DNA of 64,000 nucleotides, from the IMG/VR virus record IMGVR_UViG_3300025010_000005, positions 1 through 64,000 of that record; one strand, written 5' to 3'. Below are positions 1 through 64,000 of this stretch, one piece after another. How positions within the stretch are numbered: the stretch's first letter is position 1; each line of letters begins with the position of its first letter. The position numbers were made by a program, and so were the translations under genes. Under the pieces are notes generated by a model. The model was not told the DNA's origin. It did not search any database and worked only from the letters and a program-made list of their open reading frames with translations. The DNA comes from a virus.

Positions 1-2
1 CT

Positions 3-1553
3 TCAACAGTTTGTAATCTAGGTAGCATAAATCTAACTCAATATGTTAAATCAGATAGAACATTCGATTTTGTCATGTATCAAGAGGACATTAAGGTTTT
101 CACAAGAATGATGGATAATTTTTGTGATCTAACTTTTTCCCCGTTATCACAATATAATTGGTCTATTAAAAATCTTCGTCAGTTTGGTATTGGAATTAAT
201 GGACTTGGTTCAGTGTTATTCATGCTTGGGTTGAAGTTTGGCGGTAAAGATGCCAACGATTTTGTCGAACACATTTGTTGGTTAAAAGAAGATATTTGCT
301 GGGAAACTTCTGCAAAACTAGCTAAAGAAAAAGGTGTGTTTCCTGCTTACTCTGAAAAATTCTTAGAAACAAATTGGTTTAATCGTTTTACAAATATTAG
401 ACCACACACAAAAACTCTAATTGAAATGTATGGCGTTCGTAATGCAAAAACAACCACAAATCCACCTCTTGGAAATACATCTGTTATGTGTGATAATGTT
501 TCTAATGGTATTGAACCAGTTTTTCAATTAGAATATGAACGCACTTATATTGTTGATTCATGGCCTAGTGGCCTAACATTAGATAACGTAAAATCTCTTT
601 TAATCAAAGAAGAAAAAGGTGGAGAAGATATTTGGATTGGATATTTTGATGGAAAGAAATATTTTTACGATTCAAATAGAGGTCTTTGTAAAATCGAAGT
701 AGTAAGAGATTATGGTTATCAATGGGTTTTAGATAATTTTCCGGAAGATATAGTTGACGAATACAATGATGGAATGGCAGATTATTTAGTTACAACTTCT
801 GATTTAGGAGTAAATGAGCATCTTGATGTTCAACAAATCGTACAACGAAATTTAAATCAAAGTTGTTCAAAAACAGTAAATATTCCGTCAGATTATTCTT
901 TTGAAGATTTCAAAAATCTATATATTTGTGCTTGGGAGCGCGGATTAAACGGTATTACCACTTATAGAGATGGTTCACTCTCTGGTGTTTTAAATAAAAT
1001 TGAAGAGAAAAAAGAGAGAATTATTAAAAAGGATCTCAAACTTCCAGACACATTTATAAACGGCCCAATGAAAATCCTTAATCGTGAAGGCAGTAAATAT
1101 TATATCAATTTTAGCTATCTACCAGAAGATATTAAAATGAAAGAACCTGTGTGTATTTGGATTAACACAAACGATCACGGTGAAGCTGTTGCAATCAATC
1201 CTGCTGTTAAGAAATTAACACTTCTGTTGAAAAAATATGAAATTGATGAGCAATTAATTTTAAAACAATTGGAAAAAATCAAGGGTAATAGGGCAAATCA
1301 TAAGTTAGCAAAAATGGTTTCAATGTGCCTTAGACACGCACTTCCTATTGAGGAAATTGTTTCTTCGTTAGAAGGTCTTGAAGAAGATTATATTTCATCA
1401 TTACTTACAAGTGTTAGAAAATTTCTTGCTTCTCACATTGACGATGGCGTTAAAGTCTTCAACAAAAAATGTTCGTTATGTGGAAGTGAAAATATTGTTT
1501 ATCAATCCGGTTGCAATCTTTGTCAAGACTGTGGAAATAGTGGCTGTGGTTAA
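3..1553 (+). CDS. nrdJ: Adenosylcobalamin-dependent (class II) ribonucleotide reductase, C-terminal part; 5' end outside window
   Basis: Reduces ribonucleotides to deoxyribonucleotides with B12 as radical source. The reading frame is open from the left edge and begins with STVCNLGSINL, the conserved segment that follows the NPCGE finger-loop cysteine in class II enzymes, so the catalytic thiyl cysteine lies upstream of the window. Other family landmarks are SNGIEPVF, CSKTVNIP and GLNGITTYRDGS. The C-terminus carries CSLCG and GCNLCQDCGNSGCG, the flexible cysteine tail that shuttles electrons from thioredoxin or glutaredoxin to the active site. There is no sign of a separate NrdB-type radical subunit in the window. 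The gene is followed directly by a terminator. Family assignment is firm; only class II versus a related B12 form is inferred from these motifs. Confidence 0.93.
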   Translation, partial: STVCNLGSINLTQYVKSDRTFDFVMYQEDIKVFTRMMDNFCDLTFSPLSQYNWSIKNLRQFGIGINGLGSVLFMLGLKFGGKDANDFVEHICWLKEDICWETSAKLAKEKGVFPAYSEKFLETNWFNRFTNIRPHTKTLIEMYGVRNAKTTTNPPLGNTSVMCDNVSNGIEPVFQLEYERTYIVDSWPSGLTLDNVKSLLIKEEKGGEDIWIGYFDGKKYFYDSNRGLCKIEVVRDYGYQWVLDNFPEDIVDEYNDGMADYLVTTSDLGVNEHLDVQQIVQRNLNQSCSKTVNIPSDYSFEDFKNLYICAWERGLNGITTYRDGSLSGVLNKIEEKKERIIKKDLKLPDTFINGPMKILNREGSKYYINFSYLPEDIKMKEPVCIWINTNDHGEAVAINPAVKKLTLLLKKYEIDEQLILKQLEKIKGNRANHKLAKMVSMCLRHALPIEEIVSSLEGLEEDYISSLLTSVRKFLASHIDDGVKVFNKKCSLCGSENIVYQSGCNLCQDCGNSGCG

Positions 1554-1572
1554 CATATCTTAATAAACACAT

Positions 1573-1604
1573 GTGTCGGGGATTTCCCCGGCACTTTCTT
1601 TTTA
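1573..1604 (+). terminator. Intrinsic terminator after the ribonucleotide reductase gene
   Basis: A 9-bp stem (GTGTCGGGG / CCCCGGCAC, one G-U pair) with a 4-nt loop is followed by TTTCTTTTT. It sits 20 bp after the nrdJ stop codon. Confidence 0.85.
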
Positions 1605-1612
1605 AAAACCTC

Positions 1613-1642
1613 TTGACTGTATGGCCTCCGGCCACATGTCAA
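1613..1642 (+). repeat. Imperfect palindrome, copy 1 of 2
   Basis: TTGACTGTATGGCC and GGCCACATGTCAA form a near-palindrome around a TCC centre. The same 30-bp element, with GAA at its centre, recurs at 19827-19856. Both copies lie just downstream of a nucleotide-metabolism gene and just upstream of a strong promoter. It could be an operator or an RNA hairpin; there is no T-tract, so a simple terminator is unlikely. Confidence 0.7.
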
Positions 1643-1659
1643 CCGATAAAAATTAGTGG

Positions 1660-1688
1660 TTGACAACTATCCTATTAGATGTTAAGAT
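1660..1688 (+). promoter_or_regulatory. Sigma70-type promoter for the tRNA and early gene cluster
   Basis: TTGACA at 1660-1665, a 17-bp spacer and TAAGAT at 1683-1688. It drives the tRNA and probably the co-oriented small genes beyond. The spacer begins ACTATCCT, as does the promoter at 27656, so the two are near-copies. Confidence 0.85.
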
Positions 1689-1713
1689 GTATAAGTGATC
1701 GAGAGATTAGCAG

Positions 1714-1784
1714 CCTCCTATAGCTCAACGGTAGAGCGTTCGCCTTATAAGCGATTGATTCTGTTTCAACTACAGATGGGAGGA
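1714..1784 (+). tRNA. tRNA-Ile(UAU)
   Basis: A full cloverleaf folds by eye: acceptor CCTCCTA/TGGGAGG (7 bp, one G-U), D-stem GCTC/GAGC with GG in the loop, anticodon stem TTCGC/GCGAT around loop CTTATAA (anticodon TAT at 1746-1748), a 4-nt variable region, and T-stem TCTGT/ACAGA with loop TTCAACT. Discriminator A at 1784; CCA is not encoded. The anticodon reads AUA, a codon used throughout this AT-rich genome and usually poorly served by hosts. One end pair of the anticodon stem is a mismatch. Confidence 0.88.
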
Positions 1785-1810
1785 ATTATTTTTTTTGAAA
1801 GGAGAATTAA

Positions 1811-2116
1811 ATGTCGCGCTCAACTCAGTATATTGGTCTTAATTCTTTTGCAACAGAACTAGTAAAGGGAATGAAAAAGATTCCATTTCCGGGATGCGTT
1901 GGAATGTTCGACGAACCAATTGCGCTAAATATCTTTACATGCGTAAACGAATATGGAAATACAGAAACTTACGCCGAAGTGTTTGATACGGACGTTTGGG
2001 ATTCTGGCCCCATGATTTTCACAAAATTGGTTGATACTTGTAGAGGAATTATTGTAAAAGAGAGCGTTTGGACTAAAGAAGAGTTACAATCAGCTTGCGG
2101 TTTTGAGATTGTGTAA
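1811..2116 (+). CDS. Hypothetical protein, 101 aa
   Basis: First protein gene after the tRNA promoter, with Shine-Dalgarno GAAAGGAG just before the ATG. The product is a soluble mixed alpha/beta-looking protein with no signal peptide or membrane segment and no motif I recognise. It starts a run of tightly spaced small genes ending at the dUTPase, so it is probably an early accessory gene. Confidence 0.75.
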   Translation: MSRSTQYIGLNSFATELVKGMKKIPFPGCVGMFDEPIALNIFTCVNEYGNTETYAEVFDTDVWDSGPMIFTKLVDTCRGIIVKESVWTKEELQSACGFEIV

Positions 2117-2126
2117 GGAGAATGAA

Positions 2127-2363
2127 GTGATTTCTTTAGAAACTATCGGAACCTTTACTTGGTCTTTTGGACAAACATTTTTTATTGAAACAAACGAAGG
2201 AAATTATGTTTGGAGTGATCCTGATTACGGCGGAGACAATACAATAAGTTTATTTAACGGAAATTATTACGATTGGATTGAACACATTGGAATTCCGTTT
2301 GGCAGAGATAAAGGGTCTCGTTTCATTGGCGAATATTGTGGTAACGAATTAATTTTCGCGTAA
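2127..2363 (+). CDS. Hypothetical protein, 78 aa, GTG start
   Basis: The GTG at 2127 is preferred because AAGGAG sits 6 nt before it; a longer in-frame TTG at 2103 would overlap the previous gene and has no ribosome site. The product is short, acidic and rich in aromatic residues and glycine (FIETNEGNYVW, NGNYYDW), suggesting a small beta-rich domain. No family is recognised. Confidence 0.72.
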   Translation: MISLETIGTFTWSFGQTFFIETNEGNYVWSDPDYGGDNTISLFNGNYYDWIEHIGIPFGRDKGSRFIGEYCGNELIFA

Positions 2364-2372
2364 GGAAGAAAA

Positions 2373-2618
2373 ATGATCGAAGCAATTGTTTTAGTTGACG
2401 GAACAGACAAAGTTATAATGCAAAGAATTTATGATTATCCGCACACACAGAAGTGGGTTCAACATGTAATGGATTTGGTTGAATCTTATATTAGAAAAGA
2501 AAATTTGGCCAATAAAGAAGTATTGCGTATTAAAGTTAACGTAAACAATAATATCAAACAGTTGGAAATCAATCAAGACGTTTTCAGTGAAAACAATATT
2601 GTGTGGAAAGGAAAGTAA
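2373..2618 (+). CDS. Hypothetical protein, 81 aa, tandem paralogue A
   Basis: Starts MIEAIVLVDG and ends NNIVWKGK. It is the same length as the next gene and aligns along its whole length with it (shared MIEAI, RIYD/RLYD, LVE-YI, I-VF/I-IF, NNI--KGK). The two therefore arose by tandem duplication. Good ribosome site (AAGGAAG); next gene begins directly after its stop codon. Predicted fold is an alternating beta/alpha domain; function unknown. Confidence 0.8.
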   Translation: MIEAIVLVDGTDKVIMQRIYDYPHTQKWVQHVMDLVESYIRKENLANKEVLRIKVNVNNNIKQLEINQDVFSENNIVWKGK

Positions 2619-2864
2619 ATGATTGAAGCAATTGCCTATGTTGGTGAGGATGCAACAAACAATGTTATTCTTCACAGGCTGTATGATGAATATCGTTTAA
2701 ATAGAGAGCAAGTTTTGAATTTAGTTGAATATTACATTCAATCAGAAGGTTTAAATAAAAATTTTGATATTGATGTTAAAGTTAGATTCACGAATACCCC
2801 ATTAAATCTTTCAATAAATGAATCAATCTTTAGCAAAAACAATATTTCTTTGAAAGGAAAGTAA
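2619..2864 (+). CDS. Hypothetical protein, 81 aa, tandem paralogue B
   Basis: Second copy of the duplicated pair, ending NNISLKGK. Its ATG touches the stop of copy A, and the ribosome site (GGAAAG) lies within the end of copy A, implying translational coupling. Divergence is substantial at the central positions while the ends are preserved, so the duplication is not recent. Function unknown. Confidence 0.8.
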   Translation: MIEAIAYVGEDATNNVILHRLYDEYRLNREQVLNLVEYYIQSEGLNKNFDIDVKVRFTNTPLNLSINESIFSKNNISLKGK

Positions 2865-3368
2865 ATGACAGACGCGGCTGGAAGAACAAAGGTAAAGCTG
2901 GACGATGAATTTTACATCGAAACTGATGCAATGAATTTTGTTCTTGTTCGAAAACATACCAGAGAGTCAAAGTCTCATTTGGCAAAAAGTGATGTAATCG
3001 AAGAGACTAATCGAATGTATTTTGCGACTCTTTTTGGACTCTTCAAGGGTTATCGGAATGAAAAGCAAATGACTTCGATTTCAAGCGATCTTTCTGATTT
3101 TATTACGATTGATAATGAAGCAACAGAAGACATTATTAAGGCAATCAAATCTTCTAAGATGTATAAATTAATGGAAGAAGCTGGACTCGCTCACAAGGTT
3201 TTAGAACCAAATGACGAAAAGAAAACAAAGGTTTTAAATCCAGTAAGTCAAGTTAATCCAGTTGTCGATTCCGAAAGAAAGAGAGGTCGTCCAAAGGGTT
3301 CAAAAAATACTATGAAAGTTACAAGACCAGTTAAGGTTACGAAATCGAAAGAGGTAAAGAGAAAATGA
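2865..3368 (+). CDS. AT-hook protein, 167 aa
   Basis: The N-terminal about 120 residues form a soluble domain of unknown fold. The C-terminal part is a basic, flexible tail containing KRGRPKGSK, a canonical AT-hook that binds the minor groove of AT-rich DNA, followed by further KVT-K repeats. In a genome this AT-rich, an AT-hook protein could bind phage DNA widely (packing, replication or transcription control), which is inference. It directly follows the duplicated pair and overlaps the next start by 4 bp. Confidence 0.8.
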   Translation: MTDAAGRTKVKLDDEFYIETDAMNFVLVRKHTRESKSHLAKSDVIEETNRMYFATLFGLFKGYRNEKQMTSISSDLSDFITIDNEATEDIIKAIKSSKMYKLMEEAGLAHKVLEPNDEKKTKVLNPVSQVNPVVDSERKRGRPKGSKNTMKVTRPVKVTKSKEVKRK

Positions 3369-3547
3369 GTAAGCATTATGGAATTAGTTTGGCGCTGTCA
3401 ATGTGTACAGAATTTATATTGATTCCAAAATTCAGCAAACCTTCTTTTGGATGTATAACCAATTTTGTCGTAAATTGGGCTTTCTTTGGGTTTGCAATTG
3501 GTTTTACTAAATATGATATACAAACTATTAATATGGAGAAGAATTAA
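3365..3547 (+). CDS. Small membrane protein, 60 aa
   Basis: ATGA overlap with the AT-hook gene. The product has one clear hydrophobic segment (NFVVNWAFFGFAIGF) and a weaker one near the N-terminus, so it is probably a one- or two-pass inner-membrane protein. No family recognised. Confidence 0.65.
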   Translation: MSKHYGISLALSMCTEFILIPKFSKPSFGCITNFVVNWAFFGFAIGFTKYDIQTINMEKN

Positions 3548-3964
3548 GTGCTTAAATTAATTGCTCAAAAAATCAATGATAATGCAACTATTCCAACTTT
3601 TGCACATGACACGGATGCAGCATTTGATCTATATTCCCCGATCAATACAACCATACTTCCTGGTGGTCAAGCAATGATTCCTCTTGGAATTAAGATTAAG
3701 ATTCCACAAGGATTTTATGTTGACTTTCGATCTCGTTCCGGACTTTCGTTTAAGTATCGAATCAGTCATAGGGCCGGTCTAATTGATGAAGATTATACCA
3801 GAGAACTTGGTCTTATTTTAGTTAACGAGGACAACAAACCTTTTCCGATTATGAAGGGTGACAGAATTGCTCAAGCCGTTCTTTGTAAAAAACATAATGT
3901 TGTAATTATTGAAGGAATTGTTGAAGACACTGCTCGTGGTGGGTTTGGAAGTAGCGGGAGATAA
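3548..3964 (+). CDS. dut: dUTPase (deoxyuridine 5'-triphosphate nucleotidohydrolase)
   Basis: Hydrolyses dUTP to dUMP and pyrophosphate, keeping uracil out of DNA and feeding dTMP synthesis. All five motifs of the trimeric dUTPase family are present in order: DAAFDLYS, RSRSGLSF, GLIDEDYTREL, RIAQAVL and RGGFGSSG. Length (138 aa) is normal for the family. It uses a GTG start right after the previous stop codon. Motif 3 has YTREL in place of the usual YRGE, a modest variation. Confidence 0.95.
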   Translation: MLKLIAQKINDNATIPTFAHDTDAAFDLYSPINTTILPGGQAMIPLGIKIKIPQGFYVDFRSRSGLSFKYRISHRAGLIDEDYTRELGLILVNEDNKPFPIMKGDRIAQAVLCKKHNVVIIEGIVEDTARGGFGSSGR

Positions 3965-3966
3965 TT

Positions 3967-4041
3967 ATGTTTGAACTTGTTGGCGGTTATGCAATAGGAC
4001 TTCTTATTGGATTTCTTATTATTAAAATTATTATGCTTTAA
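3967..4041 (+). CDS. Mini membrane protein, 24 aa
   Basis: ATG immediately after the dut stop. Almost the whole peptide is one transmembrane helix with a glycine zipper (GGYAIGLLIGFLI). It resembles the 33-aa peptide encoded next and the 34-aa peptide at 36794. No known family; reality is inferred from spacing and the repeated pattern. Confidence 0.5.
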   Translation: MFELVGGYAIGLLIGFLIIKIIML

Positions 4042-4053
4042 GTGAGGAAAATT

Positions 4054-4155
4054 GTGAACGAATTTTTAAATCAAACTGTTACAATGGCACATGTTATTGG
4101 TTGGTTAATCGGTTGGGCAATTGGAGTGATTATTATTAGAATTATGGGCATTTGA
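4054..4155 (+). CDS. Mini membrane protein, 33 aa, GTG start
   Basis: One transmembrane helix with small-residue zipper (GWLIGWAIGVIII) ending in RIMGI. GAGGAAAA precedes the GTG at 4054; an in-frame GTG at 4042 is possible but has no ribosome site. Likely paralogous in design to the peptide just upstream. Could be a lysis, superinfection-exclusion or membrane-modifying peptide; nothing decides this. Confidence 0.5.
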   Translation: MNEFLNQTVTMAHVIGWLIGWAIGVIIIRIMGI

Positions 4156-4168
4156 ACGAGGATAAAAT

Positions 4169-4381
4169 ATGGTAAAGATTGATGTTTACTTTGAAGAAAA
4201 TAATGAAACAAATAGAATCTTAGAAAAGAAATTTACAGATGAATCTTTAAAAGGAGACAGTAAAGAACAAAAAGATTTAATGAAAGTTGCTATTGATAAT
4301 ATTGAATATTATTTGATGGCAGAGGAAATCTCAAAAGACAAAGTTTATTCGATTAGCGCAACATATGAGGTGGAAAAATGA
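4169..4381 (+). CDS. Hypothetical acidic protein, 70 aa
   Basis: Short, charged and soluble, with many Glu and Lys residues and a predicted central helix. GAGGATAAA precedes the ATG. It overlaps the next start (ATGA), so the two are translationally coupled. No recognised motif. Confidence 0.65.
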   Translation: MVKIDVYFEENNETNRILEKKFTDESLKGDSKEQKDLMKVAIDNIEYYLMAEEISKDKVYSISATYEVEK

Positions 4382-4527
4382 ATATTACTGGAATTCTTAT
4401 CAATGCTACTCTTGGATTTGCCAACCTATTTTTTGCAATATCAAAAGACGGAAGTAAGATTAATGCTTGGGTTTCAGGATTTTGTCTAGGCTCTGCGTTT
4501 TGCATGTTCGTTTTTGGACTAAAATAA
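4378..4527 (+). CDS. Small two-pass membrane protein, 49 aa
   Basis: Overlaps the previous gene by ATGA. Two hydrophobic stretches (ILINATLGFANLFFAI and FCLGSAFCMFVFGL) flank a short polar turn SKDGSKINAW, a hairpin topology. Too short to assign; function unknown. Confidence 0.55.
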   Translation: MNITGILINATLGFANLFFAISKDGSKINAWVSGFCLGSAFCMFVFGLK

Positions 4528-4537
4528 AGGAGAAAAT

Positions 4538-4666
4538 ATGCATTACGATGACATAAGTGAGGAAGATTTTATCTACGCTCTAAACAAAAAAACTGAAATA
4601 AGAAAAAAATATAGAGACGAAAATGATAATAGTTTTGTAGGGTTATATGGAATTGAGGAGAATTAA
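4538..4666 (+). CDS. Hypothetical protein, 42 aa
   Basis: Preceded by AAGGAGAAAAT and ends at the base before the next GTG start. Highly charged (YDDISEEDF, KKTEIRKKYRDEND), no hydrophobic segment. No family recognised. Confidence 0.55.
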   Translation: MHYDDISEEDFIYALNKKTEIRKKYRDENDNSFVGLYGIEEN

Positions 4667-5314
4667 GTGCGTGTATCTTTCTTTGGAAGTGTTTTAAGCG
4701 GCAAAACGACTCATGCAGATATTTTGGTTGATAAATATGGATTCACTAAATTATCCTTTGCAACCGAAATCAAAGAAGTTGGAAAAATCATGCTCGGTCG
4801 TGAAATTAACAAAATGACCGATAGATTCTTTTTAATCCAACTTGGAGACGTTATGAGGGGAAAAGGTTCTACACCAGATCTTCATCTTTGGGTTTGCAAA
4901 AATACAAAAATGAAATGTTATTTTGAAGATAATCAACAAAACTTCACTCAACTCTTCTGGTATGCAATGGAAAAACGAAATCTTCAAAACATTCCATTGA
5001 CCGATGACTTCTTTGTTAAGTGGATGGAAACTCAAATTGAAACAAATAGAGATATTGTAGTTGACGACTTGCGTTTTACAAAAGAATATGATATGCTTAA
5101 TACAAATGGATTTAAGTTTATCTATCTCACTTGTCCGAAAAGTGTTATTCATCGAAGAGCAATTCAAAGAGATGGTGGATTTGATATTTCTGTTTACAAC
5201 GAACCTTCCGAAAATATCCACAAGAACTTTGATTACAATTATGGAATCAACACTGATTACAATTTAGATTACACGGCAGATTCAATTGCTGCATTTTTAG
5301 GACTGGAGGGTTAA
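4667..5314 (+). CDS. P-loop kinase, probably deoxynucleoside monophosphate kinase
   Basis: GSVLSGKTT near residue 10 is a Walker A loop, and the overall pattern (VRVSFFGS start, DDLRF strand near residue 130, FKFIYLTCP strand) matches phage dNMP kinases of the adenylate/dephospho-CoA kinase fold. Such an enzyme would phosphorylate dNMPs released from host DNA or made by the phage. GTG start with GAGGAGAATTAA before it. It lies between dUTPase and helicase genes, in keeping with nucleotide supply. Substrate is inferred, not shown. Confidence 0.7.
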   Translation: MRVSFFGSVLSGKTTHADILVDKYGFTKLSFATEIKEVGKIMLGREINKMTDRFFLIQLGDVMRGKGSTPDLHLWVCKNTKMKCYFEDNQQNFTQLFWYAMEKRNLQNIPLTDDFFVKWMETQIETNRDIVVDDLRFTKEYDMLNTNGFKFIYLTCPKSVIHRRAIQRDGGFDISVYNEPSENIHKNFDYNYGINTDYNLDYTADSIAAFLGLEG

Positions 5315-5479
5315 GTGAAGAAATACACTGTATATTCAACAGAAGAAATTTCAAATACACAACAAGTTGTTTTCGTTTGTTATGCCGAAGATGATGAAAT
5401 GTTTGAACGAAAATATATGTCAAAATTCGGCAAGAAACTTGATGGTGTTACGGCTTTGGTTGTTGAGTTGGAGGGTTAG
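5315..5479 (+). CDS. Hypothetical protein, 54 aa, GTG start
   Basis: GGAGGG precedes the GTG. The product is a small soluble protein starting KKYTVYSTEE and ending VVELEG, probably a compact beta/alpha domain. Sits in the run that leads to the helicase gene. Function unknown. Confidence 0.6.
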   Translation: MKKYTVYSTEEISNTQQVVFVCYAEDDEMFERKYMSKFGKKLDGVTALVVELEG

Positions 5480-5623
5480 ATGCAAGAGTATAGTCTTCTA
5501 GGTATTGACAATGTTAACGAATTGCTTGATATTCTTGACGATGACAACGAAATGTTTAACAATACTGAAATGGAAGATTTTATGTTAGAAGCACTAAAGT
5601 ATACAGATTTTTCGGAGGTGTAA
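5480..5623 (+). CDS. Hypothetical acidic protein, 47 aa
   Basis: ATG directly follows the previous TAG, with GGAGGG as ribosome site. Rich in Asp/Glu (DILDDDNEMF, TEMEDF). Its end overlaps the ribosome site (GGAGGTG) of the helicase gene, which begins at the next base. Function unknown; a small helicase partner is conceivable from position only. Confidence 0.55.
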   Translation: MQEYSLLGIDNVNELLDILDDDNEMFNNTEMEDFMLEALKYTDFSEV

Positions 5624-6823
5624 TTGTCTGAATCAGAAATTCTAAGTAAAGAAACATTAGTTCGAGCTTTTATTACAAAAGTTTGTTCTTTGAAAACGAT
5701 GCCAGATATTAAGTATGAAGTTGGATTCTTCAATCCACATGAACGAATCTATAAAGTTTTAATTGATCGTAAGAATGATTTGCCGTCTGAAACTTATATT
5801 AAGGAAAAATATAATTTTGAAACTTTATCTACCGATCTTACTTTCACAGATATTATTGGTGAGCTTGATAATTATTACATTAAGGAAAAATTTGCTCAAG
5901 TAATTGAGACTGCAATCACGGAAACCAGAAAAGACACAAACAATATTCTTGAAGTTCTTGATAAGATTAATCAAGAGTTTAATGCAACCAGAAGTGTTAT
6001 CACAAAAACTTTCGATGTTGATTTGAATAAAGATGAAGATAAAATCGTTGAAGAATACATTAAATCTGGCGAAGGTGGAGATAGAATCTTAACTGGATTC
6101 AGTAAGTTTGATGAACATGTAACAGCAAAGACTGGTCAATTAATGCTTCTTTGCGGAGGTAGTGGAAGCGGTAAGTCTTATACTGCCTTACGAATGATGT
6201 CTCATATGATTAAAAATGGCATTCCTTGTAGTTATATGTCACTGGAAATGTCTTTAATTGAAGTAACAAATCGTCTTATTTCGCTTAATGGACTTTATCA
6301 CTTCGCAGATCTCTACAATAATAGGGTCTCACCAGAAAACTATCGTGATGCAGTTAGAAAAGTTAGAAACGCTTCTTGTAATATTGTTACTCGACAGAAT
6401 GAAGGAAAGATTAATCTTCAAACGGTTGAGCGTCACATCATCGACAAAAAACCAAAGGTTTGTTTTATTGATTACATCACATTGCTTGATGGGCTTAATA
6501 TCTCTTGGGAAGCTCCAATTTCGCCAACAGCAGAATTTAAAAGGTTTGCAATGCAAAATGATTGCCTACTTGTTGTTCTTGCTCAGGCCGATACAGAGGC
6601 AAATCGAACTGGTGAAATTCCTAGAATGACAAGTTTAAGAAAGAATAAATCTTGGGCAGATGATTGTGATATTTTCCTTGGAGTTTCAAGCCAAAAGATT
6701 CTTACTGATGATAGTAAACGTAAGATTTCTTATGCTGTTGACAAGAGCCGCAACGGAGGATATAGCGAATGGTCAATGAGAGCAAATTTCGAGACAGGTG
6801 AGTGGTTTGACGATTATGACTAA
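5624..6823 (+). CDS. DnaB-type replicative DNA helicase
   Basis: RecA-fold hexameric helicase that unwinds DNA ahead of the polymerase. Walker A is GGSGSGKSYT near residue 180, Walker B is VCFIDY near residue 280, followed by LAQADTEANR and a terminal RSRNGG-like KSRNGGYSEW loop. A shorter N-terminal domain (about 130 residues) replaces the usual primase-binding region, giving 399 aa against about 460 in bacteria. TTG start at 5624 with GGAGGTG before it. Primase is encoded two genes downstream. The start choice is likely but not certain. Confidence 0.9.
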   Translation: MSESEILSKETLVRAFITKVCSLKTMPDIKYEVGFFNPHERIYKVLIDRKNDLPSETYIKEKYNFETLSTDLTFTDIIGELDNYYIKEKFAQVIETAITETRKDTNNILEVLDKINQEFNATRSVITKTFDVDLNKDEDKIVEEYIKSGEGGDRILTGFSKFDEHVTAKTGQLMLLCGGSGSGKSYTALRMMSHMIKNGIPCSYMSLEMSLIEVTNRLISLNGLYHFADLYNNRVSPENYRDAVRKVRNASCNIVTRQNEGKINLQTVERHIIDKKPKVCFIDYITLLDGLNISWEAPISPTAEFKRFAMQNDCLLVVLAQADTEANRTGEIPRMTSLRKNKSWADDCDIFLGVSSQKILTDDSKRKISYAVDKSRNGGYSEWSMRANFETGEWFDDYD

Positions 6824-6959
6824 AGAAATTTCCTTAACAAATTCAAAAACAAAATTAATAATTGATGATGAAGACTATGAAGAGGTGTCAAAATATAGAT
6901 GGCGCGAAACTAATTTTGAACTAAGAAATGTTTCATTTAGTAGCCAAGTTTATTTTTAA
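6816..6959 (+). pseudogene. Truncated HNH homing endonuclease relic, 47 aa
   Basis: Overlaps the end of the helicase gene. The text KTKLIIDDEDYEEVSKYRW matches the N-terminal signature of phage HNH/AP2 endonucleases (vDdeDye-lskykW), but the open frame ends before any HNH core. It is probably what remains after deletion of a mobile endonuclease once inserted behind the helicase gene. It may still be translated. Confidence 0.55.
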
Positions 6960-6968
6960 GGAGTAAAC

Positions 6969-7535
6969 ATGATTTTATCAAAGACGGTAGAAACAACTTG
7001 GTCAACAACAAATAAGTCTCATTATGTTTCTCTTGGATATAAGTTTACATCAATGAAGCAGCCAATTAAGGTCAAGATTAAAGACCTTATGGTAAATTCA
7101 AGGGTTGAAGTTTCAATTGCTTGTGATATTTGCGGAACTAGAACAACTAGAGAATTTGGTGACATTCACGACAATTGCATTTGCAAACCTTGTGCAAAAC
7201 TTCATTCCGCATATAGTGGAGGAATTTATGCTTCGTTAAAAAACAGAAAAGATAATGGAGCGTCTTATGTCGATCTTGTCGGTACAAAAAACCAGAAAAT
7301 TGTTGATTACTCTTTAAATCAAATGGTAAAAAAGAATACCATCTCAAAACATAAACAACATCGGCACTATTTTCTGGTTGACAAAAGTATTCAACGTGAT
7401 ACCGTAAAGAATAATCCAAAAGGTATTGACTGTTGTGCGAAGCACACATGCGGCCATCATAAGATGGTAGACAACTTGATGTTAAAGGCGTATACTTATT
7501 TTGGTGACATGTTAAAAGGAAAGGGAATTATTTGA
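6969..7535 (+). CDS. Cysteine/histidine-rich protein with zinc-binding motifs, 188 aa
   Basis: The N-terminal KTVETTWSTTNKSHYVSLGY pattern is seen at the start of several phage endonuclease-like proteins that recognise DNA through a zinc ribbon; here CDICG and CICKPC supply that ribbon, and a second cluster CCAKHTCGHH lies near residue 160. No HNH, GIY-YIG or NUMOD core is apparent, so it may be a DNA-binding relative or a domesticated endonuclease. Located between helicase and primase genes. Confidence 0.65.
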   Translation: MILSKTVETTWSTTNKSHYVSLGYKFTSMKQPIKVKIKDLMVNSRVEVSIACDICGTRTTREFGDIHDNCICKPCAKLHSAYSGGIYASLKNRKDNGASYVDLVGTKNQKIVDYSLNQMVKKNTISKHKQHRHYFLVDKSIQRDTVKNNPKGIDCCAKHTCGHHKMVDNLMLKAYTYFGDMLKGKGII

Positions 7536-7536
7536 T

Positions 7537-8460
7537 ATGAAAAATAACACTGATTTAATTCTTGAACTGTTAGATCAGTGTGGAATGTCTGGGAAGCCCA
7601 ACTATAAAGGGGAGATGCCACTTCAATTCTGTTGTTTCCATAATCACAATTTTGGATCACCTTCTTTGCAGATTAATGTGTTTAATGGTGCATATTATTG
7701 TTATAGTTGCCATTGTAAAGGAAATATTCGCAAAATATTTTATGAATATGGAATAGAAAATCCTTTTGATGACAATAAAATTCATGAACATAGTGATTTT
7801 GAAAAAGAACTTGGATTGAGTCTTACAAAATTATTTGATTTGCCAGAGGAGGAAAAGAATCATGCAGACGTGAATGAATTAAAAGATTATCGTTATTATC
7901 ATCCATATCTTCTTGAGCGTGGTTTTTCAAAAGAAATTCTTAAATTAAATAATGTTGGTTTTGATAAAGAAACATGTAGAGTTACAATTCCAATTCATTT
8001 TAATGGAAAGTACCACGGATGCGTTAAAAGAACTGTTATCGATGAATTACCCCGCTATGTTCAACAATGCAATATGCAAAAATCAAGTATATTATATATT
8101 CCAAAGTTGGTCAACGTCAATGATGACAAAAAAATCTTCATTGTTGAAGGGAATTTAGATGCCTTAAAAGTAGCTCAATTCGGAAGCAAAGCCGCTTCAA
8201 TACTTGGTTGTCATATTAGCAAGGTTCAATTAGCGTATCTTGATAAATTAGGCTTGGATATAGTCCTCGCTTTAGATAATGATGAACCGGGAAAAGAAGG
8301 AATTAAAGATGTTTTATCACGCACCAGGAATTTCAACATTAGTGTATTACAATTTCCTAAAGGAGTCAAGGATCTGGGTGACATTAAAACCCAAGAAGAA
8401 TTTGATTCATTGGTTAAAAACAATCTTAAACATCGACTAAAATGGATGATGGAAAATTAA
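7537..8460 (+). CDS. DnaG-type DNA primase
   Basis: Makes RNA primers for lagging-strand synthesis. Residues 32-60 hold a zinc finger (C32, C33, H35, H37 region with C55, C58, C60) in the context GAYYCYSCHCKG, typical of CHC2 primases. A TOPRIM domain follows at about 200-260 with IVEGNLDA and LALDNDEPGKEG, carrying the conserved Glu and Asp-x-Asp. At 307 aa it lacks the C-terminal helicase-binding domain. It ends the operon and is followed by a bidirectional terminator. Confidence 0.9.
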   Translation: MKNNTDLILELLDQCGMSGKPNYKGEMPLQFCCFHNHNFGSPSLQINVFNGAYYCYSCHCKGNIRKIFYEYGIENPFDDNKIHEHSDFEKELGLSLTKLFDLPEEEKNHADVNELKDYRYYHPYLLERGFSKEILKLNNVGFDKETCRVTIPIHFNGKYHGCVKRTVIDELPRYVQQCNMQKSSILYIPKLVNVNDDKKIFIVEGNLDALKVAQFGSKAASILGCHISKVQLAYLDKLGLDIVLALDNDEPGKEGIKDVLSRTRNFNISVLQFPKGVKDLGDIKTQEEFDSLVKNNLKHRLKWMMEN

Positions 8461-8466
8461 GAATTG

Positions 8467-8493
8467 AAAAGCCCCTCATTTGAGGGGCTTTTT
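8467..8493. terminator. Bidirectional terminator between primase and tail-fibre genes
   Basis: GCCCCTCA TT TGAGGGGC flanked by AAAA on the left and TTTTT on the right, so it works for both converging transcripts. Confidence 0.9.
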
Positions 8494-8496
8494 GTT

Positions 8497-11400
8497 TTAT
8501 CCTATTGTTGCTCCGACTGGTAATGTTGGTGATCCAATAACAACGTTTGAAAGGATTCCGTATGTATTTCCATCGCTTAGATAGATTTTATCTGGAGCAA
8601 TCCAAGCAGTTGAATTATATAATGCTGCAACGTTTTGAGAAGCAATCAAAACATTATCAATCCAAATTCTCTGCCACATATAACGAACTCCATTGAAAAC
8701 AAAGTTTTCCCATTGCAGTTTGATGTGATGAGCATTTCCGTCCCAGATATCAACAGTATTTTCATTTAACTGTCCCCATCCGGCATTCCCAACAAGCCCA
8801 GTTGAAGAGTTATGTTTTCTCTCAAAATAAATATCTTTACAATTTATTCCAGTATTATTTAACCTCCACAATAATAACGTATTATTTCCGTAAGTAGCAT
8901 TTGGATCAAATCCGCCAATTATCGTGTAACTCTTACCGGATGAAATTGTTGGTGGAACATAATCGAACTCAATATAACCATTTTGCACCCAATAAGGATC
9001 AACACTTCCAGATGGAGTTGAACAAATGTCTGCATTCCTGGTTCCATTTGTGCCATTTGTTGCAATGTAAGAGGTCATAAATGGATTTGCTTCGCATTGT
9101 GCGCCCCAAATATAAGCATTTCCCAAACCATCACCAGTGTATGAAATTGCACCATCTTTTGCAAGACCAAAGTCAATATTGTTATTTGCTGTTGTTGCAG
9201 TTAAAGTAATCCAACAACGATATGCTCCATTTCCAACATATTGAATTCCTGCTGCAACAGAAGAACCAGCAGACAAAACACTTTTTGTGTTTAAATCAAA
9301 TATCCTATATTGTCCAGATGCACCGTTATCACCAATCCAAATTTGACTTCTTGTTCCCTTTCTAACAAATATAGATATTGTATAAACAACATCATTTGTT
9401 AAACATGTTTGTCTACGAATGTAATGTGTGTTAATTGCAGTTGTATCTTCTGTAATAATACTAAAACCGGGAGTTAATGATTGATCTAGTTCAACAACTG
9501 TTCCAGTTGAAACGGTACATCTTGCTTTTGTTTGCCACCAAGCATTTGGAAAATCTTCTGAATATTGAACAAGATTGGTTCCAGCACCTTCAAAAATTAA
9601 ACCAGAAGATGCTATTGAAGGAGTAACAATTGTTCCAGAAGGCATTGTGCCATATGATTCTGTTACAGTTCCAGCAAGATATCCACCTTTTAAAGAAGCC
9701 AATGCTTTAATATTTGCACTTCCAGATGAACCAGCAGGTTTTTGTACATACGCAGTTCTAGCCAATCCATTGAAAGTGGAAATACCGTCTGCTGTTCCAA
9801 CATATAAATTATTAACGTCTTCGTCATAAGATAATGCTTGAACTACGTTGGAAGTTCCGCCAAGGAGGCATTTGGTGTTTGCCTGAAAAAGAGGGGCTTC
9901 CTGGGCATAGATGAAGGCGATATCTTCGGCGGTGGGGGCATAGGCCATAGTCCTCCACAAGGCTACTGATCCGTGTAAAAGGTCGGAGAAATTATCCTGG
10001 CGTTTTCCGATCACCAGGGTAGCAGAACTGTTTGATATCCCTAACACTGCTGCGCTTATGGTTACATCTGAAGCTGCCTTACCATCATCAATCCACAACT
10101 CTAGTTTTCCCGCCCGACATATGAGAAGAACTAGATGGGGGATGCTGTCGTCTACAGCTACCCCACTGCAAATAGTGTCATACGTCAAAACATTATCATC
10201 TGAAATGTAGGCCTGTAAAGTGCCGTCAATATTTACGAGTAGTTCTAAAAACCCGCCGCCGGTGAAGGCTGACTCATTGTAAGAACATCTACACAATACA
10301 ATCTCTATACCCGTGTTAGAAGTCTCTTTCAGCCACCCCATAATGCAGAAATCGCCAGTCCCTACGTCAAGATCCGCGCTATATGGCTGTTCCAGATAGT
10401 TTTCCGCAGAGAAGCCCGAATAGGCTACCAGGTCGCTGCCAGCTGCTACGGGTGTCTTGGTGAGAGAGCCGTAGACCGCCAGCCCCTTGGCTTTGACCGA
10501 GCGATCTGATTCCACTGGCCTGCAAGAAACATTCTTTACAGTTATGCTCGTGTCGGTATCTGTAGAATGGAATGAGAGGTATGAAAGGGCCGAAACCGCC
10601 GTGAAATAGAGGTTAATCGAGCCAACAGGAACCTGCGAATAGATGGCTGTTCTTAGTTCATTTCCGCGCACCGTAGTCCCGGCGAAGACATATAAGTCTG
10701 CTCCGGCATCGTGCGCAGTGACATCTAACGTTATGCAGTACTGTTTTCCAGCCTCGGTGGTTATTGGCCGACAAATAGAGCCATCCGCATTGCTAACATC
10801 AGAGATAACTGCACCAATGGAAGACCACACGGCATTTATGCTATTCCATCCGGTAAGATCGGCAGCAAAATCGCCATTCGCCACAAGCTCATTCGTTACC
10901 TTACAGGAAACATTATCTACCTTGAAATAATATCCCTCATGCGCGCACTCAATCCTGAAATACGTGGTCGCGGTTGTTGCCGTGAATGTGCGCGTAAATG
11001 TTCCACTTAACCCAGCGATTGATTCATATGTGTAGTCCGTGCCGTTTAGGGTGCTTCCAATTCTAAAAACAGAGCCTATGGTGCTTGTTCGTTCAGTAAT
11101 TGTGAACGAAAGTTGGTATGTTTTTCCGATCTCTGTAGGAAAACTATTTTGAAGAACGCCACCAGGACTATTTATGTCGTATCTCCAGACTTTAGCCGTG
11201 CCAGCATCCCATACGGTGGCTCCAGAAACAGTCCATCCGGTAAGATCGGCAGCAAAGGTTCCATTTGTAACCAATTCAATCGCAGGTTCTCCGATCACTC
11301 CCGCAACCGAATCAGCCAGCCATGCCCCTCGAATGTCACCGGGCATCCAGCCGGATATCCAGTCCTTGGTGGTGTAGTTCACCATCCCGCTCGCGGGAGT

Positions 11401-12357
11401 GATGGTGTTCTCTTTGAGGGTGGAGATTCCCCCGCCAGAGCCGCGCATTATGCGCCCACCGCCTCCCGATAGCGCAAGACCACCACCCGGCACAGGATAG
11501 AGAATCGCAGGAATTGATTCGTTGGTGTACCAGTCTATCGAAAAGCCAGCTCCTAAAGAGCCAATATTCCTTGCGTATCCAGAATAGGCCGTACCATAAG
11601 GTGCGTGCAGGGAGAAGTCTGCCGCAATAAAAACACCAGGAAAATCCCATGTAGAAGCACTATTTACCACTGTTCCACTGTCATGAATGATTGAAACCCC
11701 TCCAGCGGTCCCAACAACCACAGTAGGCACGGGAAGGCCTGTCAAGGCATCGATAGGAGCACCGGGGAGGACGGTGGCTGTCACGTCGTTAATGGTGCTG
11801 CTGGCAAGAGCTGTCACACTACTCGATGTGTAAGATCGGTAAGAGTTTCTTGCAATAATACCGCCAGAGAAATTATGCAATGCTGAACCTTGACGTTCTT
11901 TCATAGTTTCGTCTATAAAATTACAAAAACCGAAATAAAGCGCTAAACCAGCAAACAAGTAGCCATCAACCATCCAAACAGAACTGAGTGTTGTGCCACC
12001 TATAAAATAGACATTTCCTGTAGTAAATACCATCCACATGGGCAACGTGGAATCTGTGGCATCATAAATCGTTATTTTGGCAGCTTCCGCCACAATCAAA
12101 GCCAGCGCAGGAAACATCCTGGTTGCCCCACGAGTAGCCGTGTTTAGTGCCTCGTTGTACCAGCTAGTGTTCTGGCAACGCAATCTCCACTCGCCGCCGT
12201 CCGAATCTTTGGTGGTATCATAAATAAATACATCTACAATTGTTGTTGAAGAACTAACGATGGCAGAATAAGCATTTAAAGTAGATGGTGAAAATGTTGA
12301 AAGATATTGATAACCATTTCTAATGGCTCCATCTTGTGCAGTTGCGAAATTGGGCAT
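8497..12357 (-). CDS. Large tail fibre / receptor-binding protein, 1286 aa
   Basis: Extracellular beta-rich protein. The N-terminal part (about 1-340) includes small propeller-like repeats such as VVVGTAGGVSIIHDSG. Two copies of a carbohydrate-binding-like module follow (LVTNGTFAADLTGW and LVANGDFAADLTGW). Then comes a LamG/concanavalin-like domain (GDFCIMGWLKE to LVIGKRQDNFSD), a second propeller-like stretch, and a C-terminal module starting NLVQYSEDF with another LamG-like lectin fold. The coding DNA from about 9850 to 11840 and 12040-12220 is visibly richer in G+C than the rest, pointing to imported host-range modules. Ribosome site (AAGGAG) at 12358-12366 on the minus strand. Confidence 0.85.
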   Translation of the reverse strand: MPNFATAQDGAIRNGYQYLSTFSPSTLNAYSAIVSSSTTIVDVFIYDTTKDSDGGEWRLRCQNTSWYNEALNTATRGATRMFPALALIVAEAAKITIYDATDSTLPMWMVFTTGNVYFIGGTTLSSVWMVDGYLFAGLALYFGFCNFIDETMKERQGSALHNFSGGIIARNSYRSYTSSSVTALASSTINDVTATVLPGAPIDALTGLPVPTVVVGTAGGVSIIHDSGTVVNSASTWDFPGVFIAADFSLHAPYGTAYSGYARNIGSLGAGFSIDWYTNESIPAILYPVPGGGLALSGGGGRIMRGSGGGISTLKENTITPASGMVNYTTKDWISGWMPGDIRGAWLADSVAGVIGEPAIELVTNGTFAADLTGWTVSGATVWDAGTAKVWRYDINSPGGVLQNSFPTEIGKTYQLSFTITERTSTIGSVFRIGSTLNGTDYTYESIAGLSGTFTRTFTATTATTYFRIECAHEGYYFKVDNVSCKVTNELVANGDFAADLTGWNSINAVWSSIGAVISDVSNADGSICRPITTEAGKQYCITLDVTAHDAGADLYVFAGTTVRGNELRTAIYSQVPVGSINLYFTAVSALSYLSFHSTDTDTSITVKNVSCRPVESDRSVKAKGLAVYGSLTKTPVAAGSDLVAYSGFSAENYLEQPYSADLDVGTGDFCIMGWLKETSNTGIEIVLCRCSYNESAFTGGGFLELLVNIDGTLQAYISDDNVLTYDTICSGVAVDDSIPHLVLLICRAGKLELWIDDGKAASDVTISAAVLGISNSSATLVIGKRQDNFSDLLHGSVALWRTMAYAPTAEDIAFIYAQEAPLFQANTKCLLGGTSNVVQALSYDEDVNNLYVGTADGISTFNGLARTAYVQKPAGSSGSANIKALASLKGGYLAGTVTESYGTMPSGTIVTPSIASSGLIFEGAGTNLVQYSEDFPNAWWQTKARCTVSTGTVVELDQSLTPGFSIITEDTTAINTHYIRRQTCLTNDVVYTISIFVRKGTRSQIWIGDNGASGQYRIFDLNTKSVLSAGSSVAAGIQYVGNGAYRCWITLTATTANNNIDFGLAKDGAISYTGDGLGNAYIWGAQCEANPFMTSYIATNGTNGTRNADICSTPSGSVDPYWVQNGYIEFDYVPPTISSGKSYTIIGGFDPNATYGNNTLLLWRLNNTGINCKDIYFERKHNSSTGLVGNAGWGQLNENTVDIWDGNAHHIKLQWENFVFNGVRYMWQRIWIDNVLIASQNVAALYNSTAWIAPDKIYLSDGNTYGILSNVVIGSPTLPVGATIG

Positions 12358-12387
12358 TATATTCTCCTTGTGAATTTAAACGAATGT

Positions 12388-13086
12388 TTACACGAAGTAT
12401 GTTGCGATTCCAGTTCTCGTTGCTGTTGCTGGATCTGGAAAATCAAAAGAAAAAGAACCATCTGATTCTGTTATATTTCTAACGGGGATTACAAGATTAT
12501 TTAATAATAAATTTGTTGATTGAATATTTTGTGTGGATAGATTGTCGCATGCAATATTTCCAGAGGGATATGCAATTGTTGACAAAGTTAAATCAATAGA
12601 TTGAATACCACCAGAGGTTAAATACATTGTTCCAAGTGAAACATAACCAGATGTGAGTCCAGAAGGTGCCGTATTACTGAATACCTGAATCTTTGCTGCA
12701 CCAAATTTCCTAGTATTTAAAGTTTGTACTTGTTTGATTCTGTTGATAATATTATTTAAAACATAACCAGTTGCAGGTGAATCCAATACTTCCTGGTAAT
12801 ATGCTGCGATGGTGTCAGTTCTCACTAAAGCTCCTGTTGGTGGAATGACAACAAATCCACTTGATGATTCAAGTTCTCCGATAATTCCGTTCATAATAAT
12901 TGCACCAGTTGAGACATATCCAGAAGTTGAATTAATTTTAATAACGTTCAATCCAGTTAAAACTCCATTAGTAATTCCTAATAGATTGGATGAATACATT
13001 TGAACGGCTTCTTCAATATAATCGGAAATACGAGTTATATCACTCGTTTGAATTTCTTTAAGCTTGTGACAATACGATTTTTTCAT
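12388..13086 (-). CDS. Tail fibre or fibre-attachment protein, 232 aa
   Basis: First gene of the minus-strand fibre operon. The N-terminal 40 residues are helical, then a Gly/Ser/Thr-rich beta region (TSGYVSTGAIIMNG, SGYVSLGTMYLTSGG) typical of phage fibre shafts or adaptor proteins. Position 30 bp upstream of the large fibre gene suggests it joins the fibre to the baseplate or serves as a short fibre. AAGGAG precedes the ATG on the minus strand. Exact role inferred. Confidence 0.7.
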   Translation of the reverse strand: MKKSYCHKLKEIQTSDITRISDYIEEAVQMYSSNLLGITNGVLTGLNVIKINSTSGYVSTGAIIMNGIIGELESSSGFVVIPPTGALVRTDTIAAYYQEVLDSPATGYVLNNIINRIKQVQTLNTRKFGAAKIQVFSNTAPSGLTSGYVSLGTMYLTSGGIQSIDLTLSTIAYPSGNIACDNLSTQNIQSTNLLLNNLVIPVRNITESDGSFSFDFPDPATATRTGIATYFV

Positions 13087-13178
13087 TGCTTCTCCTTTTC
13101 GACTTCTAAAAGTTATTATAGACTTTGGTATTAATAGTTATAATTGCTTAATATATCTTAATGAAGGAAAATAAAGTC

Positions 13179-13207
13179 TTGACAATGAGTTGTCATTATG
13201 CTATACT
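13179..13207 (+). promoter_or_regulatory. Strong sigma70-type promoter with overlapping inverted repeat
   Basis: TTGACA (13179-13184), 17-bp spacer, TATACT (13202-13207). TGACAA-TGAG-TTGTCA at 13180-13195 is an inverted repeat covering the -35 box and spacer, as expected for a repressor operator. The leader to the next ATG is 125 nt and contains a perfect AAAGGAGGT at 13235-13243 followed 8 nt later by a 4-codon TTG-started reading frame (13252-13266). Confidence 0.82.
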
Positions 13208-13333
13208 GTATAAAGTTGGTTCGAGAAAGATGACAAAGGAGGTAACGAAATTTGATTGTTCTGTAGATTGTCTCGTGTAATCGAGCTGGAAAAGTTTTTT
13301 GTGTTAAATTTTTGAAGGAGAACAAAACAAACT

Positions 13334-14071
13334 ATGGCAAATCTAAACGATATTTTCAATGCTCCCAAGAAGTCAACAATTCCTTCACCTCTTTGTCGTT
13401 ATGACTATATGCAAGAGAAGGCAAAGGAATATATTCGTTTCCGCTTTGGGACTGAGTTCGATAAACTTGAACTTCTAGTCCGACATTGGGTAACTGGTGT
13501 TGGTCAAGTTGCTTGCGGTCAAACGCCAACAATGAAGTCTGATGGAACTCTTGGATTGTTTGGTGAATGTGAATATTGCGCTCGCAAACGTGCAATGCGT
13601 GATGATCTAAAGAACAAGGCAATTGCTGACGGACAACCTGATATGTCAAAGGATGATGCTAAGAAGTGTGGCGACCTTTACCGTCGAGAAGTTGCACTTG
13701 TTGGTGAAGCCGAAATCGAAGTCCGAATTGGCAAGAAGGTAATTAAGGAACTTGCTCCTCATGCGATCAAATTAAAGGTAATGGATGGTTTCTCTTCAAA
13801 TGGCAAGGGATATTACAAGCAACTTGCTTCTATCTTTGAGAATAAGGGAACCATTATGGATCGTTGGTTCACTCTTGGAAAGGGAACTCTAACTGCCGAC
13901 GATCCTCTTAAGGACGGTGAGAACACTCCAATCGAGGGTGTTGATCTTACTTACTTCGATAAGACTACCATTCCTTATGCAGACGGTGTTGCAAAACTTG
14001 GTATTCAAAAGAATGCTGTTGGCGCTGCAACTCCGATGGATGATGATATTGAAGAAGGAGCTGATTTCTAA
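13334..14071 (+). CDS. Candidate single-stranded DNA-binding protein, 245 aa
   Basis: Not matched by sequence to a named family that I can quote, but several features fit a gp32-like protein. It has a basic N-terminal half with many Lys/Arg and aromatics, a cysteine cluster (VACGQ, CEYC, KKCGDL; about residues 60-115) able to bind zinc as gp32 does, and a strongly acidic C-terminal tail MDDDIEEGADF. SSB proteins use such tails to recruit replication partners. It is expressed alone from one of the strongest promoters in the window and closed by its own terminator, as expected for a protein needed in bulk. DNA binding is inference. Confidence 0.6.
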   Translation: MANLNDIFNAPKKSTIPSPLCRYDYMQEKAKEYIRFRFGTEFDKLELLVRHWVTGVGQVACGQTPTMKSDGTLGLFGECEYCARKRAMRDDLKNKAIADGQPDMSKDDAKKCGDLYRREVALVGEAEIEVRIGKKVIKELAPHAIKLKVMDGFSSNGKGYYKQLASIFENKGTIMDRWFTLGKGTLTADDPLKDGENTPIEGVDLTYFDKTTIPYADGVAKLGIQKNAVGAATPMDDDIEEGADF

Positions 14072-14082
14072 ACAAGACTATT

Positions 14083-14108
14083 GGGAGGGGGACTTGCCCC
14101 CTCCCTTT
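14083..14108 (+). terminator. Terminator after the SSB-like gene
   Basis: 9-bp stem GGGAGGGGG / CCCCCTCCC with ACTTG loop and a short TTT tail. The short T-tract suggests partial read-through into the next genes, which have no promoter of their own. Confidence 0.75.
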
Positions 14109-14122
14109 CAAAAAGGAGACAA

Positions 14123-14269
14123 ATGAGTAAATTAGATTCCACATCACCAAATTGGCCATGTACGAAATGTAAAGATAAAAAATCATGCTATCATGAAGAA
14201 TGTGATGTTTGCCCTAAATGGAAAAGTGAAATACAAAAATGGTTTGAAGAAAATACACAAGGAGAATAA
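14123..14269 (+). CDS. Small zinc-ribbon-like protein, 48 aa
   Basis: Start at 14123 because AAAAGGAG lies 7 nt upstream; a longer frame would run through the terminator stem. Carries CTKCKDKKSCYHEECDVC, a cysteine/histidine set able to bind one or two metals, then a helical tail. Function unknown. Confidence 0.65.
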   Translation: MSKLDSTSPNWPCTKCKDKKSCYHEECDVCPKWKSEIQKWFEENTQGE

Positions 14270-14271
14270 AA

Positions 14272-14412
14272 ATGTCAATGACTATTATTAAAGGTTGTTC
14301 CTGTCAACACGAGTTTCAAGACAAAACTTACGGCAAGGGAAATCGAGTACATAATATCGGTGTAAATGGACAACAAACTTGCACCGTTTGTGGAACTAAG
14401 AAGGGTAAGTAA
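14272..14412 (+). CDS. Small conserved phage zinc-ribbon protein, 46 aa
   Basis: Begins 2 bp after the previous gene with AAGGAG before it. Pattern CSCQHEFQDKTYGKGNRVHN then CTVCGTKK, a two-knuckle zinc ribbon that I recognise as common in tailed-phage genomes, function unknown. Probably a small nucleic-acid- or protein-binding adaptor. Confidence 0.7.
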   Translation: MSMTIIKGCSCQHEFQDKTYGKGNRVHNIGVNGQQTCTVCGTKKGK

Positions 14413-14431
14413 TAATTTAAGGACGTTTTAA

Positions 14432-14809
14432 ATGTGTAAGCATCACGATTGGTTGAACTTTGCAAAGAAGATTGCAGAAAAGTCTACTTTTCCTAAGTTT
14501 CGGATGGCCGCCATTGTAACAAAGTCTGGAAGACCGCTTTCTAGTGGGTGGAACAAGTTATCTCCAGGAATCTTGAAAAATCCAATATACGGTGAACACC
14601 AGATGCTTCACGCAGAATGTCAAGCAATTTTGCAATTGGAACCGAAACAACTCCGGAACGCCACAATTTATGTCGCTGGTTTAACTAGAGGTGGCAATCT
14701 TCTGTTAAGTAAGCCTTGTGATGCTTGCATGTTTCTAATCAAGCAAGCTGGGATCAAACGAATTGTTTTTCATACTAAAGAGGGAGAAGTGGTTATCGAG
14801 AATATCTAA
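14432..14809 (+). CDS. dCMP/cytidine deaminase family enzyme
   Basis: Zinc-dependent deaminase fold. HAECQAI supplies the zinc-ligand His and catalytic Glu (about residue 69-71), and PCDACMFLIKQAGIKRIVFH supplies the PCxxC zinc ligands and following helix-strand. At 125 aa it is smaller than T4 dCMP deaminase (about 190 aa), so the exact substrate (dCMP, cytidine or another base) is open. With dUTPase it would supply dUMP for dTTP synthesis. Good ribosome site and no promoter of its own. Confidence 0.82.
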   Translation: MCKHHDWLNFAKKIAEKSTFPKFRMAAIVTKSGRPLSSGWNKLSPGILKNPIYGEHQMLHAECQAILQLEPKQLRNATIYVAGLTRGGNLLLSKPCDACMFLIKQAGIKRIVFHTKEGEVVIENI

Positions 14810-14863
14810 TTGTAAAGCAATGTTAAGAAAATATTACAAAGTGTAAAGAAGGAGAAAGAATCG

Positions 14864-14892
14864 TTGACAACTAAGTTATAAAGAGGTATTAT
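14864..14892 (+). promoter_or_regulatory. Sigma70-type promoter
   Basis: TTGACA (14864-14869), 17-bp spacer, TATTAT (14887-14892). Drives the run of genes from 14970 to the NAMPT-like gene. Confidence 0.85.
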
Positions 14893-14920
14893 GAGAGGGT
14901 CAAGTCGGCCCTCTCGTTTT
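14893..14920 (+). promoter_or_regulatory. Inverted repeat over the transcription start, followed by T-tract
   Basis: GAGAGGG (14893-14899) and CCCTCTC (14909-14915) with GTTTT after. The left arm begins at the base after the -10 box, so it covers the expected start site. A second small hairpin GTGAAC-CAAA-GTTCAC follows at 14922-14937. The same layout recurs at three other promoters. Confidence 0.6.
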
Positions 14921-14969
14921 CGTGAACCAAAGTTCACATGTGCCGTAAGCAACAATTGAAGGAGAAAAA

Positions 14970-15140
14970 ATGCTTTTTATTGCTTGGTTTAGTTTGTTTA
15001 TGGCGGCGGTTAATACTTGGAAGTATTTTCCAACAATTTTCACCGAAAAAACAGTCCCAGAAAGAATTGCATCTTTTACGATTGTTATTATGCAATCAAT
15101 TTTGCTTTATTTTGTTTGTTATCACATGTTTATTGGATAG
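14970..15140 (+). CDS. Small two-pass membrane protein, 56 aa
   Basis: GAAGGAGAAAA precedes the ATG. Two hydrophobic segments (LFIAWFSLFMAAV and FTIVIMQSILLYFVCYHMFIG) flank a polar loop with PTIFTEKTVPER. First gene after the promoter. Function unknown. Confidence 0.65.
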   Translation: MLFIAWFSLFMAAVNTWKYFPTIFTEKTVPERIASFTIVIMQSILLYFVCYHMFIG

Positions 15141-15148
15141 GAGAAAAG

Positions 15149-15541
15149 ATGAATTATTTAATCGGAAAAAAGATTGAAAGAGTTTTTATTAGCAAAAATG
15201 GTAATGATCAAATGGTTTTTATTACTGATCAAAACGAAAGGATTTTATATTCTGCGGAAGGCGATTGTTGCAGTTATAGTTATTTTCAAGATTTAATTGG
15301 TGTAAAAAACCTACTTGGTCATACTATTGAGTCTGTTGAAAGCATCGATCTTGAACATGATGGATGGACTAATCACGATGAAAATAAATCATATGGTTAT
15401 ATAATCAGAACCGATAACGGAGTTTGTGTTTTGTCTTTTAGGAATGCAAGTAACGGATATTACGGAGGTTGGCTGCAAAGAGAAATTGGTGATTTTAAAC
15501 TAGATATGGATGAAATTCTTAACGACTGGATTGCTGATTGA
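15149..15541 (+). CDS. Conserved phage protein, 130 aa (GDCCSYSY / RNASNGYYGG motifs)
   Basis: Start at 15149 with AGGAGAAAAG before it; longer in-frame starts would overlap the membrane protein gene. The motifs EGDCCSYSYFQDLIGV and FRNASNGYYGGW mark a phage family that I recall as DUF7448, of unknown function. The two adjacent cysteines and invariant Gly/Asn/Tyr residues suggest a binding pocket. Downstream neighbours are also small unknowns. Confidence 0.75.
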   Translation: MNYLIGKKIERVFISKNGNDQMVFITDQNERILYSAEGDCCSYSYFQDLIGVKNLLGHTIESVESIDLEHDGWTNHDENKSYGYIIRTDNGVCVLSFRNASNGYYGGWLQREIGDFKLDMDEILNDWIAD

Positions 15542-15552
15542 AGGAGTTTAAA

Positions 15553-16077
15553 ATGTTTGAAAAAGGTGATCGAGTTAGATGTGTTGGTCTTGAATCTACA
15601 CATAATCAACAATATAATGGAATGTTTGGTACTGTTATCAGTTATTCGTTTGGTAGTGTACAAGCAAAATTAGATAATGGTGAAGTTGTTAAGTTTGCAG
15701 AATACAGATTTGAGAAAGTTGAGAATGAAATGCAAATTGAAGTTGGAAAGTCTTATTGCAATGCAAGTGGAAAGAAAATTACAATGGTTGCAGACAGAGA
15801 CAAAAATGAACAAAAAATTAAACATCTTCTAAGATTTATCGCATTTAACGAAACCAATGGAGAATATTCACTGTTTGATATTGATGGCAAAGTTGGTGTT
15901 CTTAACGAAGAATTTGATTTAGTTTCAGAATGGCGCGAACCTATTGAAGTTAAAGGTTATGTTGCTGTTTATGCTGATGAAAGTTTTGGCAGAATTCAAA
16001 AAAATAGAACAGAAGCAAAAAATACATATCCCGGCGCAATTGCTTACGTTGAAGTTTATGGAAAGGAAGTGCTTTAA
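15553..16077 (+). CDS. Hypothetical protein with KOW/SH3-like N-terminus, 174 aa
   Basis: Start chosen at 15553, where AAGGAG is 7 nt upstream. The first 55 residues (KGDRVRCVGLES ... GMFGTVISYSFGSVQAKLDNGE) look like a KOW/SH3 barrel of the kind used to bind RNA or protein; the rest is a second, unrecognised alpha/beta region. Its stop overlaps the next start (TAATG). Confidence 0.7.
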   Translation: MFEKGDRVRCVGLESTHNQQYNGMFGTVISYSFGSVQAKLDNGEVVKFAEYRFEKVENEMQIEVGKSYCNASGKKITMVADRDKNEQKIKHLLRFIAFNETNGEYSLFDIDGKVGVLNEEFDLVSEWREPIEVKGYVAVYADESFGRIQKNRTEAKNTYPGAIAYVEVYGKEVL

Positions 16078-16418
16078 TGTTTGAATTGAATAAATATTAC
16101 AACATTGGTGGAAACAAATATCAATTGATTCATGAACGAAAAACTGTTGGAAAAGATAAAGAGTATTTTTTCATTTTAGATAGCGGAACATTATTAAGGT
16201 ATTACAGTGATTATAAAGGACTTAAAGAAATTATTCCTTGGAAAGAAAAAGTTGTAGTTACAAAATACATTGATGTTTACAAATCTAAAAATTCAAATGC
16301 ACTTTGTACCGGGCCAATTTTAAATTTTCCGGCTAACGAAAAAGATAGAAATAAATACACCCATTACACTTATATTAAAACTATTGAGTTTGAATTAGAA
16401 GAGGAAGTGGAATCTTGA
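16077..16418 (+). CDS. Hypothetical protein, 113 aa
   Basis: TAATG overlap with the previous gene; GGAAGTG serves as ribosome site. Starts FELNKYYNIGGNKYQLIHERK, similar in style to the SH3-like openings of its neighbours, followed by an alternating strand pattern and an acidic C-terminus. Function unknown. Confidence 0.65.
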   Translation: MFELNKYYNIGGNKYQLIHERKTVGKDKEYFFILDSGTLLRYYSDYKGLKEIIPWKEKVVVTKYIDVYKSKNSNALCTGPILNFPANEKDRNKYTHYTYIKTIEFELEEEVES

Positions 16419-16600
16419 TTTGTAAACTTTATACTCTAAAACGTGGTGATAAATTCAAATTCATTGGCGACGATCAAATTGTTGTTTATAAAAAGACTGA
16501 TGGAATGTACGCACAGTGTTTCAAAGATGGTGATGATTTGAATGATTACAATAGGATGGGACTTATAGCCGCTTGGACAGATGTTGAAAGGATTGATTAA
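16415..16600 (+). CDS. Hypothetical protein, 61 aa, TTG start
   Basis: TTGA overlap with the previous gene; GAGGAAGTGG upstream. Contains LKRGDKFKFIGDDQIVVYKKTDG, another short SH3-like barrel. With its two predecessors it makes a set of small barrel-like proteins in one operon. Confidence 0.6.
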   Translation: MICKLYTLKRGDKFKFIGDDQIVVYKKTDGMYAQCFKDGDDLNDYNRMGLIAAWTDVERID

Positions 16601-16834
16601 GTGAAGAAAATTATTTGTTTTTGTATTTTAGCGTTAACAATTTCTGGCTGCGGTTTAGACGAACAAAGCAAATATAACGTCACTACTTTGAGAGGAAACA
16701 AAACAATTGTACATGAAAATGTAGTTATCTTTAGTTCAATCGATAATTGTAACGCTATCGTTGTTAAACAAAATGATGTTAAAAAACTAATTGAATTTAA
16801 AATGTACGACAAAATTATCATTGAAAAGAGATAG
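16601..16834 (+). CDS. Small lipoprotein, 77 aa, GTG start
   Basis: Signal peptide KKIICFCILALTISGC ends in a lipobox (ISGC), so the mature protein begins at Cys17 and is lipid-anchored. The mature part is about 60 residues, polar, with a possible beta fold. A second lipoprotein of similar size is encoded at 44381-44623 on the other strand. Candidate roles include superinfection exclusion or envelope modification; none is shown. Confidence 0.72.
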   Translation: MKKIICFCILALTISGCGLDEQSKYNVTTLRGNKTIVHENVVIFSSIDNCNAIVVKQNDVKKLIEFKMYDKIIIEKR

Positions 16835-16847
16835 AAAGGAGAATAAA

Positions 16848-17642
16848 TTGCTTAAAATTAACGGGAAAGTGGTTGGTGATGAAACGTATCCAAACGGCGA
16901 GACCATTATGTATTCGGATGTTGGAATTACAGATTTGATAATGTCTTTTGAATTAAAGTTTGAAAATGATTCAGATTTGTTCAATTTGATGATGTATAAA
17001 AAATATGTTGATGAAAAATATCCCAACACACAAAAATGCTTGATTATGAGATATATTCCTTATTCAAGAATGGACAGAAAAATTGATGGTTACATTTTCA
17101 GTTTGAAATATTTTTGTCAATTTATTAACGATTTGAAATTCAATCAGGTTTTTGTTTTAGATCCTCATTCCTCGATGTCAATTGGACTGTTAAACAACGT
17201 TAGTGAATTAAATATTTCCAATTTGGTAAATAAAGCTATGTTAGGTAAAGACATCGATTACATCTTTTATCCAGACGCAGGAGCTTGTAAGAGATATAGC
17301 GAGACTTTAAATCTTTGGAAGCCTTACGATTACTTTTACGGAAATAAAAAGCGTAATTTACAAACCGGTGAAATTATTGATTATGAATTGGTTGATTGTC
17401 CGAATATCAAAGGAAAGAATATTTTAATCGTTGACGATCTTTGTTCAAAAGGATTTACATTCTATAATGCTGCTCAAAAACTAAAACAAACCGGAGCAGA
17501 TAAAATTTATCTTTATGTCTCTCATTGTGAAAACTCAATTTATGACGGAAAACTGTTGATTGGAGATTATTTAATCGAACGAATTTATACAACCGATTCA
17601 ATTCTCACAAATTTTACAAGCAAAAAGATTGTTGTACTTTAA
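16848..17642 (+). CDS. PRPP-synthetase-like enzyme; candidate ADP-ribose pyrophosphate synthetase (Adps) of the NARP1 pathway
   Basis: The ribose-phosphate pyrophosphokinase fold is shown by VLDPHSS near residue 105 and the PRPP loop ILIVDDLCSKGFTF near 205. It is 264 aa, shorter than bacterial Prs (about 315), with poor conservation in the N-terminal ATP-site half. Canonical Prs makes PRPP from ribose-5-phosphate. In phage NARP1 a Prs homologue pyrophosphorylates ADP-ribose so that a NAMPT homologue can join nicotinamide to it. The NAMPT-like gene lies 403 bp downstream in the same operon, favouring that role. TTG start at 16848 (AAAGGAG 8 nt upstream). PRPP supply to a canonical NAMPT is the alternative. 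Confidence 0.82.
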   Translation: MLKINGKVVGDETYPNGETIMYSDVGITDLIMSFELKFENDSDLFNLMMYKKYVDEKYPNTQKCLIMRYIPYSRMDRKIDGYIFSLKYFCQFINDLKFNQVFVLDPHSSMSIGLLNNVSELNISNLVNKAMLGKDIDYIFYPDAGACKRYSETLNLWKPYDYFYGNKKRNLQTGEIIDYELVDCPNIKGKNILIVDDLCSKGFTFYNAAQKLKQTGADKIYLYVSHCENSIYDGKLLIGDYLIERIYTTDSILTNFTSKKIVVL

Positions 17643-18043
17643 TGGATTATTATTTGAATTATGAAAATTGCATCAATAGATTGGTTGATGAATGGAGGTT
17701 ACATAAAAAAATCATAATTGCTTTTGATTATGACGATACGGTATTTGATTTTCACAACAAGGGAAGAAAATACAATAATGTAATTTCGCTTTTAAAAAGA
17801 TGTAATTTTGCGGGTGCTTATTTTATAGTTTTTACATGTTGCGGTGAAGACCAATATGATGAAATTTATGAATATTTAGAAAAAAACGATATACCTTGTG
17901 ATAAAATAAATGAAAATATGGATTTCATCAAATTTACAGGAAGAAAAATTTATTACAACATATTATTGGATGATAGAGCTGGACTAGAATCTGCATACGA
18001 CGTTTTAACCGAAGCAGTACATAGATATTTAAAAGGAGAATAA
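17642..18043 (+). CDS. HAD-superfamily hydrolase, 133 aa
   Basis: FDYDDTVFDF near residue 28 is the HAD nucleophile motif DxDxT/V, VFTCCGE is motif II, and LLDDRAGL near 112 is motif IV. The size fits a small phosphatase without a cap. It overlaps the previous gene (TAATG) and ends 2 bp before the NAMPT-like gene, so it is made together with both enzymes. A housekeeping phosphatase for a nucleotide or sugar phosphate in that pathway is plausible. Confidence 0.8.
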   Translation: MDYYLNYENCINRLVDEWRLHKKIIIAFDYDDTVFDFHNKGRKYNNVISLLKRCNFAGAYFIVFTCCGEDQYDEIYEYLEKNDIPCDKINENMDFIKFTGRKIYYNILLDDRAGLESAYDVLTEAVHRYLKGE

Positions 18044-18045
18044 AA

Positions 18046-19767
18046 ATGCCAAACATCGCTTATCCTGCTACCCTACTTTGCGATTTTTATAAGATTTCGC
18101 ATCGTGAACAATACCCTTCTGGTACGGAAACCGTTTATAGCACTTGGATTCCTCGCGCAAGCAGAATTAAAGGAATTAATCACGTTGTTGCTTTTGGATT
18201 TCAGGCGTTTATCAAAGAATATATGATCAAATATTTCAATGAGAATTTCTTTAATCGAAACCTTTATGATATTGTTACCGAATACAGACGAGTTATTAAG
18301 TTTACTTTGGGAGTTGATGATCCAGACGTTCAACATATTACTGATCTTCATAATCTTGGTTATCTTCCAATCAAGATTAAGGCATTGAAAGAAGGCACTC
18401 TAACTCCTCTTCGTGTTCCAATGCTTACAATGGAAAATACAGATCCTCGTTTCTTTTGGGTTACAAATTATCTCGAAACTCTAATGTCTTGTTCCATGTG
18501 GATGAGCGCAACTTCCGCAACAATCGCCTTTGAGTATCGAAAGATTCTTAACAAATATGCCATGGAAACTGTTGGAAATACAGACGGAGTTCAATTCCAG
18601 GGCCACGACTTCTCAATGAGAGGAATGGGTTCGCTTGAAACTGCAAAATATAGCGGGGCAGGACATCTTCTTTCATTCGTTGGAACCGATACAATCCCTG
18701 CAATCCTAGCCCTTGAAGAGAATTATAATGCAAATATTAAAACTGAATTGGTTGGAACTTCGATTCCGGCAACGGAACATTCAGTAATGTGCGCTCACGG
18801 TAGAGATGAATTTGCATCTTATAAGAGAATTATCACCGAGACTTATCCAAAGGGATTTGTTTCAATTGTTTCCGACACTTGGGATCTTTGGAAGGTTCTA
18901 ATTGATGTTGTTGGAAAATTAAAAACTGAAATTATGAATCGTGATGGTCGAGTTGTTATTCGTCCTGATAGCGGTGATCCAGTTGACATTATTTGCGGAA
19001 CTGTTAAAATTGACGAAGATCCAGACCTAACTCTCGATAATATTATTGATTGGTATGAAGATCTTGCTAATGATGAAGTTGATAGAGACAATATTCCTGA
19101 TAAAATGATTTATCATTGTAGAATTAATGGAAAGATTTATGAAGTTACTTGTAAAATCGAACTATCAAATGAAAGAGGCGCTTATACTGGCAATAAATAT
19201 TATATTGTTGATGAAATCAATGTTTCGTATAAGGAAGTTGAACTAACTCCTCAACAAAAGGGTGTTGTTGAAGTCCTTTGGGAAATGTTTGGCGGAACCA
19301 TTACAGACAAGGGATATAAACAGTTAGATTCTCACATTGGTTGTATTTATGGTGATGCAATTACAATTGATCGTTGTAAACAAATTTGTAAAAAACTAAA
19401 GGCAAAAGGATTTGCTTCAACGAACATTGTTCTTGGAATTGGTTCTTATACTTATCAATACAATACCAGAGATACTTTTGGTTTCGCTCTAAAATCAACT
19501 CATGTTGTTATTGACGGAGTGGAAGTTAATATCTATAAAGATCCTATCACGGATTCTGATAAGATTAAAAAGTCACTTACTGGCCGCTGTGTCGTACATG
19601 ATAATTTGCCTTATGAAAACATTGTTGTAACAGATAATCTTTCAATTACAGATCAAGAAAATATGAAATTTTGGGACATGCTTGAAGACGTTTTTGTAGA
19701 TGGAAATCTGATTCGTGACGAAAAGTTGTCCGATATTAGGAGTCGTTTGCTTAAAACGCTTGACTAA
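18046..19767 (+). CDS. Nicotinamide phosphoribosyltransferase-like enzyme; candidate Namat of the NARP1 pathway
   Basis: NAMPT/NadV family landmarks are all visible: the N-terminal CDFYKISHREQYP, GTDTIPA, PATEHSVM with the catalytic-site His, SIVSDTWDLW, VIRPDSGDP and NIYKDPITD. Canonical NAMPT joins nicotinamide to PRPP giving NMN; the NARP1 homologue joins it to ADP-ribose pyrophosphate giving NAD+ directly. The protein is 573 aa because of an insertion of about 80 residues after RPDSGDP (about 313-400), near the substrate pocket. No NMN adenylyltransferase is seen in the window, which a canonical NMN route would need from the host. Coupled to the Prs-like and HAD genes. Confidence 0.88.
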   Translation: MPNIAYPATLLCDFYKISHREQYPSGTETVYSTWIPRASRIKGINHVVAFGFQAFIKEYMIKYFNENFFNRNLYDIVTEYRRVIKFTLGVDDPDVQHITDLHNLGYLPIKIKALKEGTLTPLRVPMLTMENTDPRFFWVTNYLETLMSCSMWMSATSATIAFEYRKILNKYAMETVGNTDGVQFQGHDFSMRGMGSLETAKYSGAGHLLSFVGTDTIPAILALEENYNANIKTELVGTSIPATEHSVMCAHGRDEFASYKRIITETYPKGFVSIVSDTWDLWKVLIDVVGKLKTEIMNRDGRVVIRPDSGDPVDIICGTVKIDEDPDLTLDNIIDWYEDLANDEVDRDNIPDKMIYHCRINGKIYEVTCKIELSNERGAYTGNKYYIVDEINVSYKEVELTPQQKGVVEVLWEMFGGTITDKGYKQLDSHIGCIYGDAITIDRCKQICKKLKAKGFASTNIVLGIGSYTYQYNTRDTFGFALKSTHVVIDGVEVNIYKDPITDSDKIKKSLTGRCVVHDNLPYENIVVTDNLSITDQENMKFWDMLEDVFVDGNLIRDEKLSDIRSRLLKTLD

Positions 19768-19826
19768 GAGTAGTTGTTAAGTAGTGTTAAGCAATACTAA
19801 GTATTATAAAGAACAATAAAAACTCA

Positions 19827-19856
19827 TTGACTGTATGGCCGAAGGCCACATGTCAA
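19827..19856 (+). repeat. Imperfect palindrome, copy 2 of 2
   Basis: Same 30-bp element as 1613-1642 except for the central triplet (GAA for TCC). It lies 60 bp after the NAMPT-like gene and ends 7 bp before the -35 box of the next promoter. Confidence 0.7.
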
Positions 19857-19863
19857 GAACAAC

Positions 19864-19892
19864 TTGACAAGTAGATAGAACTCAGTTATAAT
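19864..19892 (+). promoter_or_regulatory. Consensus sigma70 promoter
   Basis: TTGACA (19864-19869), 17-bp spacer, TATAAT (19887-19892): a perfect match to consensus. Drives the 160-aa protein, RtcB and possibly Pol III alpha. Confidence 0.9.
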
Positions 19893-19895
19893 TAA

Positions 19896-19931
19896 GGGGT
19901 GGAGGTTAAGCCTTCGCCCCGATTTTTCTTT
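19896..19931 (+). terminator. Start-site inverted repeat with T-tract (promoter-proximal terminator or operator)
   Basis: GGGGTGGAGG pairs with CCTTCGCCCC (two G-U pairs) around TTAAG, followed by GATTTTTCTTTT. The left arm begins 4 bp after the -10 box. Transcripts starting near 19898 would hit this hairpin within about 30 nt. AGGAGG for the next gene lies just after the T-tract. Confidence 0.65.
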
Positions 19932-19943
19932 TAGGAGGTTTTA

Positions 19944-20426
19944 ATGAACATCTTTGTTCTTGATGAACGTCCCTTTGTTTCTGCTCAAATGATGTGTGAT
20001 CGTCATGTTGTCAAGATGATTGTGGAATCTGCTCAACTTCTCTGCTCTGTCTATTGGATGAATGGAATTGAAGCACCGTATAAGTTGACACATAAAAACC
20101 ATCCTTGTGCTATTTGGGTTAGTGAATCTAGGATAAACTTCGCGTGGCTTTATGCTCATTTAGCAGGATTATTGATGGAATATAAATCAAGATATGGTAA
20201 AGACCACAAAACAGAAGAAGTATATAATTGGATTTTGAATAATCCATCTGATTTTCTTGAAAACAAGGGTTTAACTAAATTCGTTCAATGTATGCCTGAA
20301 CAATATAGAATCGAAGGAGACGCCGTAACTGCTTACAGAAATTATTACATCGGAGAAAAGTCTTCGTTTGCAACTTGGAAAAATGGAAATGTACCTGAAT
20401 GGTTTGTGAAAGGAATTAACAAATGA
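19944..20426 (+). CDS. Conserved phage protein of unknown function, 160 aa
   Basis: The opening NIFVLDERPFVSAQMMCDRH, then HVVKMIVESAQLLCSVYW, HPCAIWVSES, and EYKSRYGKDHKTEE form a pattern that I recognise from many tailed phages, but I cannot name a proven function. Conserved Asp, Cys, His and Lys residues in the first 30 positions and an HP-C-W-SES segment suggest an enzyme active site. Strong AGGAGG ribosome site. Its end overlaps the RtcB gene by 4 bp (ATGA), so the two are co-translated; a role in nucleic-acid repair is inference. Confidence 0.75.
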   Translation: MNIFVLDERPFVSAQMMCDRHVVKMIVESAQLLCSVYWMNGIEAPYKLTHKNHPCAIWVSESRINFAWLYAHLAGLLMEYKSRYGKDHKTEEVYNWILNNPSDFLENKGLTKFVQCMPEQYRIEGDAVTAYRNYYIGEKSSFATWKNGNVPEWFVKGINK

Positions 20427-21613
20427 TTGAAGTTAACGGGAAGTACAACTCTGCCAAGATTTTCACCGACAACGTGGAACAATCTGCAATCTCTCAAATC
20501 ATCGAGCTTTGCTGCCAGGAATTTACTAAGGACTCAAAAATTCGTATCATGCCGGACGTTCATGCCGGAAAAGGTTGCACCGTTGGAACTACAATGACCA
20601 TACAAAATAAAGTTGTTCCTAATTTGGTTGGAGTGGACGGATCATGTGGAATGTTATGCGTTGAACTCTGCGATCAATCAATTAATTTTGCCAAACTAGA
20701 TTCTATAATTAGGGCCATGATTCCTTCTGGTTTTAATACTCGTAACGATGACAAACTTTATTCAGAAAAAGAAATTGGACTTCGTGGGCTTCGTTGTTTT
20801 GAACACATCAACTTTGAAAGAGCAAAGGCGAGCATTGGAACTCTTGGAGGTGGAAATCATTTTATCGAAGTGAATCAAAATTCCAAAGGAAATTATTATC
20901 TGGTTATTCACTCTGGAAGCCGCAACCTTGGAAAGCAAGTTGCAGAATATTATCAAGATGTTGCCGTTAAATCGATTTCAAATCACAATTTCGATAGAAA
21001 CAAAATTATTTCTGATTTTATGGCAGCAGGAAAAAAGAATGAAATCGAATCTGCTCTGAGGAATATTCCAATTGTGAAAGTTACCAAAGGACTTGAATAT
21101 CTTGAAGGAGAAGGCTTCGACAACTATATTCATGATATGAAAATTGTTCAGCGTTATGCTTACGAAAATAGACTTGCAATGGCAAGGATTATCGTTAACG
21201 AAATGCAAATTGTTCCTTTGATGAATTTTACCACCGTTCACAATTACATCGACACCAAAAATATGATTCTTCGTAAAGGCGCTGTTTCTGCTCAAAAGAA
21301 TGAAAAGTTGTTGATTCCAATGAACATGCGTGACGGTTCATTGATCTGTATTGGAAAAGGAAATGAAGATTGGAATAACTCAGCTCCTCACGGAGCCGGA
21401 AGAATCATGAGCAGATCAAAAGCAAAGGAATTGGTTGACATCGAGGAATACAAAGATTCAATGAAAAATGTCTTTACAACTTCAGTTGGATATGGTACAA
21501 TTGATGAAGCTCCAATGGCATACAAGCCGATGCAAGAAATTATTGACAATATTGGAGATACGGTTGACATTTTGGAAGTTATTAAACCTGTGTATAACTT
21601 TAAAGCGAATTAA
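20423..21613 (+). CDS. rtcB: RtcB RNA ligase
   Basis: Joins RNA 2',3'-cyclic phosphate or 3'-phosphate ends to 5'-OH ends using GTP and Mn2+. Visible signatures: MPDVHAGKGCTVGTT, LVGVDGSCGM, LGTLGGGNHFIEV, HSGSRNLG, and APHGAGRIMSR near residue 322 with the His that is guanylylated. Length (396 aa) fits the shorter RtcB branch. In a phage it can repair tRNAs cut by host anticodon nucleases, the usual explanation and an inference here. Confidence 0.93.
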   Translation: MIEVNGKYNSAKIFTDNVEQSAISQIIELCCQEFTKDSKIRIMPDVHAGKGCTVGTTMTIQNKVVPNLVGVDGSCGMLCVELCDQSINFAKLDSIIRAMIPSGFNTRNDDKLYSEKEIGLRGLRCFEHINFERAKASIGTLGGGNHFIEVNQNSKGNYYLVIHSGSRNLGKQVAEYYQDVAVKSISNHNFDRNKIISDFMAAGKKNEIESALRNIPIVKVTKGLEYLEGEGFDNYIHDMKIVQRYAYENRLAMARIIVNEMQIVPLMNFTTVHNYIDTKNMILRKGAVSAQKNEKLLIPMNMRDGSLICIGKGNEDWNNSAPHGAGRIMSRSKAKELVDIEEYKDSMKNVFTTSVGYGTIDEAPMAYKPMQEIIDNIGDTVDILEVIKPVYNFKAN

Positions 21614-21623
21614 GGAGATAAAT

Positions 21624-21761
21624 ATGAAAATTCATATTATAGCCGATACATATTTAATTGATGAGAGAACTAGGTTGGTTGAAGTTGCTGCCGCTTGGAT
21701 TAAATGCGGCTGGAAAGTCTGTAAACAAGAAACAGATAGAATTGTTTTGGAGGGAAATTAA
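21624..21761 (+). CDS. Hypothetical protein, 45 aa
   Basis: Start at 21624 with AAGGAGATAAAT before it. Starts KIHIIADTYLIDERTRLVEVAAAW and contains IKCGWKVCKQ; its stop overlaps the next ATG (TAATG), coupling it to Pol III alpha. Function unknown. Confidence 0.6.
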   Translation: MKIHIIADTYLIDERTRLVEVAAAWIKCGWKVCKQETDRIVLEGN

Positions 21762-22957
21762 TGAGAGAAACAATGGTTTCACTCCACAATCACAGCATTT
21801 ATTCGTTCAGTGATGGACTTATTAAACCAGAGGAGTTGGTTCAAAAAGCAAAGGAATTTAATGCTCCTGCTGTAGGAATTTCCGAGCATGGAAATCTTTG
21901 CTCGATGCCTGATTTTATCAAGAGTTGTGAAAAGGCAGAGATTAAACCAATTATTGCAATTGAGTTTTATATGGCGTTGGATGAAGTAAAGGGAACTCAA
22001 CGTGGCTCCAACCACATTATCTGCATCGCAAAAAATGAAGCTGGATATAAAGAGCTTCTTAAACTAACTCAAATTTCAAATATTCCAATTAAGGACGGCG
22101 GATCTTTCTTTTATCGTGCAAGAATTACCGAGAAGCTTCTTTATGCCAACTGTAAGAATCTAATCGTAACAACTGCTTGTATAGGTGGAATTATTCCTGA
22201 ATTATTGCTTGCCGATAAAGATGATGATGCTGCAATTCTTCTTGATGAAATGAAATATCATATTAAAGATTTGTATGTCGAGATTCAACCTCATGACGAT
22301 GTAAAACAAGAAAAGGCAAATCTAAAACTAATTGCTTTGGCTAAAAAGCTAGATATTCCTATTGTAACTTGTTTAGACGTTCATATGAAGGATATGAGTT
22401 ATAAAGACGTTTACAAACTTAATAGCGATCTTCGTCGTGGTGTTACAATTTCTCATTCGGAAGAATTTAAGTATTATCTCTATTACAAACCGATGAAGGA
22501 AATTTATGAAACACTCCTGGCACAAGGAATTGACGAATCGGTAATTGACGAGTCCATCGACAATACAATTAAAATTGCTGATATGTGTGATTTCAAATGG
22601 GAAAACAGAAGTTTCGATCCTCCAAAGTTTTGTGATGATGCACCAGCAGAGTTGTATAAATTGGTTTCAAAAGGTTTGGTTAACAAGTTTGGAAATAAAA
22701 TTCCCACAGCACACAAACAGAGGGCAAGACATGAATATGATGTTATTTGTAAGATGGGATTTGCTAATTATTTCCTAATCCTTGCAGATGCAATGGAATA
22801 TTGTCACAAAAGTAATATCCTTGTTGGGCCAGGTCGAGGTTCTGGAGCGTCAAGTCTTATTCTCTGGTTGCTTAACATCACTGCCTTAGATCCACTTAAA
22901 TATAATCTTCCTTTCTCACGATTCCTAAATGAAGAGAGAATTGATACTTGGCCTGAT
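21761..22957 (+). CDS. dnaE: DNA polymerase III alpha subunit, exon 1 (residues 1-399)
   Basis: N-terminal part of a C-family replicative DNA polymerase. SLHNHSIYSFSDGLIKPEE is the PHP domain opening and VGPGRGSGASSLILW is the polymerase palm motif near residue 360. The exon ends FLNEERIDTWPD, where a stop codon follows at once in the intron. Joined to 24158-26056 it gives a 1031-aa protein, close to bacterial DnaE but lacking much of the C-terminal tau-binding region. Overlaps the previous gene by one base. Confidence 0.92.
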
Positions 22958-24157
22958 TAACAATTATAATATTCTAACATTTAAGTAAAATAATCTGTAG
23001 ACAGTGATATATGGAGGTCTACAGATATGCAAAACTCGAACATTGAAAATTCTATAAGAGAAAAATGGTTGGAACTTTATCAAAGCGGATTGTCTGGAAT
23101 TAAGATAGCTAATATGTTTGGAATAAATAACTGTGTTGTTTATCGTTATCTAAAAAATCATCCCGATTATAAACCTAGAACTACAAAAGAAACGGCTAGA
23201 TTGTATGAGGTTGATGATAATTTTTTCGACACAATAGATACAGAAGAAAAAGCGTATTGGCTTGGATTTATGTATGCCGATGGATTTGTAAATACACAAA
23301 GAAATGTTGTCGGAGTAACTCTTCACAATAGAGATATAGAACATCTTGTTAAATTTAAAAAAGCTTTAAAATCAACTTATCCAATTAAAACATATGAACT
23401 TAAAACATCATATACAACGAAAGAATCTTATTGTTGCAGACTGAGAGTTTTAAGCGATAAATTAAAAAGTGATTTAATAAAAAATGGGTGCGTTGAAAAT
23501 AAAAGTTTAATTTTAAAATTTCCAGACAAAACCATGGTTCCAGATAATTTAATTTGGCATTTTATAAGAGGTTATTTTGACGGTGATGGCAGTTTAACAA
23601 ATTGGAAAGGTTCACGTTGGAACATTAAGATTTGTGGAACATATGAATTTCTTGATGGAATTAGAAATAAACTTTTTGAATGTGAGATTGATAAGTATAT
23701 TTATAAAGAGAAGAGAAATGAAAAAAATAATTATACTTTAAATTTGGCATGCAATTTGGCAATCAAAATTACCTCAAAAATGTATGAAAATTCAACCATT
23801 TTTCTTGATAGAAAATTCAATAAATATAATGATATGTTAGAATATTATAATAGTCGTCTTAAAAAGTGATTTTTAAGAATATTAGCATGTGAATTGCTGG
23901 AAACCCCTTAGAGCCACAAAAACTACAAAGAAGTTGGAAACGACAATCTTGAATGTTTGAAAATTTTGTGGATTGGGCAATCAGCAGCGAAGCCGCTAAA
24001 TCATAAGATAAGCGGAACGTTCAACGACTATCCGTGGCTGGAGTAGAGTTCTAGAGAACTCGAAGTGCATGCTGCCCTAACAAGGGTAAAGATATAGTCT
24101 GCGCTTTAGGGAAACCTAAAGAGATATAACGGAATCGGTTATATCGTAACACAACGG
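22958..24157 (+). other. Group I intron in the Pol III alpha gene
   Basis: Removing exactly 1200 nt joins ...WPD to VDTDLSPKDRPK in frame and restores the catalytic PD-x-D motif. Exon 1 ends in T and the intron ends in G (24157), as group I splicing requires. The part after the endonuclease gene holds recognisable core elements: GCTGGAAACCCCTTAGAGCC (P3/P4 side), GGGCAATCAGCAGCGAAGCC, and AACGTTCAACGACTA with the partner GATATAGTC (P7). The endonuclease frame sits in the 5' third, before the core. Splicing is inferred from sequence. Confidence 0.9.
23027..23869 (+). CDS. LAGLIDADG homing endonuclease, intron-encoded
   Basis: Two LAGLIDADG motifs, YWLGFMYADGF near residue 78 and FIRGYFDGDGS near 178, mark a single-chain double-motif endonuclease of 280 aa. 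An N-terminal helix-turn-helix (LYQSGLSGIKIANMFGI) may add DNA recognition. ATG preceded by GGAGG. It would cut intronless dnaE alleles and spread the intron. Confidence 0.93.
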   Translation: MQNSNIENSIREKWLELYQSGLSGIKIANMFGINNCVVYRYLKNHPDYKPRTTKETARLYEVDDNFFDTIDTEEKAYWLGFMYADGFVNTQRNVVGVTLHNRDIEHLVKFKKALKSTYPIKTYELKTSYTTKESYCCRLRVLSDKLKSDLIKNGCVENKSLILKFPDKTMVPDNLIWHFIRGYFDGDGSLTNWKGSRWNIKICGTYEFLDGIRNKLFECEIDKYIYKEKRNEKNNYTLNLACNLAIKITSKMYENSTIFLDRKFNKYNDMLEYYNSRLKK

Positions 24158-26056
24158 GTTGACACGGATTTAAGCCCTAAAGATAGACCAAAACTATTTA
24201 AATATATGCAAGAAAAATGGGGAGTTGATAAAGTAATCCAGATTTCAAACTATTCTTATCTTAAATCAAAAGCTGTATTAAAAGATTGTGCCAAATATCT
24301 TGAAATTGATTTTGACATTATCAACAAGATTACATCTTTGATTCCTGCCAAAAGTGCAGACGAAGACGGAAATCCAATCGAAGTTGATATGGACGAAGTC
24401 CTAACACTACCTCAAATGCAATCATACATTGAGAAGTATCCAGAAATGTTCAAACTGGCGAAGAAGCTTGAGGGTTCAATTCGAGGTGCTAATATTCATG
24501 CGGGAGGTCTCGTAATTCTTCCACAACCAATTGATGAGATTATTCCAGTAACAAAGAAAAAAGGTGATGATGGAAGCGATGTTTATGTTTCTCAATGGAA
24601 CAAAAAACAGATTGAATCCATTGGTTTAATTAAATTTGACTTTCTTGGATTATCAACTCTTGATGTTTTATCTGATTGCGAAGAATTAACTGGTATGAAT
24701 CCAAACGACATTCCTTTAGATGACGAAAATACTTGGGAATTTCTCAAGCAAGGTAAAAATATGCTCGGTGTTTTCCAATTGGCGGAAAATAAAACAAAGA
24801 AACTCCTTCGTGATGTTCAACCATATCGACTTCAAGACCTTTCGGACATTAACGCACTAATCAGACCAGGGATGGACATTGAATCTTATTTGAGTAATAA
24901 AAAAGCCAAAAAGATTACATATCAATTCAATATTCCTGAATGGCAAGAAGAACTAAAAGATACTTGTGGCATCGTGCTTTATCAGGAAAACGTTATTCGT
25001 CTTGCGAACAAACTTGGCGGACTAACTTTAGGTCAAGGCGATATGCTTCGTCGAGCAATGGAAAAAAATAAAACAGAAGAGATCCAAAAGTGGAAGAAGG
25101 TGTTCGTTGAAAACTGTAAATATAAAGACATTGCAGAAAATTTGTTTGAGGCTATTGGCGGAAATGCTTCGTACAGTTTTAACTCTAGTCATAGTTTGGT
25201 TTATAGTCTTATTGGCTATTGGTGTGCTTACTACAAAGTAAACCATCCTGAAGCATTCCTGGTCTCTCAAATCAATCATCCAAAAAGTAGTGCCAAACAA
25301 AATGAGTCTGAATACATCGAATCTTTCATTAAAGAAGCCGCTTGTATGGGAACTAAATTAAAGCTTCCTGTATTACGCAGTAATTCACCAACAACGGTTC
25401 TAATCGAAGGTGAAGTGTTTTACGGCTTAACTGGAATTAAAGGTATTTCAGAGACAACAGCAAAGATTCTAACAAAGATCAATGCAAAAGATTTTGATGA
25501 TTATGTTGACAAAGCATTAAACATTAAAAAAGTTTCAATTACAAATGGAAAGAGAATATCTCGTCAATCAATTACAAAAGCACACATTGAGTCTTTAGTC
25601 AAGATTGGATTCTTTGGTGATGTTTACGAGAATCTGGACAAATATCATAATTGGTTGATTGAGCAAAATAGATCAGAAAAGACTGGTTATATTTCTGAAA
25701 AGGTGATGGCAGGTCTAAATATTGAAAGGGAAAAAGACCTTGCAATTTCACCAGAAGATCATGCAAATGACTCTTTAGGTTTTTGTTGGTTCTCAAAGAT
25801 AGCAAGAATTTATGATGGTCTTCATATCAAATATCAGGATAAAGATTCCTGGATGTTGATTGAGGTTAACGAAGTTAGAAAAGGCAATAAGAATGGTCGT
25901 GACTGGAAGATGATTAAAGGTGAAACTTTAGACGGAGACATAACAGCATTCTGCGATACTTGCGGAGTCGTAAGTAAAGGCGATGTTATATTAGCATCAT
26001 TCAAGCGAGGAAGGTCTGATGCTATCTCTATAAGTGAGATTCACCTAGTTTCTTAA
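24158..26056 (+). CDS. dnaE: DNA polymerase III alpha subunit, exon 2 (residues 400-1031)
   Basis: Begins VDTDLSP, supplying the second catalytic Asp. Further landmarks are GANIHAGGLVILP, FDFLGLSTLDVL, the fingers region LIRPGMDIESYL, YQENVIRLANKLGGLTLGQGD and FNSSHSLVYSLIGYWCAYYK, then a helix-hairpin-helix region (YGLTGIKGISETTAKIL) and an OB-fold C-terminus. There is no ATG for independent translation at the junction; the first is at codon 17. Confidence 0.92.
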   Translation, partial: VDTDLSPKDRPKLFKYMQEKWGVDKVIQISNYSYLKSKAVLKDCAKYLEIDFDIINKITSLIPAKSADEDGNPIEVDMDEVLTLPQMQSYIEKYPEMFKLAKKLEGSIRGANIHAGGLVILPQPIDEIIPVTKKKGDDGSDVYVSQWNKKQIESIGLIKFDFLGLSTLDVLSDCEELTGMNPNDIPLDDENTWEFLKQGKNMLGVFQLAENKTKKLLRDVQPYRLQDLSDINALIRPGMDIESYLSNKKAKKITYQFNIPEWQEELKDTCGIVLYQENVIRLANKLGGLTLGQGDMLRRAMEKNKTEEIQKWKKVFVENCKYKDIAENLFEAIGGNASYSFNSSHSLVYSLIGYWCAYYKVNHPEAFLVSQINHPKSSAKQNESEYIESFIKEAACMGTKLKLPVLRSNSPTTVLIEGEVFYGLTGIKGISETTAKILTKINAKDFDDYVDKALNIKKVSITNGKRISRQSITKAHIESLVKIGFFGDVYENLDKYHNWLIEQNRSEKTGYISEKVMAGLNIEREKDLAISPEDHANDSLGFCWFSKIARIYDGLHIKYQDKDSWMLIEVNEVRKGNKNGRDWKMIKGETLDGDITAFCDTCGVVSKGDVILASFKRGRSDAISISEIHLVS

Positions 26057-26092
26057 CAATGTTAAATCTATATTAAGACTCTTGACAACCTA

Positions 26093-26121
26093 TTGACAAG
26101 TATCTCTATATATAGTAGTAT
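26093..26121 (+). promoter_or_regulatory. Sigma70-type promoter
   Basis: TTGACA (26093-26098), 17-bp spacer, TAGTAT (26116-26121). A second TTGACA lies at 26082-26087. Confidence 0.82.
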
Positions 26122-26191
26122 GGGGTGAGTTGCTTAATTCACCCCGGCCTATGGCCATTAAAGGGTCGGAGCAAGCGCTCCGACCCTTTTT
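26122..26191 (+). terminator. Structured leader ending in a strong intrinsic terminator
   Basis: Three palindromes follow the -10 box in 70 bp: GGGGTGA / TCACCCC over the start site (26122-26145), GGCC-TAT-GGCC (26146-26156), and a 10-bp terminator stem GGGTCGGAGC / GCTCCGACCC with TTTTT (26163-26191). The next ATG is only 20 nt beyond. Transcripts would normally end here as an RNA of about 65 nt; the downstream gene needs read-through. Confidence 0.75.
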
Positions 26192-26210
26192 GATGTAAAG
26201 GAGATATACA

Positions 26211-26465
26211 ATGGGACTTACAAAAATGGATCGACTTCTGAAGGCGATGCAAAAAGCTTCCTTTTCTAACATGATGGACTTGCTTTATTTGAACAAGAAA
26301 GGTGAATTGAAAATCTACACAGTGGAAGTTTACGATTATGATGATATTGGATTCTTTGGATACGATCTCGCCGCAGAACACATAAAGCGTTTTAACTATT
26401 CAAATGTAAACAGATTTGAAGTCAAAGAAAAGATGATTCCTCGTTTTATAAAGAAGGAACAATAA
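26211..26465 (+). CDS. Hypothetical protein, 84 aa (WYL/SH3-like)
   Basis: GGAGATATACA precedes the ATG. LLYLNKKGELKIYTVEVYDY, FFGYDLAAEHIKRFNYSNVNRFEV resembles the small beta barrel of WYL-type domains (IsY-n-kGe ... GyDl ... iRrF-ld-I), without the rest of a regulator. Expression probably depends on escape from the leader terminator. Confidence 0.68.
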   Translation: MGLTKMDRLLKAMQKASFSNMMDLLYLNKKGELKIYTVEVYDYDDIGFFGYDLAAEHIKRFNYSNVNRFEVKEKMIPRFIKKEQ

Positions 26466-26635
26466 TGGAAGAAAATACAATAATCAAAATTAGAATTCCA
26501 GTTGAAAAATGCTTATGCAAAAATCAAACATTCCTAGTCAACCAAATTGAAACAGATTTAGTTTTCACTTGCACAAAATGTTCTCAACTTTTTGTTATTT
26601 CAAATATCGAAAGGAAATTGAAAAATGGCGCATGA
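26465..26635 (+). CDS. Small zinc-ribbon protein, 56 aa
   Basis: Overlaps the previous stop by one base. CLCKNQTF and CTKCSQLF form a CxC...CxxC zinc ribbon. It runs 11 bp into the next gene. Function unknown. Confidence 0.6.
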   Translation: MEENTIIKIRIPVEKCLCKNQTFLVNQIETDLVFTCTKCSQLFVISNIERKLKNGA

Positions 26636-26912
26636 AGTTCAAGTAAATCCTCATGTCGTTCAGAGGTTTAAAGAACGAGTATTTAATTTTAGTGATGAAA
26701 AAATCATTCGCATTGTTAAAGAAAATGTTATGTGTGGAAGAAACAGAATCATTACCAAATTAGTTAAGTCAAAAGGAATTTATGTTCATAGTTTCTTCAT
26801 CGAAGCAAGAATTAAAGGAAAGAAGTTTTATATCGCTTGCAATGACAAAGCGGACTACACTTATACTGTGTTGACGGATCACATGTTCAATGGACTGAAA
26901 GGAAAATTTTAA
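26625..26912 (+). CDS. Hypothetical protein, 95 aa
   Basis: Starts AHEVQVNPHVVQRFKERV, then KKFYIACNDKADYTYTVLTDHMF. The opening H-v-qRf-eR followed by a strand-rich half is reminiscent of small RelE/DUF4258-type folds, but the match is too weak to call a toxin. Ribosome site GAAAGGAAA. Confidence 0.6.
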   Translation: MAHEVQVNPHVVQRFKERVFNFSDEKIIRIVKENVMCGRNRIITKLVKSKGIYVHSFFIEARIKGKKFYIACNDKADYTYTVLTDHMFNGLKGKF

Positions 26913-27064
26913 TGCAAGAATTTATGACGCAAAAGGAAGAAGAATTGTACAATGAAAATCAAAAGCTTAAAGAAAAATTGGCGGAAAACAAAATTGAAAT
27001 TGAAGAATTAATTGAAGAAAGAAGTATACTAAACGAAATAATTGGTATGTACGAGGAAGGTTAA
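26912..27064 (+). CDS. Small coiled-coil protein, 50 aa
   Basis: TAATG overlap. Almost entirely helical: EEELYNENQKLKEKLAENK then IEIEELIEERSILNEII, with heptad leucines/isoleucines. Last gene before a terminator. Function unknown. Confidence 0.58.
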   Translation: MQEFMTQKEEELYNENQKLKEKLAENKIEIEELIEERSILNEIIGMYEEG

Positions 27065-27097
27065 AGACTGGCCCCCATTCCACAAATACATTCATAC

Positions 27098-27125
27098 ATG
27101 CGCCCTTGACGGGGCGCATTTTTTA
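27098..27125 (+). terminator. Intrinsic terminator
   Basis: ATGCGCCC / GGGCGCAT stem (8 bp), TTGACG-type loop, then TTTTTT. Confidence 0.88.
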
Positions 27126-27184
27126 TATCATACATCTTCACGCAAACCTCATTTACATTTAATCGTAAACATATGTTAACAGCC

Positions 27185-27213
27185 TTGACAAAGCCTTCAT
27201 CCTGTGATATATT
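27185..27213 (+). promoter_or_regulatory. Sigma70-type promoter with downstream palindrome
   Basis: TTGACA (27185-27190), 17-bp spacer, TATATT (27208-27213). AGCGTT-AC-AACGCT at 27235-27248 is a perfect 14-bp palindrome in the early transcribed region and may be an operator for autoregulation. Confidence 0.78.
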
Positions 27214-27265
27214 AACGTATGTTAAGGGTTACAGAGCGTTACAACGCTTAGTTAAGGAGGAAAAC

Positions 27266-27589
27266 ATGGATAAGAAAACGATCGACGAATTGACCGCTAG
27301 CTTCAGAGCTATGCTCGTCGCCAAGTATGGCGAAGATGACGTTAAAGGCCCCTCAGAGGCTCATGACGGCGTTGAATTTACCTCTAGTATGATAGAGGCG
27401 GGCATGCGCTCAGATACTATTAATAGGGCAAAAAAGATGCTTAAAAGACTTCCCAAACACTTCGATCACCTTGACGTTGCAGCCGTAGAAGGAATCAGCA
27501 CCGGAGCCGCTCATGCACTTCTTTACAGGCTTTGTAAAACCGGAGCCATTAAAAGGGTCAGGAAGGGAGAATATTCGAAGATCGATTAA
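27266..27589 (+). CDS. Winged-helix-like DNA-binding protein, 107 aa, GC-richer than neighbours
   Basis: Start at 27266 with AAGGAGG 7 nt upstream, inside a transcript from the 27185 promoter. The C-terminal half (LPKHFDHLDVAAVEGISTG, ALLYRLCKTGAIKRVRKGEY) reads as a winged helix-turn-helix. Codons are clearly G/C-richer than in adjacent genes. The C-terminus resembles that of the protein at 39008-39625, which has the same composition bias. Promoter, palindrome and terminator of its own suggest a self-contained imported regulator. Confidence 0.75.
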   Translation: MDKKTIDELTASFRAMLVAKYGEDDVKGPSEAHDGVEFTSSMIEAGMRSDTINRAKKMLKRLPKHFDHLDVAAVEGISTGAAHALLYRLCKTGAIKRVRKGEYSKID

Positions 27590-27628
27590 CCTCGATTCAC
27601 AAAACTTAATGAAGTAAACTTATTGAAA

Positions 27629-27652
27629 AAGAGGGCCATGTGGCCCTCTTTT
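27629..27652 (+). terminator. Intrinsic terminator
   Basis: GAGGGCC-ATGT-GGCCCTC with flanking A and TTTT; it isolates the winged-helix gene from the next promoter. Confidence 0.88.
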
Positions 27653-27655
27653 CTG

Positions 27656-27684
27656 TTGACAACTATCCTTTAAGATGATAAGAT
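27656..27684 (+). promoter_or_regulatory. Sigma70-type promoter, near-copy of the tRNA promoter
   Basis: TTGACA (27656-27661), 17-bp spacer beginning ACTATCCT, TAAGAT (27679-27684). Both boxes and much of the spacer match the promoter at 1660. Confidence 0.87.
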
Positions 27685-27707
27685 GGATACATCGAAAGGA
27701 GTTTTAA

Positions 27708-27779
27708 ATGGACGGAAATGATCAATATGAAGAGTTTATTGGTTGCGAAGAATTTTATAACGAAAGGAACCAGGAATGA
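27708..27779 (+). CDS. Leader peptide / micro-gene, 23 aa
   Basis: GAAAGGAG precedes the ATG; the acidic peptide MDGNDQYEEFIGCEEFYNER ends in ATGA overlap with the large gene that follows, whose ribosome site (GAAAGGAACCAGG) lies inside it. Likely couples translation of the 505-aa protein. Confidence 0.5.
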   Translation: MDGNDQYEEFIGCEEFYNERNQE

Positions 27780-29293
27780 ATCTTACTAGAACCTATTATT
27801 TGGATTCTGCAGAAGCACAACAAATTATGGCAAAACATGGAGATAATAAGTGGTGGAATTCTACTGATACTTTCGAGGCTGCATATTATCAACTTCAAGA
27901 AGATTATCTTATCATGGACTACTATTATTTCACTGAGGGTCTTTGTAAAATGTTTGGACGAGGTTTTAGCCCCAGTTATCTTAAAGACGAGTGTTATGTC
28001 AAAGAACTTCGTCAAAAATCTACTAAGGTTTGGGAGACTTATCAAAATAGAAAACAGGAGCGTAAAGGACTAAAAAGTGATGTACAATGCAAAGTCTTTT
28101 ATGATGATCTAAAAGATGAACGGGAAAAATGCATCGGGATTATCGAGGATAAAAGTCAAAAAAAGTTTCACATGAATTACAGAATCTTCGATGAAATCAT
28201 TCAACAATCTTTTGAAGGAAAGGTAAATCTTAAAGAAAAGCTTGGCCTTGGAGATGATTATAGAAGAACCATTGAGATTACCGATAATACTTTTATAAAG
28301 CGTAACGCATATTATTTGAAAATCAAATACGTTATCAGAAATATTCTTGGATTCACTTATCAAGATAAGTCCATTATTGGATTTATCATGGCAAACAGAA
28401 TTAAAATCGAAAAACGGGAAATGAAGTTTGGTAAGTGGTTGCTAAACGAAATTTCAAAACAAAAGAAACAAACCGAAGTTGATAATTATTTGGCAAAAGA
28501 TTATTGGAATAAGGTAACTCTTCAAGATTGTCTATCTTTGCTTATGGAACAAACTTCTAGTCTTAACAGTCAAATCGTGATTACTGCCAATCCTCTCGAT
28601 ATGTTTCTTGCTTCTGAATGTTGCAGTTATGACTCTTGCTACAACATAGGTGGAGCATATAATTCTGGATGCCTTGCTTATATTCGAGATAACACTACAT
28701 TTATGGTTTTTGTTAAATCAAAGTCTAAAAATATTGAAGCAGAAAAGATTAATAACTATCCTTTCTGGAAGGATGGACGCTCTTGGTGTCATTTGGTAAA
28801 CAATGATGTTTTGGCAATGGGAAGAAAGTTTGGAAACATTACCCAAAGTCAAATTAAGAGCGTTGCAGATATTCTAACAAAGGAAATCTCTGGTGAAAAG
28901 TGGTATTCAAAGACTTCTAAATTACCACTTCCAAATAAATATCTTGATGGTCAAAGATCTATTTACCGTGACAAATTCTCAAAGGTTTGTGCAACTGGAA
29001 GTTATTTTTCGGCAATGGAAGTGCCGCCAAAACTTGAAACCAAAGCTGCCCGTTGCCTTTGTTGTGGTGAATTGGTTGGACAAACGAATTATTTCTTCTG
29101 CCCAAATTGTTACTCAAAATCCGTTGATGTTGTCCTTGGATTACCCAGAACTGAAATTGAACAACCATCTTTGATTCAAAATAATGGTATACTTAGGCAA
29201 CAACGATCACCAGCTCTTTATGCTGATTGGTTTACTATTACCCCAACTCCAATTATTCTTCCCAGATTAAATGTTGATGATATTCAATTTTAA
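27776..29293 (+). CDS. Large phage protein of unknown function, 505 aa, paralogue A
   Basis: Shares a central domain with the protein at 33337-35058: LGLGDDYR near residue 158, FGKWL near 218, and ANPLDMFLASECCSYDSC then YNSGCLAYIRD near 268-305. The NPxD...S...SC...xGxLxY pattern occurs in other phage and Firmicutes proteins that I recall only as uncharacterised. A single zinc ribbon CLCCG...CPNC lies near residue 425. The conserved Asn, Asp, Ser, Cys and Tyr residues look like an active site. No known enzyme family is assigned. Expressed from its own promoter. Confidence 0.72.
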   Translation: MNLTRTYYLDSAEAQQIMAKHGDNKWWNSTDTFEAAYYQLQEDYLIMDYYYFTEGLCKMFGRGFSPSYLKDECYVKELRQKSTKVWETYQNRKQERKGLKSDVQCKVFYDDLKDEREKCIGIIEDKSQKKFHMNYRIFDEIIQQSFEGKVNLKEKLGLGDDYRRTIEITDNTFIKRNAYYLKIKYVIRNILGFTYQDKSIIGFIMANRIKIEKREMKFGKWLLNEISKQKKQTEVDNYLAKDYWNKVTLQDCLSLLMEQTSSLNSQIVITANPLDMFLASECCSYDSCYNIGGAYNSGCLAYIRDNTTFMVFVKSKSKNIEAEKINNYPFWKDGRSWCHLVNNDVLAMGRKFGNITQSQIKSVADILTKEISGEKWYSKTSKLPLPNKYLDGQRSIYRDKFSKVCATGSYFSAMEVPPKLETKAARCLCCGELVGQTNYFFCPNCYSKSVDVVLGLPRTEIEQPSLIQNNGILRQQRSPALYADWFTITPTPIILPRLNVDDIQF

Positions 29294-29302
29294 TTGAAAT
29301 GA

Positions 29303-29333
29303 GAGGGGACTTTGTCCCCTCCGTTCTTCCTTT
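29303..29333 (+). terminator. Probable intrinsic terminator
   Basis: GAGGGGAC-TTT-GTCCCCTC stem (8 bp) followed by the pyrimidine-rich CGTTCTTCCTTT; the T-tract is imperfect. Confidence 0.7.
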
Positions 29334-29413
29334 AAAATATGTGGCCCCTATCCTATAAATATTCTATAATATTTTGCACTATAAATTTGAAAAGAAAATA
29401 AGGAGAATTATAT

Positions 29414-29761
29414 ATGGCTCTTATTGCTTATTGGTCTGGAAAGTGGCCTAATCTTTGCTCTGGAAAATGGAGCCTAACTTGTAATGATATTGAATTGGAA
29501 ATTCCAGAAGATAAAATTCATAATCCAATGGGAACACATGGGTTTTATAGAAAATTAAATTCAACTACAAGTGAAGAAATTAGTTATTTTGATTACGAAG
29601 ATGGAATGTATTTTGATGAATGGGCAAGATGGAATGGTAGTTGGGTTAAGCAAATGTTTGAAAAAGTTGGAATCAAAATGAATGGTGATTTATATGCAAA
29701 CGTTTTTCTTGAGTTTCAGAAGCACGATTGGCGTCGTAATTCTTGTGGAGGTTGTCGTTGA
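29414..29761 (+). CDS. Hypothetical protein, 115 aa
   Basis: AAGGAGAATTATAT precedes the ATG. Aromatic-rich (YWSGKWPNLCSGKWSL, FDYEDGMYFDEWARWNGSW) and ending KHDWRRNSCGGCR. TATAAATA at 29354-29361 upstream could be its promoter element. No family recognised. Confidence 0.68.
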   Translation: MALIAYWSGKWPNLCSGKWSLTCNDIELEIPEDKIHNPMGTHGFYRKLNSTTSEEISYFDYEDGMYFDEWARWNGSWVKQMFEKVGIKMNGDLYANVFLEFQKHDWRRNSCGGCR

Positions 29762-30012
29762 AGACTTTTGAATTTGGTAAATCTTTCCAACAAATTAAAA
29801 AAATTTTTCTAACACAGTTTTCGCTACTTAGCTCAAAACTTAGTAAATCAAACAGTTTCAACAAAGCAAAAAACATTCTAGGACGAGCCTTTCGGTTCGT
29901 CTTTTTTATTATATGGGAACTTATTTTTAATCTTCTTATTGTTTTTTTATTGTTATTCTTTTTGATCCGTCTGGCCTTCTTTGAGCTTCTTGAAAAGTTA
30001 ATCAAAATTTAA
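29758..30012 (+). CDS. Doubtful membrane ORF, 84 aa, TTG start
   Basis: TTGA overlap with the previous gene and GGAGG upstream argue for translation, and the C-terminal half is strongly hydrophobic (FFIIWELIFNLLIVFLLLFF). However, a good terminator hairpin lies inside it (29882-29907), and the hydrophobic half is largely read-through of T-rich DNA beyond it. It may be a real single-pass protein or chance. Confidence 0.35.
   Translation: MKTFEFGKSFQQIKKIFLTQFSLLSSKLSKSNSFNKAKNILGRAFRFVFFIIWELIFNLLIVFLLLFFLIRLAFFELLEKLIKI
29882..29907 (+). terminator. Intrinsic terminator inside a doubtful ORF
   Basis: GACGAGCC-TTTC-GGTTCGTC (8 bp, one G-U) followed by TTTTTT. Confidence 0.8.
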
Positions 30013-30023
30013 CCAGAACAGGG

Positions 30024-30052
30024 TTGACAAATCGGTATAAATGTGCTATGCG
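30024..30052 (+). promoter_or_regulatory. Possible sigma70 promoter followed by start-site inverted repeat
   Basis: TTGACA (30024-30029), 17 bp, TATGCG (30047-30052, weak). GCGATATAT and ATATAATCGC (30056-30079) with TTTTT follow, the same promoter/inverted-repeat/T-tract arrangement as at 14893, 19896 and 26122. Confidence 0.55.
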
Positions 30053-30153
30053 CGGGCGATATATTCATTATATAATCGCTTTTTCGCCAGCTTGATTCAT
30101 CGGAACTTCCTGGATTAAAGAACTTCTTTTAAAACTGCTCTGTGAGGAAGTCG

Positions 30154-30182
30154 TTGACAAGTATGAAGACCTCTGATATAAT
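30154..30182 (+). promoter_or_regulatory. Consensus sigma70 promoter
   Basis: TTGACA (30154-30159), 17-bp spacer, TG-A-TATAAT (30177-30182, extended -10). Drives the string of small genes from 30222 to the SNF2 helicase. Confidence 0.88.
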
Positions 30183-30221
30183 GGTAGCCTAGAGTGATAT
30201 AGTGTAAGAAGGGAGATTGGA

Positions 30222-30512
30222 ATGAAACAGTTGGAAATGGTTCGGGAATCTAGCAAGACTGTTTTTCTTTCAAACGGAACACAAATGGAAATGTGTTCCA
30301 AACCTACCGTAAAACAAATGGATTCTGGTAAATATCGTTACAAGTTTACCACCAATTATTTCGGAAGGTTGGCAAACAGAATGACTTTCAAATTCTTCGG
30401 AACTGGCGATAAATTCACCATGAACGAAATCATCAAATTCCCTTATTGGACTGATGATACCATCGTCAAGGACGAAAACGGACGGCCCTTCACCAACGCT
30501 TCGATGGAATAG
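30222..30512 (+). CDS. Hypothetical protein, 96 aa
   Basis: First gene after the 30154 promoter, ribosome site AAGGGAG. Basic, beta-rich (KTVFLSNGTQMEMCSKPTV, YRYKFTTNYFGRLANRMTF). No recognised family; probably an early accessory protein. Confidence 0.68.
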   Translation: MKQLEMVRESSKTVFLSNGTQMEMCSKPTVKQMDSGKYRYKFTTNYFGRLANRMTFKFFGTGDKFTMNEIIKFPYWTDDTIVKDENGRPFTNASME

Positions 30513-30521
30513 GAGATTAAA

Positions 30522-30698
30522 ATGGAAGATTATTTGAAGGTTGACTACACTTCGTCAATCCAGATTGGAACTTGCAATGTTTGTGATGAAAACAATATTC
30601 CCGTTTACATTCAAGATAATATGGATTGGGGAACTTGCGAGTCCTGCTTGATGGAAGCTTTTTCCAATTTCAGCAAAATGAATAAGAAAGGAGAATGA
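30522..30698 (+). CDS. Small zinc-knuckle protein, 58 aa
   Basis: AGGAGATTAAA before the ATG. CNVCDENNIPVYIQDN then CESCLMEAF is a treble-clef or ribbon-type CxxC pair. Function unknown. Confidence 0.65.
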   Translation: MEDYLKVDYTSSIQIGTCNVCDENNIPVYIQDNMDWGTCESCLMEAFSNFSKMNKKGE

Positions 30699-30700
30699 CA

Positions 30701-30835
30701 ATGAAACAAACAATTTACAACATCGTGATTGCGGTTCTTATTTCGGCAATCCTGTTTCAACTGGGCGAGATTCGGAATGATTTCATCAAGCTTCAACAAT
30801 GGCAAATCAATGTTGAGAAGGATTTGGGGGTTTAG
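30701..30835 (+). CDS. Small single-pass membrane protein, 44 aa
   Basis: Starts 2 bp after the previous stop. N-terminal helix TIYNIVIAVLISAILFQL spans the membrane, followed by an amphipathic helix EIRNDFIKLQQWQINVEK. Function unknown. Confidence 0.6.
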   Translation: MKQTIYNIVIAVLISAILFQLGEIRNDFIKLQQWQINVEKDLGV

Positions 30836-30837
30836 AA

Positions 30838-31008
30838 ATGAAAGTTTGTTTTTGCGCTTGGAGACAGACACAAACAAATTACGTTTGTGGTTTTCAATCA
30901 TATGATCAAGAAAAAATGATATGTAATTCTGAAGATTGGTGCCAACATCAAATTAGAATGAAATCGGTTGAAGAATACTTTAAGGCAAAACAATTTAAAA
31001 TTCATTAA
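30838..31008 (+). CDS. Cysteine-rich small protein, 56 aa
   Basis: Starts 2 bp after the previous stop. Six cysteines (VCFCAW, VCGF, ICNS, WCQH) suggest metal binding. Function unknown. Confidence 0.58.
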   Translation: MKVCFCAWRQTQTNYVCGFQSYDQEKMICNSEDWCQHQIRMKSVEEYFKAKQFKIH

Positions 31009-31020
31009 GGAGAATATACA

Positions 31021-31197
31021 ATGTTCGTCGCAGAAAAGATCATGGAGACCAGAAATTTAAACAAGGAAATTGCACAACTCAGAACTAAAAGTTTGGTGAT
31101 GGAAGACGTCATCGAAGAGATTCGCAACATCGCAATTAAGGAGGGAAGCTTCCAGGAAATTCTCGATCTCACGGAATACGTTCGACTTTTTAAGTAG
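31021..31197 (+). CDS. Hypothetical helical protein, 58 aa
   Basis: AAGGAGAATATACA before the ATG. Two predicted helices, charged, no cysteines (ETRNLNKEIAQLRTKSL, VIEEIRNIAIKEG). Codon use somewhat less AT-rich than its neighbours. Function unknown. Confidence 0.6.
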   Translation: MFVAEKIMETRNLNKEIAQLRTKSLVMEDVIEEIRNIAIKEGSFQEILDLTEYVRLFK

Positions 31198-31227
31198 TTT
31201 CATTTTAAATAAGAAAGGAATTATACA

Positions 31228-31389
31228 ATGAAGACTCAAGTTTGTCGTTGCCTCAAGAAACGGAAGCGTTACAATAAGAAGGCGATCACGTATTGGAATA
31301 AAGCAATCTTTTGTGGCCCTGAAACTTCTAGAATGTATAAACGACTTTATGTTCTGTTGAAGCCTTCTTTTGGTTGTTGGAGGAGATAA
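31228..31389 (+). CDS. Small very basic protein, 53 aa
   Basis: AAAGGAATTATACA before the ATG. KKRKRYNKKAITYWNKA and SRMYKRLYVLLKPSFG make it highly positively charged; nucleic-acid binding is plausible. Function unknown. Confidence 0.55.
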   Translation: MKTQVCRCLKKRKRYNKKAITYWNKAIFCGPETSRMYKRLYVLLKPSFGCWRR

Positions 31390-31390
31390 A

Positions 31391-31471
31391 ATGACTTTTT
31401 CTGTTAAAACAAAACCAACAACGCCTCCTTCAAAAGATCCTCCCGGAGCGCAAGACGAAGGAAGGAAATAA
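31391..31471 (+). CDS. Micro-gene, 26 aa proline-rich peptide
   Basis: GGAGGAGATAAA upstream. TTPPSKDPPGAQDEGRK is a disordered proline-rich peptide. Its stop overlaps a further 15-aa frame (31471-31518, MNNIIKAKNLLEAQQ). Translation is plausible from spacing only. Confidence 0.4.
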   Translation: MTFSVKTKPTTPPSKDPPGAQDEGRK

Positions 31472-31589
31472 TGAATAATATCATCAAAGCAAAAAATCTT
31501 CTGGAAGCTCAACAATAAATTTCAACTTCATCGAGCGGAACGATCAAATCGTTTGCGTTTTCAATCAAGAATAAGAAAGGGGTTATTTA

Positions 31590-31829
31590 ATGAAAAATCG
31601 GAATTATTGTCTTTATCTTCATCACAACGAGATAATGCGCTATCATTATTCAAATACTCCAGTTCTTTACGGTAACTTCCAAGAGTGTTTGGATTACATC
31701 AGTAAAAAACTTGAAGAAGTGTTGAAGGACAAAGATATCAAAATTATTAGTGCTTCCAATACAGAGCTTCACATTAGGAATGAAAAAACAGAGTCTGATG
31801 ACTTCTACTTCATTGTTGTGTGCAAATAG
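31590..31829 (+). CDS. Hypothetical protein, 79 aa
   Basis: AAAGGGG upstream of the ATG. NYCLYLHHNEIMRYHY then a helical LDYISKKLEEVLKDKDIKI and strands. It ends at the base before the helicase start, so the two are coupled. Function unknown. Confidence 0.66.
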   Translation: MKNRNYCLYLHHNEIMRYHYSNTPVLYGNFQECLDYISKKLEEVLKDKDIKIISASNTELHIRNEKTESDDFYFIVVCK

Positions 31830-33221
31830 ATGAATAAAATCAAACTATATAAACACCAAGAGGAAGGCATTGCCTTCCTTTCTTCATTGAAAGATTCCAG
31901 ATTGAAAGGAAAGATATTAACTGACTCAATGGGAATAGGAAAGACTCCTCAAGCAATCTTCTCGGCAAAGGCATTAGCAATCAATTCCAGAAAGATTCTC
32001 ATTGTTTGCCCTGCAACTTTGAAGATCAACTGGAAGAGGGAGATTAAAAAGTTTATTAATGAGAAGGCATTGATTATTGGAAACAAATCTTGGGAATCAA
32101 GAATCGATCATTATAATTGGTTCATCATAAATTATGACCAACTGAAGAAATGGGAAGATTATTTGTTGTCAAAGAAATTTGACGTTTGTATCATCGACGA
32201 AGCTCACTTCCTAGCAAAGAAAGGAAATAATAGAACAAACATATTTATGGGATGTAAACAAAACAAAAAGAAAAAGGATAGCAAAGAACATCGAGGAATT
32301 ATTAAAGTCTGCAAGAAGCTGATTTTATTGACTGGAACACCAATCACTTCAAGGCCAGAGAATCTTTATAATCTTCTCAAAATGTGTAATCATTCTACAG
32401 CAAAAAGTTGGATGAATTTTGTTGTTCGATATTGCAATGCAAAAAGAACAAGATTTGGTCTTGATACAAGCGGTTGCTCGAATTCTCGAGAACTTTACGA
32501 TTTAACCAGAGATGTTATGTTGGGAAGAAATAAAGAGGACGTTCTGGATCTTCCGCCAAAAACTCGAAGGACTTTGGTTGTTGAAATCGATAAACGGGAG
32601 TATAACAAACTTTGGACTGATTATAAAAACGATCCAAAGAATAACAAAGCAATCATGAATTGCGAAGCTTTGGTTATGCTTGGAAAACTTAAAATGGCTT
32701 GTTCTATTGCCAAACTTCCGGCTACAATTGAATTAATCGAGGAAATGTTAGAGGAAGGAGAAAAGGTTCTAGTATTCACAAATTATACACAAGTTGCGAC
32801 AACTTTAAAGGAACATTTCAGCGAATTTGCTGTTATGCTTACAGGAGGAATGACTGACAAACAAAAACAAGAATCAGTTGATTCATTCCAAAATAATGAA
32901 AATATAAGGCTTTTAATTGGGAACTTGAAAGCTGCTGGTGTTGGATACAATATGACGGAAGCAACACAAGTTGTTAAGAATGACTTCTCATTCATTCCGG
33001 CAGATCATTTCCAAGCAGAAGATCGAGCGCATAGAATAACAACGAAACATCATGTTCAAGTTACATACATGGTAGCCAATGGAACGATTGATGAAAGGCT
33101 TGCGGATATTATCATCAAGAAGGTTGAGTATATCGCCAATTGCTTAGAAGGTAAAGACGTAACCGAGTCCAGCGTTTATTCCGAGCTTCATGCAATGTTA
33201 ACCAATGTAAAGCAAGATTAA
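31830..33221 (+). CDS. SNF2/superfamily 2 DNA helicase or translocase
   Basis: ATP-driven DNA translocase. DSMGIGKTPQAI (motif I) near residue 35, IIDEAHFLAKKG (motif II) near 126, LLTGTPITSRPENLYNLLK (motif III) near 170, then the C-terminal lobe with FTNYTQVA, GNLKAAGVGYNMTEA and the arginine motif QAEDRAHRITTK near 395. The pattern is that of the compact bacterial/phage SNF2 (HARP-like) group. Likely roles are fork remodelling or recombination, as for T4 UvsW, by analogy. Confidence 0.9.
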   Translation: MNKIKLYKHQEEGIAFLSSLKDSRLKGKILTDSMGIGKTPQAIFSAKALAINSRKILIVCPATLKINWKREIKKFINEKALIIGNKSWESRIDHYNWFIINYDQLKKWEDYLLSKKFDVCIIDEAHFLAKKGNNRTNIFMGCKQNKKKKDSKEHRGIIKVCKKLILLTGTPITSRPENLYNLLKMCNHSTAKSWMNFVVRYCNAKRTRFGLDTSGCSNSRELYDLTRDVMLGRNKEDVLDLPPKTRRTLVVEIDKREYNKLWTDYKNDPKNNKAIMNCEALVMLGKLKMACSIAKLPATIELIEEMLEEGEKVLVFTNYTQVATTLKEHFSEFAVMLTGGMTDKQKQESVDSFQNNENIRLLIGNLKAAGVGYNMTEATQVVKNDFSFIPADHFQAEDRAHRITTKHHVQVTYMVANGTIDERLADIIIKKVEYIANCLEGKDVTESSVYSELHAMLTNVKQD

Positions 33222-33230
33222 GAGTTGTAA

Positions 33231-33266
33231 AGACCGTGATATGGTTATATCATGGTCTCTTGTTTT
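33231..33266 (+). terminator. Intrinsic terminator after the SNF2 helicase
   Basis: AGACCGTGATAT-GGTT-ATATCATGGTCT, a 12-bp stem with one G-U, then CTTGTTTT. Confidence 0.88.
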
Positions 33267-33276
33267 GTGCTATAAT
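33261..33276 (+). promoter_or_regulatory. Extended -10 promoter
   Basis: TG-C-TATAAT at 33268-33276, directly behind the terminator; no convincing -35 box. A second TATAAT follows at 33280. Would drive the zinc-ribbon protein gene. Confidence 0.6.
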
Positions 33277-33336
33277 AGATATAATGAAGTCAGGAGTGTA
33301 TGATTCGGAATGGGTTTTGAGAAAGGAATTTTAACA

Positions 33337-35058
33337 ATGGAGATCGGAACTAAGAATGTCATCGACTACCCTACTTTCGAAGCTGAACGCAATTTTTTGT
33401 GGAATAGACTTAAGAGTCACAATCCCACTTTCGTAGAGAATATATTCCAAAATTCAATCGAAAAAGCGTTCTACAACAAGATCGACCTGAAGATTCTTCT
33501 CGGTCTTGGCGATGATTATCGAAAGGAATTGGTGTTGGAAGAACCGTCCTTTATGAGCGATCTTCGTTTCTCAATCTTTTACGAGACCATGCGTAATGTA
33601 TTTGGTTCAGAATACAGCGATGTTGTGAAATGGATTAGCACCAACAAGATCGAAGTGGAAGTCGAAAATAGAATGGGAAAAGCAACCAGGAACTTCAAGT
33701 TTGGAAAGTGGCTTTCCGACAAGCTGGCGAACGAAGGAACAAGGGATAAATGGAATCAATATAAAGTTACTAATTCCAGATACAGAGACGAAAGTTTTGG
33801 AAAATTGTCCAATGAAACTATCATTTCTCAAATCATCGAGATGGGAAAAACAACAAAAAAGAATAACATTATCATTTCTTGCAATCCGCTCGACTACTTC
33901 TTCTCATCAGAAGAAGATTTTTGCGGTTGGTCTTCCTGTTTCAATTGGCAAGGAGAATATTGCAACGGCAATCTTTCCTATATGGAAGATAAGATGACTG
34001 CCATGATTTACGTTAAAGGAGAAGATTGTGATCTAAAAGAATATCCATTCTACAAATCAGCAAGGTTCTGGACTATGTTTCTCAAGAATGACAAGGATAT
34101 TTATGATTGCATTTCCTTTGGGAGAAGGTATGGAAACTTCACTGATCTTCTGATGATCCAAACTTCCAACGAGATCACCAAAGCAATTAGTGAAAAACAA
34201 GGAATTTCAAATAAATGGCACGGCAAACAGAACTTCGACTGGGGGAATACTAATAAAATCAATGAAGCAAATTTTGCAGGGTATTTCGATTACGGAGTCC
34301 AACGTGTAACTATACATGAAAACCGAAGAGGTATTTCGGAATCCTTCAATAATTGCGTTCCAGAAGTAAGACTAACTGGTGCTACTTGCCTTATTTGTGG
34401 AAACATAACATCAAATGATGAAAAATTCTGCTGTCAAGATTGTGACAACTTCGTTGGTCATTGTGAGGAATGCGGAACTTTAATCGAAGATAACGATTGT
34501 TACCATCATACCGCCGAAGGGCTTATGTGTAAATCCTGCTTTGATAGTAATTACGTGGAATGTGAAGTCTGTGGTCAAAATATTAGAACAGAAGATGCAC
34601 TTAAATCAGAAGATAACGGAAATTACTATTGCAATTATCATTACATTAGACTTCACAAACAATGTTCTGATTGTGGTAGAACACATCACATCGATAACAT
34701 GCGTATCATAAATCATAAATATGTTTGTGGGTCTTGTTTGGTGAAATACAAACCGTGTTCTACTTGTGGTAAACTCGAACACGAAGATAACATCATAGAG
34801 AATGACAATGGAGAACCATATTGCGAAGACTGCTATAACAAACAATACACTTCCTGTGCTTGTTGCTTTAAGGAAATCAAAAAGGTAGACGGAATCAAGG
34901 TTGAAAATCATGAATTCCTTTGCCATGATTGCACCGCATGTCAGAAGTGCAACCAATACATCAAGAAGGAAGATGTAATTCAGCACGGAGATTATAGTTT
35001 GTGCCAGAAGTGTTCGCAATCAGTGAGCGAAATTCCCAATACGATGCTTAGGAATTAA
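33337..35058 (+). CDS. Large phage protein with seven zinc ribbons, 573 aa, paralogue B
   Basis: Start at 33337 (GAAAGGAATTTTAACA upstream) rather than the in-frame ATG 27 bp earlier, which lacks a ribosome site. The N-terminal 340 residues are homologous to the 505-aa protein at 27776: LGLGDDYRKEL, FKFGKWLSDKLAN, SCNPLDYFFSSEEDF, WSSCFNW, NGNLSYMEDKMTAM. The C-terminal about 220 residues carry seven CxxC-type pairs (CLICG, HCEECG, CEVCG, CSDCG, CSTCG, CACC, CQKC each with a partner), a LIM-like chain of zinc ribbons for protein or nucleic-acid binding. Function unknown. Followed 10 bp later by the peptidase gene. Confidence 0.75.
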   Translation: MEIGTKNVIDYPTFEAERNFLWNRLKSHNPTFVENIFQNSIEKAFYNKIDLKILLGLGDDYRKELVLEEPSFMSDLRFSIFYETMRNVFGSEYSDVVKWISTNKIEVEVENRMGKATRNFKFGKWLSDKLANEGTRDKWNQYKVTNSRYRDESFGKLSNETIISQIIEMGKTTKKNNIIISCNPLDYFFSSEEDFCGWSSCFNWQGEYCNGNLSYMEDKMTAMIYVKGEDCDLKEYPFYKSARFWTMFLKNDKDIYDCISFGRRYGNFTDLLMIQTSNEITKAISEKQGISNKWHGKQNFDWGNTNKINEANFAGYFDYGVQRVTIHENRRGISESFNNCVPEVRLTGATCLICGNITSNDEKFCCQDCDNFVGHCEECGTLIEDNDCYHHTAEGLMCKSCFDSNYVECEVCGQNIRTEDALKSEDNGNYYCNYHYIRLHKQCSDCGRTHHIDNMRIINHKYVCGSCLVKYKPCSTCGKLEHEDNIIENDNGEPYCEDCYNKQYTSCACCFKEIKKVDGIKVENHEFLCHDCTACQKCNQYIKKEDVIQHGDYSLCQKCSQSVSEIPNTMLRN

Positions 35059-35068
35059 GGAGAATATT

Positions 35069-36232
35069 ATGGCACATTCAATATTAGACATTCTCAAAAT
35101 GACGGACGAACAAGTGTTCGACTACATCATCGAGTCTTTGTTTGACAAGGACTACAAGATCTTCACAGACCAGGAGGAAGATAATTATATCCTTGCTATT
35201 CCAACTGATGCAGAAGGAGTGGTGGTAGAACCAAATAAAATCTGTTTGGTTGCTCACATCGACACCTGTATGAGGACAAGAAAAAACCAGAAGATTATTC
35301 AAAAGGGACATATAATCAAGAATAAGTCTGGCATTCTTGGAGCAGATGATCGAGCTGGAGTTTACGCAATCCTGGAATTATTGGAGTTGGAACAAGAGAA
35401 GCGACCAATCGTCGTCTTCACCAATTATGAGGAATCAGGAGGTCTTGGAGTCAATCGTCTTCTGGAAGATAAAGGACTTGATGACGTGATCGAGAAGATC
35501 AATCTGTTTGTCGAGTTAGACCGAAAAGGTGCAAATGAATATGTTTTCTATACCAATATTCTACCAAAGGATATTAAAACTTGGGTTGAGAAACATGGCT
35601 GGAAGGAGCATTACGGCTCATATTCTGATGTATCAGATATAACAGAGGAGTTAAAGATTCCTCATGTTAACCTCAGTGTTGGCTATTATTCCCAACATAC
35701 CTCTGGCGAATACCTCAATATGAAAGTCCTTAAGGAGAACATTACCCTTTACAATGAACTTCTCAATGATTCAGAAGGTCTTCCTCGTATAATAATGACA
35801 AAGGAACAGATTACTGCTTACCAATGGAAGTCTGGATACTCTGGAAATTGGAGGGAAAAATATAAAGCAAGTTCTTTTGATTATGAATCACAAGATCAAT
35901 GGGATACGGACGCACCTTTTGGATCGGACGAATGGTGGGAATACTACTACGAATATAATAAAAACATTCCTTATCCCGGTCCAAAATCAAGAGGTTTTGA
36001 AAATAGGGAATTTGAAGAGGAAGACCCTTCATACAACGATTGTCAAATGGAATTATGGGAGGAAAAACTAGCCTTTCAATCAGACCATTTCGAGGTTCAT
36101 TGGCTGATGCTAATGAAAACAGTCAATTACTTCCGAACCGTTGATCGCCTTCTTTGGTTCAGAGAGTGCAAGGTCTTGTTCAAACAAGAGTCTAAACCGG
36201 AAGTTAAACCTGTCATTAAGAAGGAGGAATAA
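35069..36232 (+). CDS. M20/M42-type zinc aminopeptidase, 387 aa
   Basis: Co-catalytic two-metal peptidase fold. Ligand motifs are in order: VAHIDT (His) near residue 65, LGADDRAG (bridging Asp) near 91, TNYEESGG (Glu pair) near 118, ELDRKG (Asp) near 150, and SQHTSGEYLN (His) near 212. The core ends near residue 245; a C-terminal extension of about 140 residues rich in Tyr, Trp, Asp and Glu (DQWDTDAPFGSDEWWEYYYE) is not part of the known core. Might process small peptides or a host target. AAGGAGAATATT precedes the ATG. Confidence 0.82.
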   Translation: MAHSILDILKMTDEQVFDYIIESLFDKDYKIFTDQEEDNYILAIPTDAEGVVVEPNKICLVAHIDTCMRTRKNQKIIQKGHIIKNKSGILGADDRAGVYAILELLELEQEKRPIVVFTNYEESGGLGVNRLLEDKGLDDVIEKINLFVELDRKGANEYVFYTNILPKDIKTWVEKHGWKEHYGSYSDVSDITEELKIPHVNLSVGYYSQHTSGEYLNMKVLKENITLYNELLNDSEGLPRIIMTKEQITAYQWKSGYSGNWREKYKASSFDYESQDQWDTDAPFGSDEWWEYYYEYNKNIPYPGPKSRGFENREFEEEDPSYNDCQMELWEEKLAFQSDHFEVHWLMLMKTVNYFRTVDRLLWFRECKVLFKQESKPEVKPVIKKEE

Positions 36233-36556
36233 ATGGTTGAAGTAATTGGTGCATTTTATGAATTACCTAATGGACAAATTGCAAAAACCATTGGATGGAA
36301 TGGAAAAAAGAAAACAATATTATATTATTTCGATGATGGTCAAGGCTCTCATACCATTAATGAAGATGAGACCAAAGAATGGAAATACCTTAAATTGTAT
36401 GATTTTCCAAATGCACGTGATCCAAAGTTGCCATATGTGTTTGATCTTCTTTGGGATATTAAATATACTTCCGATCTCGTTAGGGAATTAAACGGCCATT
36501 ACGATGAAGAATCAATCAGGGAAGAAATGAAAAATTATAAAATTCAATTAGGTTAA
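36233..36556 (+). CDS. Hypothetical protein, 107 aa
   Basis: ATG directly after the peptidase stop, with AAGGAGGAATAA as ribosome site inside the peptidase end. Strand-rich start (VIGAFYELPNGQIAKTIGW, TILYYFDDGQGS) and helical end. Function unknown. Confidence 0.66.
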   Translation: MVEVIGAFYELPNGQIAKTIGWNGKKKTILYYFDDGQGSHTINEDETKEWKYLKLYDFPNARDPKLPYVFDLLWDIKYTSDLVRELNGHYDEESIREEMKNYKIQLG

Positions 36557-36580
36557 GCTTCATATAGAAAGGTGGAATAA

Positions 36581-36790
36581 GTGAAACTAAATGTTGAAGA
36601 GTTGAAATTCCTTGACTTCACAATGGAGTTCTTAAAAAGGAGATGGGATTCAGACCAACGATCCTTAGAAATAATTAAAACCATTTCAGATAAAATCCAA
36701 AAGGAATTGGCACAACAAGATATGAATAAGAAATTGTTCGGAATCAAATCGGAGAGTAAATATAGCTTCTTCAAAGACTTGAAAGGATAA
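36581..36790 (+). CDS. Hypothetical helical protein, 69 aa, GTG start
   Basis: AAAGGTGGAATAA before the GTG. Charged and helical (LNVEELKFLDFTMEFLKRRW, EIIKTISDKIQKELAQQ). Function unknown. Confidence 0.62.
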   Translation: MKLNVEELKFLDFTMEFLKRRWDSDQRSLEIIKTISDKIQKELAQQDMNKKLFGIKSESKYSFFKDLKG

Positions 36791-36793
36791 ATT

Positions 36794-36898
36794 ATGCCAA
36801 TTGTAGAAATGGTTCTTGCTTCCATCGCTGGCGGAGTTATTGGTTGGTTTATTGGAGAAGCTATCTGGCTTGTTTTAGTAACCGTCTTTAAATTTTGA
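36794..36898 (+). CDS. Mini membrane protein, 34 aa
   Basis: GAAAGGATAAATT before the ATG. One transmembrane helix with a glycine zipper (IAGGVIGWFIGEAIW), like the peptides at 3967 and 4054. Function unknown. Confidence 0.52.
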   Translation: MPIVEMVLASIAGGVIGWFIGEAIWLVLVTVFKF

Positions 36899-36910
36899 GA
36901 GGAGAATAAA

Positions 36911-37069
36911 ATGAGTGGAGAAATTATAAATAAAGTTTTGCCTTGTGGAAATAAAGTCGTTAGCAATGATGGGAAGTTTTGGATATCTTCTTGTTTCGAT
37001 TTACCTTGCGCAGAATGTGATATGGAAAACTATAACAAATGTAAACGCGACTTTCAAGTTATTGAATAA
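36911..37069 (+). CDS. Cysteine-rich small protein, 52 aa
   Basis: GGAGAATAAA before the ATG. VLPCGNK, SSCFDLPCAECDME and KCKR provide five cysteines likely to bind zinc. Function unknown. Confidence 0.6.
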   Translation: MSGEIINKVLPCGNKVVSNDGKFWISSCFDLPCAECDMENYNKCKRDFQVIE

Positions 37070-37131
37070 AAGGAGGAGAATAATACATTATATTTGTTTG
37101 ACTAGAACCAGATAAATAAAGGAGAATAATA

Positions 37132-37371
37132 ATGATTAAACTGTGTTATCAAATTGTTTGGAATGTCATTTACAACAAAGACCATTCGATGCTCATGAAT
37201 CTCACAAGCCAGGAATTGGTTAAGGAGATGGTGACCTATTTACAAGACATCGACCAGAAGCTTTCAATTCAAGAATATGCAATTGAACAAATGTTTAGAA
37301 GAGGTTGCATCCAATGTGTCATTGCAAAATTTTGTTTGCATTCCCTAAACGTTGAGAAGAAGGAGATTTGA
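37132..37371 (+). CDS. Hypothetical protein, 79 aa
   Basis: AAGGAGAATAATA before the ATG. Helical, with two cysteines near the C-terminus (RGCIQCVIAKFC). Its stop overlaps the next start. Function unknown. Confidence 0.64.
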   Translation: MIKLCYQIVWNVIYNKDHSMLMNLTSQELVKEMVTYLQDIDQKLSIQEYAIEQMFRRGCIQCVIAKFCLHSLNVEKKEI

Positions 37372-37634
37372 TGATGAGTAAACCAGATGTTAAAATTTAT
37401 AAAGTATTAGATTTTTATAATGTAATGTCTTACATTCGAGAAGAATTTGGCATCGAGTTTTATAATGAATTTGATAATTGGTTTTATTCTAGGCATAATG
37501 TTAACAATGATTCTATGATAAACATTTATGTTGATGATATCAACAACGAGTTTCACAAATTTCTAAAAGAAACATTTCCGGAAGCTTTAAACGGAACACA
37601 CAATGATATTATCCGCTTCTGGGTTTCGTGGTAA
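37371..37634 (+). CDS. Hypothetical protein, 87 aa
   Basis: TGATG overlap with the previous gene; AGAAGGAG upstream. Aromatic and acidic (YIREEFGIEFYNEFDNWFYS). Function unknown. Confidence 0.62.
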   Translation: MMSKPDVKIYKVLDFYNVMSYIREEFGIEFYNEFDNWFYSRHNVNNDSMINIYVDDINNEFHKFLKETFPEALNGTHNDIIRFWVSW

Positions 37635-37646
37635 AGGAGAATAAAG

Positions 37647-37853
37647 ATGGATGAAGAAGATTTGAAAAATTTGGAAAGCTGGTTATCTTATGAAGTGGAA
37701 CAAAATCTTGATAGGTATATGGGAAAGGTTTTAGACCTAATCATAGACTATCGAGAAATTACAAAAGATAGAGATGAATGGGAGAAAATGTATAACAAGT
37801 TAAAAGACAATATTCCAGAACGTTGTACTGGTTGTGATGAGAAGGGATGTTGA
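37647..37853 (+). CDS. Hypothetical helical protein with C-terminal CxxC, 68 aa
   Basis: AAAGGAGAATAAAG before the ATG. Acidic helices followed by RCTGCDEKGC at the end, a possible metal site. Last gene of this operon. Function unknown. Confidence 0.62.
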   Translation: MDEEDLKNLESWLSYEVEQNLDRYMGKVLDLIIDYREITKDRDEWEKMYNKLKDNIPERCTGCDEKGC

Positions 37854-38835
37854 ATATGGCCCCTGGGCCACAAATATCTAGGGAATAGAATATTCCCCCC
37901 TATGGGTGAAATATCCTTGGGGCGAACGCACTATAATCCTGGAATTTAATATCTACTTCTAATGGAGGCCGTATTTTACGGTCTCTTTTTTGCTTGGGAC
38001 TATACTGATCGGTATATTACAGTCTTAGGATTTGAAAAGTGGACCCATATTTCAAATTATTGAGCGTGTTTTTAAATAAAGAAGAAAAAGAGAGAAGATA
38101 ATATTTAGTCAAATGATTGAAGAACGGAAGAAAAAGAGAAGAGAAATAAACATTAAGCGTTAATAACAACATATATTTGAGGTGTGTTGGAGGAATGAGA
38201 AGATTGAATGAAAATTTTGTTGAGTATTATAAAGAAATGAAAGAATTTTGTATGTTATTTTGTAAGATATATAAGAAAAGAAGAAAAATTGAAAGATAAA
38301 TATGTCCGATATGTTTTATTTTGGTTCTGCAAAAGAACTTCCTTCCATCGATTTATGGAATAGAACAAGACAAAAAAAATACACTTAGACTCTTTTTACA
38401 AGAATTTAAGCGTTATAGTTATTTTATATTATTATTCCCATATATTGATCTGTCTTATGGTCTCCTGCATGGGACTAGTCTCTTAACAATTCTTAATGTT
38501 AAGTTTTGTAAAGCTTCATTCATCGTTACAAACTACCCTCCATAGGACTATTCCCATTAGTTTTAAGGCGTGAATCGCTCAGGTCAAACTTGACCTAAAA
38601 ATGTTTTTATCGGCCTTAAATCATTTCTGACAAAACATTCAATATAAGGAAAAAACCGATGTTTTCGTTTTGAAGGATCGAGCGACAAGCATGGCGGAGT
38701 CCGATGGAGTTGTATATAAGCGAGGCGAAGTCTCTTTTTTTCCTGAAGTCGAGTAAACAAGTCGAGAGTCCAGGACTCTGCTATGTACCATAGTAAAGCT
38801 GGAAAAATTGATCTAATTTTGTTTTCTAAAACCCC
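37854..38835. other. Non-coding region of about 1 kb
   Basis: No convincing gene. It holds a GC-rich opening (TGGCCCCTGGGCCACAAATA, one of three related motifs), a hairpin GGGAATA-GAA-TATTCCC, a strong terminator (37965-37991), then purine-rich DNA with weak frames of 34 aa (38195-38299) and 28 aa (38302-38388, FYFGSAKELPSIDLWNRT) that may be gene remnants. Two perfect palindromes follow: AGGTCAA-AC-TTGACCT (38581-38596) and AGAGTCC-A-GGACTCT (38765-38779). Confidence 0.6.
37965..37991 (+). terminator. Intrinsic terminator
   Basis: GAGGCCGTA-TTT-TACGGTCTC (9 bp, one G-U) followed by TTTTTT. Confidence 0.88.
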
Positions 38836-38864
38836 TTGACAGGAGAAACGATCGGAGTTAATCT
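38836..38864 (+). promoter_or_regulatory. Sigma70-type promoter
   Basis: TTGACA (38836-38841), 17-bp spacer, TAATCT (38859-38864). Leads to the 39008 gene after a leader of about 140 nt. Confidence 0.72.
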
Positions 38865-39007
38865 TGTTTCAAGTTCAAAGGGACATTGACAATTTGAGGG
38901 AAAACAAGCGTAACGGCGAAAGCCAACAAAACGCCATGCTATTATGTTATAGCCGTTTTCTCACTCATACCATAGCGCTCCAAGTGAGCGCGGAAAAGGA
39001 CTATCTA

Positions 39008-39625
39008 ATGGCTAAAGCAAATGACAACACCACCACCAAGCAAGCTCAACTCCAAGCCGCTATCGACAACGAAGCGATGATCAAGGCGGCCACTCAAGAG
39101 CCTAATGAGGCTCAGCAGGAAACGGAAAAGATCATGGCTGTCATCGCCAATCCGATCGAGTTGTTGCGCAACAAGAAAAAAGTGGCTTTGCAGGCGGAAA
39201 TTGACGAATTGAAGGCTTTGATGGTCGATCCTGAAGCGATCGATCAAGCAAGGGAAGACCTCGAATTGGCCGAGTCCAACTATAACACCGCCAAACAAGC
39301 CTACGATGCCCTCAAGGCCTCCAACCGTGACGCTGAAGTATATTTGAATCAGTTGACGGCCGACATGGGCAAGCTCAATGCTCCCATCTCAGTTCAAAGC
39401 GCACCCACTGGCTCCCGTCAAAGGACGGATAGCACTCAACTCCTCTCCAAGCTTCCCTCCACGTTCAAGCGTGGCGACATGAAGCAAGCGCTTGCCAACG
39501 TCAAAGGATGTGACGTGGACATGGTGAGTGATAACAGCGTTTCCGGCATGATCTACAAATTGGCGCATGGTGAGCGCCCGGTAATCCAACCCACCAACAA
39601 CTCCGGCGAATACTCCAAGGTTTAA
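39008..39625 (+). CDS. Coiled-coil protein with winged-helix-like C-terminus, 205 aa, GC-richer
   Basis: Start at 39008 with AAAAGGA upstream; an in-frame TTG at 38864 overlaps the promoter and is excluded. N-terminal 120 residues are helical coiled coil (NEAQQETEKIMAVIANPIEL, IDQAREDLELAESNYNTAKQ). The C-terminal 60 residues (LLSKLPSTFKRGDMKQAL, SVSGMIYKLA, SGEYSKV) parallel the C-terminus of the 107-aa protein at 27266. Codons are GC-rich compared with the genome. It has its own promoter and terminator. Possibly a nucleoid-associated or regulatory DNA-binding protein of foreign origin. Confidence 0.75.
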   Translation: MAKANDNTTTKQAQLQAAIDNEAMIKAATQEPNEAQQETEKIMAVIANPIELLRNKKKVALQAEIDELKALMVDPEAIDQAREDLELAESNYNTAKQAYDALKASNRDAEVYLNQLTADMGKLNAPISVQSAPTGSRQRTDSTQLLSKLPSTFKRGDMKQALANVKGCDVDMVSDNSVSGMIYKLAHGERPVIQPTNNSGEYSKV

Positions 39626-39631
39626 CGCAAG

Positions 39632-39658
39632 GGACTCCCGAATGGGAGTCCTTTTTTT
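39632..39658 (+). terminator. Intrinsic terminator
   Basis: GGACTCCC-GAAT-GGGAGTCC followed by TTTTTTT. A related GGGAGTC-TTTTTTTT element follows at 39724-39738. Confidence 0.92.
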
Positions 39659-39761
39659 AACTATATATCCTCACAGACTCCTCACAGAAGTTATACGCTT
39701 CCTTTGTGTTTAAAGTCCGATTCGGGAGTCTTTTTTTTCTGTTTTTCTTGCTTAACATATA

Positions 39762-39790
39762 TTGACAACAGACTATGAACCTGCTATTGT
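39762..39790 (+). promoter_or_regulatory. Sigma70-type promoter
   Basis: TTGACA (39762-39767), 17-bp spacer, TATTGT (39785-39790); drives the 52-aa gene. Confidence 0.78.
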
Positions 39791-39823
39791 GTAGGAGTGG
39801 ACGCAAGGGAAAGGAGAAACGCA

Positions 39824-39982
39824 ATGACAATTAAGGAATTTAAAGCTTTGATGGTCAAGACGGCAGCCGAAAACAAAAACAATAAAATAATATTTAAAGC
39901 GTGTTTCGGGGCGTTAGAGTCCATTAATTTCGAGGTTGACTGGCTGGACGTAATTGAACAGTACAAAGGGAAGGGAGGCTAA
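39824..39982 (+). CDS. Hypothetical protein, 52 aa
   Basis: Start at 39824, with AAAGGAGAAACGCA upstream. TIKEFKALMVKTAAENKNNK is helical, followed by ESINFEVDWLDVIEQYKGKGG. Own promoter and a terminator overlapping the stop codon: a monocistronic unit of moderate GC. Function unknown. Confidence 0.68.
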   Translation: MTIKEFKALMVKTAAENKNNKIIFKACFGALESINFEVDWLDVIEQYKGKGG

Positions 39983-39996
39983 CGCCTCCTTTTTTT
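39974..39996 (+). terminator. Intrinsic terminator overlapping a stop codon
   Basis: GGAGGC-TAAC-GCCTCC then TTTTTTT; the loop contains the TAA of the 52-aa gene. Confidence 0.92.
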
Positions 39997-40273
39997 TGCC
40001 TATATGTCAATTGACGGGTATATCATGGCACCTTCCATACAATCGCTTTAAACACCTCTCACAGCCTCAGGAAGGCCCCTTACATATGGCCATGCTACAA
40101 TCTATCATCCGACCAGGAGAGGCACCTTTACGACTCAACCAGGGTGCTTCTGCAACACGAGTCCAAAATAGGCCCCCTGTCGCAAAAATTTCGGGAGTCT
40201 GCATGTGGGTGGGGGCTGGATGGGTGACAATATATTAGTAGTATTTAACCGTTTGTCGGAATCGCTGACCGGA
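39997..40273. other. Non-coding spacer between converging transcripts
   Basis: Less AT-rich than its surroundings, with no gene that has a ribosome site. Contains GTCAATTGAC (40005-40014) and GC-rich patches (GTGGGTGGGGGCTGG at 40206-40220). No tRNA fold found by eye. Confidence 0.5.
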
Positions 40274-40537
40274 TTAAAACAAAGTAATTTCGACTAAGGC
40301 AATAAATTTTAGATCAAAAAATTTACCACTCAATCTTGTTTGTTCTGTTTTTATGTAATTTAATTTCTTCATTCTCCTAATATATCCTGCAATCTGGTTA
40401 AATGTATATTCTTCTTTGTTATAATTAAATTCTAAAAGTATATCTCTATAACTTTTTGGGTCTTCATTCTTTATAATTTGTAAAATTTTAACATATTTTC
40501 TGTTATAAGCATTATTTTTTAAAGAAATTTTTTGCAT
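40274..40537 (-). CDS. Winged-helix-like DNA-binding protein, 87 aa
   Basis: Start at 40537 (AAAGGAG 7 nt upstream on the minus strand) rather than a GTG 72 bp earlier. YVKILQIIKNEDPKSYRDIL, FNQIAGYIRRMKKLNYIKTE reads as a helix-turn-helix with wing. Last gene of the minus-strand block; probable transcription regulator. Confidence 0.68.
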   Translation of the reverse strand: MQKISLKNNAYNRKYVKILQIIKNEDPKSYRDILLEFNYNKEEYTFNQIAGYIRRMKKLNYIKTEQTRLSGKFFDLKFIALVEITLF

Positions 40538-40729
40538 ATTTGTCTCCTTTATACCGTTAACCACAAACGTTGACCGTAATCGTTTGTCACTTTTTATTTT
40601 ATATATCACGTCTCCTAATATAACAAATTAGAACTCTACATCTCCTATTTGATGTATTAGATTCATTTAAACATTTTCAGAAATTGTATAAGGTGTATTT
40701 GTACGTCTCCTGTTACAACTTAACCTTAC

Positions 40730-40757
40730 AAAAAGAAGCCCCCTTTATGGAGGCTTC
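40730..40757 (-). terminator. Intrinsic terminator for the minus-strand block
   Basis: On the minus strand GAAGCCTCC-ATAAA-GGGGGCTTC (one G-U) followed by TTTTT, about 50 bp after the transglycosylase stop. Confidence 0.88.
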
Positions 40758-40808
40758 ATCATATCTAAATGAATAAAACTTTTCGGGCAAAGCATATAAA
40801 CTTCTGGT

Positions 40809-41231
40809 TTATTTAACTCCAAGAACTCTACGACTATATCTACTTCTATATATGCCTCTGGAAACAACTGCTGATCTTCCCATATTATAGGCACATAAGG
40901 TTCTATGCCAATCTCCATTGAAGAACAAATTAAGTCTCTTAAGCAATCGAGCGCCAGCGTTAATATTGTCTTGAGGGTTATTCCACTTCTCTCCTTTATA
41001 GAAGTGATCTAATTTAACTTGCATCAATCCATATGCTTGACCAGAAACAACTGTTCTCCTAAAGCTTGATTCATACAAAATAACTCTTTTAATTATCTTC
41101 TCTGGTACTTTATATCTCACTGAAGCAGAATATATCTCTTTATTGTATCTGTCTCTTATATCTCCTGCATACACCTTTTCGGGTAAACAAATATTAAATA
41201 GTAAAACAATTAATAATATATATCTTAGAAT
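40809..41231 (-). CDS. Secreted SLT-type lytic transglycosylase, ATT start
   Basis: Cleaves peptidoglycan. YESSF (catalytic Glu54), YGLMQV, NINAGARLL and CAYNMG are the family motifs. The GTG at 41174 would give a protein lacking a secretion signal, but the frame extends 19 codons upstream through LRYILLIVLLFNICLPEKVYA, a textbook signal peptide with a VYA cleavage site. No ATG, GTG or TTG exists there; AAGGAG lies 6 nt before an ATT at 41231, which is the likely start codon. It would act in the periplasm or cell wall at lysis. 140 aa. Confidence 0.83.
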   Translation of the reverse strand: MLRYILLIVLLFNICLPEKVYAGDIRDRYNKEIYSASVRYKVPEKIIKRVILYESSFRRTVVSGQAYGLMQVKLDHFYKGEKWNNPQDNINAGARLLKRLNLFFNGDWHRTLCAYNMGRSAVVSRGIYRSRYSRRVLGVK

Positions 41232-41362
41232 GATTATCTCCTTATTCTCTGGTATATCCGTTAAAAATAAAATAAACTCCTAACTATTATCTAGTTAAGA
41301 GTCTTATAAATCCCATATATCTCGTATAGTCTTCTTTTATAGTCTCCTACGTGAGTAGGATA

Positions 41363-41571
41363 ACCAGGAAGGTTAAACTGAACTATCCCGTTGTCCCTCG
41401 TCTCTTTCTTTCATCCTTTGATGGTTTCACGAGGTTTTTTGGAACACCCGTTTATAAACATCAGAAAATGCCGAATAGTATTTTGGCACTATTCAGAAAG
41501 AGCGAGGAACAGCGGATGAAGTTGTACACCTCCACTTGATAGTTCAGATAACCTCTGGTTTTTGTTTGTTC
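41363..41571 (+). ncRNA. Candidate structured RNA of about 200 nt, undescribed
   Basis: Nested pairing is visible over 197 nt. Outer stem: ACCAG(41363-41367)/CTGGT(41555-41559), GGTT(41371)/AACC(41550), CTGAACTATC(41378-41387)/GATAGTTCAG(41538-41547). Second stem: CCGTTGT(41388-41394)/ACAGCGG(41509-41515), CTCG(41397)/CGAG(41503), CTCTTTCT(41402-41409)/AGAAAGAG(41495-41502). Then hairpin GAATAGT(41473-41479)/ACTATTC(41488-41494). A T-rich tail TTTTTGTTTGTT follows on the + strand, and a T-G pair in stem 2 is only possible on +. Neighbouring genes are on the minus strand. No clear promoter. An overlapping 62-aa frame looks spurious. Confidence 0.6.
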
Positions 41572-41673
41572 CCAGTATAGGCCGATCTTCACTAGGTACT
41601 TGTCGTTGCCCCTGTCCCTACAGCCCAACGTGTTGAATTCTATTTCAACATTAAACTTGTACCATGTATTATT

Positions 41674-42114
41674 TTACATCTCTTTTGCTAATTCATCACA
41701 TCTCTCATTGTATTGGTTTCCAGAATGTCCTCTTACATATTGCCATGTAATATCCAAACCTTGAGTCTTCTGGTCTAACTCAATCCAAAGGTCTATATTT
41801 TTATATTTGGAGTTAGAATCGAATTGACCAATCCTCTTCCAGTTATGAATCCATTTTGTTATACCACTGATTACATACATGGAATCTGTATGAATCGTTA
41901 TAGGGATTGTTTTTATATCTAATTTGTTCATTACCAAGATTGCTGCTTTTAATTCTTCCCTATTATTTGTTGTATATGCAGATCGTTCACCTTTAAATTC
42001 TCTTTTTTGAATTGTAAAGTGTTCGTTTCTAAGTAATAATATTGCAGAATGATTTCCTGAACCGGGATTTCCCAAACATGATCCATCACAATATGCTTCT
42101 ATTTTAAAACTCAA
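41674..42114 (-). CDS. rnhA: Ribonuclease HI
   Basis: Degrades RNA in RNA-DNA hybrids, such as primers. Catalytic set: YCDGSCLGNPG (Asp), TTNNREELKA (Glu), IHTDSMYV (Asp), and CDELA (Asp) with the preceding RGHSGNQYNE loop. Length (146 aa) is typical. TTG start preceded by GGGGGAAA. The insert INWKRIGQFDSN corresponds to the basic handle region. Confidence 0.95.
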   Translation of the reverse strand: MSFKIEAYCDGSCLGNPGSGNHSAILLLRNEHFTIQKREFKGERSAYTTNNREELKAAILVMNKLDIKTIPITIHTDSMYVISGITKWIHNWKRIGQFDSNSKYKNIDLWIELDQKTQGLDITWQYVRGHSGNQYNERCDELAKEM

Positions 42115-42157
42115 ATTTCCCCCTAATAAAAAGGCCAGATTTCTCTGGCCAATAAAT

Positions 42158-42400
42158 TTACTTGCTCTGGAATAACATACAATGGCATTGTCCGTTAAAC
42201 TGTATATTATCTTCTGAATCTTTACAAGGGCAAATATATTGTCTTCTACTAACCTCTGGAACTAAATCAATAACAATGCATGGACAATAAGCTCGCTTGT
42301 ATATTTTCTCGTTGTGTGCAAGTCCTTCAACGATTGTGTCATATACTTCTTCGTTTACTGTATATCCTTTTATTTCGGCATACTTCTTTATATTAAGCAT
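42158..42400 (-). CDS. Ferredoxin-thioredoxin reductase catalytic-subunit-like [4Fe-4S] protein, 80 aa
   Basis: The FTR signature CPC-x16-CPC-x8-CHC is present in slightly altered spacing: C39-P-C41, C57-P-C59, C72-H-C74, followed by MLF as in the family. By analogy C39, C57, C59 and C72 would bind the iron-sulfur cluster and C41-C74 form the redox disulfide. In plants and many bacteria FTR passes ferredoxin electrons to thioredoxin. The phage also encodes a class II RNR with a cysteine tail that needs a thioredoxin-type reductant, so a supporting role is plausible. No ferredoxin or FTR variable subunit is seen in the window. Length fits the small FTR forms. Confidence 0.82.
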   Translation of the reverse strand: MLNIKKYAEIKGYTVNEEVYDTIVEGLAHNEKIYKRAYCPCIVIDLVPEVSRRQYICPCKDSEDNIQFNGQCHCMLFQSK

Positions 42401-42401
42401 T

Positions 42402-42584
42402 TTACCTCTTCATATTATAATTCAATTCTGAGTCTTCATACCAGCAGAGTGTATTATCTCCGAAGATCAACAAGTAAGGTAAGTTATTATTATCACGAAA
42501 ATCTACTCTGTGAACAATTCCAACTCTTCCAACATTATTATCCTTTTGGTTGATAACGACAACTTCATCATCTAATCGAAACAT
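42402..42584 (-). CDS. Small SH3/KOW-like protein, 60 aa
   Basis: Ends just before the FTR-like gene. FRLDDEVVVINQKDNNVGRV, GIVHRVDFRD, LLIFGDNTLCWYEDSEL matches small phage beta-barrel proteins. AGGAGGAAACAAAG precedes the ATG on the minus strand. Function unknown. Confidence 0.65.
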   Translation of the reverse strand: MFRLDDEVVVINQKDNNVGRVGIVHRVDFRDNNNLPYLLIFGDNTLCWYEDSELNYNMKR

Positions 42585-42600
42585 CTTTGTTTCCTCCTAT

Positions 42601-42894
42601 TTACTTCAACTCCACTATATAATCCCGGAGATTATTTAAGTCCCAATAAAGATCTTTGTTTCCGATTCTCGTTTCAATGATGTAACTGCAAGTATCTAAT
42701 TCTGTATCAATATCATAACAATGGATTCCACAATAATTTATATCTCCGTAAGTGAACACGATTAAGAAAGAATCTTCTGCTTCTCTAACGTATTCAATAT
42801 TCACTTGTTTCATCTCTGTTAGTTGCGAGAACACGTTAGCCATTTCGCCAAAATCACAATGTTTGATCACACCAAATAAATTTGAGCAATCCAT
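42601..42894 (-). CDS. Hypothetical protein, 97 aa
   Basis: Acidic, starts MDCSNLFGVIKHCDFGEMAN; five cysteines scattered, strand-rich middle (FLIVFTYGDINYCGIHCYDI). Sits 2 bp after the preceding gene. Function unknown. Confidence 0.64.
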   Translation of the reverse strand: MDCSNLFGVIKHCDFGEMANVFSQLTEMKQVNIEYVREAEDSFLIVFTYGDINYCGIHCYDIDTELDTCSYIIETRIGNKDLYWDLNNLRDYIVELK

Positions 42895-42896
42895 CT

Positions 42897-43226
42897 TTAA
42901 GTTTCTCCCTTCATCACTTCCAATACTTTTCTAGCAATTTCATCTTTTTCTTTTCTCTCTTCAATTTCTTGAAGTCTAATAACTTCTTTAATATGATTTC
43001 TTAATTGAACGCATTCTAACCAATCTAATTTAATTTCATAAAATCCAAAATCCCAACCATTTTTTTTATCATATTTATTAAACGTAATCGTTCTAAAAAA
43101 TAAATTAATATTAACCCTAGCTGAAAGTGTTGGAAGATATTCGTCATCTGAATTTATAACATAAAATGTTCCGTGGTCTTGTATATATTTCATTGAATAA
43201 AGTAATTTAAGATATTGATCTCTCAT
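42897..43226 (-). CDS. Hypothetical protein, 109 aa
   Basis: Strand-rich N-terminal two-thirds and a long charged C-terminal helix (LQEIEERKEKDEIARKVLEV). AAGGAGATAATTAAAT before the ATG. Function unknown. Confidence 0.64.
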   Translation of the reverse strand: MRDQYLKLLYSMKYIQDHGTFYVINSDDEYLPTLSARVNINLFFRTITFNKYDKKNGWDFGFYEIKLDWLECVQLRNHIKEVIRLQEIEERKEKDEIARKVLEVMKGET

Positions 43227-43240
43227 ATTTAATTATCTCC

Positions 43241-43528
43241 TTAGTAATAATATGTTGCTATTTCTTTGAGTTTTACTTTGTTACACAAAAACTCATTTAG
43301 AAGGCTTTCTACATTTGTAAAAGGTTTATCAAGTCTATAAACAAACCATCCAATTTTTGCAACATATTTTTCATCTACATCTGGAACATGTCCAATAAGT
43401 TGAATCAACTTTTTATTGATGCTTTTTGAATCGCATCCGACGTTAACCTCGTAACTGTCAAATGGATCTCCATCTTGTACAAACATTTCTTCGCGAAGTC
43501 TTTTGGTTTTATAAACAATTATCTTCAT
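43241..43528 (-). CDS. Hypothetical protein, 95 aa
   Basis: Begins KIIVYKTKRLREEMFVQDGD, contains GHVPDVDEKYVAKIGWFVY and ends IATYYY. AGGAGGGTAT before the ATG on the minus strand. Function unknown. Confidence 0.63.
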   Translation of the reverse strand: MKIIVYKTKRLREEMFVQDGDPFDSYEVNVGCDSKSINKKLIQLIGHVPDVDEKYVAKIGWFVYRLDKPFTNVESLLNEFLCNKVKLKEIATYYY

Positions 43529-43536
43529 ATACCCTC

Positions 43537-43782
43537 CTATACATCAATTAAATTATCAAACTCTTTCGTAAGTCTATTTGGCGATCCACCATCTTCTATT
43601 ACACGCAAACATCTCCTTAAAGAATCAACATCAGAACCAGTATCATTGTCTATAAAAACTTTTATTGCTGCTGCTCTGTAAATCAATTGTGCTGGATATT
43701 GGCTACAATAATTTCTACTAAATCCAAGAAATTCAAACATCTCTTTTTCTTTTTCAGAGTAATCGTATTTCCTTCCGTTCAT
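43537..43782 (-). CDS. Hypothetical protein, 81 aa
   Basis: Helical, charged (KYDYSEKEKEMFEFLGFSRN, DVDSLRRCLRVIEDGG). GAAAGGAAAACAAT before the ATG. Function unknown. Confidence 0.62.
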   Translation of the reverse strand: MNGRKYDYSEKEKEMFEFLGFSRNYCSQYPAQLIYRAAAIKVFIDNDTGSDVDSLRRCLRVIEDGGSPNRLTKEFDNLIDV

Positions 43783-43883
43783 ATTGTTTTCCTTTCATTT
43801 AACGTTTGTCTAAAATTCAATAACGGCCTTATATATATCTTTAGGTACAAAGTGACGTGTAGATTGTATAGCGCCTTTATGAA

Positions 43884-44384
43884 TTACTGTCTAATAAATT
43901 CAAGATAATCATTCCAAACGTTTAAAACATATACTTGCTTTTGTACAGCATAATTTACTGCGTTATATGTTCCTCCACCTATATCGCCATTCCATAAAGC
44001 CAAAAGGGTATCTCCTTCACCAACAAGTTCATCAACCATCCAGACATTTCGTTTCATCATCTTCCATGGATCATATCCAGGCCCACAAACATAATAAACC
44101 TCTTTTGATTCAGATAAAAGTTTTCTATATAATATCCTTGTTTTTTCTGGCCATACAGATTCTTGTCCTTTAAACGGAACCGCTGCAATAAATGGAATTT
44201 CCAAACAAATTGCTGCATCTGCAAGAGCCATGTCCCAACCAAGAGCCATACCAGAGATTACTTCCGCTGGCTTTAATTTAGATAAAATACTTTGTGCAAA
44301 ACAAATTAACTTATCATATTCTTCTGTCTCTGGATACGCGTTGTTCAATTTGTTTGGTCTGTGACCTGTTCCTGCTAAAATCAT
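43884..44384 (-). CDS. SLOG-family nucleotide-binding Rossmann protein, 166 aa
   Basis: AGTGHRPNKLNNAY, EVISGMALGWDMALADAAI and ALWNGDIGGGTYNAV are the conserved loops of the YpsA/DprA-related SLOG superfamily, which binds nucleotides or ADP-ribose-like ligands. Phage members are widespread but of unknown function. A link to the phage NAD/ADP-ribose genes elsewhere in the window is possible by fold only. Overlaps the lipoprotein gene by 4 bp. Confidence 0.82.
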   Translation of the reverse strand: MILAGTGHRPNKLNNAYPETEEYDKLICFAQSILSKLKPAEVISGMALGWDMALADAAICLEIPFIAAVPFKGQESVWPEKTRILYRKLLSESKEVYYVCGPGYDPWKMMKRNVWMVDELVGEGDTLLALWNGDIGGGTYNAVNYAVQKQVYVLNVWNDYLEFIRQ

Positions 44385-44623
44385 TTGCCAAGTACCTCAA
44401 CAATAAGTTTTTTGAATTTAATTCGAATATATTCTCCTTGTTGTAACTCTGCATATAAATCATTTCCTGCCATTCCATATTTTTTTACATTATAAATCGT
44501 GCTAACTGAATTAGATGTTACATTTAACCTATATTTTCCCTTTTCACACATATCAGAATTTTGTTCGGCCACGCTACACCCAAGCGAAAACAAGAACATT
44601 GCACCAATAATTAATCTTTTCAT
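44381..44623 (-). CDS. Small lipoprotein, 80 aa
   Basis: Start at 44623 (AAAGGATGGTAAAT upstream on the minus strand). Signal peptide KRLIIGAMFLFSLGC ends with lipobox SLGC. The mature part starts SVAEQNSDMCEKGKY. Similar in size and plan to the lipoprotein at 16601, with possible remote homology (GKYRLNV vs SKYNVTT). Function unknown. Confidence 0.7.
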   Translation of the reverse strand: MKRLIIGAMFLFSLGCSVAEQNSDMCEKGKYRLNVTSNSVSTIYNVKKYGMAGNDLYAELQQGEYIRIKFKKLIVEVLGK

Positions 44624-44625
44624 AT

Positions 44626-45129
44626 TTACCATCCTTTGCATTGAAGTGTATAAATCCCGACTTTATTTAGTTCTTCAATATTTCTCTGGTTGTCATCAAT
44701 CATAACTGTCACACCGTAGTCCAGACAAACTTGAGCCTTCCATTTTGCCAACTTTAAGGAAAATTTTTCATCGTCAAGTTGTTTTAACTTTCCACTATCT
44801 CTCAATTCATCAATATAATTGCTTCTTTCTGCCATAGATTTGAATAGTTGAGTTCCCCAATCTTCGTAGAAATGGCACGTTTTTTCGTCAATTCTTGCAA
44901 AAAGATGAGGAAAAGTGCACATTTGAAGCAAATCATAGCAAGAATGGTCAATTTCGAGACTTTCTAGGTATTTAATGGTAATTAGTGTTTCAGAAACGGG
45001 TCTTGCGGTAATAACATTGACATAACCAATATCCATGTAAGATTTCATCATGTGTTTATAAAATTTCGGATTACGGTCGATTGTACCATCCAAATCAATA
45101 CCAAGAACAAATATTTTCTCTTTATCCAT
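44626..45129 (-). CDS. HAD-superfamily phosphatase, 167 aa
   Basis: LGIDLDGTIDRN near residue 11 is the nucleophile motif, NVITARPVSETL motif II, KWKAQV the lysine, and MIDDNQRN near 148 motif IV. Similar in layout to phage 5'-nucleotidase/polynucleotide-phosphatase-like HAD proteins. A nucleotidase feeding dNMP recycling is a reasonable guess. Confidence 0.82.
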   Translation of the reverse strand: MDKEKIFVLGIDLDGTIDRNPKFYKHMMKSYMDIGYVNVITARPVSETLITIKYLESLEIDHSCYDLLQMCTFPHLFARIDEKTCHFYEDWGTQLFKSMAERSNYIDELRDSGKLKQLDDEKFSLKLAKWKAQVCLDYGVTVMIDDNQRNIEELNKVGIYTLQCKGW

Positions 45130-45335
45130 TAATCTCTCCTGCCATATTGAATAAGTTTAAGAAATTGATTTAACCCCATTTCAAACTTCTCGTTATCCTT
45201 CTCACTATATAAAATAACCGAGTTCGTTTCTTTTTCATATGAAAACACATGACAGTTTCCGTATATATTATGTTCGTCGTCGTCCTTAAATGAAACACTC
45301 ATTCCTGGTGTTGGAAAATAAAGAATATTACTCAA
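45129..45335 (-). CDS. Hypothetical protein, 68 aa, TTG start
   Basis: Start at the TTG of 45335 because AAAGGAG is 5 nt upstream on the minus strand; the ATG 30 bp earlier has no ribosome site. SNILYFPTPGMSVSFKDDDE then a strand-rich end. One-base overlap with the HAD gene. Function unknown. Confidence 0.6.
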   Translation of the reverse strand: MSNILYFPTPGMSVSFKDDDEHNIYGNCHVFSYEKETNSVILYSEKDNEKFEMGLNQFLKLIQYGRRD

Positions 45336-45383
45336 TTTTTCTCCTTTTAAAATAATTGTAAACAATTTTGGAAAGGATTTTTT

Positions 45384-45704
45384 ATGTATCCAAGAAAAAC
45401 ATCTGATTTGGTAAAAACATATTCGCTTGATTCTAGAATCAGATTAGAAACCGGATTAAATTCTGGTTCACTTCACCTTTACTTTCTTATCAAGAAATAT
45501 CAATATACTTACAATATCTCTTTGCGTCAATATTCTAAATTAATGGGAATATCATTAAGGGCTGTCGTGAGATTGATAAGACCACTTTATGCTTTGGGTT
45601 ACATCGAAGCAGAGTGTAAAGATCTTCAAACTTCCGGCAAACCAAATGTTATTAGCATTGTAAAGAATATTAGCCTTTCCGATTACGATGAAGATGGAAA
45701 TTAA
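45384..45704 (+). CDS. Winged helix-turn-helix regulator, 106 aa
   Basis: The only plus-strand gene in this block. SLRQYSKLMGISLRAVVRLI and RPLYALGYIEAEC form a helix-turn-helix plus wing, like small MarR/GntR-type DNA-binding domains. Placed divergently from the 45335 gene, it may control the minus-strand operon. GGAAAGGATTTTTT precedes the ATG. Confidence 0.75.
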   Translation: MYPRKTSDLVKTYSLDSRIRLETGLNSGSLHLYFLIKKYQYTYNISLRQYSKLMGISLRAVVRLIRPLYALGYIEAECKDLQTSGKPNVISIVKNISLSDYDEDGN

Positions 45705-45937
45705 TTTCTTCGCTTTTCAATTAGATATTTAATGAAGTTAGTATATTCTGGTTGGAAACTAAGTTTGTACCAAGTTAACTCACAATCTTCGACAACATCC
45801 AAAATTGCCATATCTTCGTATTCAGACTTTTTATGCATTTTGACGTACACTTTACTAGAAAATTCTTTCAAAAGTTGCATAAGGAAAAGTTTTTCATAGT
45901 CATTGCGGATTTCAACATAGTCTGTTAGATCGTTCAT
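45701..45937 (-). CDS. Hypothetical protein, 78 aa
   Basis: First gene after the minus-strand promoter at 45951-45979; GAAAGGAAATGAATT before the ATG. Acidic, helical (YEKLFLMQLLKEFSSKVYV). Converges with the regulator gene over 4 bp. Function unknown. Confidence 0.63.
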   Translation of the reverse strand: MNDLTDYVEIRNDYEKLFLMQLLKEFSSKVYVKMHKKSEYEDMAILDVVEDCELTWYKLSFQPEYTNFIKYLIEKRRN

Positions 45938-45950
45938 AATTCATTTCCTT

Positions 45951-45979
45951 TCTATATTTGTACTACATTTAATTTTCAA
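45951..45979 (-). promoter_or_regulatory. Sigma70-type promoter, minus strand
   Basis: On the minus strand TTGAAA (45979-45974), 17-bp spacer, TATAGA (45956-45951). Confidence 0.7.
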
Positions 45980-45992
45980 GGTTCTATTTAAA

Positions 45993-46006
45993 GTAAAATA
46001 ATATTA
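45993..46006 (+). promoter_or_regulatory. Candidate late-promoter element
   Basis: GTAAAATAATATTA, 50 bp before the protease gene; one member of a recurring AT-rich motif found only near the structural genes apart from one variant in the intron (22984). No -35 box. Confidence 0.5.
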
Positions 46007-46055
46007 GATAGAATTTATTTTTGCAAAAAACTCATCAAATGTTATGGAGAGATAA

Positions 46056-47303
46056 ATGACAAATGAGCCATTTAAGTTAACCATCCCGATTACACGAGCG
46101 TATAAAAAAGATGGCAAGATGATGATTGACGGGGTTGCCTCTTCAACCGCTCTTGATACCTATGATACCATATTTGCGCGTAGTTGTCAAGAGAATTTTA
46201 GTATTCTTATCAACGAGTCAAGTGAATCAGATGACCCTATTCAACTAGAAGCCGAGCATAAAGGCGACGAAGAGCCGATGAATATCCTTGGCCCTATTCA
46301 AAGTGCATGCGTAACTCCAGATGATGAATTATTTATTGTTGGCCGCTTAGATGAAAAGAACCCTAAAGCGGTGTTTTACTATGATTTGTTAACAAATCCA
46401 GATCCAAAACTTGGTAGACCTAGAATGCTTGGCCTATCAATTAATGGTGTTGTCGAAGAGGCTCACTGGGAGTATCGTGAAGATTTACAAAGAAACATTC
46501 GAGTCTTCGATAAAGTCAAATTGCTTAAAGTTGGTATTGTACGTTATCCAAGTAATCCAAATACATATTTGGAAAAAATGATTAGAAGCGTTGATTGGGA
46601 CGCAATTGAGAAAAAGGAGATCGAGTTAATGTCTGATAATATCGAAACTGCTGTTGTGGAGGAAACTGTTGATGTTGAAATTCGTTCTGATGAAGTTGTC
46701 TCCGATTCAACCGATTCAACCGTTACAGAAACCGAAACCAGTGAAGAAGTAGAACGTGCTTGTAATTGTGATCCCGAAAAAGATTGTACCTGTAATAAAG
46801 AAGAAGTTATTGAAGAAGAACGTGCAATGGATACCAGCGATGTTGCAGTTCAAACAGAAGATGTTGAAGAAACTTGTGATGAACAACGATCTGAAGAAGT
46901 TGTAGAGACAGTTGAAGAAGAAGTTGTTCGTGAAGATAATATCGAAAAAATGGCTGAAATTATGGCAAAGATGATTTGTGAACTTAAAGACGAACTTACT
47001 CGCTCAATTGACGAACTCAAATCTAAAGTGGAAATTATTGAATCTGAAAAATCAGAATTGGTTGAGAGAGTTGCTGTTCTGGAAACCGAAAAGGTTGAAT
47101 TAGTAACAAGAATGGCTGTTATGGAAAAAACTCCCACAACTTCTCCTGGCGCTCAATTGGTTGGAAATGTTGTTCGTGCAGAAAAAAGACCTGCTAAGGG
47201 TTCACAAGCAGAATATGAATTACTTCTTCGCGAAGCAGAGGCTAAAGGCGATAAAGAAACAGTTAAGAAATTAATGATTCTTAATCTATTTAAAACCACC
47301 TAG
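46056..47303 (+). CDS. Prohead maturation protease with fused acidic scaffold-like region, 415 aa
   Basis: The N-terminal about 190 residues resemble HK97-type (S78) prohead proteases: MIDGVASSTALDTYD, LEAEHKGDEEPMNILGPI with a likely catalytic His near 67, and RMLGLSINGVVEEA with the Ser near 128. The remaining 220 residues are strongly acidic and end in a coiled coil (IIESEKSELVERVAVLETEK), as expected for a capsid scaffold. The protein thus seems to combine scaffold and protease. A short Cys cluster (CNCDPEKDCTCNK) near 232 is unusual. First gene of the structural module. Confidence 0.8.
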   Translation: MTNEPFKLTIPITRAYKKDGKMMIDGVASSTALDTYDTIFARSCQENFSILINESSESDDPIQLEAEHKGDEEPMNILGPIQSACVTPDDELFIVGRLDEKNPKAVFYYDLLTNPDPKLGRPRMLGLSINGVVEEAHWEYREDLQRNIRVFDKVKLLKVGIVRYPSNPNTYLEKMIRSVDWDAIEKKEIELMSDNIETAVVEETVDVEIRSDEVVSDSTDSTVTETETSEEVERACNCDPEKDCTCNKEEVIEEERAMDTSDVAVQTEDVEETCDEQRSEEVVETVEEEVVREDNIEKMAEIMAKMICELKDELTRSIDELKSKVEIIESEKSELVERVAVLETEKVELVTRMAVMEKTPTTSPGAQLVGNVVRAEKRPAKGSQAEYELLLREAEAKGDKETVKKLMILNLFKTT

Positions 47304-47314
47304 ATTGTTGTTAT

Positions 47315-47340
47315 GAGCGGACTTTATGTCCGCTCTTTTT
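47315..47340 (+). terminator. Intrinsic terminator after the protease gene
   Basis: GAGCGGAC-TTTAT-GTCCGCTC then TTTTT. Confidence 0.92.
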
Positions 47341-47342
47341 GA

Positions 47343-47354
47343 TGTAAAATAATA
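47343..47354 (+). promoter_or_regulatory. Candidate late-promoter element
   Basis: TGTAAAATAATA, directly behind the terminator and 108 bp before the homing endonuclease gene. Confidence 0.5.
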
Positions 47355-47461
47355 GTATGACTATGGATAGGATGGAGTAATTAACCGTCCGACAAGAGCC
47401 TCCCTACTCTTCCATCTGTCTTTTTTTTATAGGGATTTTTGAAAGACATGGGGAGACAAAT

Positions 47462-48346
47462 ATGCCTATTAAATTTACTACCGAATATTTTAAAAATTTT
47501 GTTGAAAATAAATATCCGGGATATAGCATTATTGACGAATATAAAGGTGTTATTACAGAGATTAATTTTATCCACAACGAGTGTGGAACAATTTTTCTTA
47601 AAAAACCTCATAGTGCGATCAACAGAAATTGTTTTTGTCCTGTATGTTGTAAAAACACTATATTTGAAAAAGATTTATTTACAAAATGGCTTAAAAAAAA
47701 TAGACCTGATTTTGAGTTTATATCTGAATATACTGATAAAATTCGTAGAGTTGTTTTAAAACATAATTGCGGAAATTTACTAGATGTTAGTTATGGCTCA
47801 TTTAGAAGCGGAAAGGGTTGTCCAAAATGTAACGGTGGTGTTAGAAAAACTCACGAAGAATTTACAAAATGGATGCATGAAAATAGAAGCGATTATAAGG
47901 TTGTTGGTGTTTATAAAAACTCATCAACAAAAATTGAAGTCGTTCATGAACAATGTAAAAAATCTTGGTTTGTTTTGCCAGGGGATTTAATTCAATTTGT
48001 AAATTGTCCTCATTGTCACATAAGTAAAGGCGAACAAGAAGTAGAAAAATATTTAATTAAAAATAATATAAAATATGAGAGAGAATTTAAATTCAAAGAT
48101 TGTAAAAACATAAAAGAATTAAAATTTGATTTTTTGGTAAAATATAACGATGAAAATATTTTAATAGAATATCAGGGAATTCAACATTATGAACCAGTAA
48201 AACTTTTTGGTGGAATTAAAAAATTTGAAGCAAGTAAAAAAAGAGATTTAATAAAAAAAGAATATTGCGAACAAAATAATATAAAATTGATTTGTATAAA
48301 ATATAACGAATGTATTAGTAATAAATTAAATAAAGAATTTAATTAA
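47462..48346 (+). CDS. Free-standing Vsr/EDxHD-like homing endonuclease with zinc-ribbon repeats, 294 aa
   Basis: The N-terminal 190 residues contain three repeats with paired CxxC knuckles (CPVCCKN, HNCGN..CPKC, HEQCKK..CPHC), each for DNA recognition. The C-terminal nuclease domain reads SKGEQEVEKYLIKNNIKYER, LKFDFLVKYND, ILIEYQGIQHYEP and RDLIKKEYCEQNNIKLICI, the Vsr/PD-(D/E)xK-like pattern of EDxHD homing enzymes. It lies between protease and capsid genes, both probable targets. GGGGAGACAAAT before the ATG. Very AT-rich. Confidence 0.85.
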   Translation: MPIKFTTEYFKNFVENKYPGYSIIDEYKGVITEINFIHNECGTIFLKKPHSAINRNCFCPVCCKNTIFEKDLFTKWLKKNRPDFEFISEYTDKIRRVVLKHNCGNLLDVSYGSFRSGKGCPKCNGGVRKTHEEFTKWMHENRSDYKVVGVYKNSSTKIEVVHEQCKKSWFVLPGDLIQFVNCPHCHISKGEQEVEKYLIKNNIKYEREFKFKDCKNIKELKFDFLVKYNDENILIEYQGIQHYEPVKLFGGIKKFEASKKRDLIKKEYCEQNNIKLICIKYNECISNKLNKEFN

Positions 48347-48476
48347 AATAATATACGTGTTAATCTTTTATTGAATTTCCACTTGAAAAAGTTTTGCGAT
48401 TCAATGTAAGCATAAATTAACATGAGATATGTAGTAGAAGTTTATTATTATTTTTTCTTACGAAAGGAAAAAACAA

Positions 48477-49394
48477 ATGTCTGATAAGTACGAACTAATT
48501 TTAAGAGCGCTCAACACAAGCGCAACAGCTTTACAACCTGAAGATCTTTCCAGATTAATGGAACTTATTACTCCCCGTGATGTTCCAATGTTTTCTCGCC
48601 TTGCTCGTTCCAAAGCAACCGGCCTTCTTCACGAGTGGGTAGAATCTTCATTAACAGCATCTTTCACCGCTGGTGCATATGCTGATGGTGGAATCCCTGC
48701 TGGTCATGATAACACCCACGTTCGTAAAGACAACAAGGTTATGTCTGTTGGTCGTATCGCTTCTGCTACCAACCTAATGCGTGCAGTTGACACCATCGGT
48801 GCTTCTGATGCATTGGCTCTTGAACTAGAAGAAAAAATGGTTGACATTATGCGCGTTATTGAATATTACATCTTCAATGGCGACCGCGACAACACAAGCC
48901 CCCAAGAGATGGACGGCCTTCTAAACATTATCACAACTGGTAATGGCGCTACAGAAATTGATGGCGTTTCTGGTTATCTAACTGAGGCCGTACTTCAGTC
49001 TGCTCTAGTTGGTTGTTATAACAATGGTGGTTCCCCTAACATCATCGTTGCTCGTCCAGAAGTTGCTCAACGTATTGCCAATTTCACAGACGATAAGATT
49101 CGTTTCAACGGTGCTGGTGGTGGTGCTGGTGGTGTTGGAGCCGAAGGTCTTCGTTACCTTAACCCATTTGGCCCTTCCCTAGATGTTATTCCTGTTCGTA
49201 GTTCTTTCCTACCTTCCGGTAATGTTCTAGTCCTAGACTCAAGCAAGATTAAGTTGGCCTTCCTTTCTAACCTAATCGAAATCCTTCCTCTTGCTATTAC
49301 CACAGACGCCGAGAGCAAACTACTTAAGGCTTATCTAACTCTAGAATGTCGCGCAGTTGCTCATCACGCTCTTATCAAGAACGTTGCTGATTAA
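48477..49394 (+). CDS. Major capsid protein (DUF5309 / SU10-type), 305 aa
   Basis: Forms the icosahedral shell with the HK97 fold. Pattern ITPRDVPMFSRLARSKATGLLHEW, then DTIGASDALALELEEKMVDIMRVIEYYIFNGD, NIIVARPEVAQRI and a C-terminal VLVLDSSKIKLAFL matches the SU10/DUF5309 capsid group. The gene is codon-optimised compared with neighbours, preceded by GAAAGGAAAAAAC and closed by its own terminator, as for a highly expressed protein. An AAAATAATATA motif lies at 48345. Confidence 0.88.
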   Translation: MSDKYELILRALNTSATALQPEDLSRLMELITPRDVPMFSRLARSKATGLLHEWVESSLTASFTAGAYADGGIPAGHDNTHVRKDNKVMSVGRIASATNLMRAVDTIGASDALALELEEKMVDIMRVIEYYIFNGDRDNTSPQEMDGLLNIITTGNGATEIDGVSGYLTEAVLQSALVGCYNNGGSPNIIVARPEVAQRIANFTDDKIRFNGAGGGAGGVGAEGLRYLNPFGPSLDVIPVRSSFLPSGNVLVLDSSKIKLAFLSNLIEILPLAITTDAESKLLKAYLTLECRAVAHHALIKNVAD

Positions 49395-49411
49395 GACTAG
49401 ATTAAACTTTG

Positions 49412-49442
49412 AAGCCCCTCGAAAGAGGGGCTTCTTTTTTTG
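49412..49442 (+). terminator. Intrinsic terminator after the capsid gene
   Basis: GAAGCCCCTC-GAAA-GAGGGGCTTC with TTTTTTT; nearly the same hairpin is reused at 62398. Confidence 0.93.
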
Positions 49443-49489
49443 TTTGTAAAGTAATTTGTGAGTTTAACTTAAAATAAAAAGGAGTAAAA

Positions 49490-50101
49490 ATGTACATTAC
49501 TTACGAAGAATTTATTAATTCTCCTTATGGTGCAGAATATAATCCTGTATCTGGGTCTATTTTTGAAACAAGTGGAAATGTTGTAGACTTTCTTGAAAGT
49601 GTTTCTTCTATTATTGATTTATATTGTGGAAGAACTTTTGACATTGTTTTATATGAAGAAACTAAATATGGATTAAGTGGAAAATCAATTTTCTTAGACA
49701 ATATTCCTGTAACTGGAATTGTTTCTATTGAATGGTCAACTGGATTTGGCTCTTCTGGTGTGGTTTCACCCACTTCATATTTATTGCTTAAACCAGAAGG
49801 TAGAATCATTTCTCAATTAAGTTTAAAGCAAGATTTTCTATATACAATCAAATATCACGCCGGATTTTCTGTAATTCCAGATCCAATTAGATACGCAACA
49901 TTGGTTCTTGCAAAAACACTTACTCAATCTCTTGAATCTGGATCTCTTGGAATTCCTGATGGTGGAACACTTACATCATTCAAGTTTGGTAAGTTTGCAG
50001 AAGAGTATGCAAACTCTCAACAAAAATATACAGATTACGCCGAGGCGATACCGCCAACTGTCTGCGCCATCCTTAAAAAATATAGATATATGAAGGCATA
50101 A
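49490..50101 (+). CDS. Head-tail connector (gp6-like), 203 aa
   Basis: MYITYEEFINSPYGAEY, FLESVSSIIDLYCGRTFD and IPVTGIVSIEWSTG follow the helical connector family that docks under the portal. Location right after the capsid gene agrees. AAGGAGTAAAA before the ATG. Function by homology pattern and position. Confidence 0.75.
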   Translation: MYITYEEFINSPYGAEYNPVSGSIFETSGNVVDFLESVSSIIDLYCGRTFDIVLYEETKYGLSGKSIFLDNIPVTGIVSIEWSTGFGSSGVVSPTSYLLLKPEGRIISQLSLKQDFLYTIKYHAGFSVIPDPIRYATLVLAKTLTQSLESGSLGIPDGGTLTSFKFGKFAEEYANSQQKYTDYAEAIPPTVCAILKKYRYMKA

Positions 50102-50103
50102 TT

Positions 50104-50496
50104 ATGAATCCATATTCGTTAAGATCAAAACTACACAAAAGAGTAATGGAAAATCTTGGTATTGCCACAAAAATTCTTAGAGCAAAAGAAGTTGCAAAAG
50201 ATTTATATGGCGAACCAATTGAAACTCCATGGCCTTTTGATGAATATATTTTAAAGATTGTTATTGATTCTGAAAAAATTGATCAAAAAAATTCATCAGT
50301 TGGTTCTGGCGCAGATCCCAAAAAAGAATATATTTATTTTTATTGCGATGGTGATTTTGATATTCGTGTTGGTGATAAATTAGTTTATCCTGCAAATTCT
50401 ACAAGTCAATGGTTTGTTGATTTCATTGAACCTGTTGTACTTCGTGGAGTTCCTATTATTTGTGAAGTCAAGGCATATAAAGATGATCGATATTAA
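50104..50496 (+). CDS. Head closure / head-tail adaptor protein, 130 aa
   Basis: N-terminal helix (SLRSKLHKRVMENLG) followed by a beta barrel (KKEYIYFYCDGDFDIRVGDK, VLRGVPIICEVKAYKDDR), typical of stopper/adaptor proteins in the neck. Overlaps the next start by 14 bp. Role from position and fold pattern. Confidence 0.62.
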   Translation: MNPYSLRSKLHKRVMENLGIATKILRAKEVAKDLYGEPIETPWPFDEYILKIVIDSEKIDQKNSSVGSGADPKKEYIYFYCDGDFDIRVGDKLVYPANSTSQWFVDFIEPVVLRGVPIICEVKAYKDDRY

Positions 50497-51115
50497 AGTA
50501 ATTCCAAAAACGAGTAATAAAGATTTGCCTCATTTTATTCTTTTACTAAAAGACATTGATTTAAATATGCCAAGAATTGTTAAACTAGTTCTTCGTGAGA
50601 TCGCAAGAGCTTCTGTTAGAAAAGCACAATCTTATATTCGCGGAACAAGAAAACCAAAACCTTTCTCTGGTGGCCCAGGAGGTTCTATACCTTGGACTCC
50701 ATTATATAATATTGGCCCCAAAATGGGTGAATCAACAATGTTATGGAACAAAACTTCTCGTAAATCCAAAACAGGTAGTTCTCATCCATTATCTGATGAA
50801 GGTGGTTTGGAAAAGTCATTAAAGTTTTGGGATTTAAAATATGGGACTCATAGTGCGTCTGTAAAAGTTGGTATTTTGGATTCACATTATGCAAAAGTCG
50901 GCCTTAAGCAGGAATATGGTGGATCTAACCCATTAAAAGGACATAAAAGAATTCCTTCAAGACCTTTTCTTTTTCCAGCAATTATGGATGTTAAAAACGA
51001 TCCAAGATTGAAATCAAAAATAAAAAATAGAATTACTAGAATGTTAGAGGCATCAAGACAAACTGGTGCTATAAAAATATCAGAAGATATGTTTGAAGGT
51101 ATAGGTGAAGAATAA
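50483..51115 (+). CDS. Neck/tail completion protein (HK97 gp10-like), 210 aa
   Basis: Start at 50483; an earlier in-frame TTG lies well inside the previous gene. VRKAQSYIRGTRKPKPFSGG, ASVKVGILDSHYAKVGLKQEYGG and IPSRPFLFPAIM are the pattern of the gp10/Mu gpG-type minor tail family, whose RPFLFPA segment is characteristic. Confidence 0.72.
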   Translation: MIDIKVIPKTSNKDLPHFILLLKDIDLNMPRIVKLVLREIARASVRKAQSYIRGTRKPKPFSGGPGGSIPWTPLYNIGPKMGESTMLWNKTSRKSKTGSSHPLSDEGGLEKSLKFWDLKYGTHSASVKVGILDSHYAKVGLKQEYGGSNPLKGHKRIPSRPFLFPAIMDVKNDPRLKSKIKNRITRMLEASRQTGAIKISEDMFEGIGEE

Positions 51116-51838
51116 ATGAGACATATAGAGGATTTAATCCTGCAAACGTTGGTTAAAATTATTTCGGATGAAGTTAGCATTTCTAGTGGAAATATGTGGC
51201 TTCTTAACCCATCATCTGAATTTGTCAATTCACAAGAAGGCCCGAATAGTGTTTCTAAAGTTTCATATCCTGTTATCGGAATCCATTATATGTCAGATGT
51301 TGTTTACAAATATAACAACTATGGCGAGAATAAATATATTTACGATTCATCTGGAAATGTTACTGAGTACTCTCCGCTTGGTGAAGTTAAAATGCCTTTG
51401 GGTATTTCGTTATACGCAAAATCAAGAAAAGATATGAGAGAATATGGGGACAAACTATATTCATTCCTTTTAAAAAATAAATTTATCGGTTTACAAAATG
51501 ATTGTGTTACTGGTGAATATTTTGCTTTAAAATTTTTGACAAAGAAAGATACTTATGAGGAAATGCCATATCAAGAAATTTATATTATTGAATGTGCATC
51601 AAGAATTTTTAAAGAGACATTTGCACCTAGAATTGATGAGATTGTGGTTACTATTGATACTGATATAGTTGACGGAGTATCTTGTACAAACGGCCCTGCA
51701 TACATAAATCCAGACGCAGAGATATTCGAACCAGGAACTATGTTGTTATATGACGAAACAGCCGGAGTTTATTATATTTTAGACTTTTTTAGAGATGGAG
51801 AAGCAACCTATATAGCTTCTGGTGCAAATTCGATGTAA
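51116..51838 (+). CDS. Probable tail terminator / neck protein, 240 aa
   Basis: Directly after the previous stop. ILQTLVKIISDEVSISSGN, SYPVIGIHYMSDVVY, GISLYAKSRKDMREYGDKLY suggest a tail-terminator-like fold, followed by a C-terminal extra domain (INPDAEIFEPGTMLLYDETAG). Position between neck and sheath genes supports the call; sequence alone does not prove it. Confidence 0.6.
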   Translation: MRHIEDLILQTLVKIISDEVSISSGNMWLLNPSSEFVNSQEGPNSVSKVSYPVIGIHYMSDVVYKYNNYGENKYIYDSSGNVTEYSPLGEVKMPLGISLYAKSRKDMREYGDKLYSFLLKNKFIGLQNDCVTGEYFALKFLTKKDTYEEMPYQEIYIIECASRIFKETFAPRIDEIVVTIDTDIVDGVSCTNGPAYINPDAEIFEPGTMLLYDETAGVYYILDFFRDGEATYIASGANSM

Positions 51839-51847
51839 AATAATATA
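51834..51847 (+). promoter_or_regulatory. Candidate late-promoter element before the sheath gene
   Basis: TGTAAAATAATATA overlapping the end of the preceding gene; a second GTAAAATAAAGT follows at 51858. The sheath ATG is at 51901. Confidence 0.52.
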
Positions 51848-51900
51848 TGATGTTTTTTGTAAAATAAAGTAAGACCTTTTTTCTTGAGAGAGGAAACAAA

Positions 51901-53361
51901 ATGTTTGTAAACAGTTTCAATTCCATGATTACCCCAAACGTATTCCTTCGTGAAGCCGCTCCCGCTGCCGCAATTAGAGGTAGTGGTATCGGAACTATTG
52001 GTGTTGTTGTTCAGTCTATTCGCGGTCTTGTTGGCGTACCTACCGTTGTTTCCGATCTTTCAGACTATACCCGCAAGTTCGGTGACTATGATGTAGCAAT
52101 CAAAGACGATTTTATGTATGTTTACAATATGCTAAAGCAAGGCGCTGATAGTTTGATGGTAGTTCGCGCTGTAGACGGAACTGCTGTTGTTGCATCTGGA
52201 ACAGTTCAAGGAACTACATTCACACTGAAATCTGGCGGTACTTGGGGCAATGCCGTAACACTTACAATTGCTGCTTCTACCGTTTCAGGTTATGTCGATC
52301 TTTCATTCAAATATGGCGCTAAAGAACAATATGACTACAAGCAAGTGCAATTCACTTCTACTACTGGAACTCGTTATTTCAAAGATGTTATCGAAGCTGC
52401 ACCAGATGATTTCGTAAACGTTTTGGTCGCTGGAACAGTAAATCCTTCTGGTCAAGTTGTTTCCTTCGCTGGTGGAACAAACGGTACAACTGTTGGTTCT
52501 GCTGCTGCTGATAGCATCTATGTTGGTACAAATGCATCTGGTGGACTAACTGGTTTGGTTGCTTTTGAAGCAGAAGATTCAGTCAACTTTGTTTGTTCTG
52601 CTCGTAACACTGATACCGTTAACGCAGCCCTTCTTGCTCACGTTGCAATTGCCGGAGTAACACCTAGAATGGCAATCGTTTCACCTGCATCTGGAAAGAC
52701 TGTTTCTGAGATGGTAACTCTTATGGCAACCTACAATCAAGACCAAGTTATCATGACTTACCCTTGGTTGCAAGTTGTTAATCCTTACAACAACAAGAAA
52801 GAATATCACGCCCCTAGTTCTTTCTATGCCGGTCTTCTTTCAACACTATCTTATGAACAATCTCCTTCACGCAAACAAATCCTTGGAGTTATTGGTAGCG
52901 AGCGTTCATTAACTAATGCAGAAGTTGACACACTAACTTCTAACCGCGTTTCACCAATCACTCTTATCTCTGGTCAAGGTTTTGTAGTTCGTAATGGCTA
53001 TAACACTTCCTCAAATCCTGCACGTCAAAATATTACTCGTCGTCGTGCAGTAAACTTCTTTGCAACAGCATTTGAAGCTGGTTCACAACAATTCGTTTCT
53101 CGCCCACACACAGAAGCACTTCGTAACGATATTAAACGTGCTTTTGGTTCATTAATTGAGAATGAACTTGCTGTTGGTAAGATTGGCAATGTTAATGGTG
53201 GAAAAGTTTATGCCGTTAAGTGCGATTCCCAAAACAATCCTAATGAAGTAGTTCGCGCTAATCGTTGTATGGTAGATATTCAAATTAGTTTACTTGCACC
53301 AGCGGACTTCATCGCAGTTACTCTTGACGCAAGTGAAGCCAAAGTAGTTGACACTCAATAA
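51901..53361 (+). CDS. Tail sheath protein, 486 aa
   Basis: Contractile sheath subunit. Opening FNSMITPNVFLREAAPAAAI, RGSGIGTIGVVVQSIRG, then FGDYDVAIKDDFMYVYNMLKQGADSLMVVRAVDG, and the C-terminal SRPHTEALRNDIKRAFGSLI, DIQISLLAPADFI match myophage sheath proteins. Length fits the smaller sheaths. Strong codon bias and GAGAGGAAACAAA ribosome site. Establishes a contractile-tailed virion. Confidence 0.92.
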   Translation: MFVNSFNSMITPNVFLREAAPAAAIRGSGIGTIGVVVQSIRGLVGVPTVVSDLSDYTRKFGDYDVAIKDDFMYVYNMLKQGADSLMVVRAVDGTAVVASGTVQGTTFTLKSGGTWGNAVTLTIAASTVSGYVDLSFKYGAKEQYDYKQVQFTSTTGTRYFKDVIEAAPDDFVNVLVAGTVNPSGQVVSFAGGTNGTTVGSAAADSIYVGTNASGGLTGLVAFEAEDSVNFVCSARNTDTVNAALLAHVAIAGVTPRMAIVSPASGKTVSEMVTLMATYNQDQVIMTYPWLQVVNPYNNKKEYHAPSSFYAGLLSTLSYEQSPSRKQILGVIGSERSLTNAEVDTLTSNRVSPITLISGQGFVVRNGYNTSSNPARQNITRRRAVNFFATAFEAGSQQFVSRPHTEALRNDIKRAFGSLIENELAVGKIGNVNGGKVYAVKCDSQNNPNEVVRANRCMVDIQISLLAPADFIAVTLDASEAKVVDTQ

Positions 53362-53381
53362 ACTTAAATAATTGTTGACAG

Positions 53382-53405
53382 GTTGCGGGGGTTATTCCCC
53401 GCAAC
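53382..53405 (+). other. Stable hairpin without T-tract between sheath and tube genes
   Basis: GTTGCGGGG-GTTATT-CCCCGCAAC, 9-bp stem, followed by AAAATCTT. Lacking a T-run, it may act as an RNA-stability or processing element that sets sheath and tube levels. TTGACA lies just upstream (53375) but with no -10 box. Confidence 0.6.
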
Positions 53406-53431
53406 AAAATCTTATTAAAAGAGGTGTGTAA

Positions 53432-53941
53432 ATGGGAAAAGCGAGAGTTTGCGGTAGCAACGCAAAAATTTATGTTTATGATGAAAAGCAAGGCGAAATT
53501 CTTATTGGTGAAGTTGATAAATTTAGCGCAAAAGACGCAAGTGATCTTAAAAAATATCGTTCACTCGGAACTGCTAAAATTGGTTCTCAAGCAATTTTTG
53601 GTGGTTGGGAAATTTCTTGTGATGGTGGTAAAGTCGATTGGAAGCTTGCTCAACTTATTCATGCTCAGGATGAAAGAATTGCCAATAGCGACTGTTCTGC
53701 ACAGTTTTTCGTGATTCAGACTGTTGATTATTTTGACGGCATCCAAGATGCTTATAGATACGATGAAGTAACATTCCATGGTTACGAACTAGATTCCCCT
53801 ATCGAAGAAATGACAGAAAAATTTAATGGTTTTAGTGGCGTTAATCGTGTTCAACTTACTGCTGCCGACGAAAGTTATAAAGAAGCAATTAAAACCAAAT
53901 ATAGTTCACTCGTTGACTATTTAATCAATAAGAAAGCGTAA
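53432..53941 (+). CDS. Tail-tube-like protein 1 (169 aa)
   Basis: First of four consecutive homologues. Shared core: KARVCGSNAKIYVY, IGEVDKFSAK, GGWEISCDGGKVDWKLAQLIH, RYDEVTFHGYELD and EEMTEKFNGFSG. Being right behind the sheath gene and the best codon-biased, it is the likeliest main tube subunit that forms the inner DNA channel. GAGGTGTGTAA before the ATG. Confidence 0.78.
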   Translation: MGKARVCGSNAKIYVYDEKQGEILIGEVDKFSAKDASDLKKYRSLGTAKIGSQAIFGGWEISCDGGKVDWKLAQLIHAQDERIANSDCSAQFFVIQTVDYFDGIQDAYRYDEVTFHGYELDSPIEEMTEKFNGFSGVNRVQLTAADESYKEAIKTKYSSLVDYLINKKA

Positions 53942-53954
53942 GGAGTGATACAAA

Positions 53955-54455
53955 ATGGGAACACCTAAACCAAGAGTTTTAGGCTCAAGAGCCACAATCA
54001 AAATTGGTGAAATTAAAATTGGTGAAATCGAAAAGTTTGGTGCAAAAAATCTCAATGAGTTAAAAAAATCTCAACCACTTGGAGATAAGACTGTTACCTC
54101 TCAAGTAATTTTCAAAGGTTGGGATCTTAACTTTGAAGGTGGAAAAGTTGATTGGGATCTAGCCCAAATGATTCATCTTCAAGACAAACAAATTACCTCT
54201 GGTGGACGTTCACCTTTGTTCGAAGTAACCCAAGAGATTCTTTATTATAACAAAACAATTGAATGTTGGACTTATCCAGAAGTTAGCATTCACGGTTACG
54301 AAGTCAATATTCCAATGGAAGAAATCACAGAAAAGTTTGATGGTTTCTGTGGAAAACCAAGAGTTGCTTCTTCTGTTGACACTACAACTGTTGATAGCAA
54401 AACTTCAATTGCAAGATATTTAAAAGATAATTCAAAGGATTATACAGTATTATAA
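53955..54455 (+). CDS. Tail-tube-like protein 2 (166 aa)
   Basis: Homologous to protein 1: PKPRVLGSRATIKIGEIKIG, FKGWDLNFEGGKVDWDLAQM, SIHGYEVNIPMEEITEKFDG. AAGGAGTGATACAAA ribosome site. Divergence from protein 1 is large, so they probably have distinct positions in the tail. Confidence 0.75.
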   Translation: MGTPKPRVLGSRATIKIGEIKIGEIEKFGAKNLNELKKSQPLGDKTVTSQVIFKGWDLNFEGGKVDWDLAQMIHLQDKQITSGGRSPLFEVTQEILYYNKTIECWTYPEVSIHGYEVNIPMEEITEKFDGFCGKPRVASSVDTTTVDSKTSIARYLKDNSKDYTVL

Positions 54456-54466
54456 GGATGAAATAA

Positions 54467-55045
54467 ATGGGAAAAGCCAGAATTCATGGCACAAATGTTC
54501 ATCTTTACTTTATGCCGCAAGTTCCGCTTGCGGCTTTTGAACTAGGTGAAGTGGATGACTTTAAAGCCAAATCAAGAACGAAAATTATTCACTCAAGACC
54601 AATTGGAAGTGTTATAGAAGGTGCTACATTACAATATGGTGGTTGGGATTTAACTTTTGAAATGGGTAAAGTTGATTGGAAACTTTGTCATATGTATTAT
54701 CTTCAAGATTTAGAATTAAGAGGAAATATTGTTCCTCCCAAGTATTCGATATTTGAAGAAATTCAACATTATGATGGAAGTATTGAACAATTTATATATC
54801 GAGATGTTACATTGTTTAATCTTGATATTAGTAGACCATCTCAAGAATCAAAAGAAACGATTCAAGGATTTTCTCCAATTCGTGAAATTGGGCCATTATC
54901 TATTCCTAACCTTGTTGGGATTGATGAACTAAAAATGGAAGCTTATTTTGCTGCCAAACTTGCTTTAGATGCAAACGGTGGCGCTTTAAACGTTGTAAAA
55001 AATACTACTGGAAGTATTGGAAAATGGATTTCGGGTGGTCAATAA
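54467..55045 (+). CDS. Tail-tube-like protein 3 (192 aa)
   Basis: Opens GKARIHGTNVHLYFM and carries GGWDLTFEMGKVDWKLCHMY and RDVTLFNLDISRPSQESKET. It has a C-terminal extension of about 30 residues relative to proteins 1 and 2. Its stop overlaps the next start (TAATG). Confidence 0.73.
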   Translation: MGKARIHGTNVHLYFMPQVPLAAFELGEVDDFKAKSRTKIIHSRPIGSVIEGATLQYGGWDLTFEMGKVDWKLCHMYYLQDLELRGNIVPPKYSIFEEIQHYDGSIEQFIYRDVTLFNLDISRPSQESKETIQGFSPIREIGPLSIPNLVGIDELKMEAYFAAKLALDANGGALNVVKNTTGSIGKWISGGQ

Positions 55046-55695
55046 TGGGATTTTTAGATAATTTAAAAAACAATCTAATCAATGAAGTATTGTCTTCACC
55101 AAAACCAAGGGTATTATCTTCAAATGTAAAGTTAACAATTAGACCTCAAAATATGGGAATGTCCGAATATGATCAACACGATTCTATCGATGTTGGTGAA
55201 ATTGATACATTCAAAAAAGCAAAAGTTATTGGTGTTGTTAAAAAATTCAAACCTTATGGTGAAAAATTTGAAACAGTTATAACAGAAGATAACGGTTGGG
55301 ATATCTCTTTTACTTGTGGTAAGGTTGATTGGAATCTAGCATATTTTGTTTATATGAATGAAGTTGCGATGTTAGGAAATATAAAGGAAACGGATTCAAT
55401 TAATAGAACCGCATTTGAAAATATAATGGGACGACCTGTTTTTACAATCACAGAAGAAATTAAATTATATAATGGAAAAACAGAGATTTGGGAGTATCAA
55501 GATTTTGTCTTGCTTGGTTACGAATCAAACACAAATGATGACAATCAAGTTATCGTAGAAAGTGTAACTGGATTTGCTTCTCGCAGAGTTGCAATTGGAG
55601 ATATGAATCAAGATTTAGAATTATCTAAAATAAACAGTAGCGTTAGCAAAATTTTGTTAGCGTTGAAAAAGTCAGGAAAATATGGTTTACAATAG
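55045..55695 (+). CDS. Tail-tube-like protein 4 (216 aa)
   Basis: Start at the TAATG overlap (55045). Longer N-terminus (GFLDNLKNNLINEVL) then PKPRVLSSNVKLTI, NGWDISFTCGKVDWNLAYFV and QDFVLLGYESN, VESVTGFASRR. Most divergent of the four; a tube-initiator or terminator role is possible. Confidence 0.72.
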   Translation: MGFLDNLKNNLINEVLSSPKPRVLSSNVKLTIRPQNMGMSEYDQHDSIDVGEIDTFKKAKVIGVVKKFKPYGEKFETVITEDNGWDISFTCGKVDWNLAYFVYMNEVAMLGNIKETDSINRTAFENIMGRPVFTITEEIKLYNGKTEIWEYQDFVLLGYESNTNDDNQVIVESVTGFASRRVAIGDMNQDLELSKINSSVSKILLALKKSGKYGLQ

Positions 55696-55704
55696 GAGGT
55701 TCTA

Positions 55705-56016
55705 GTGTTAGAGAAGACTTTAAAAGATGGCACAAAGATTGTTATGAAAGAACTTTCTGCTCTCGAAGAAATGCTCGCCATTGAAATTATCAGCAAAGAT
55801 ATTGATGAAAGCAATGATATTAAAAATGGAATGCAACATCGCTTCGTAAGTTGTCTACTTTCAATCGTTAAAGTAGATGATGAAGATTTTATTGGCCCAA
55901 CCAATTTAGAAGAAGCTTATGCTTTGCTTGCAAATCTTCCTAGTAGAAAATGGAAACAAATTTTGGAAGTCCACGATGAGGTAAACTCAGACGAAGATGA
56001 GCTAAAAAAAAATTAA
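55705..56016 (+). CDS. Tail assembly chaperone, short form (103 aa)
   Basis: GTG start preceded by AGGAGG. Helical, acidic protein (MKELSALEEMLAIEIISKDI, DEVNSDEDELKKN) in the position of gpG-type chaperones, between tube and tape-measure genes. It coats the tape measure during tail assembly. It ends in a run of nine A at the point where the second form shifts frame. Confidence 0.8.
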   Translation: MLEKTLKDGTKIVMKELSALEEMLAIEIISKDIDESNDIKNGMQHRFVSCLLSIVKVDDEDFIGPTNLEEAYALLANLPSRKWKQILEVHDEVNSDEDELKKN

Positions 56017-56179
56017 TAGTTTAGCAGATAATTCTGTTTTTAAACAGTGTGTTTCCCTGGTTCAAGCTGGGTTTCCTTATAAAGTAGTTTTTGGAAATGA
56101 AAAACCAATGAACAGGATTTGGCGAAACGCTTCAATTATTGTGTTGAATGAATTAAATGGAACAGATGACGAGGATTAA
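55705..56179 (+). CDS. Tail assembly chaperone, frameshifted long form (about 158 aa)
   Basis: A second frame (INSLADNSVFKQCVSLVQAG ... NELNGTDDED, stop 56177-56179) is open from 56006 onward, has no start codon near its beginning and no ribosome site. An in-frame TAA at 56003-56005 means the switch must occur in A9 (56004-56012), within CTA-AAA-AAA-AAT-TAA. The required shift is -2 (or +1), since the -1 frame stops four codons on. The gpG/gpGT arrangement is conserved in tailed phages; mostly -1, with -2 in Mu. Confidence 0.8.
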
Positions 56180-56194
56180 TCCTCGTCTTTTTTT
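56168..56194 (+). terminator. Intrinsic terminator overlapping the chaperone stop codon
   Basis: GACGAGGATT/AATCCTCGTC perfect 20-bp palindrome then TTTTTTT. Confidence 0.9.
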
Positions 56195-56202
56195 ATTGTG
56201 AA

Positions 56203-56217
56203 TGTATAATAATTTTT
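56203..56217 (+). promoter_or_regulatory. Candidate late-promoter element
   Basis: TGTATAATAATTTTT, behind a terminator and 21 bp before the next gene. The surrounding 20 bp (GAATGTATAATAATTTTTGA) are identical to 62432-62451. Confidence 0.58.
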
Positions 56218-56237
56218 GAATGTAAAAGGAGTAAACA

Positions 56238-56861
56238 ATGATTAAGATTACAGATGCAAATGATGATAAACAATCGTTTACATTTTTAACAAGGGAATAT
56301 CCAGAAGAAATTAAATTTGATAAAAAAGCAACAATTAATCATATTGAATATGCTGGAGGATTCCAAACAAATCAATTAATTGGAGTATATAATCAACCTC
56401 TTGATTGGTCTGGATTGTTTTATGGAACATATAATGGTGAAAAAGGAACAATCTTAGCAAACCACAAAGCAAATACACTTCAAGGATTTGTTGGTAAAGT
56501 TGTTAACATAGAAATTAATGAACATAAAAAAATGTATCTAGTTGAATCTGTAGAATTGAAAGTAAAAAATCCAACAAATGTTGAATACTCGATTAAATTA
56601 GTTCCTCATCAAACAATGGAAAAAATTAAAATAGATGCAAATTCTACAATGAGAGTTGAATTTAAACCAGAGGATATTTCTAATGCTGCCGCTAACGCTG
56701 GAAAAAAGGGTGGTAAATTAAATTCAAAAGATGCTAAAAAAAAGGTTAAAGATGCCAATAAAGAAATTGCAAAAAAAACTGGCGGACATGATAAAGAATT
56801 TTCAGAAGGAACAAATCCTAAACCAAAAACACCAAAAAAAAGAAATACTATTTATTTATAA
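56238..56861 (+). CDS. Tail/baseplate protein with basic C-terminus, 207 aa
   Basis: N-terminal 150 residues beta-rich (SFTFLTREYPEEIKFD, INHIEYAGGFQTNQLIGVYN), in the style of baseplate-hub-associated proteins that precede or follow the tape measure; C-terminal 55 residues are Lys/Ala/Gly-rich and disordered. AAAGGAGTAAACA before the ATG. Role by position. Confidence 0.6.
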   Translation: MIKITDANDDKQSFTFLTREYPEEIKFDKKATINHIEYAGGFQTNQLIGVYNQPLDWSGLFYGTYNGEKGTILANHKANTLQGFVGKVVNIEINEHKKMYLVESVELKVKNPTNVEYSIKLVPHQTMEKIKIDANSTMRVEFKPEDISNAAANAGKKGGKLNSKDAKKKVKDANKEIAKKTGGHDKEFSEGTNPKPKTPKKRNTIYL

Positions 56862-56871
56862 GGGGAAATAA

Positions 56872-59448
56872 ATGTCAGACTTTCAATATGATATTTCTGT
56901 AGTATTAAAAGCATTAGGTTTAAAAGAGACTTCAAAAGAGGCTCAAAATCTTCTTGGAAATTTAAATCAACTTAGTGGTGTCAAACTAAAAAATATCACT
57001 TCTATGACAACCGGGCAAGAAAAGCCATTTATGACTTATAATCTTGCAATTAGGGATGCAATCGCTCATAAAAAAGCCCTAAATGCAATGTCTGGTCTTA
57101 AAGAAGATCCATCTCGTATGTTCAGAATGACAATTGATCCAAAACCCTTTGAACAAGAACAACAAAGAATTCAAAAAGAAAAACAACAATTGGAAAAAAT
57201 CCGTCAAATGAAAGAAGATATGTATAAAAAACTCTTCATTCAGGCGGAAAATAAAACTGCAAAAGAAATTGAATTAGCACAAAAAGAACGACAAGCAAAA
57301 GAAAATATGTATCGCGGCATGTTTGCTATTATCGATCAGCAAGAACGAAAAGCTGCCGAGAAAAGCAGACAACGATCTGAAAAAAAATTAGAACAAGATC
57401 GAGTAAATACTAGAAAACAGCAAATAACATATACAAATATGTTTAAAAAAATTGAAGCAGATCAAGAAAGATCCATTAATAAAATGGTCTCTCATGGTCT
57501 TAAACTTGTTAAATTTAATCAAGATTCAGAATTTAATATTTTTAAAGCAAAATTAAAAACAAAAAATATTACAGATCAACTTGCTGGTGCATCTGCTCGT
57601 TTAGGAACTCAAGATGCCACAACACAATCTAAGATTCGTGTAGCAATTTCCAATTCAAATGCCGCATTACAACAAGCAACTTCTTTATATCAAAGATATT
57701 CAGAAGCAAGAATTCGTGGCGACGAACAAGCGGCAAGAATGCATAGACACGAAGCGGAAGTATTTGTTTCTACCGCTAGAAGTGCTGCAAATGAAGCAAC
57801 AAGATTAGCAAATAGACAAATAAGAGGAAACCAACAAGTATCCTCTTCTTATAGAGGATTGACTCAAAGCGTTCAAGGATTATATCATCAAATGAGAACG
57901 CTAAACCATGCATTTTACGCTTTTGGTGGATATTTAGCAATTAATACACTCAAAAGAGTTGATGGTTATTTTGTTAACGCCGGTAGAAGCGCTTTAAAAT
58001 ATGCTGACAATGTAAATAAAGCGCAATTATCAATGACCGCTTTAGGTATCGTTAAAACAGGTAAAAGTGAAGAACAAATTGATACGTTTGGAAATACAGA
58101 AGATAAAAAAACGTTAACAAGAGCAAGAAAGTTTTCAAAAGAAATGCATGCGCTACTTCAAGATGAAGCCGCAAAAACAGGTCAAGACTTCAATGAAGTT
58201 TATGGCGTTGTAAAAACACTTTTGCCCGATATGATGAATAAATTTAAGGGAAAAGGAAACTATCTTCTTGAGCATGGCGAAGAAGTTAAAGGATTAACTA
58301 AAGACTATGTTGAATTACTAAGTGCTTTGAAAATGGTTGATCCTCGTGGTGGAGATTTATTTTATCAAGCATTCCCAATTCAAAAAATGTTAACTGGTAG
58401 TGGAAAAGAGGATGGTGAAAATGCCGCACAAAACTTCCGTTCAGCGTTAAATAGATTAAATATTCGTGTTCTTGAAAAAGATCAAAAACTAATTACAAAA
58501 TATGCAACCCAAGGCAAAATGAGACAAGCCATGGATGAAGTTATGCGAATTATGAAAGCCTCTGGTGTTTCTGCTGCAACACTGGGAACTATGATGAGCA
58601 AAACAATGGAGCCAAACGTTGCTGGTACAATTTCATCATTGATGAGAATTAGAAATGTAATTACTGGGCCAACTTATGGAGCTTTCACGGAGTTCTTTAA
58701 AACAGTAAATCGTGGTTTTAGAGAAATTATGATGAACGACGGTTTTAACAAGCACCTAGAAAAAGTCGGTAAATCTATTAAAGAATTTATTCTTAAAGAT
58801 TTGCATATATTTACAAGAATGATGGATAGATTTGACGCAAACGGAATGTCTGGATGGAAAAAATTAATTGATGGAGCGGCAGAGTTTGGTAAAGCGATTT
58901 GGAATATTAACGTAAATATTCTGGAATTTTTTGCAGGTCTTTTTGGTATATCTAAAAATACAAGTATTGAAGGATACACAAAAGATTTAAAAACATTAAA
59001 TGTAGAGTTGGTTAAATCGAGAGATGCTGCGCGAGAACTTGGAAATAAATTTCATACAGCTTTTAGTTGGATTCAAAAAATTGTTGATCTAGTTGGAATA
59101 GAGACTTTAACTGGAGCTATAGTTGGTGGTGCGGTAACGGGCGGAAATCCTTTTGGAATCGTTGGAGGTGCTGCGATTGGTGGTGCTGTTAAACGAAGTA
59201 ATCAAGATGAAGAAATGCTTAAAAAAGGCGATTGGTTAGATAAATTAAAATGGCACATCGAAAATATGTTTACGCCATCGCTTATGCCAAGAGTAACTCC
59301 TTACGGGGAAAAGAAAAATGAACAAAAAACAAATAATGCTAAAAAAGAAAATAAAGGAACTACAATATCAATCGGAAGTATTACAATTAACGAACAAAAA
59401 AATGCAAAACAATTCGTTGATGGTTTAAATGGATATGGGGTTGCTTAA
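56872..59448 (+). CDS. Tape measure protein, 858 aa
   Basis: Sets tail length. Long N-terminal coiled coil (EQEQQRIQKEKQQLEKIRQM, AQKERQAKENMY), then a globular helical region, and hydrophobic glycine-rich helices near 748-775 (GAIVGGAVTGGNPFGIVGG) typical of the membrane-inserting part. The longest gene of the tail module; by the roughly 1.5 A per residue rule its length implies a tail on the order of 130 nm. GGGGAAATAA before the ATG. Confidence 0.9.
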   Translation: MSDFQYDISVVLKALGLKETSKEAQNLLGNLNQLSGVKLKNITSMTTGQEKPFMTYNLAIRDAIAHKKALNAMSGLKEDPSRMFRMTIDPKPFEQEQQRIQKEKQQLEKIRQMKEDMYKKLFIQAENKTAKEIELAQKERQAKENMYRGMFAIIDQQERKAAEKSRQRSEKKLEQDRVNTRKQQITYTNMFKKIEADQERSINKMVSHGLKLVKFNQDSEFNIFKAKLKTKNITDQLAGASARLGTQDATTQSKIRVAISNSNAALQQATSLYQRYSEARIRGDEQAARMHRHEAEVFVSTARSAANEATRLANRQIRGNQQVSSSYRGLTQSVQGLYHQMRTLNHAFYAFGGYLAINTLKRVDGYFVNAGRSALKYADNVNKAQLSMTALGIVKTGKSEEQIDTFGNTEDKKTLTRARKFSKEMHALLQDEAAKTGQDFNEVYGVVKTLLPDMMNKFKGKGNYLLEHGEEVKGLTKDYVELLSALKMVDPRGGDLFYQAFPIQKMLTGSGKEDGENAAQNFRSALNRLNIRVLEKDQKLITKYATQGKMRQAMDEVMRIMKASGVSAATLGTMMSKTMEPNVAGTISSLMRIRNVITGPTYGAFTEFFKTVNRGFREIMMNDGFNKHLEKVGKSIKEFILKDLHIFTRMMDRFDANGMSGWKKLIDGAAEFGKAIWNINVNILEFFAGLFGISKNTSIEGYTKDLKTLNVELVKSRDAARELGNKFHTAFSWIQKIVDLVGIETLTGAIVGGAVTGGNPFGIVGGAAIGGAVKRSNQDEEMLKKGDWLDKLKWHIENMFTPSLMPRVTPYGEKKNEQKTNNAKKENKGTTISIGSITINEQKNAKQFVDGLNGYGVA

Positions 59449-59449
59449 A

Positions 59450-59836
59450 ATGAATGAAGAATTATATACGACCGAAAATTATAATAATTTAGTCTCACTT
59501 AAAGATTACCTTCAATCTACAATCAATGAATTTTATGTAAATTATGATAACTTTGTTTTTGATGATAAACTTATTATTGCAGAAATAATTGACGAATATA
59601 AAACTATTATTTTTGAGTTAGAAAAGTTTATCATCATCTATAACCAAATTCAAACAGATATTAAAATTAAGAATCAATATACGGTAATTTATGGTGACAC
59701 GCTTCCAAGAGTTGCATTAAAATCAACTGGAAATGTTAACAACTGGAAGGCTATTTATAAATTTAATAATTTAAAAGATATATTTTTAACACCGGGAGAC
59801 ACACTAGATATACCAGAGGAATCTTATTATGAGTAA
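59450..59836 (+). CDS. LysM-containing baseplate protein, 128 aa
   Basis: Start at 59450 just after the tape-measure stop. The C-terminal 45 residues (YTVIYGDTLPRVALKSTGN, WKAIYKFNNL, FLTPGDTLDIP) are a LysM domain, as in PBSX XkdP-like and T4 gp53-like proteins that bind peptidoglycan or the hub. The N-terminus is helical. Confidence 0.78.
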   Translation: MNEELYTTENYNNLVSLKDYLQSTINEFYVNYDNFVFDDKLIIAEIIDEYKTIIFELEKFIIIYNQIQTDIKIKNQYTVIYGDTLPRVALKSTGNVNNWKAIYKFNNLKDIFLTPGDTLDIPEESYYE

Positions 59837-61010
59837 TGTTGGATATATCCCTATCGTTTTTGCCATTCTTGGCAAACAATATGTTATGTGTACATCATAT
59901 GACTTTGTTATTAATAATAAGAATGAAACTTCGACTTGTAATTTAACAATTCCTCTGGAAAACGTTGACACCACTATCTTCGCGTCTGATAGTGAATTTA
60001 GTAATATTGTTCCTGTTGAAATTTATAGTGGATATTTTAACGATATTGACCAAGTTAATATTATCTATAAAGATATTGCAGAAGGAAAAATTGGAAAACA
60101 ATTTAAGAAAAGATTCTCTGGTTATGTCTCTCAACCCGAATGGAAATTTGGAAAAGAGAGATTGTTAAATCTTGCTTGTTTGGATTGGACTGGATTCCTT
60201 CGTGAATTTAAGTTTGCAGACAATGTTGAGTCCAACTCAACTGAATGTAGTGCAATTGTTAATGTTATCAAATCCAGAGTCAAGGGAATTAATATTACAA
60301 TGGATAAACCACCTGGAAGTTATCTTCTTGGAGACAACGATAATAAGAGTAATAAACAAACCTATAATGCCTCTGGTAAAAGTTTATACGATGTTTTAAA
60401 AGATGTTGCAAACAAACTTGGTTACATTATTACGGTAGATGGAAATAACGTTCACCTTGGAAAATCTGGAACAATTGTTAACACTTGGCATTTTGATTAC
60501 AGCAATGAACATACAGATACAACAAAAACTTGTTTTGATGATCTTTGTTTTAGATTTGGTGAAAAGGGTAGAACGGACAAAGCAAATTTGGTCATTCGTG
60601 TTCTTGGTAGCGATCACACAAAAAAGGGTAAAGAAAAAAAGATCGAAGTCATTTATCCAGAAGGAACTAGAATAACTAAAGACACTCAGGTAAAGACTGT
60701 TAAGATTTATCTTGATATTAAAGCATCAGAAGCCAATGCTATTGCTAAAAACGAATATCATCGTAACGCAAAACGCGCAATCACAGGAACAATCAGTATT
60801 CCTTTTGCAAATAACGATATTAATATTTTGGATGCAATTGTTATAGATAGCAAGCAAGACGGTTTAAATGTTTTAAAAGATTATATATTTGGAATTAATA
60901 GCATCACGGAAACATTTGACGATAACGGATATTCACAATCAATTGAGTTTGAAAGTGATAAAACATTAACCAAAAGACCTGTAGTTAAATTACAAACAAA
61001 GAAGAAGTAG
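59829..61010 (+). CDS. Baseplate hub protein (gpD / gp27-like), 393 aa
   Basis: Overlaps the LysM gene by 8 bp. SGYVSQPEWKFGKERLLNLAC, YNASGKSLYDVLKDVANKLGYIITVDGNNVHLG, VKTVKIYLDIKASEANAIAK resemble the tail hub of P2 gpD and PBSX XkdQ type, which joins tube and spike. Length and order agree. Confidence 0.82.
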   Translation: MSNVGYIPIVFAILGKQYVMCTSYDFVINNKNETSTCNLTIPLENVDTTIFASDSEFSNIVPVEIYSGYFNDIDQVNIIYKDIAEGKIGKQFKKRFSGYVSQPEWKFGKERLLNLACLDWTGFLREFKFADNVESNSTECSAIVNVIKSRVKGINITMDKPPGSYLLGDNDNKSNKQTYNASGKSLYDVLKDVANKLGYIITVDGNNVHLGKSGTIVNTWHFDYSNEHTDTTKTCFDDLCFRFGEKGRTDKANLVIRVLGSDHTKKGKEKKIEVIYPEGTRITKDTQVKTVKIYLDIKASEANAIAKNEYHRNAKRAITGTISIPFANNDINILDAIVIDSKQDGLNVLKDYIFGINSITETFDDNGYSQSIEFESDKTLTKRPVVKLQTKKK

Positions 61011-61020
61011 GTGATTTACT

Positions 61021-61647
61021 TTGACTGACGCTTATAGTCCAATTAGACGAATTTTCGAAGAAACAGATAAGAAGATTGAGGATACGAGGTGGATTGCTAC
61101 CGCAATCGTTCTTGAGGTTCGTAAAGAAGATAGAAAAATTCGTGTTGCAATTCTTCCCGATTTGATTGAATCAAATTGGATTAGAGTTTATTATTTGAAC
61201 GCTGGAGATAATTATCTCTCTGGGCCTTTGCCAGAAATTGATACTGAGGTTGTCTGTCTTTTCATTGGCGGAAACCCTAATGCGTGTTTTGTCCTTGCTG
61301 GTGGATTTCTGCAAGATGTAGACAAACCAGAGGATATTGAAGACGACTTTACCTTTCCAATTCAAGACAAGTATGGTAACAAAATAGTCATGAGTTCTAA
61401 AGGAATCGTTATCACTTCAAAACTTGTTCAGATTGGTGACAAAGATTTGTCTGATAACGATAATGTTGCAAGAAAAAGCGATTTAGACGCCTTGATTTCA
61501 GAATTTAATTCTCATAAATTATTAATGAAGTCTCATTATCATATTGGAAATATGGGCGCTCCGACGATATTAGATCCTACAATTGCTAGTCAAATTGTTG
61601 ATACCGATAAATCTGTTTGCAGCAAAACAGTAAAAGCAAAGGATTAA
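61021..61647 (+). CDS. Baseplate spike / gpV-like protein, 208 aa, TTG start
   Basis: OB-fold-like N-terminus (ATAIVLEVRKEDRKIRVAIL, VVCLFIGGNPNACFVLAGGF) followed by a beta-helix-like stretch (IQDKYGNKIVMSSKGIVITS). The C-terminal part has KSHYHIGNMGAP, with an HxH that might bind a metal at the spike tip as in gpV. AGGTGATTTAC before the TTG is a weak site. Confidence 0.75.
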   Translation: MTDAYSPIRRIFEETDKKIEDTRWIATAIVLEVRKEDRKIRVAILPDLIESNWIRVYYLNAGDNYLSGPLPEIDTEVVCLFIGGNPNACFVLAGGFLQDVDKPEDIEDDFTFPIQDKYGNKIVMSSKGIVITSKLVQIGDKDLSDNDNVARKSDLDALISEFNSHKLLMKSHYHIGNMGAPTILDPTIASQIVDTDKSVCSKTVKAKD

Positions 61648-61651
61648 ATTT

Positions 61652-61954
61652 ATGCCATTAATCAAAGCAACCTTATATGAGAATATGAAAAGCACAATGA
61701 AGCCAGCAATTATAAGCGCATTAGAAGCATCAATGTCAAAAAAGGAGCCAATGACTATCGAACAATCTGCAGAAGCATTAGCGGAAGCATTATCAGAAAC
61801 CATTGCAAAAACAATTTCAGATAAAATTGATGATTATATTAAAGCGGCGACCGTAACTGTTACGGTCTCTACAATTACTGGTGTTACTGGTTGCAGTACC
61901 GGACCTGGAACAATTGTCTCTGGTGCTGGTACCGGAACAGCCGTTATTTCTTAA
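61652..61954 (+). CDS. Small baseplate-associated protein, 100 aa
   Basis: N-terminal helical part (EALAEALSETIAKTISDKID) and a C-terminal Thr/Gly-rich beta part (GVTGCSTGPGTIVSG). Similar small proteins accompany spike genes in other myophages, sometimes as a tip or chaperone. Function inferred from position only. Confidence 0.6.
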   Translation: MPLIKATLYENMKSTMKPAIISALEASMSKKEPMTIEQSAEALAEALSETIAKTISDKIDDYIKAATVTVTVSTITGVTGCSTGPGTIVSGAGTGTAVIS

Positions 61955-61963
61955 GAGGTAAAA

Positions 61964-62395
61964 ATGAATAGATACGGAAATGATATTATTCTAAAAGATG
62001 GTGATTTTGTTACAACAAATAATGGAGATTTATTTACTTGTAGCGATTATGAAAAAACAGTTACAACTGAAGAATCTCAACCCAAATTTGAAGGATATTA
62101 CAATGTTTTATTTTCTTTGACTGATAGACTTTTAACTTTAAAGGGTGATAATATCTTTCATGAACAGTACGGAAGTGATTTATACAATCTTTTATCCAGA
62201 CCAAACTCGAACGATTTAAGCCAATCTTTGAGAAATTCAATTAGTGAATGTCTTCTTAAGGACGACAGGGTTAAAGAAATTTCAAGTATTGTTGTTGAAC
62301 AAAAAGATAACAAAGTATTTATTTCTGCTGATATTGTATTAATTGGAAGTGATGAAATATCACGATTTGTTTTTCCAAGTTTTATTGTGTCGTAA
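61964..62395 (+). CDS. Baseplate wedge protein, gp25/gpW-like (XkdS type), 143 aa
   Basis: NVLFSLTDRLLTLKGDNIFHEQYGSDLYNLL is the gp25 pattern, followed by RNSISECLLKDDRVKEISSI and a strand pair. These proteins nucleate sheath assembly at the baseplate. AGAGGTAAAA before the ATG. Confidence 0.82.
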   Translation: MNRYGNDIILKDGDFVTTNNGDLFTCSDYEKTVTTEESQPKFEGYYNVLFSLTDRLLTLKGDNIFHEQYGSDLYNLLSRPNSNDLSQSLRNSISECLLKDDRVKEISSIVVEQKDNKVFISADIVLIGSDEISRFVFPSFIVS

Positions 62396-62397
62396 AT

Positions 62398-62422
62398 GAA
62401 GCCCCTCGAAAGAGGGGTTTTT
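62398..62422 (+). terminator. Intrinsic terminator
   Basis: CCCCTC-GAAA-GAGGGG then TTTTT; same hairpin core as 49412-49442. Confidence 0.88.
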
Positions 62423-62434
62423 CCATTATATGAA

Positions 62435-62449
62435 TGTATAATAATTTTT
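62435..62449 (+). promoter_or_regulatory. Candidate late-promoter element
   Basis: TGTATAATAATTTTT, 23 bp before the baseplate J gene; identical in context to 56203-56217. Confidence 0.58.
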
Positions 62450-62472
62450 GATGTTCAAGAGAGGATGAATCA

Positions 62473-63612
62473 ATGCCAGAACGTAAAATTTATACGAACG
62501 CAGAAATCGTTCAAAAAATTATAACTGAGATTGGGAATAAATCAACAAATTTAACCGATATGGGTGAAGGTTCAAACATTCGTTCACTCGTTGATGCTTT
62601 TGCTTATTATGTAGAATATATGCAACTTCAAATTAACAATGCTTTTGAAAGTTTTAAAATGAGTAAAGCAAACGGGACAGATTTAGACAATCGTGTTAAA
62701 GATTTTGGAATTATTAGAAATTCTTCTACTCCCGCTTATGGTAATATTAAATTTGGTAGAAATACAGGAGCGCCTGCCGCTTTCGTTATATCTGCCGGAT
62801 CTCAAGTTTCAACTGTTCCAGATGTATTTGGTAATACAATTGACTATACTTTAGATAGTGATTTAACATTTGCTTCTGGTGCGTTAGCCGCTACAGGTCA
62901 AGTTACTTGTACCGTTGACGGAATCATTGGAAATGTACCTTCTGGTTATATAACAAATATTACAAGTTCAATTCCTGGTGTAGATTATGTAATTAACGAA
63001 GTGGCATATTATCCCGGTGCTAATGAAGAAACAGACGAAGCCTTAAAAAAGAGAGTTCCAATTTTTCTTAATGGTTTAAAAATGGGAAATGAAGACGCCA
63101 TTAAGTCTGCCGTTTCTGCCATTCCAGGCGTTACAATTGTAAGAGTTATTGAAGAACTTGGTCAAATTAATGTTTTCGTTTCAACTCAATCTGGTGTTTT
63201 AACAGATCAACAAAAACAAGATATGTTAACCGTTGCGGACAAAGCTGCTGCATTTGGAATTACTGTTAGTTTAACAACACCAACAATTGAACCAATCACA
63301 ATTTCATGTGATATTTCGTATGATGAAGATAATTATATTGAGAATGAATTAGCCGTAATTATTAAAGAAAAAATTAATAGTTTGGTTATTGCAAACTCAG
63401 AGATTAAAACAATTAATGGAATTTCCAAGCCAGTATTAAAACTTTCAGATATTATTGTAATGGTCAATTCAATTCCGGGTGTTGTTGATATTTCTGATGT
63501 TAAGATAAATAACATTGCATCAAATTATGTTGCAACTCAAATTTATAATGTTTTGAGATTTTCAAACAACGATTATACATCTGGAATCACATTAACAATG
63601 ACTGGTGAATAA
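62473..63612 (+). CDS. Baseplate J protein (gp47 / XkdT-like), 379 aa
   Basis: GSNIRSLVDAFAYYVEYMQLQI, ANGTDLDNRVKDFGI, GNVPSGYITNI, GANEETDEALKKRVPIFL and SIPGVVDISDVKIN are the conserved blocks of the J family, which forms the baseplate wedge. GAGAGGATGAATCA before the ATG. Confidence 0.92.
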   Translation: MPERKIYTNAEIVQKIITEIGNKSTNLTDMGEGSNIRSLVDAFAYYVEYMQLQINNAFESFKMSKANGTDLDNRVKDFGIIRNSSTPAYGNIKFGRNTGAPAAFVISAGSQVSTVPDVFGNTIDYTLDSDLTFASGALAATGQVTCTVDGIIGNVPSGYITNITSSIPGVDYVINEVAYYPGANEETDEALKKRVPIFLNGLKMGNEDAIKSAVSAIPGVTIVRVIEELGQINVFVSTQSGVLTDQQKQDMLTVADKAAAFGITVSLTTPTIEPITISCDISYDEDNYIENELAVIIKEKINSLVIANSEIKTINGISKPVLKLSDIIVMVNSIPGVVDISDVKINNIASNYVATQIYNVLRFSNNDYTSGITLTMTGE

Positions 63613-63614
63613 TT

Positions 63615-64000
63615 ATGGGAAATTTAAGTGTTGATGATATTGTCCAAAGAATTATGTTGGTTTTGCCAAGTAAATTTGATAAAGCTAATGACACAGATTT
63701 ATATGCTTTTTGGTATGGAATTGCTGCTGCGTTAGAAATTGATTCGGATTTGATTGATGAATTGTTCAAACAAACAAACCTTATTGGTTTAGCCAATGCT
63801 TCCAGTGGATATGTTGATGAATATATTAATAGTCTTGCTAATATAGGAAGATTAACTGACGAAACAGATGAAGATTATAAAGAAAGATATTCGAGCGTAT
63901 TATATAAATATAATTGTTCATCTGATGGAATTGCTTCGATTGTTTTAGATTTATATGGTCAAAATCCAGATGGTATGGTTTCAGCAAAAACAAGAGGAGC
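63615..64000 (+). CDS. Tail/baseplate wedge protein (XkdU / gpI-like), N-terminal part; 3' end outside window
   Basis: Starts at the ATG 3 bp after the J gene; 128 codons visible, no stop. GNLSVDDIVQRIMLVLPSKF, YAFWYGIAAALEIDSDLIDE and TDETDEDYKERYSSVLYKYN fit the protein that follows J in contractile tails and holds the fibre. Position supports the call. Confidence 0.7.
   Translation, partial: MGNLSVDDIVQRIMLVLPSKFDKANDTDLYAFWYGIAAALEIDSDLIDELFKQTNLIGLANASSGYVDEYINSLANIGRLTDETDEDYKERYSSVLYKYNCSSDGIASIVLDLYGQNPDGMVSAKTRG

Follow-up and report, generated by a model that had tools for sequence, protein, structure and literature searches.

Three adjacent phage genes, encoding an Adps-like enzyme, a small HAD phosphatase and a Namat-like enzyme, probably constitute a translation-coupled operon of the NARP1 type in which the HAD serves as a dedicated accessory phosphatase of the pathway. 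NARP1 has been described as a two-enzyme anti-immunity pathway. The Adps-Namat core is already known under this name; the HAD partner is the new part. It is a recurrent third gene of NARP1-type operons, not a local oddity, and seems to be a third, previously undescribed component of the pathway. A literature search found no report of a HAD in NARP1, with an earlier mention possible in the founding 2024 NARP paper. Because the NARP1 papers PMC12774641 and PMC13232231 name no phosphatase, the HAD may be considered a novel element of a NARP1 variant. In the proposed pathway, Adps would transfer pyrophosphate from ATP onto the 1''-OH of ADP-ribose (ADPR), and Namat would convert the resulting ADPR-pyrophosphate and nicotinamide to NAD+ and PPi in a single step. 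Together, these two steps would allow the phage to regain NAD+ from the products left by host defences that cleave it.

The window, a stretch of 64,000 nucleotides, covers part of an IMG/VR virus record of 100,704 bp that is possibly incomplete; the remaining 36.7 kb of the record was examined as two loci. The record contains genes for a tail sheath, a baseplate wedge and DNA polymerase III alpha, indicating a contractile-tailed phage (myovirus). The three tightly coupled plus-strand genes reported by the first-pass annotation were all found as open reading frames, with coordinates and strand unchanged (Table 1). The Adps-like frame starts with TTG, and its stop codon (17640-17642) overlaps the ATG of the HAD gene (TAATG); the ATG of the Namat-like gene starts 2 nt past the HAD stop. 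The hairpin downstream is the probable end of the operon. An RtcB RNA ligase (20423-21613) and a pyrimidine-dimer glycosylase-like gene are encoded shortly downstream of the operon.

Table 1. Features of the three-gene operon and its flanks (window coordinates).
Feature	Position	Strand	Remarks
RBS-like AAAGGAG	16835..16841	+	5' of Adps TTG; from sequence
Adps-like (PRPP-synthetase homologue)	16848..17642	+	264 aa; predicted ADP-ribose pyrophosphokinase
HAD phosphatase	17642..18043	+	133 aa, capless (C0); from motifs and predicted fold
RBS-like AAAAGGAG	18031..18038	+	within HAD 3' end, for Namat; from sequence
Namat-like (nicotinamide ADP-ribose transferase homologue)	18046..19767	+	573 aa
Insert of ~80 residues	19006..19254	+	Namat-like residues ~321-403
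Selectivity-clamp helix motif GSYTYQYNTRD	19441..19473	+	residues 466-476 of Namat-like
Promoter-like site, 12/12	19864..19892	+	right before hairpin; consensus match only
Terminator-like hairpin, 11 pairs, T tail	19896..19920	+	consensus matching

The first-pass annotation had read the outer genes as NARP1-like, that is, as Adps and Namat rather than Prs and NadV, and this reading appears sound on the basis of the closest PDB match, the clamp and contact residues, the phylogenetic trees and the lack of an NMN adenylyltransferase (NMNAT). The Namat-like protein matches NAPRTase (5e-41), NAMPT_N and phrog_448 (7e-191). Its best PDB relative is the Namat of Bacillus phage SPbetaL1 (E 1e-215), solved in complex with NAM and with NAD+ (9W5X/9W5W; PMC12774641), and the two proteins are 67% identical over the aligned part. 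Aligned to SPbetaL1 Namat, the window protein keeps the 18 positions examined among the NAD+ contacts listed in that paper, with F392 replaced by Y. The NAMPT-like catalytic core is present (Phe189, Arg192, Asp215, Arg306, Asp308 and the catalytic His, which is H245 within ATEHSVM). The same paper gives the signature of the selectivity-clamp helix (SCH), GSX-phi-X-phi-X-phi-TRD; the residue of the loop clamp (SCL) is an Arg, Lys or Tyr that stacks on adenine. GSYTYQYNTRD of the window protein fits the former, its third and seventh residues being aromatic, and R40 in PRASR, which aligns with SPbetaL1 R40, provides the latter. Six canonical NAMPT/NadV proteins have a GGGLLQ-type sequence at the clamp region, which is absent from the window protein. 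Phylogenetic placement, a check that had been proposed for the NARP1 reading, agrees: in a tree of 55 rows, the window protein falls in a clade with SPbetaL1 Namat (100/98), and canonical NAMPT is separate (100/100). An AlphaFold2 model of the protein has a pLDDT of 87.7. These comparisons support the assignment of gene 3 as a putative Namat rather than a canonical NadV.

The lack of an NMNAT gene in the window had been taken as favoring NARP1, and a NadM gene elsewhere in the genome as a potential objection. No CTP_transf_like (NMN adenylyltransferase, PF01467) match was found across the 100,704-bp record, possibly a fragment. Hosts usually possess NMNAT activity, and because hosts supply this enzyme, the absence of NadM is weak evidence for NARP1 when taken alone.

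The Adps-like protein contains the Pfam domains Pribosyltran and Pribosyl_synth and matches phrog_619, ribose-phosphate pyrophosphokinase (3.6e-70). It is 41% identical to SPbetaL1 Adps and is matched weakly by solved Prs structures (best E 1e-14). The Adps-type motifs YSRMDR and DPHS are present; at the corresponding sites, canonical Prs have RQDK and DLHADQIQGFF, whereas the window protein has RMDR and DPHS. The canonical DLHAxQIQGFF and DTGGT motifs are both lacking. In the tree, the protein falls on the SPbetaL1 Adps side of a 100/100 branch, apart from canonical Prs. The tree includes three canonical Prs rows and has long branches, which makes the placement of Adps less secure than the Namat placement. 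Nonetheless, the data support gene 1 as a likely Adps rather than a canonical Prs. The PRPP loop reads SKGFTF, in which Phe replaces the second Gly of GGT, and this loop is shared with the nearest relative.

The middle gene encodes a predicted phosphatase with intact catalytic residues. The protein matches no Pfam family and has similarity to phrog_1238 (3.7e-27). HAD superfamily motifs I-IV (DxD, T/S, K and DD) are all present; D29, D31, K102, D110 and D111 show no variation among 39 diverse relatives, and T65 is almost invariant. AlphaFold2 predicts a small capless fold with high confidence (pLDDT 95.6). The PHROG name, phosphoheptose isomerase, was rejected because the protein has the motifs and fold of a HAD instead of a SIS fold, and its matches to isomerases reach a TM of about 0.25-0.28. 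The nearest solved structures are all remote: BT_0820 (2OBB; profile E 2e-6), Pnkp1 and the arabinose-1,5-diphosphate phosphatase of phage HY126 (AfhF, 9IQW; profile E 9e-3). The HAD shares the small capless fold with BT0820-type HADs and AfhF, but the similarity to either is remote. Membership in the BT0820 family was also rejected, since the protein scores 17.4 bits against a cutoff of 165 for NCBIfam NF046079. A genome search likewise argues against it, with the BT0820-like matches in Flavobacteriales unlinked to Namat.

The first-pass annotation had regarded the HAD as an extra component, which was correct but understated. A single-sequence scan of viral contigs with the HAD gave no matches. 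An alignment-based scan, with loci selected by the HAD alone, returned 70 viral loci and 65 loci from the bacterial collection, which were clustered at 80% identity into 92 clusters. In 63 of the 92, a Nam gene and a Prs/Adps gene both lie within 6 kb of the HAD, mostly abutting it, and one partner only is near in 9 further clusters. The HAD is less than 100 bp from a partner in 65 of the 72 partner-bearing clusters and is always on the same strand. The order of the genes varies (Prs-HAD-Nam, 39; Nam-HAD-Prs, 13; Prs-Nam-HAD, 6; HAD-Prs-Nam, 5), and nearly all Nam partners possess the Namat clamp. Annotated phages with a matching linkage are cr126_1, DAC15, cr111_1, Phass-1 and VPT02. That the linkage of HAD, Adps and Namat is kept through rearrangement and spans phages, Bacillota and Bacteroidota indicates it is not due to chance.

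The HAD is not an obligatory part of NARP1, as most Namat loci lack it. Counted in the reverse direction, 12 of 80 phage Namat loci by a strict count, and 16 at most, carry the HAD (~15%). In one bacterial family (105 genomes), the HAD is found in 3 genomes, all among the 8 that have Namat, with the genes at most 2.3 kb apart. In one order (148 genomes), Namat is found in 11, and a strong HAD match in the seed genome only. Thus, the HAD is optional, and NARP1 works without it. Some HADs are found beside canonical Prs without Namat (L035, L052, L053), beside a metallophosphoesterase (the L020 group) or beside radical-SAM genes (L024, L026), so a broader role of the HAD is possible. The optional nature of the HAD and the HADs elsewhere without Namat count against a dedicated function in NARP1, and the SKGFTF loop makes the activity of the window Adps less certain.

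Comparison with known systems places the operon close to NARP1 of SPbetaL1 (Adps WIT26982, Namat WIT26983), in which adjacent adps and namat also form one operon and which shares the clamp and catalytic residues. Unlike the window, SPbetaL1 has no HAD between or beside the pair and no 80-residue insert in Namat. The bacterial NARP1 of Paenibacillus foliorum is likewise an Adps-Namat pair, there chromosomal, for which the paper names no phosphatase (PMC12774641), unlike related Paenibacillus and Cohnella loci with the arrangement HAD-Adps-Namat. NARP1 of mycobacteriophage DyoEdafos also contains an extra in-operon enzyme, RyDEP, a proven ADPR-feeding enzyme of that NARP1 (PMC13232231). RyDEP, however, is a RyR-fold glycosidase that acts on cyclic ADPR, whereas the extra enzyme of the window is a HAD phosphatase. 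NadV-NadM phages of the NARP2 type (KVP40-like V09, Caulobacter Ccr10 and Stenotrophomonas Yut2) share the NAMPT fold and nicotinamide salvage, but have a GGG-type motif and, where annotated, NadM or a cytidylyltransferase instead of Adps.

As to function, we infer the enzyme activities, the substrate of the HAD and an anti-defence role. The substrate of the HAD is most likely an ADP-ribosyl phosphate on which Adps cannot act; removal of its terminal phosphate would enlarge the pool of ADPR feeding Adps. Some macrodomains are ADPR-1''-phosphate phosphatases. At four loci (L148, L151, L162, L187), a macrodomain (phrog_335, "phosphatase") lies between Prs and Nam, the slot of the HAD; one further locus (L220) has the order Nam-macrodomain-NadE, where Phass-1, L019 and L132 carry the HAD at that slot. 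Weak PDB matches of these macrodomains are named ADPR-1''-phosphate phosphatase. Among the 80 phage Namat loci, a macrodomain is present in 19 and the HAD in 12, and none has both. The mutual exclusion is statistically weak (P about 0.03-0.04, uncorrected for relatedness; about 0.03 for the full count and 0.044 with a first list of 17 macrodomains). In a survey of accessory genes at Namat loci, ADPR enzymes stand out: macrodomains (18 phage loci), NADAR (8) and ADP-ribosylglycohydrolase (8), along with nucleoside deoxyribosyltransferase-like genes (9). Bacterial copies are flanked by genes for NADAR, ADP-ribosylglycohydrolase and the ADPR-sensing regulator NrtR, the last at 39 bacterial loci. 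RES toxins convert NAD+ to ADPR-1''-phosphate (PMC9503650), which lacks a free 1''-OH, so Adps could not pyrophosphorylate it. One candidate substrate of the HAD is this compound, made by NAD+ phosphorylases of the RES type; the other is 2'-phospho-ADPR, which derives from NADP+. The neighboring ADPR enzymes, the macrodomain in the HAD slot, the RES product and the precedent of RyDEP together point to an ADP-ribosyl-phosphate phosphatase. If so, phages would in addition recover ADP-ribose held in phosphate form as a result of immunity, and the phosphatase is predicted to confer resistance to NAD+-phosphorolysing (RES-type) systems.

Alternatively, though this seems unlikely, the HAD may handle by-products of the pathway, either as an inorganic pyrophosphatase that pulls the Namat reaction forward or as an AMP nucleotidase that removes the AMP produced by Adps. 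PPi and AMP are by-products of Namat and Adps, as established for homologues of NAMPT and Prs. Such a function would account better for the HADs beside canonical Prs, and viral matches found by Foldseek include proteins labelled 5'-nucleotidase. Yet it leaves unexplained both the macrodomain in the HAD slot and the HADs that have macrodomain and NADAR genes, but no Adps, as neighbors (L073, L076), and no specific similarity of the HAD to pyrophosphatases was found. Less likely still, the HAD is a PNKP-like RNA-end phosphatase that merely shares the operon and belongs to a wider RNA-repair and counter-defence island. The nearby RtcB and fold matches to Pnkp1 (4xru, E 0.03) and T4 Pnkp are consistent with this, as are the SAK-like HADs that Iyer et al. 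(2022; PMC9503650) describe as neighbors of phage sirtuins in RNA repair. However, the HAD follows Adps and Namat across phyla, gene orders and bacterial chromosomes, and its profile had no match in the one T5-like sirtuin locus examined. Canonical salvage from ribose-5-phosphate through PRPP to NMN, with host NMNAT, which is usually available, completing NAD+, is very improbable despite NMN formation from PRPP by SPbetaL1 Namat in vitro (PMC12774641), given the Namat-type clamp, contact residues and tree placement and the missing canonical motifs of the window Prs homologue.

A second version of the pathway is suggested by seven operons that contain NadE and a Namat-like gene (Phass-1, L019, L032, L092, L132, L139 and L220), six of which also contain PncA. 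The arrangement includes a five-gene operon, PncA-Adps-Namat-HAD-NadE, in which Asp215 of Namat is changed to Ala. SPbetaL1 Asp215 hydrogen-bonds nicotinamide. All seven Namat-like proteins of NadE operons have Ala at this position, versus Asp or Glu in 164 of 164 Nam proteins without NadE or PncA nearby. Five of the six PncA operons fall in one clade of the tree, so the changes at position 215 may represent few independent events. The Prs partners in PncA/NadE operons are of the Adps type where examined, and a regex search of these loci revealed no NMNAT-like ORF. The predicted route would convert nicotinamide to nicotinic acid, join this to ADPR-pyrophosphate to form NaAD, and amidate NaAD by NadE to NAD+. 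Judged from gene content and the Ala215 substitution, these operons suggest an undescribed nicotinic-acid version of NARP1; no publication on PncA/NadE NARP1 operons was found in a literature search.

More tentatively, with the odds somewhat against it, NARP1 may be part of a wider ADP-ribose salvage in phages and bacteria, with the HAD as a third enzyme replaceable by a macrodomain, and with a nicotinic-acid branch. Judging from the genes near the bacterial copies (NrtR, NADAR, macrodomain and ADP-ribosylglycohydrolase), NARP1 may serve in bacteria to recycle ADP-ribose to NAD+.

Finally, the insertion in Namat that the first-pass annotation had placed near the ribose-phosphate site is indeed located there: it follows RPDSG and precedes the second ribose-phosphate strand. 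AlphaFold2 models it as a helix and three strands, at lower confidence than the rest of the protein, and a tblastn search with the insert alone gave no matches. Its use as a marker of NARP1 or of specificity did not hold: the experimentally tested SPbetaL1 Namat lacks the insert and about a quarter of the collected Nam proteins have one, with frequent occurrence among phage Namats, so it is not diagnostic. At least 40 residues are present at the insert site in 51 of 189 Nam proteins, with carriers that include a protein of phage vB_BcoS-136 and, judged by length, those of Felixounavirus momo (593 aa) and Listeria phage LMTA-148 (594 aa).

Seven loci (L005, L019, L032, L092, L132, L139 and L220) combine Adps, Namat and either HAD or a macrodomain gene in operons with NadE, and six of the seven also contain PncA. 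All seven Namat proteins from the NadE operons have Ala at position 215 (SPbetaL1 numbering), the site at which Asp hydrogen-bonds nicotinamide; 164 of 164 Nam proteins lacking a NadE or PncA neighbor have Asp or Glu. Judging from sequence, the NadE-containing Adps-Namat operons are predicted to encode a nicotinic-acid branch of NARP1, the two-enzyme pathway of NAD+ rebuilding. Loci L148, L151, L162 and L187 have a macrodomain gene (phrog_335 'phosphatase') between Adps and Namat, the slot occupied by HAD in the window.

Bacterial Adps-HAD-Namat modules recurrently include NrtR-type regulators. The Paenibacillus psychroresistens cluster (L081) reads NrtR-HAD-Adps-Namat-PnuC-NadR. NADAR and ADP-ribosylglycohydrolase genes flank the modules of L089, L091, L101, L114, L126 and L133, and L101 has a macrodomain neighbor as well.

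HAD is also found in other phage settings. A canonical Prs (DLHADQIQGFF) abuts HAD in phages L035, L052 and L053, with no Namat nearby, and L052 additionally has Sir2 and Thg1-like genes. The 735-kb phage L004 (LR756501) and its IMG/VR relative L069 harbor an NAD+ cluster of PncB, a second HAD-like gene, NadE, HAD, PnuC, NadR and PncA.

Features downstream of the NAD+ operon in the window
Feature	Position	Remark
Promoter-like site	19864-19892	12/12 consensus match only; lies against the hairpin
Terminator-like hairpin	19896-19920	Beside the promoter-like site
Pyr_excise-like gene	19944-20426	Between NAD+ operon and RtcB
RtcB RNA ligase	20423-21613	
DNA polymerase III alpha gene	21761-26056	Interrupted by group I intron
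LAGLIDADG endonuclease ORF	23027-23869	Goes with the group I intron
Group I intron	23834-24121	Positions of the Rfam RF00028 match; in DNA polymerase III alpha gene
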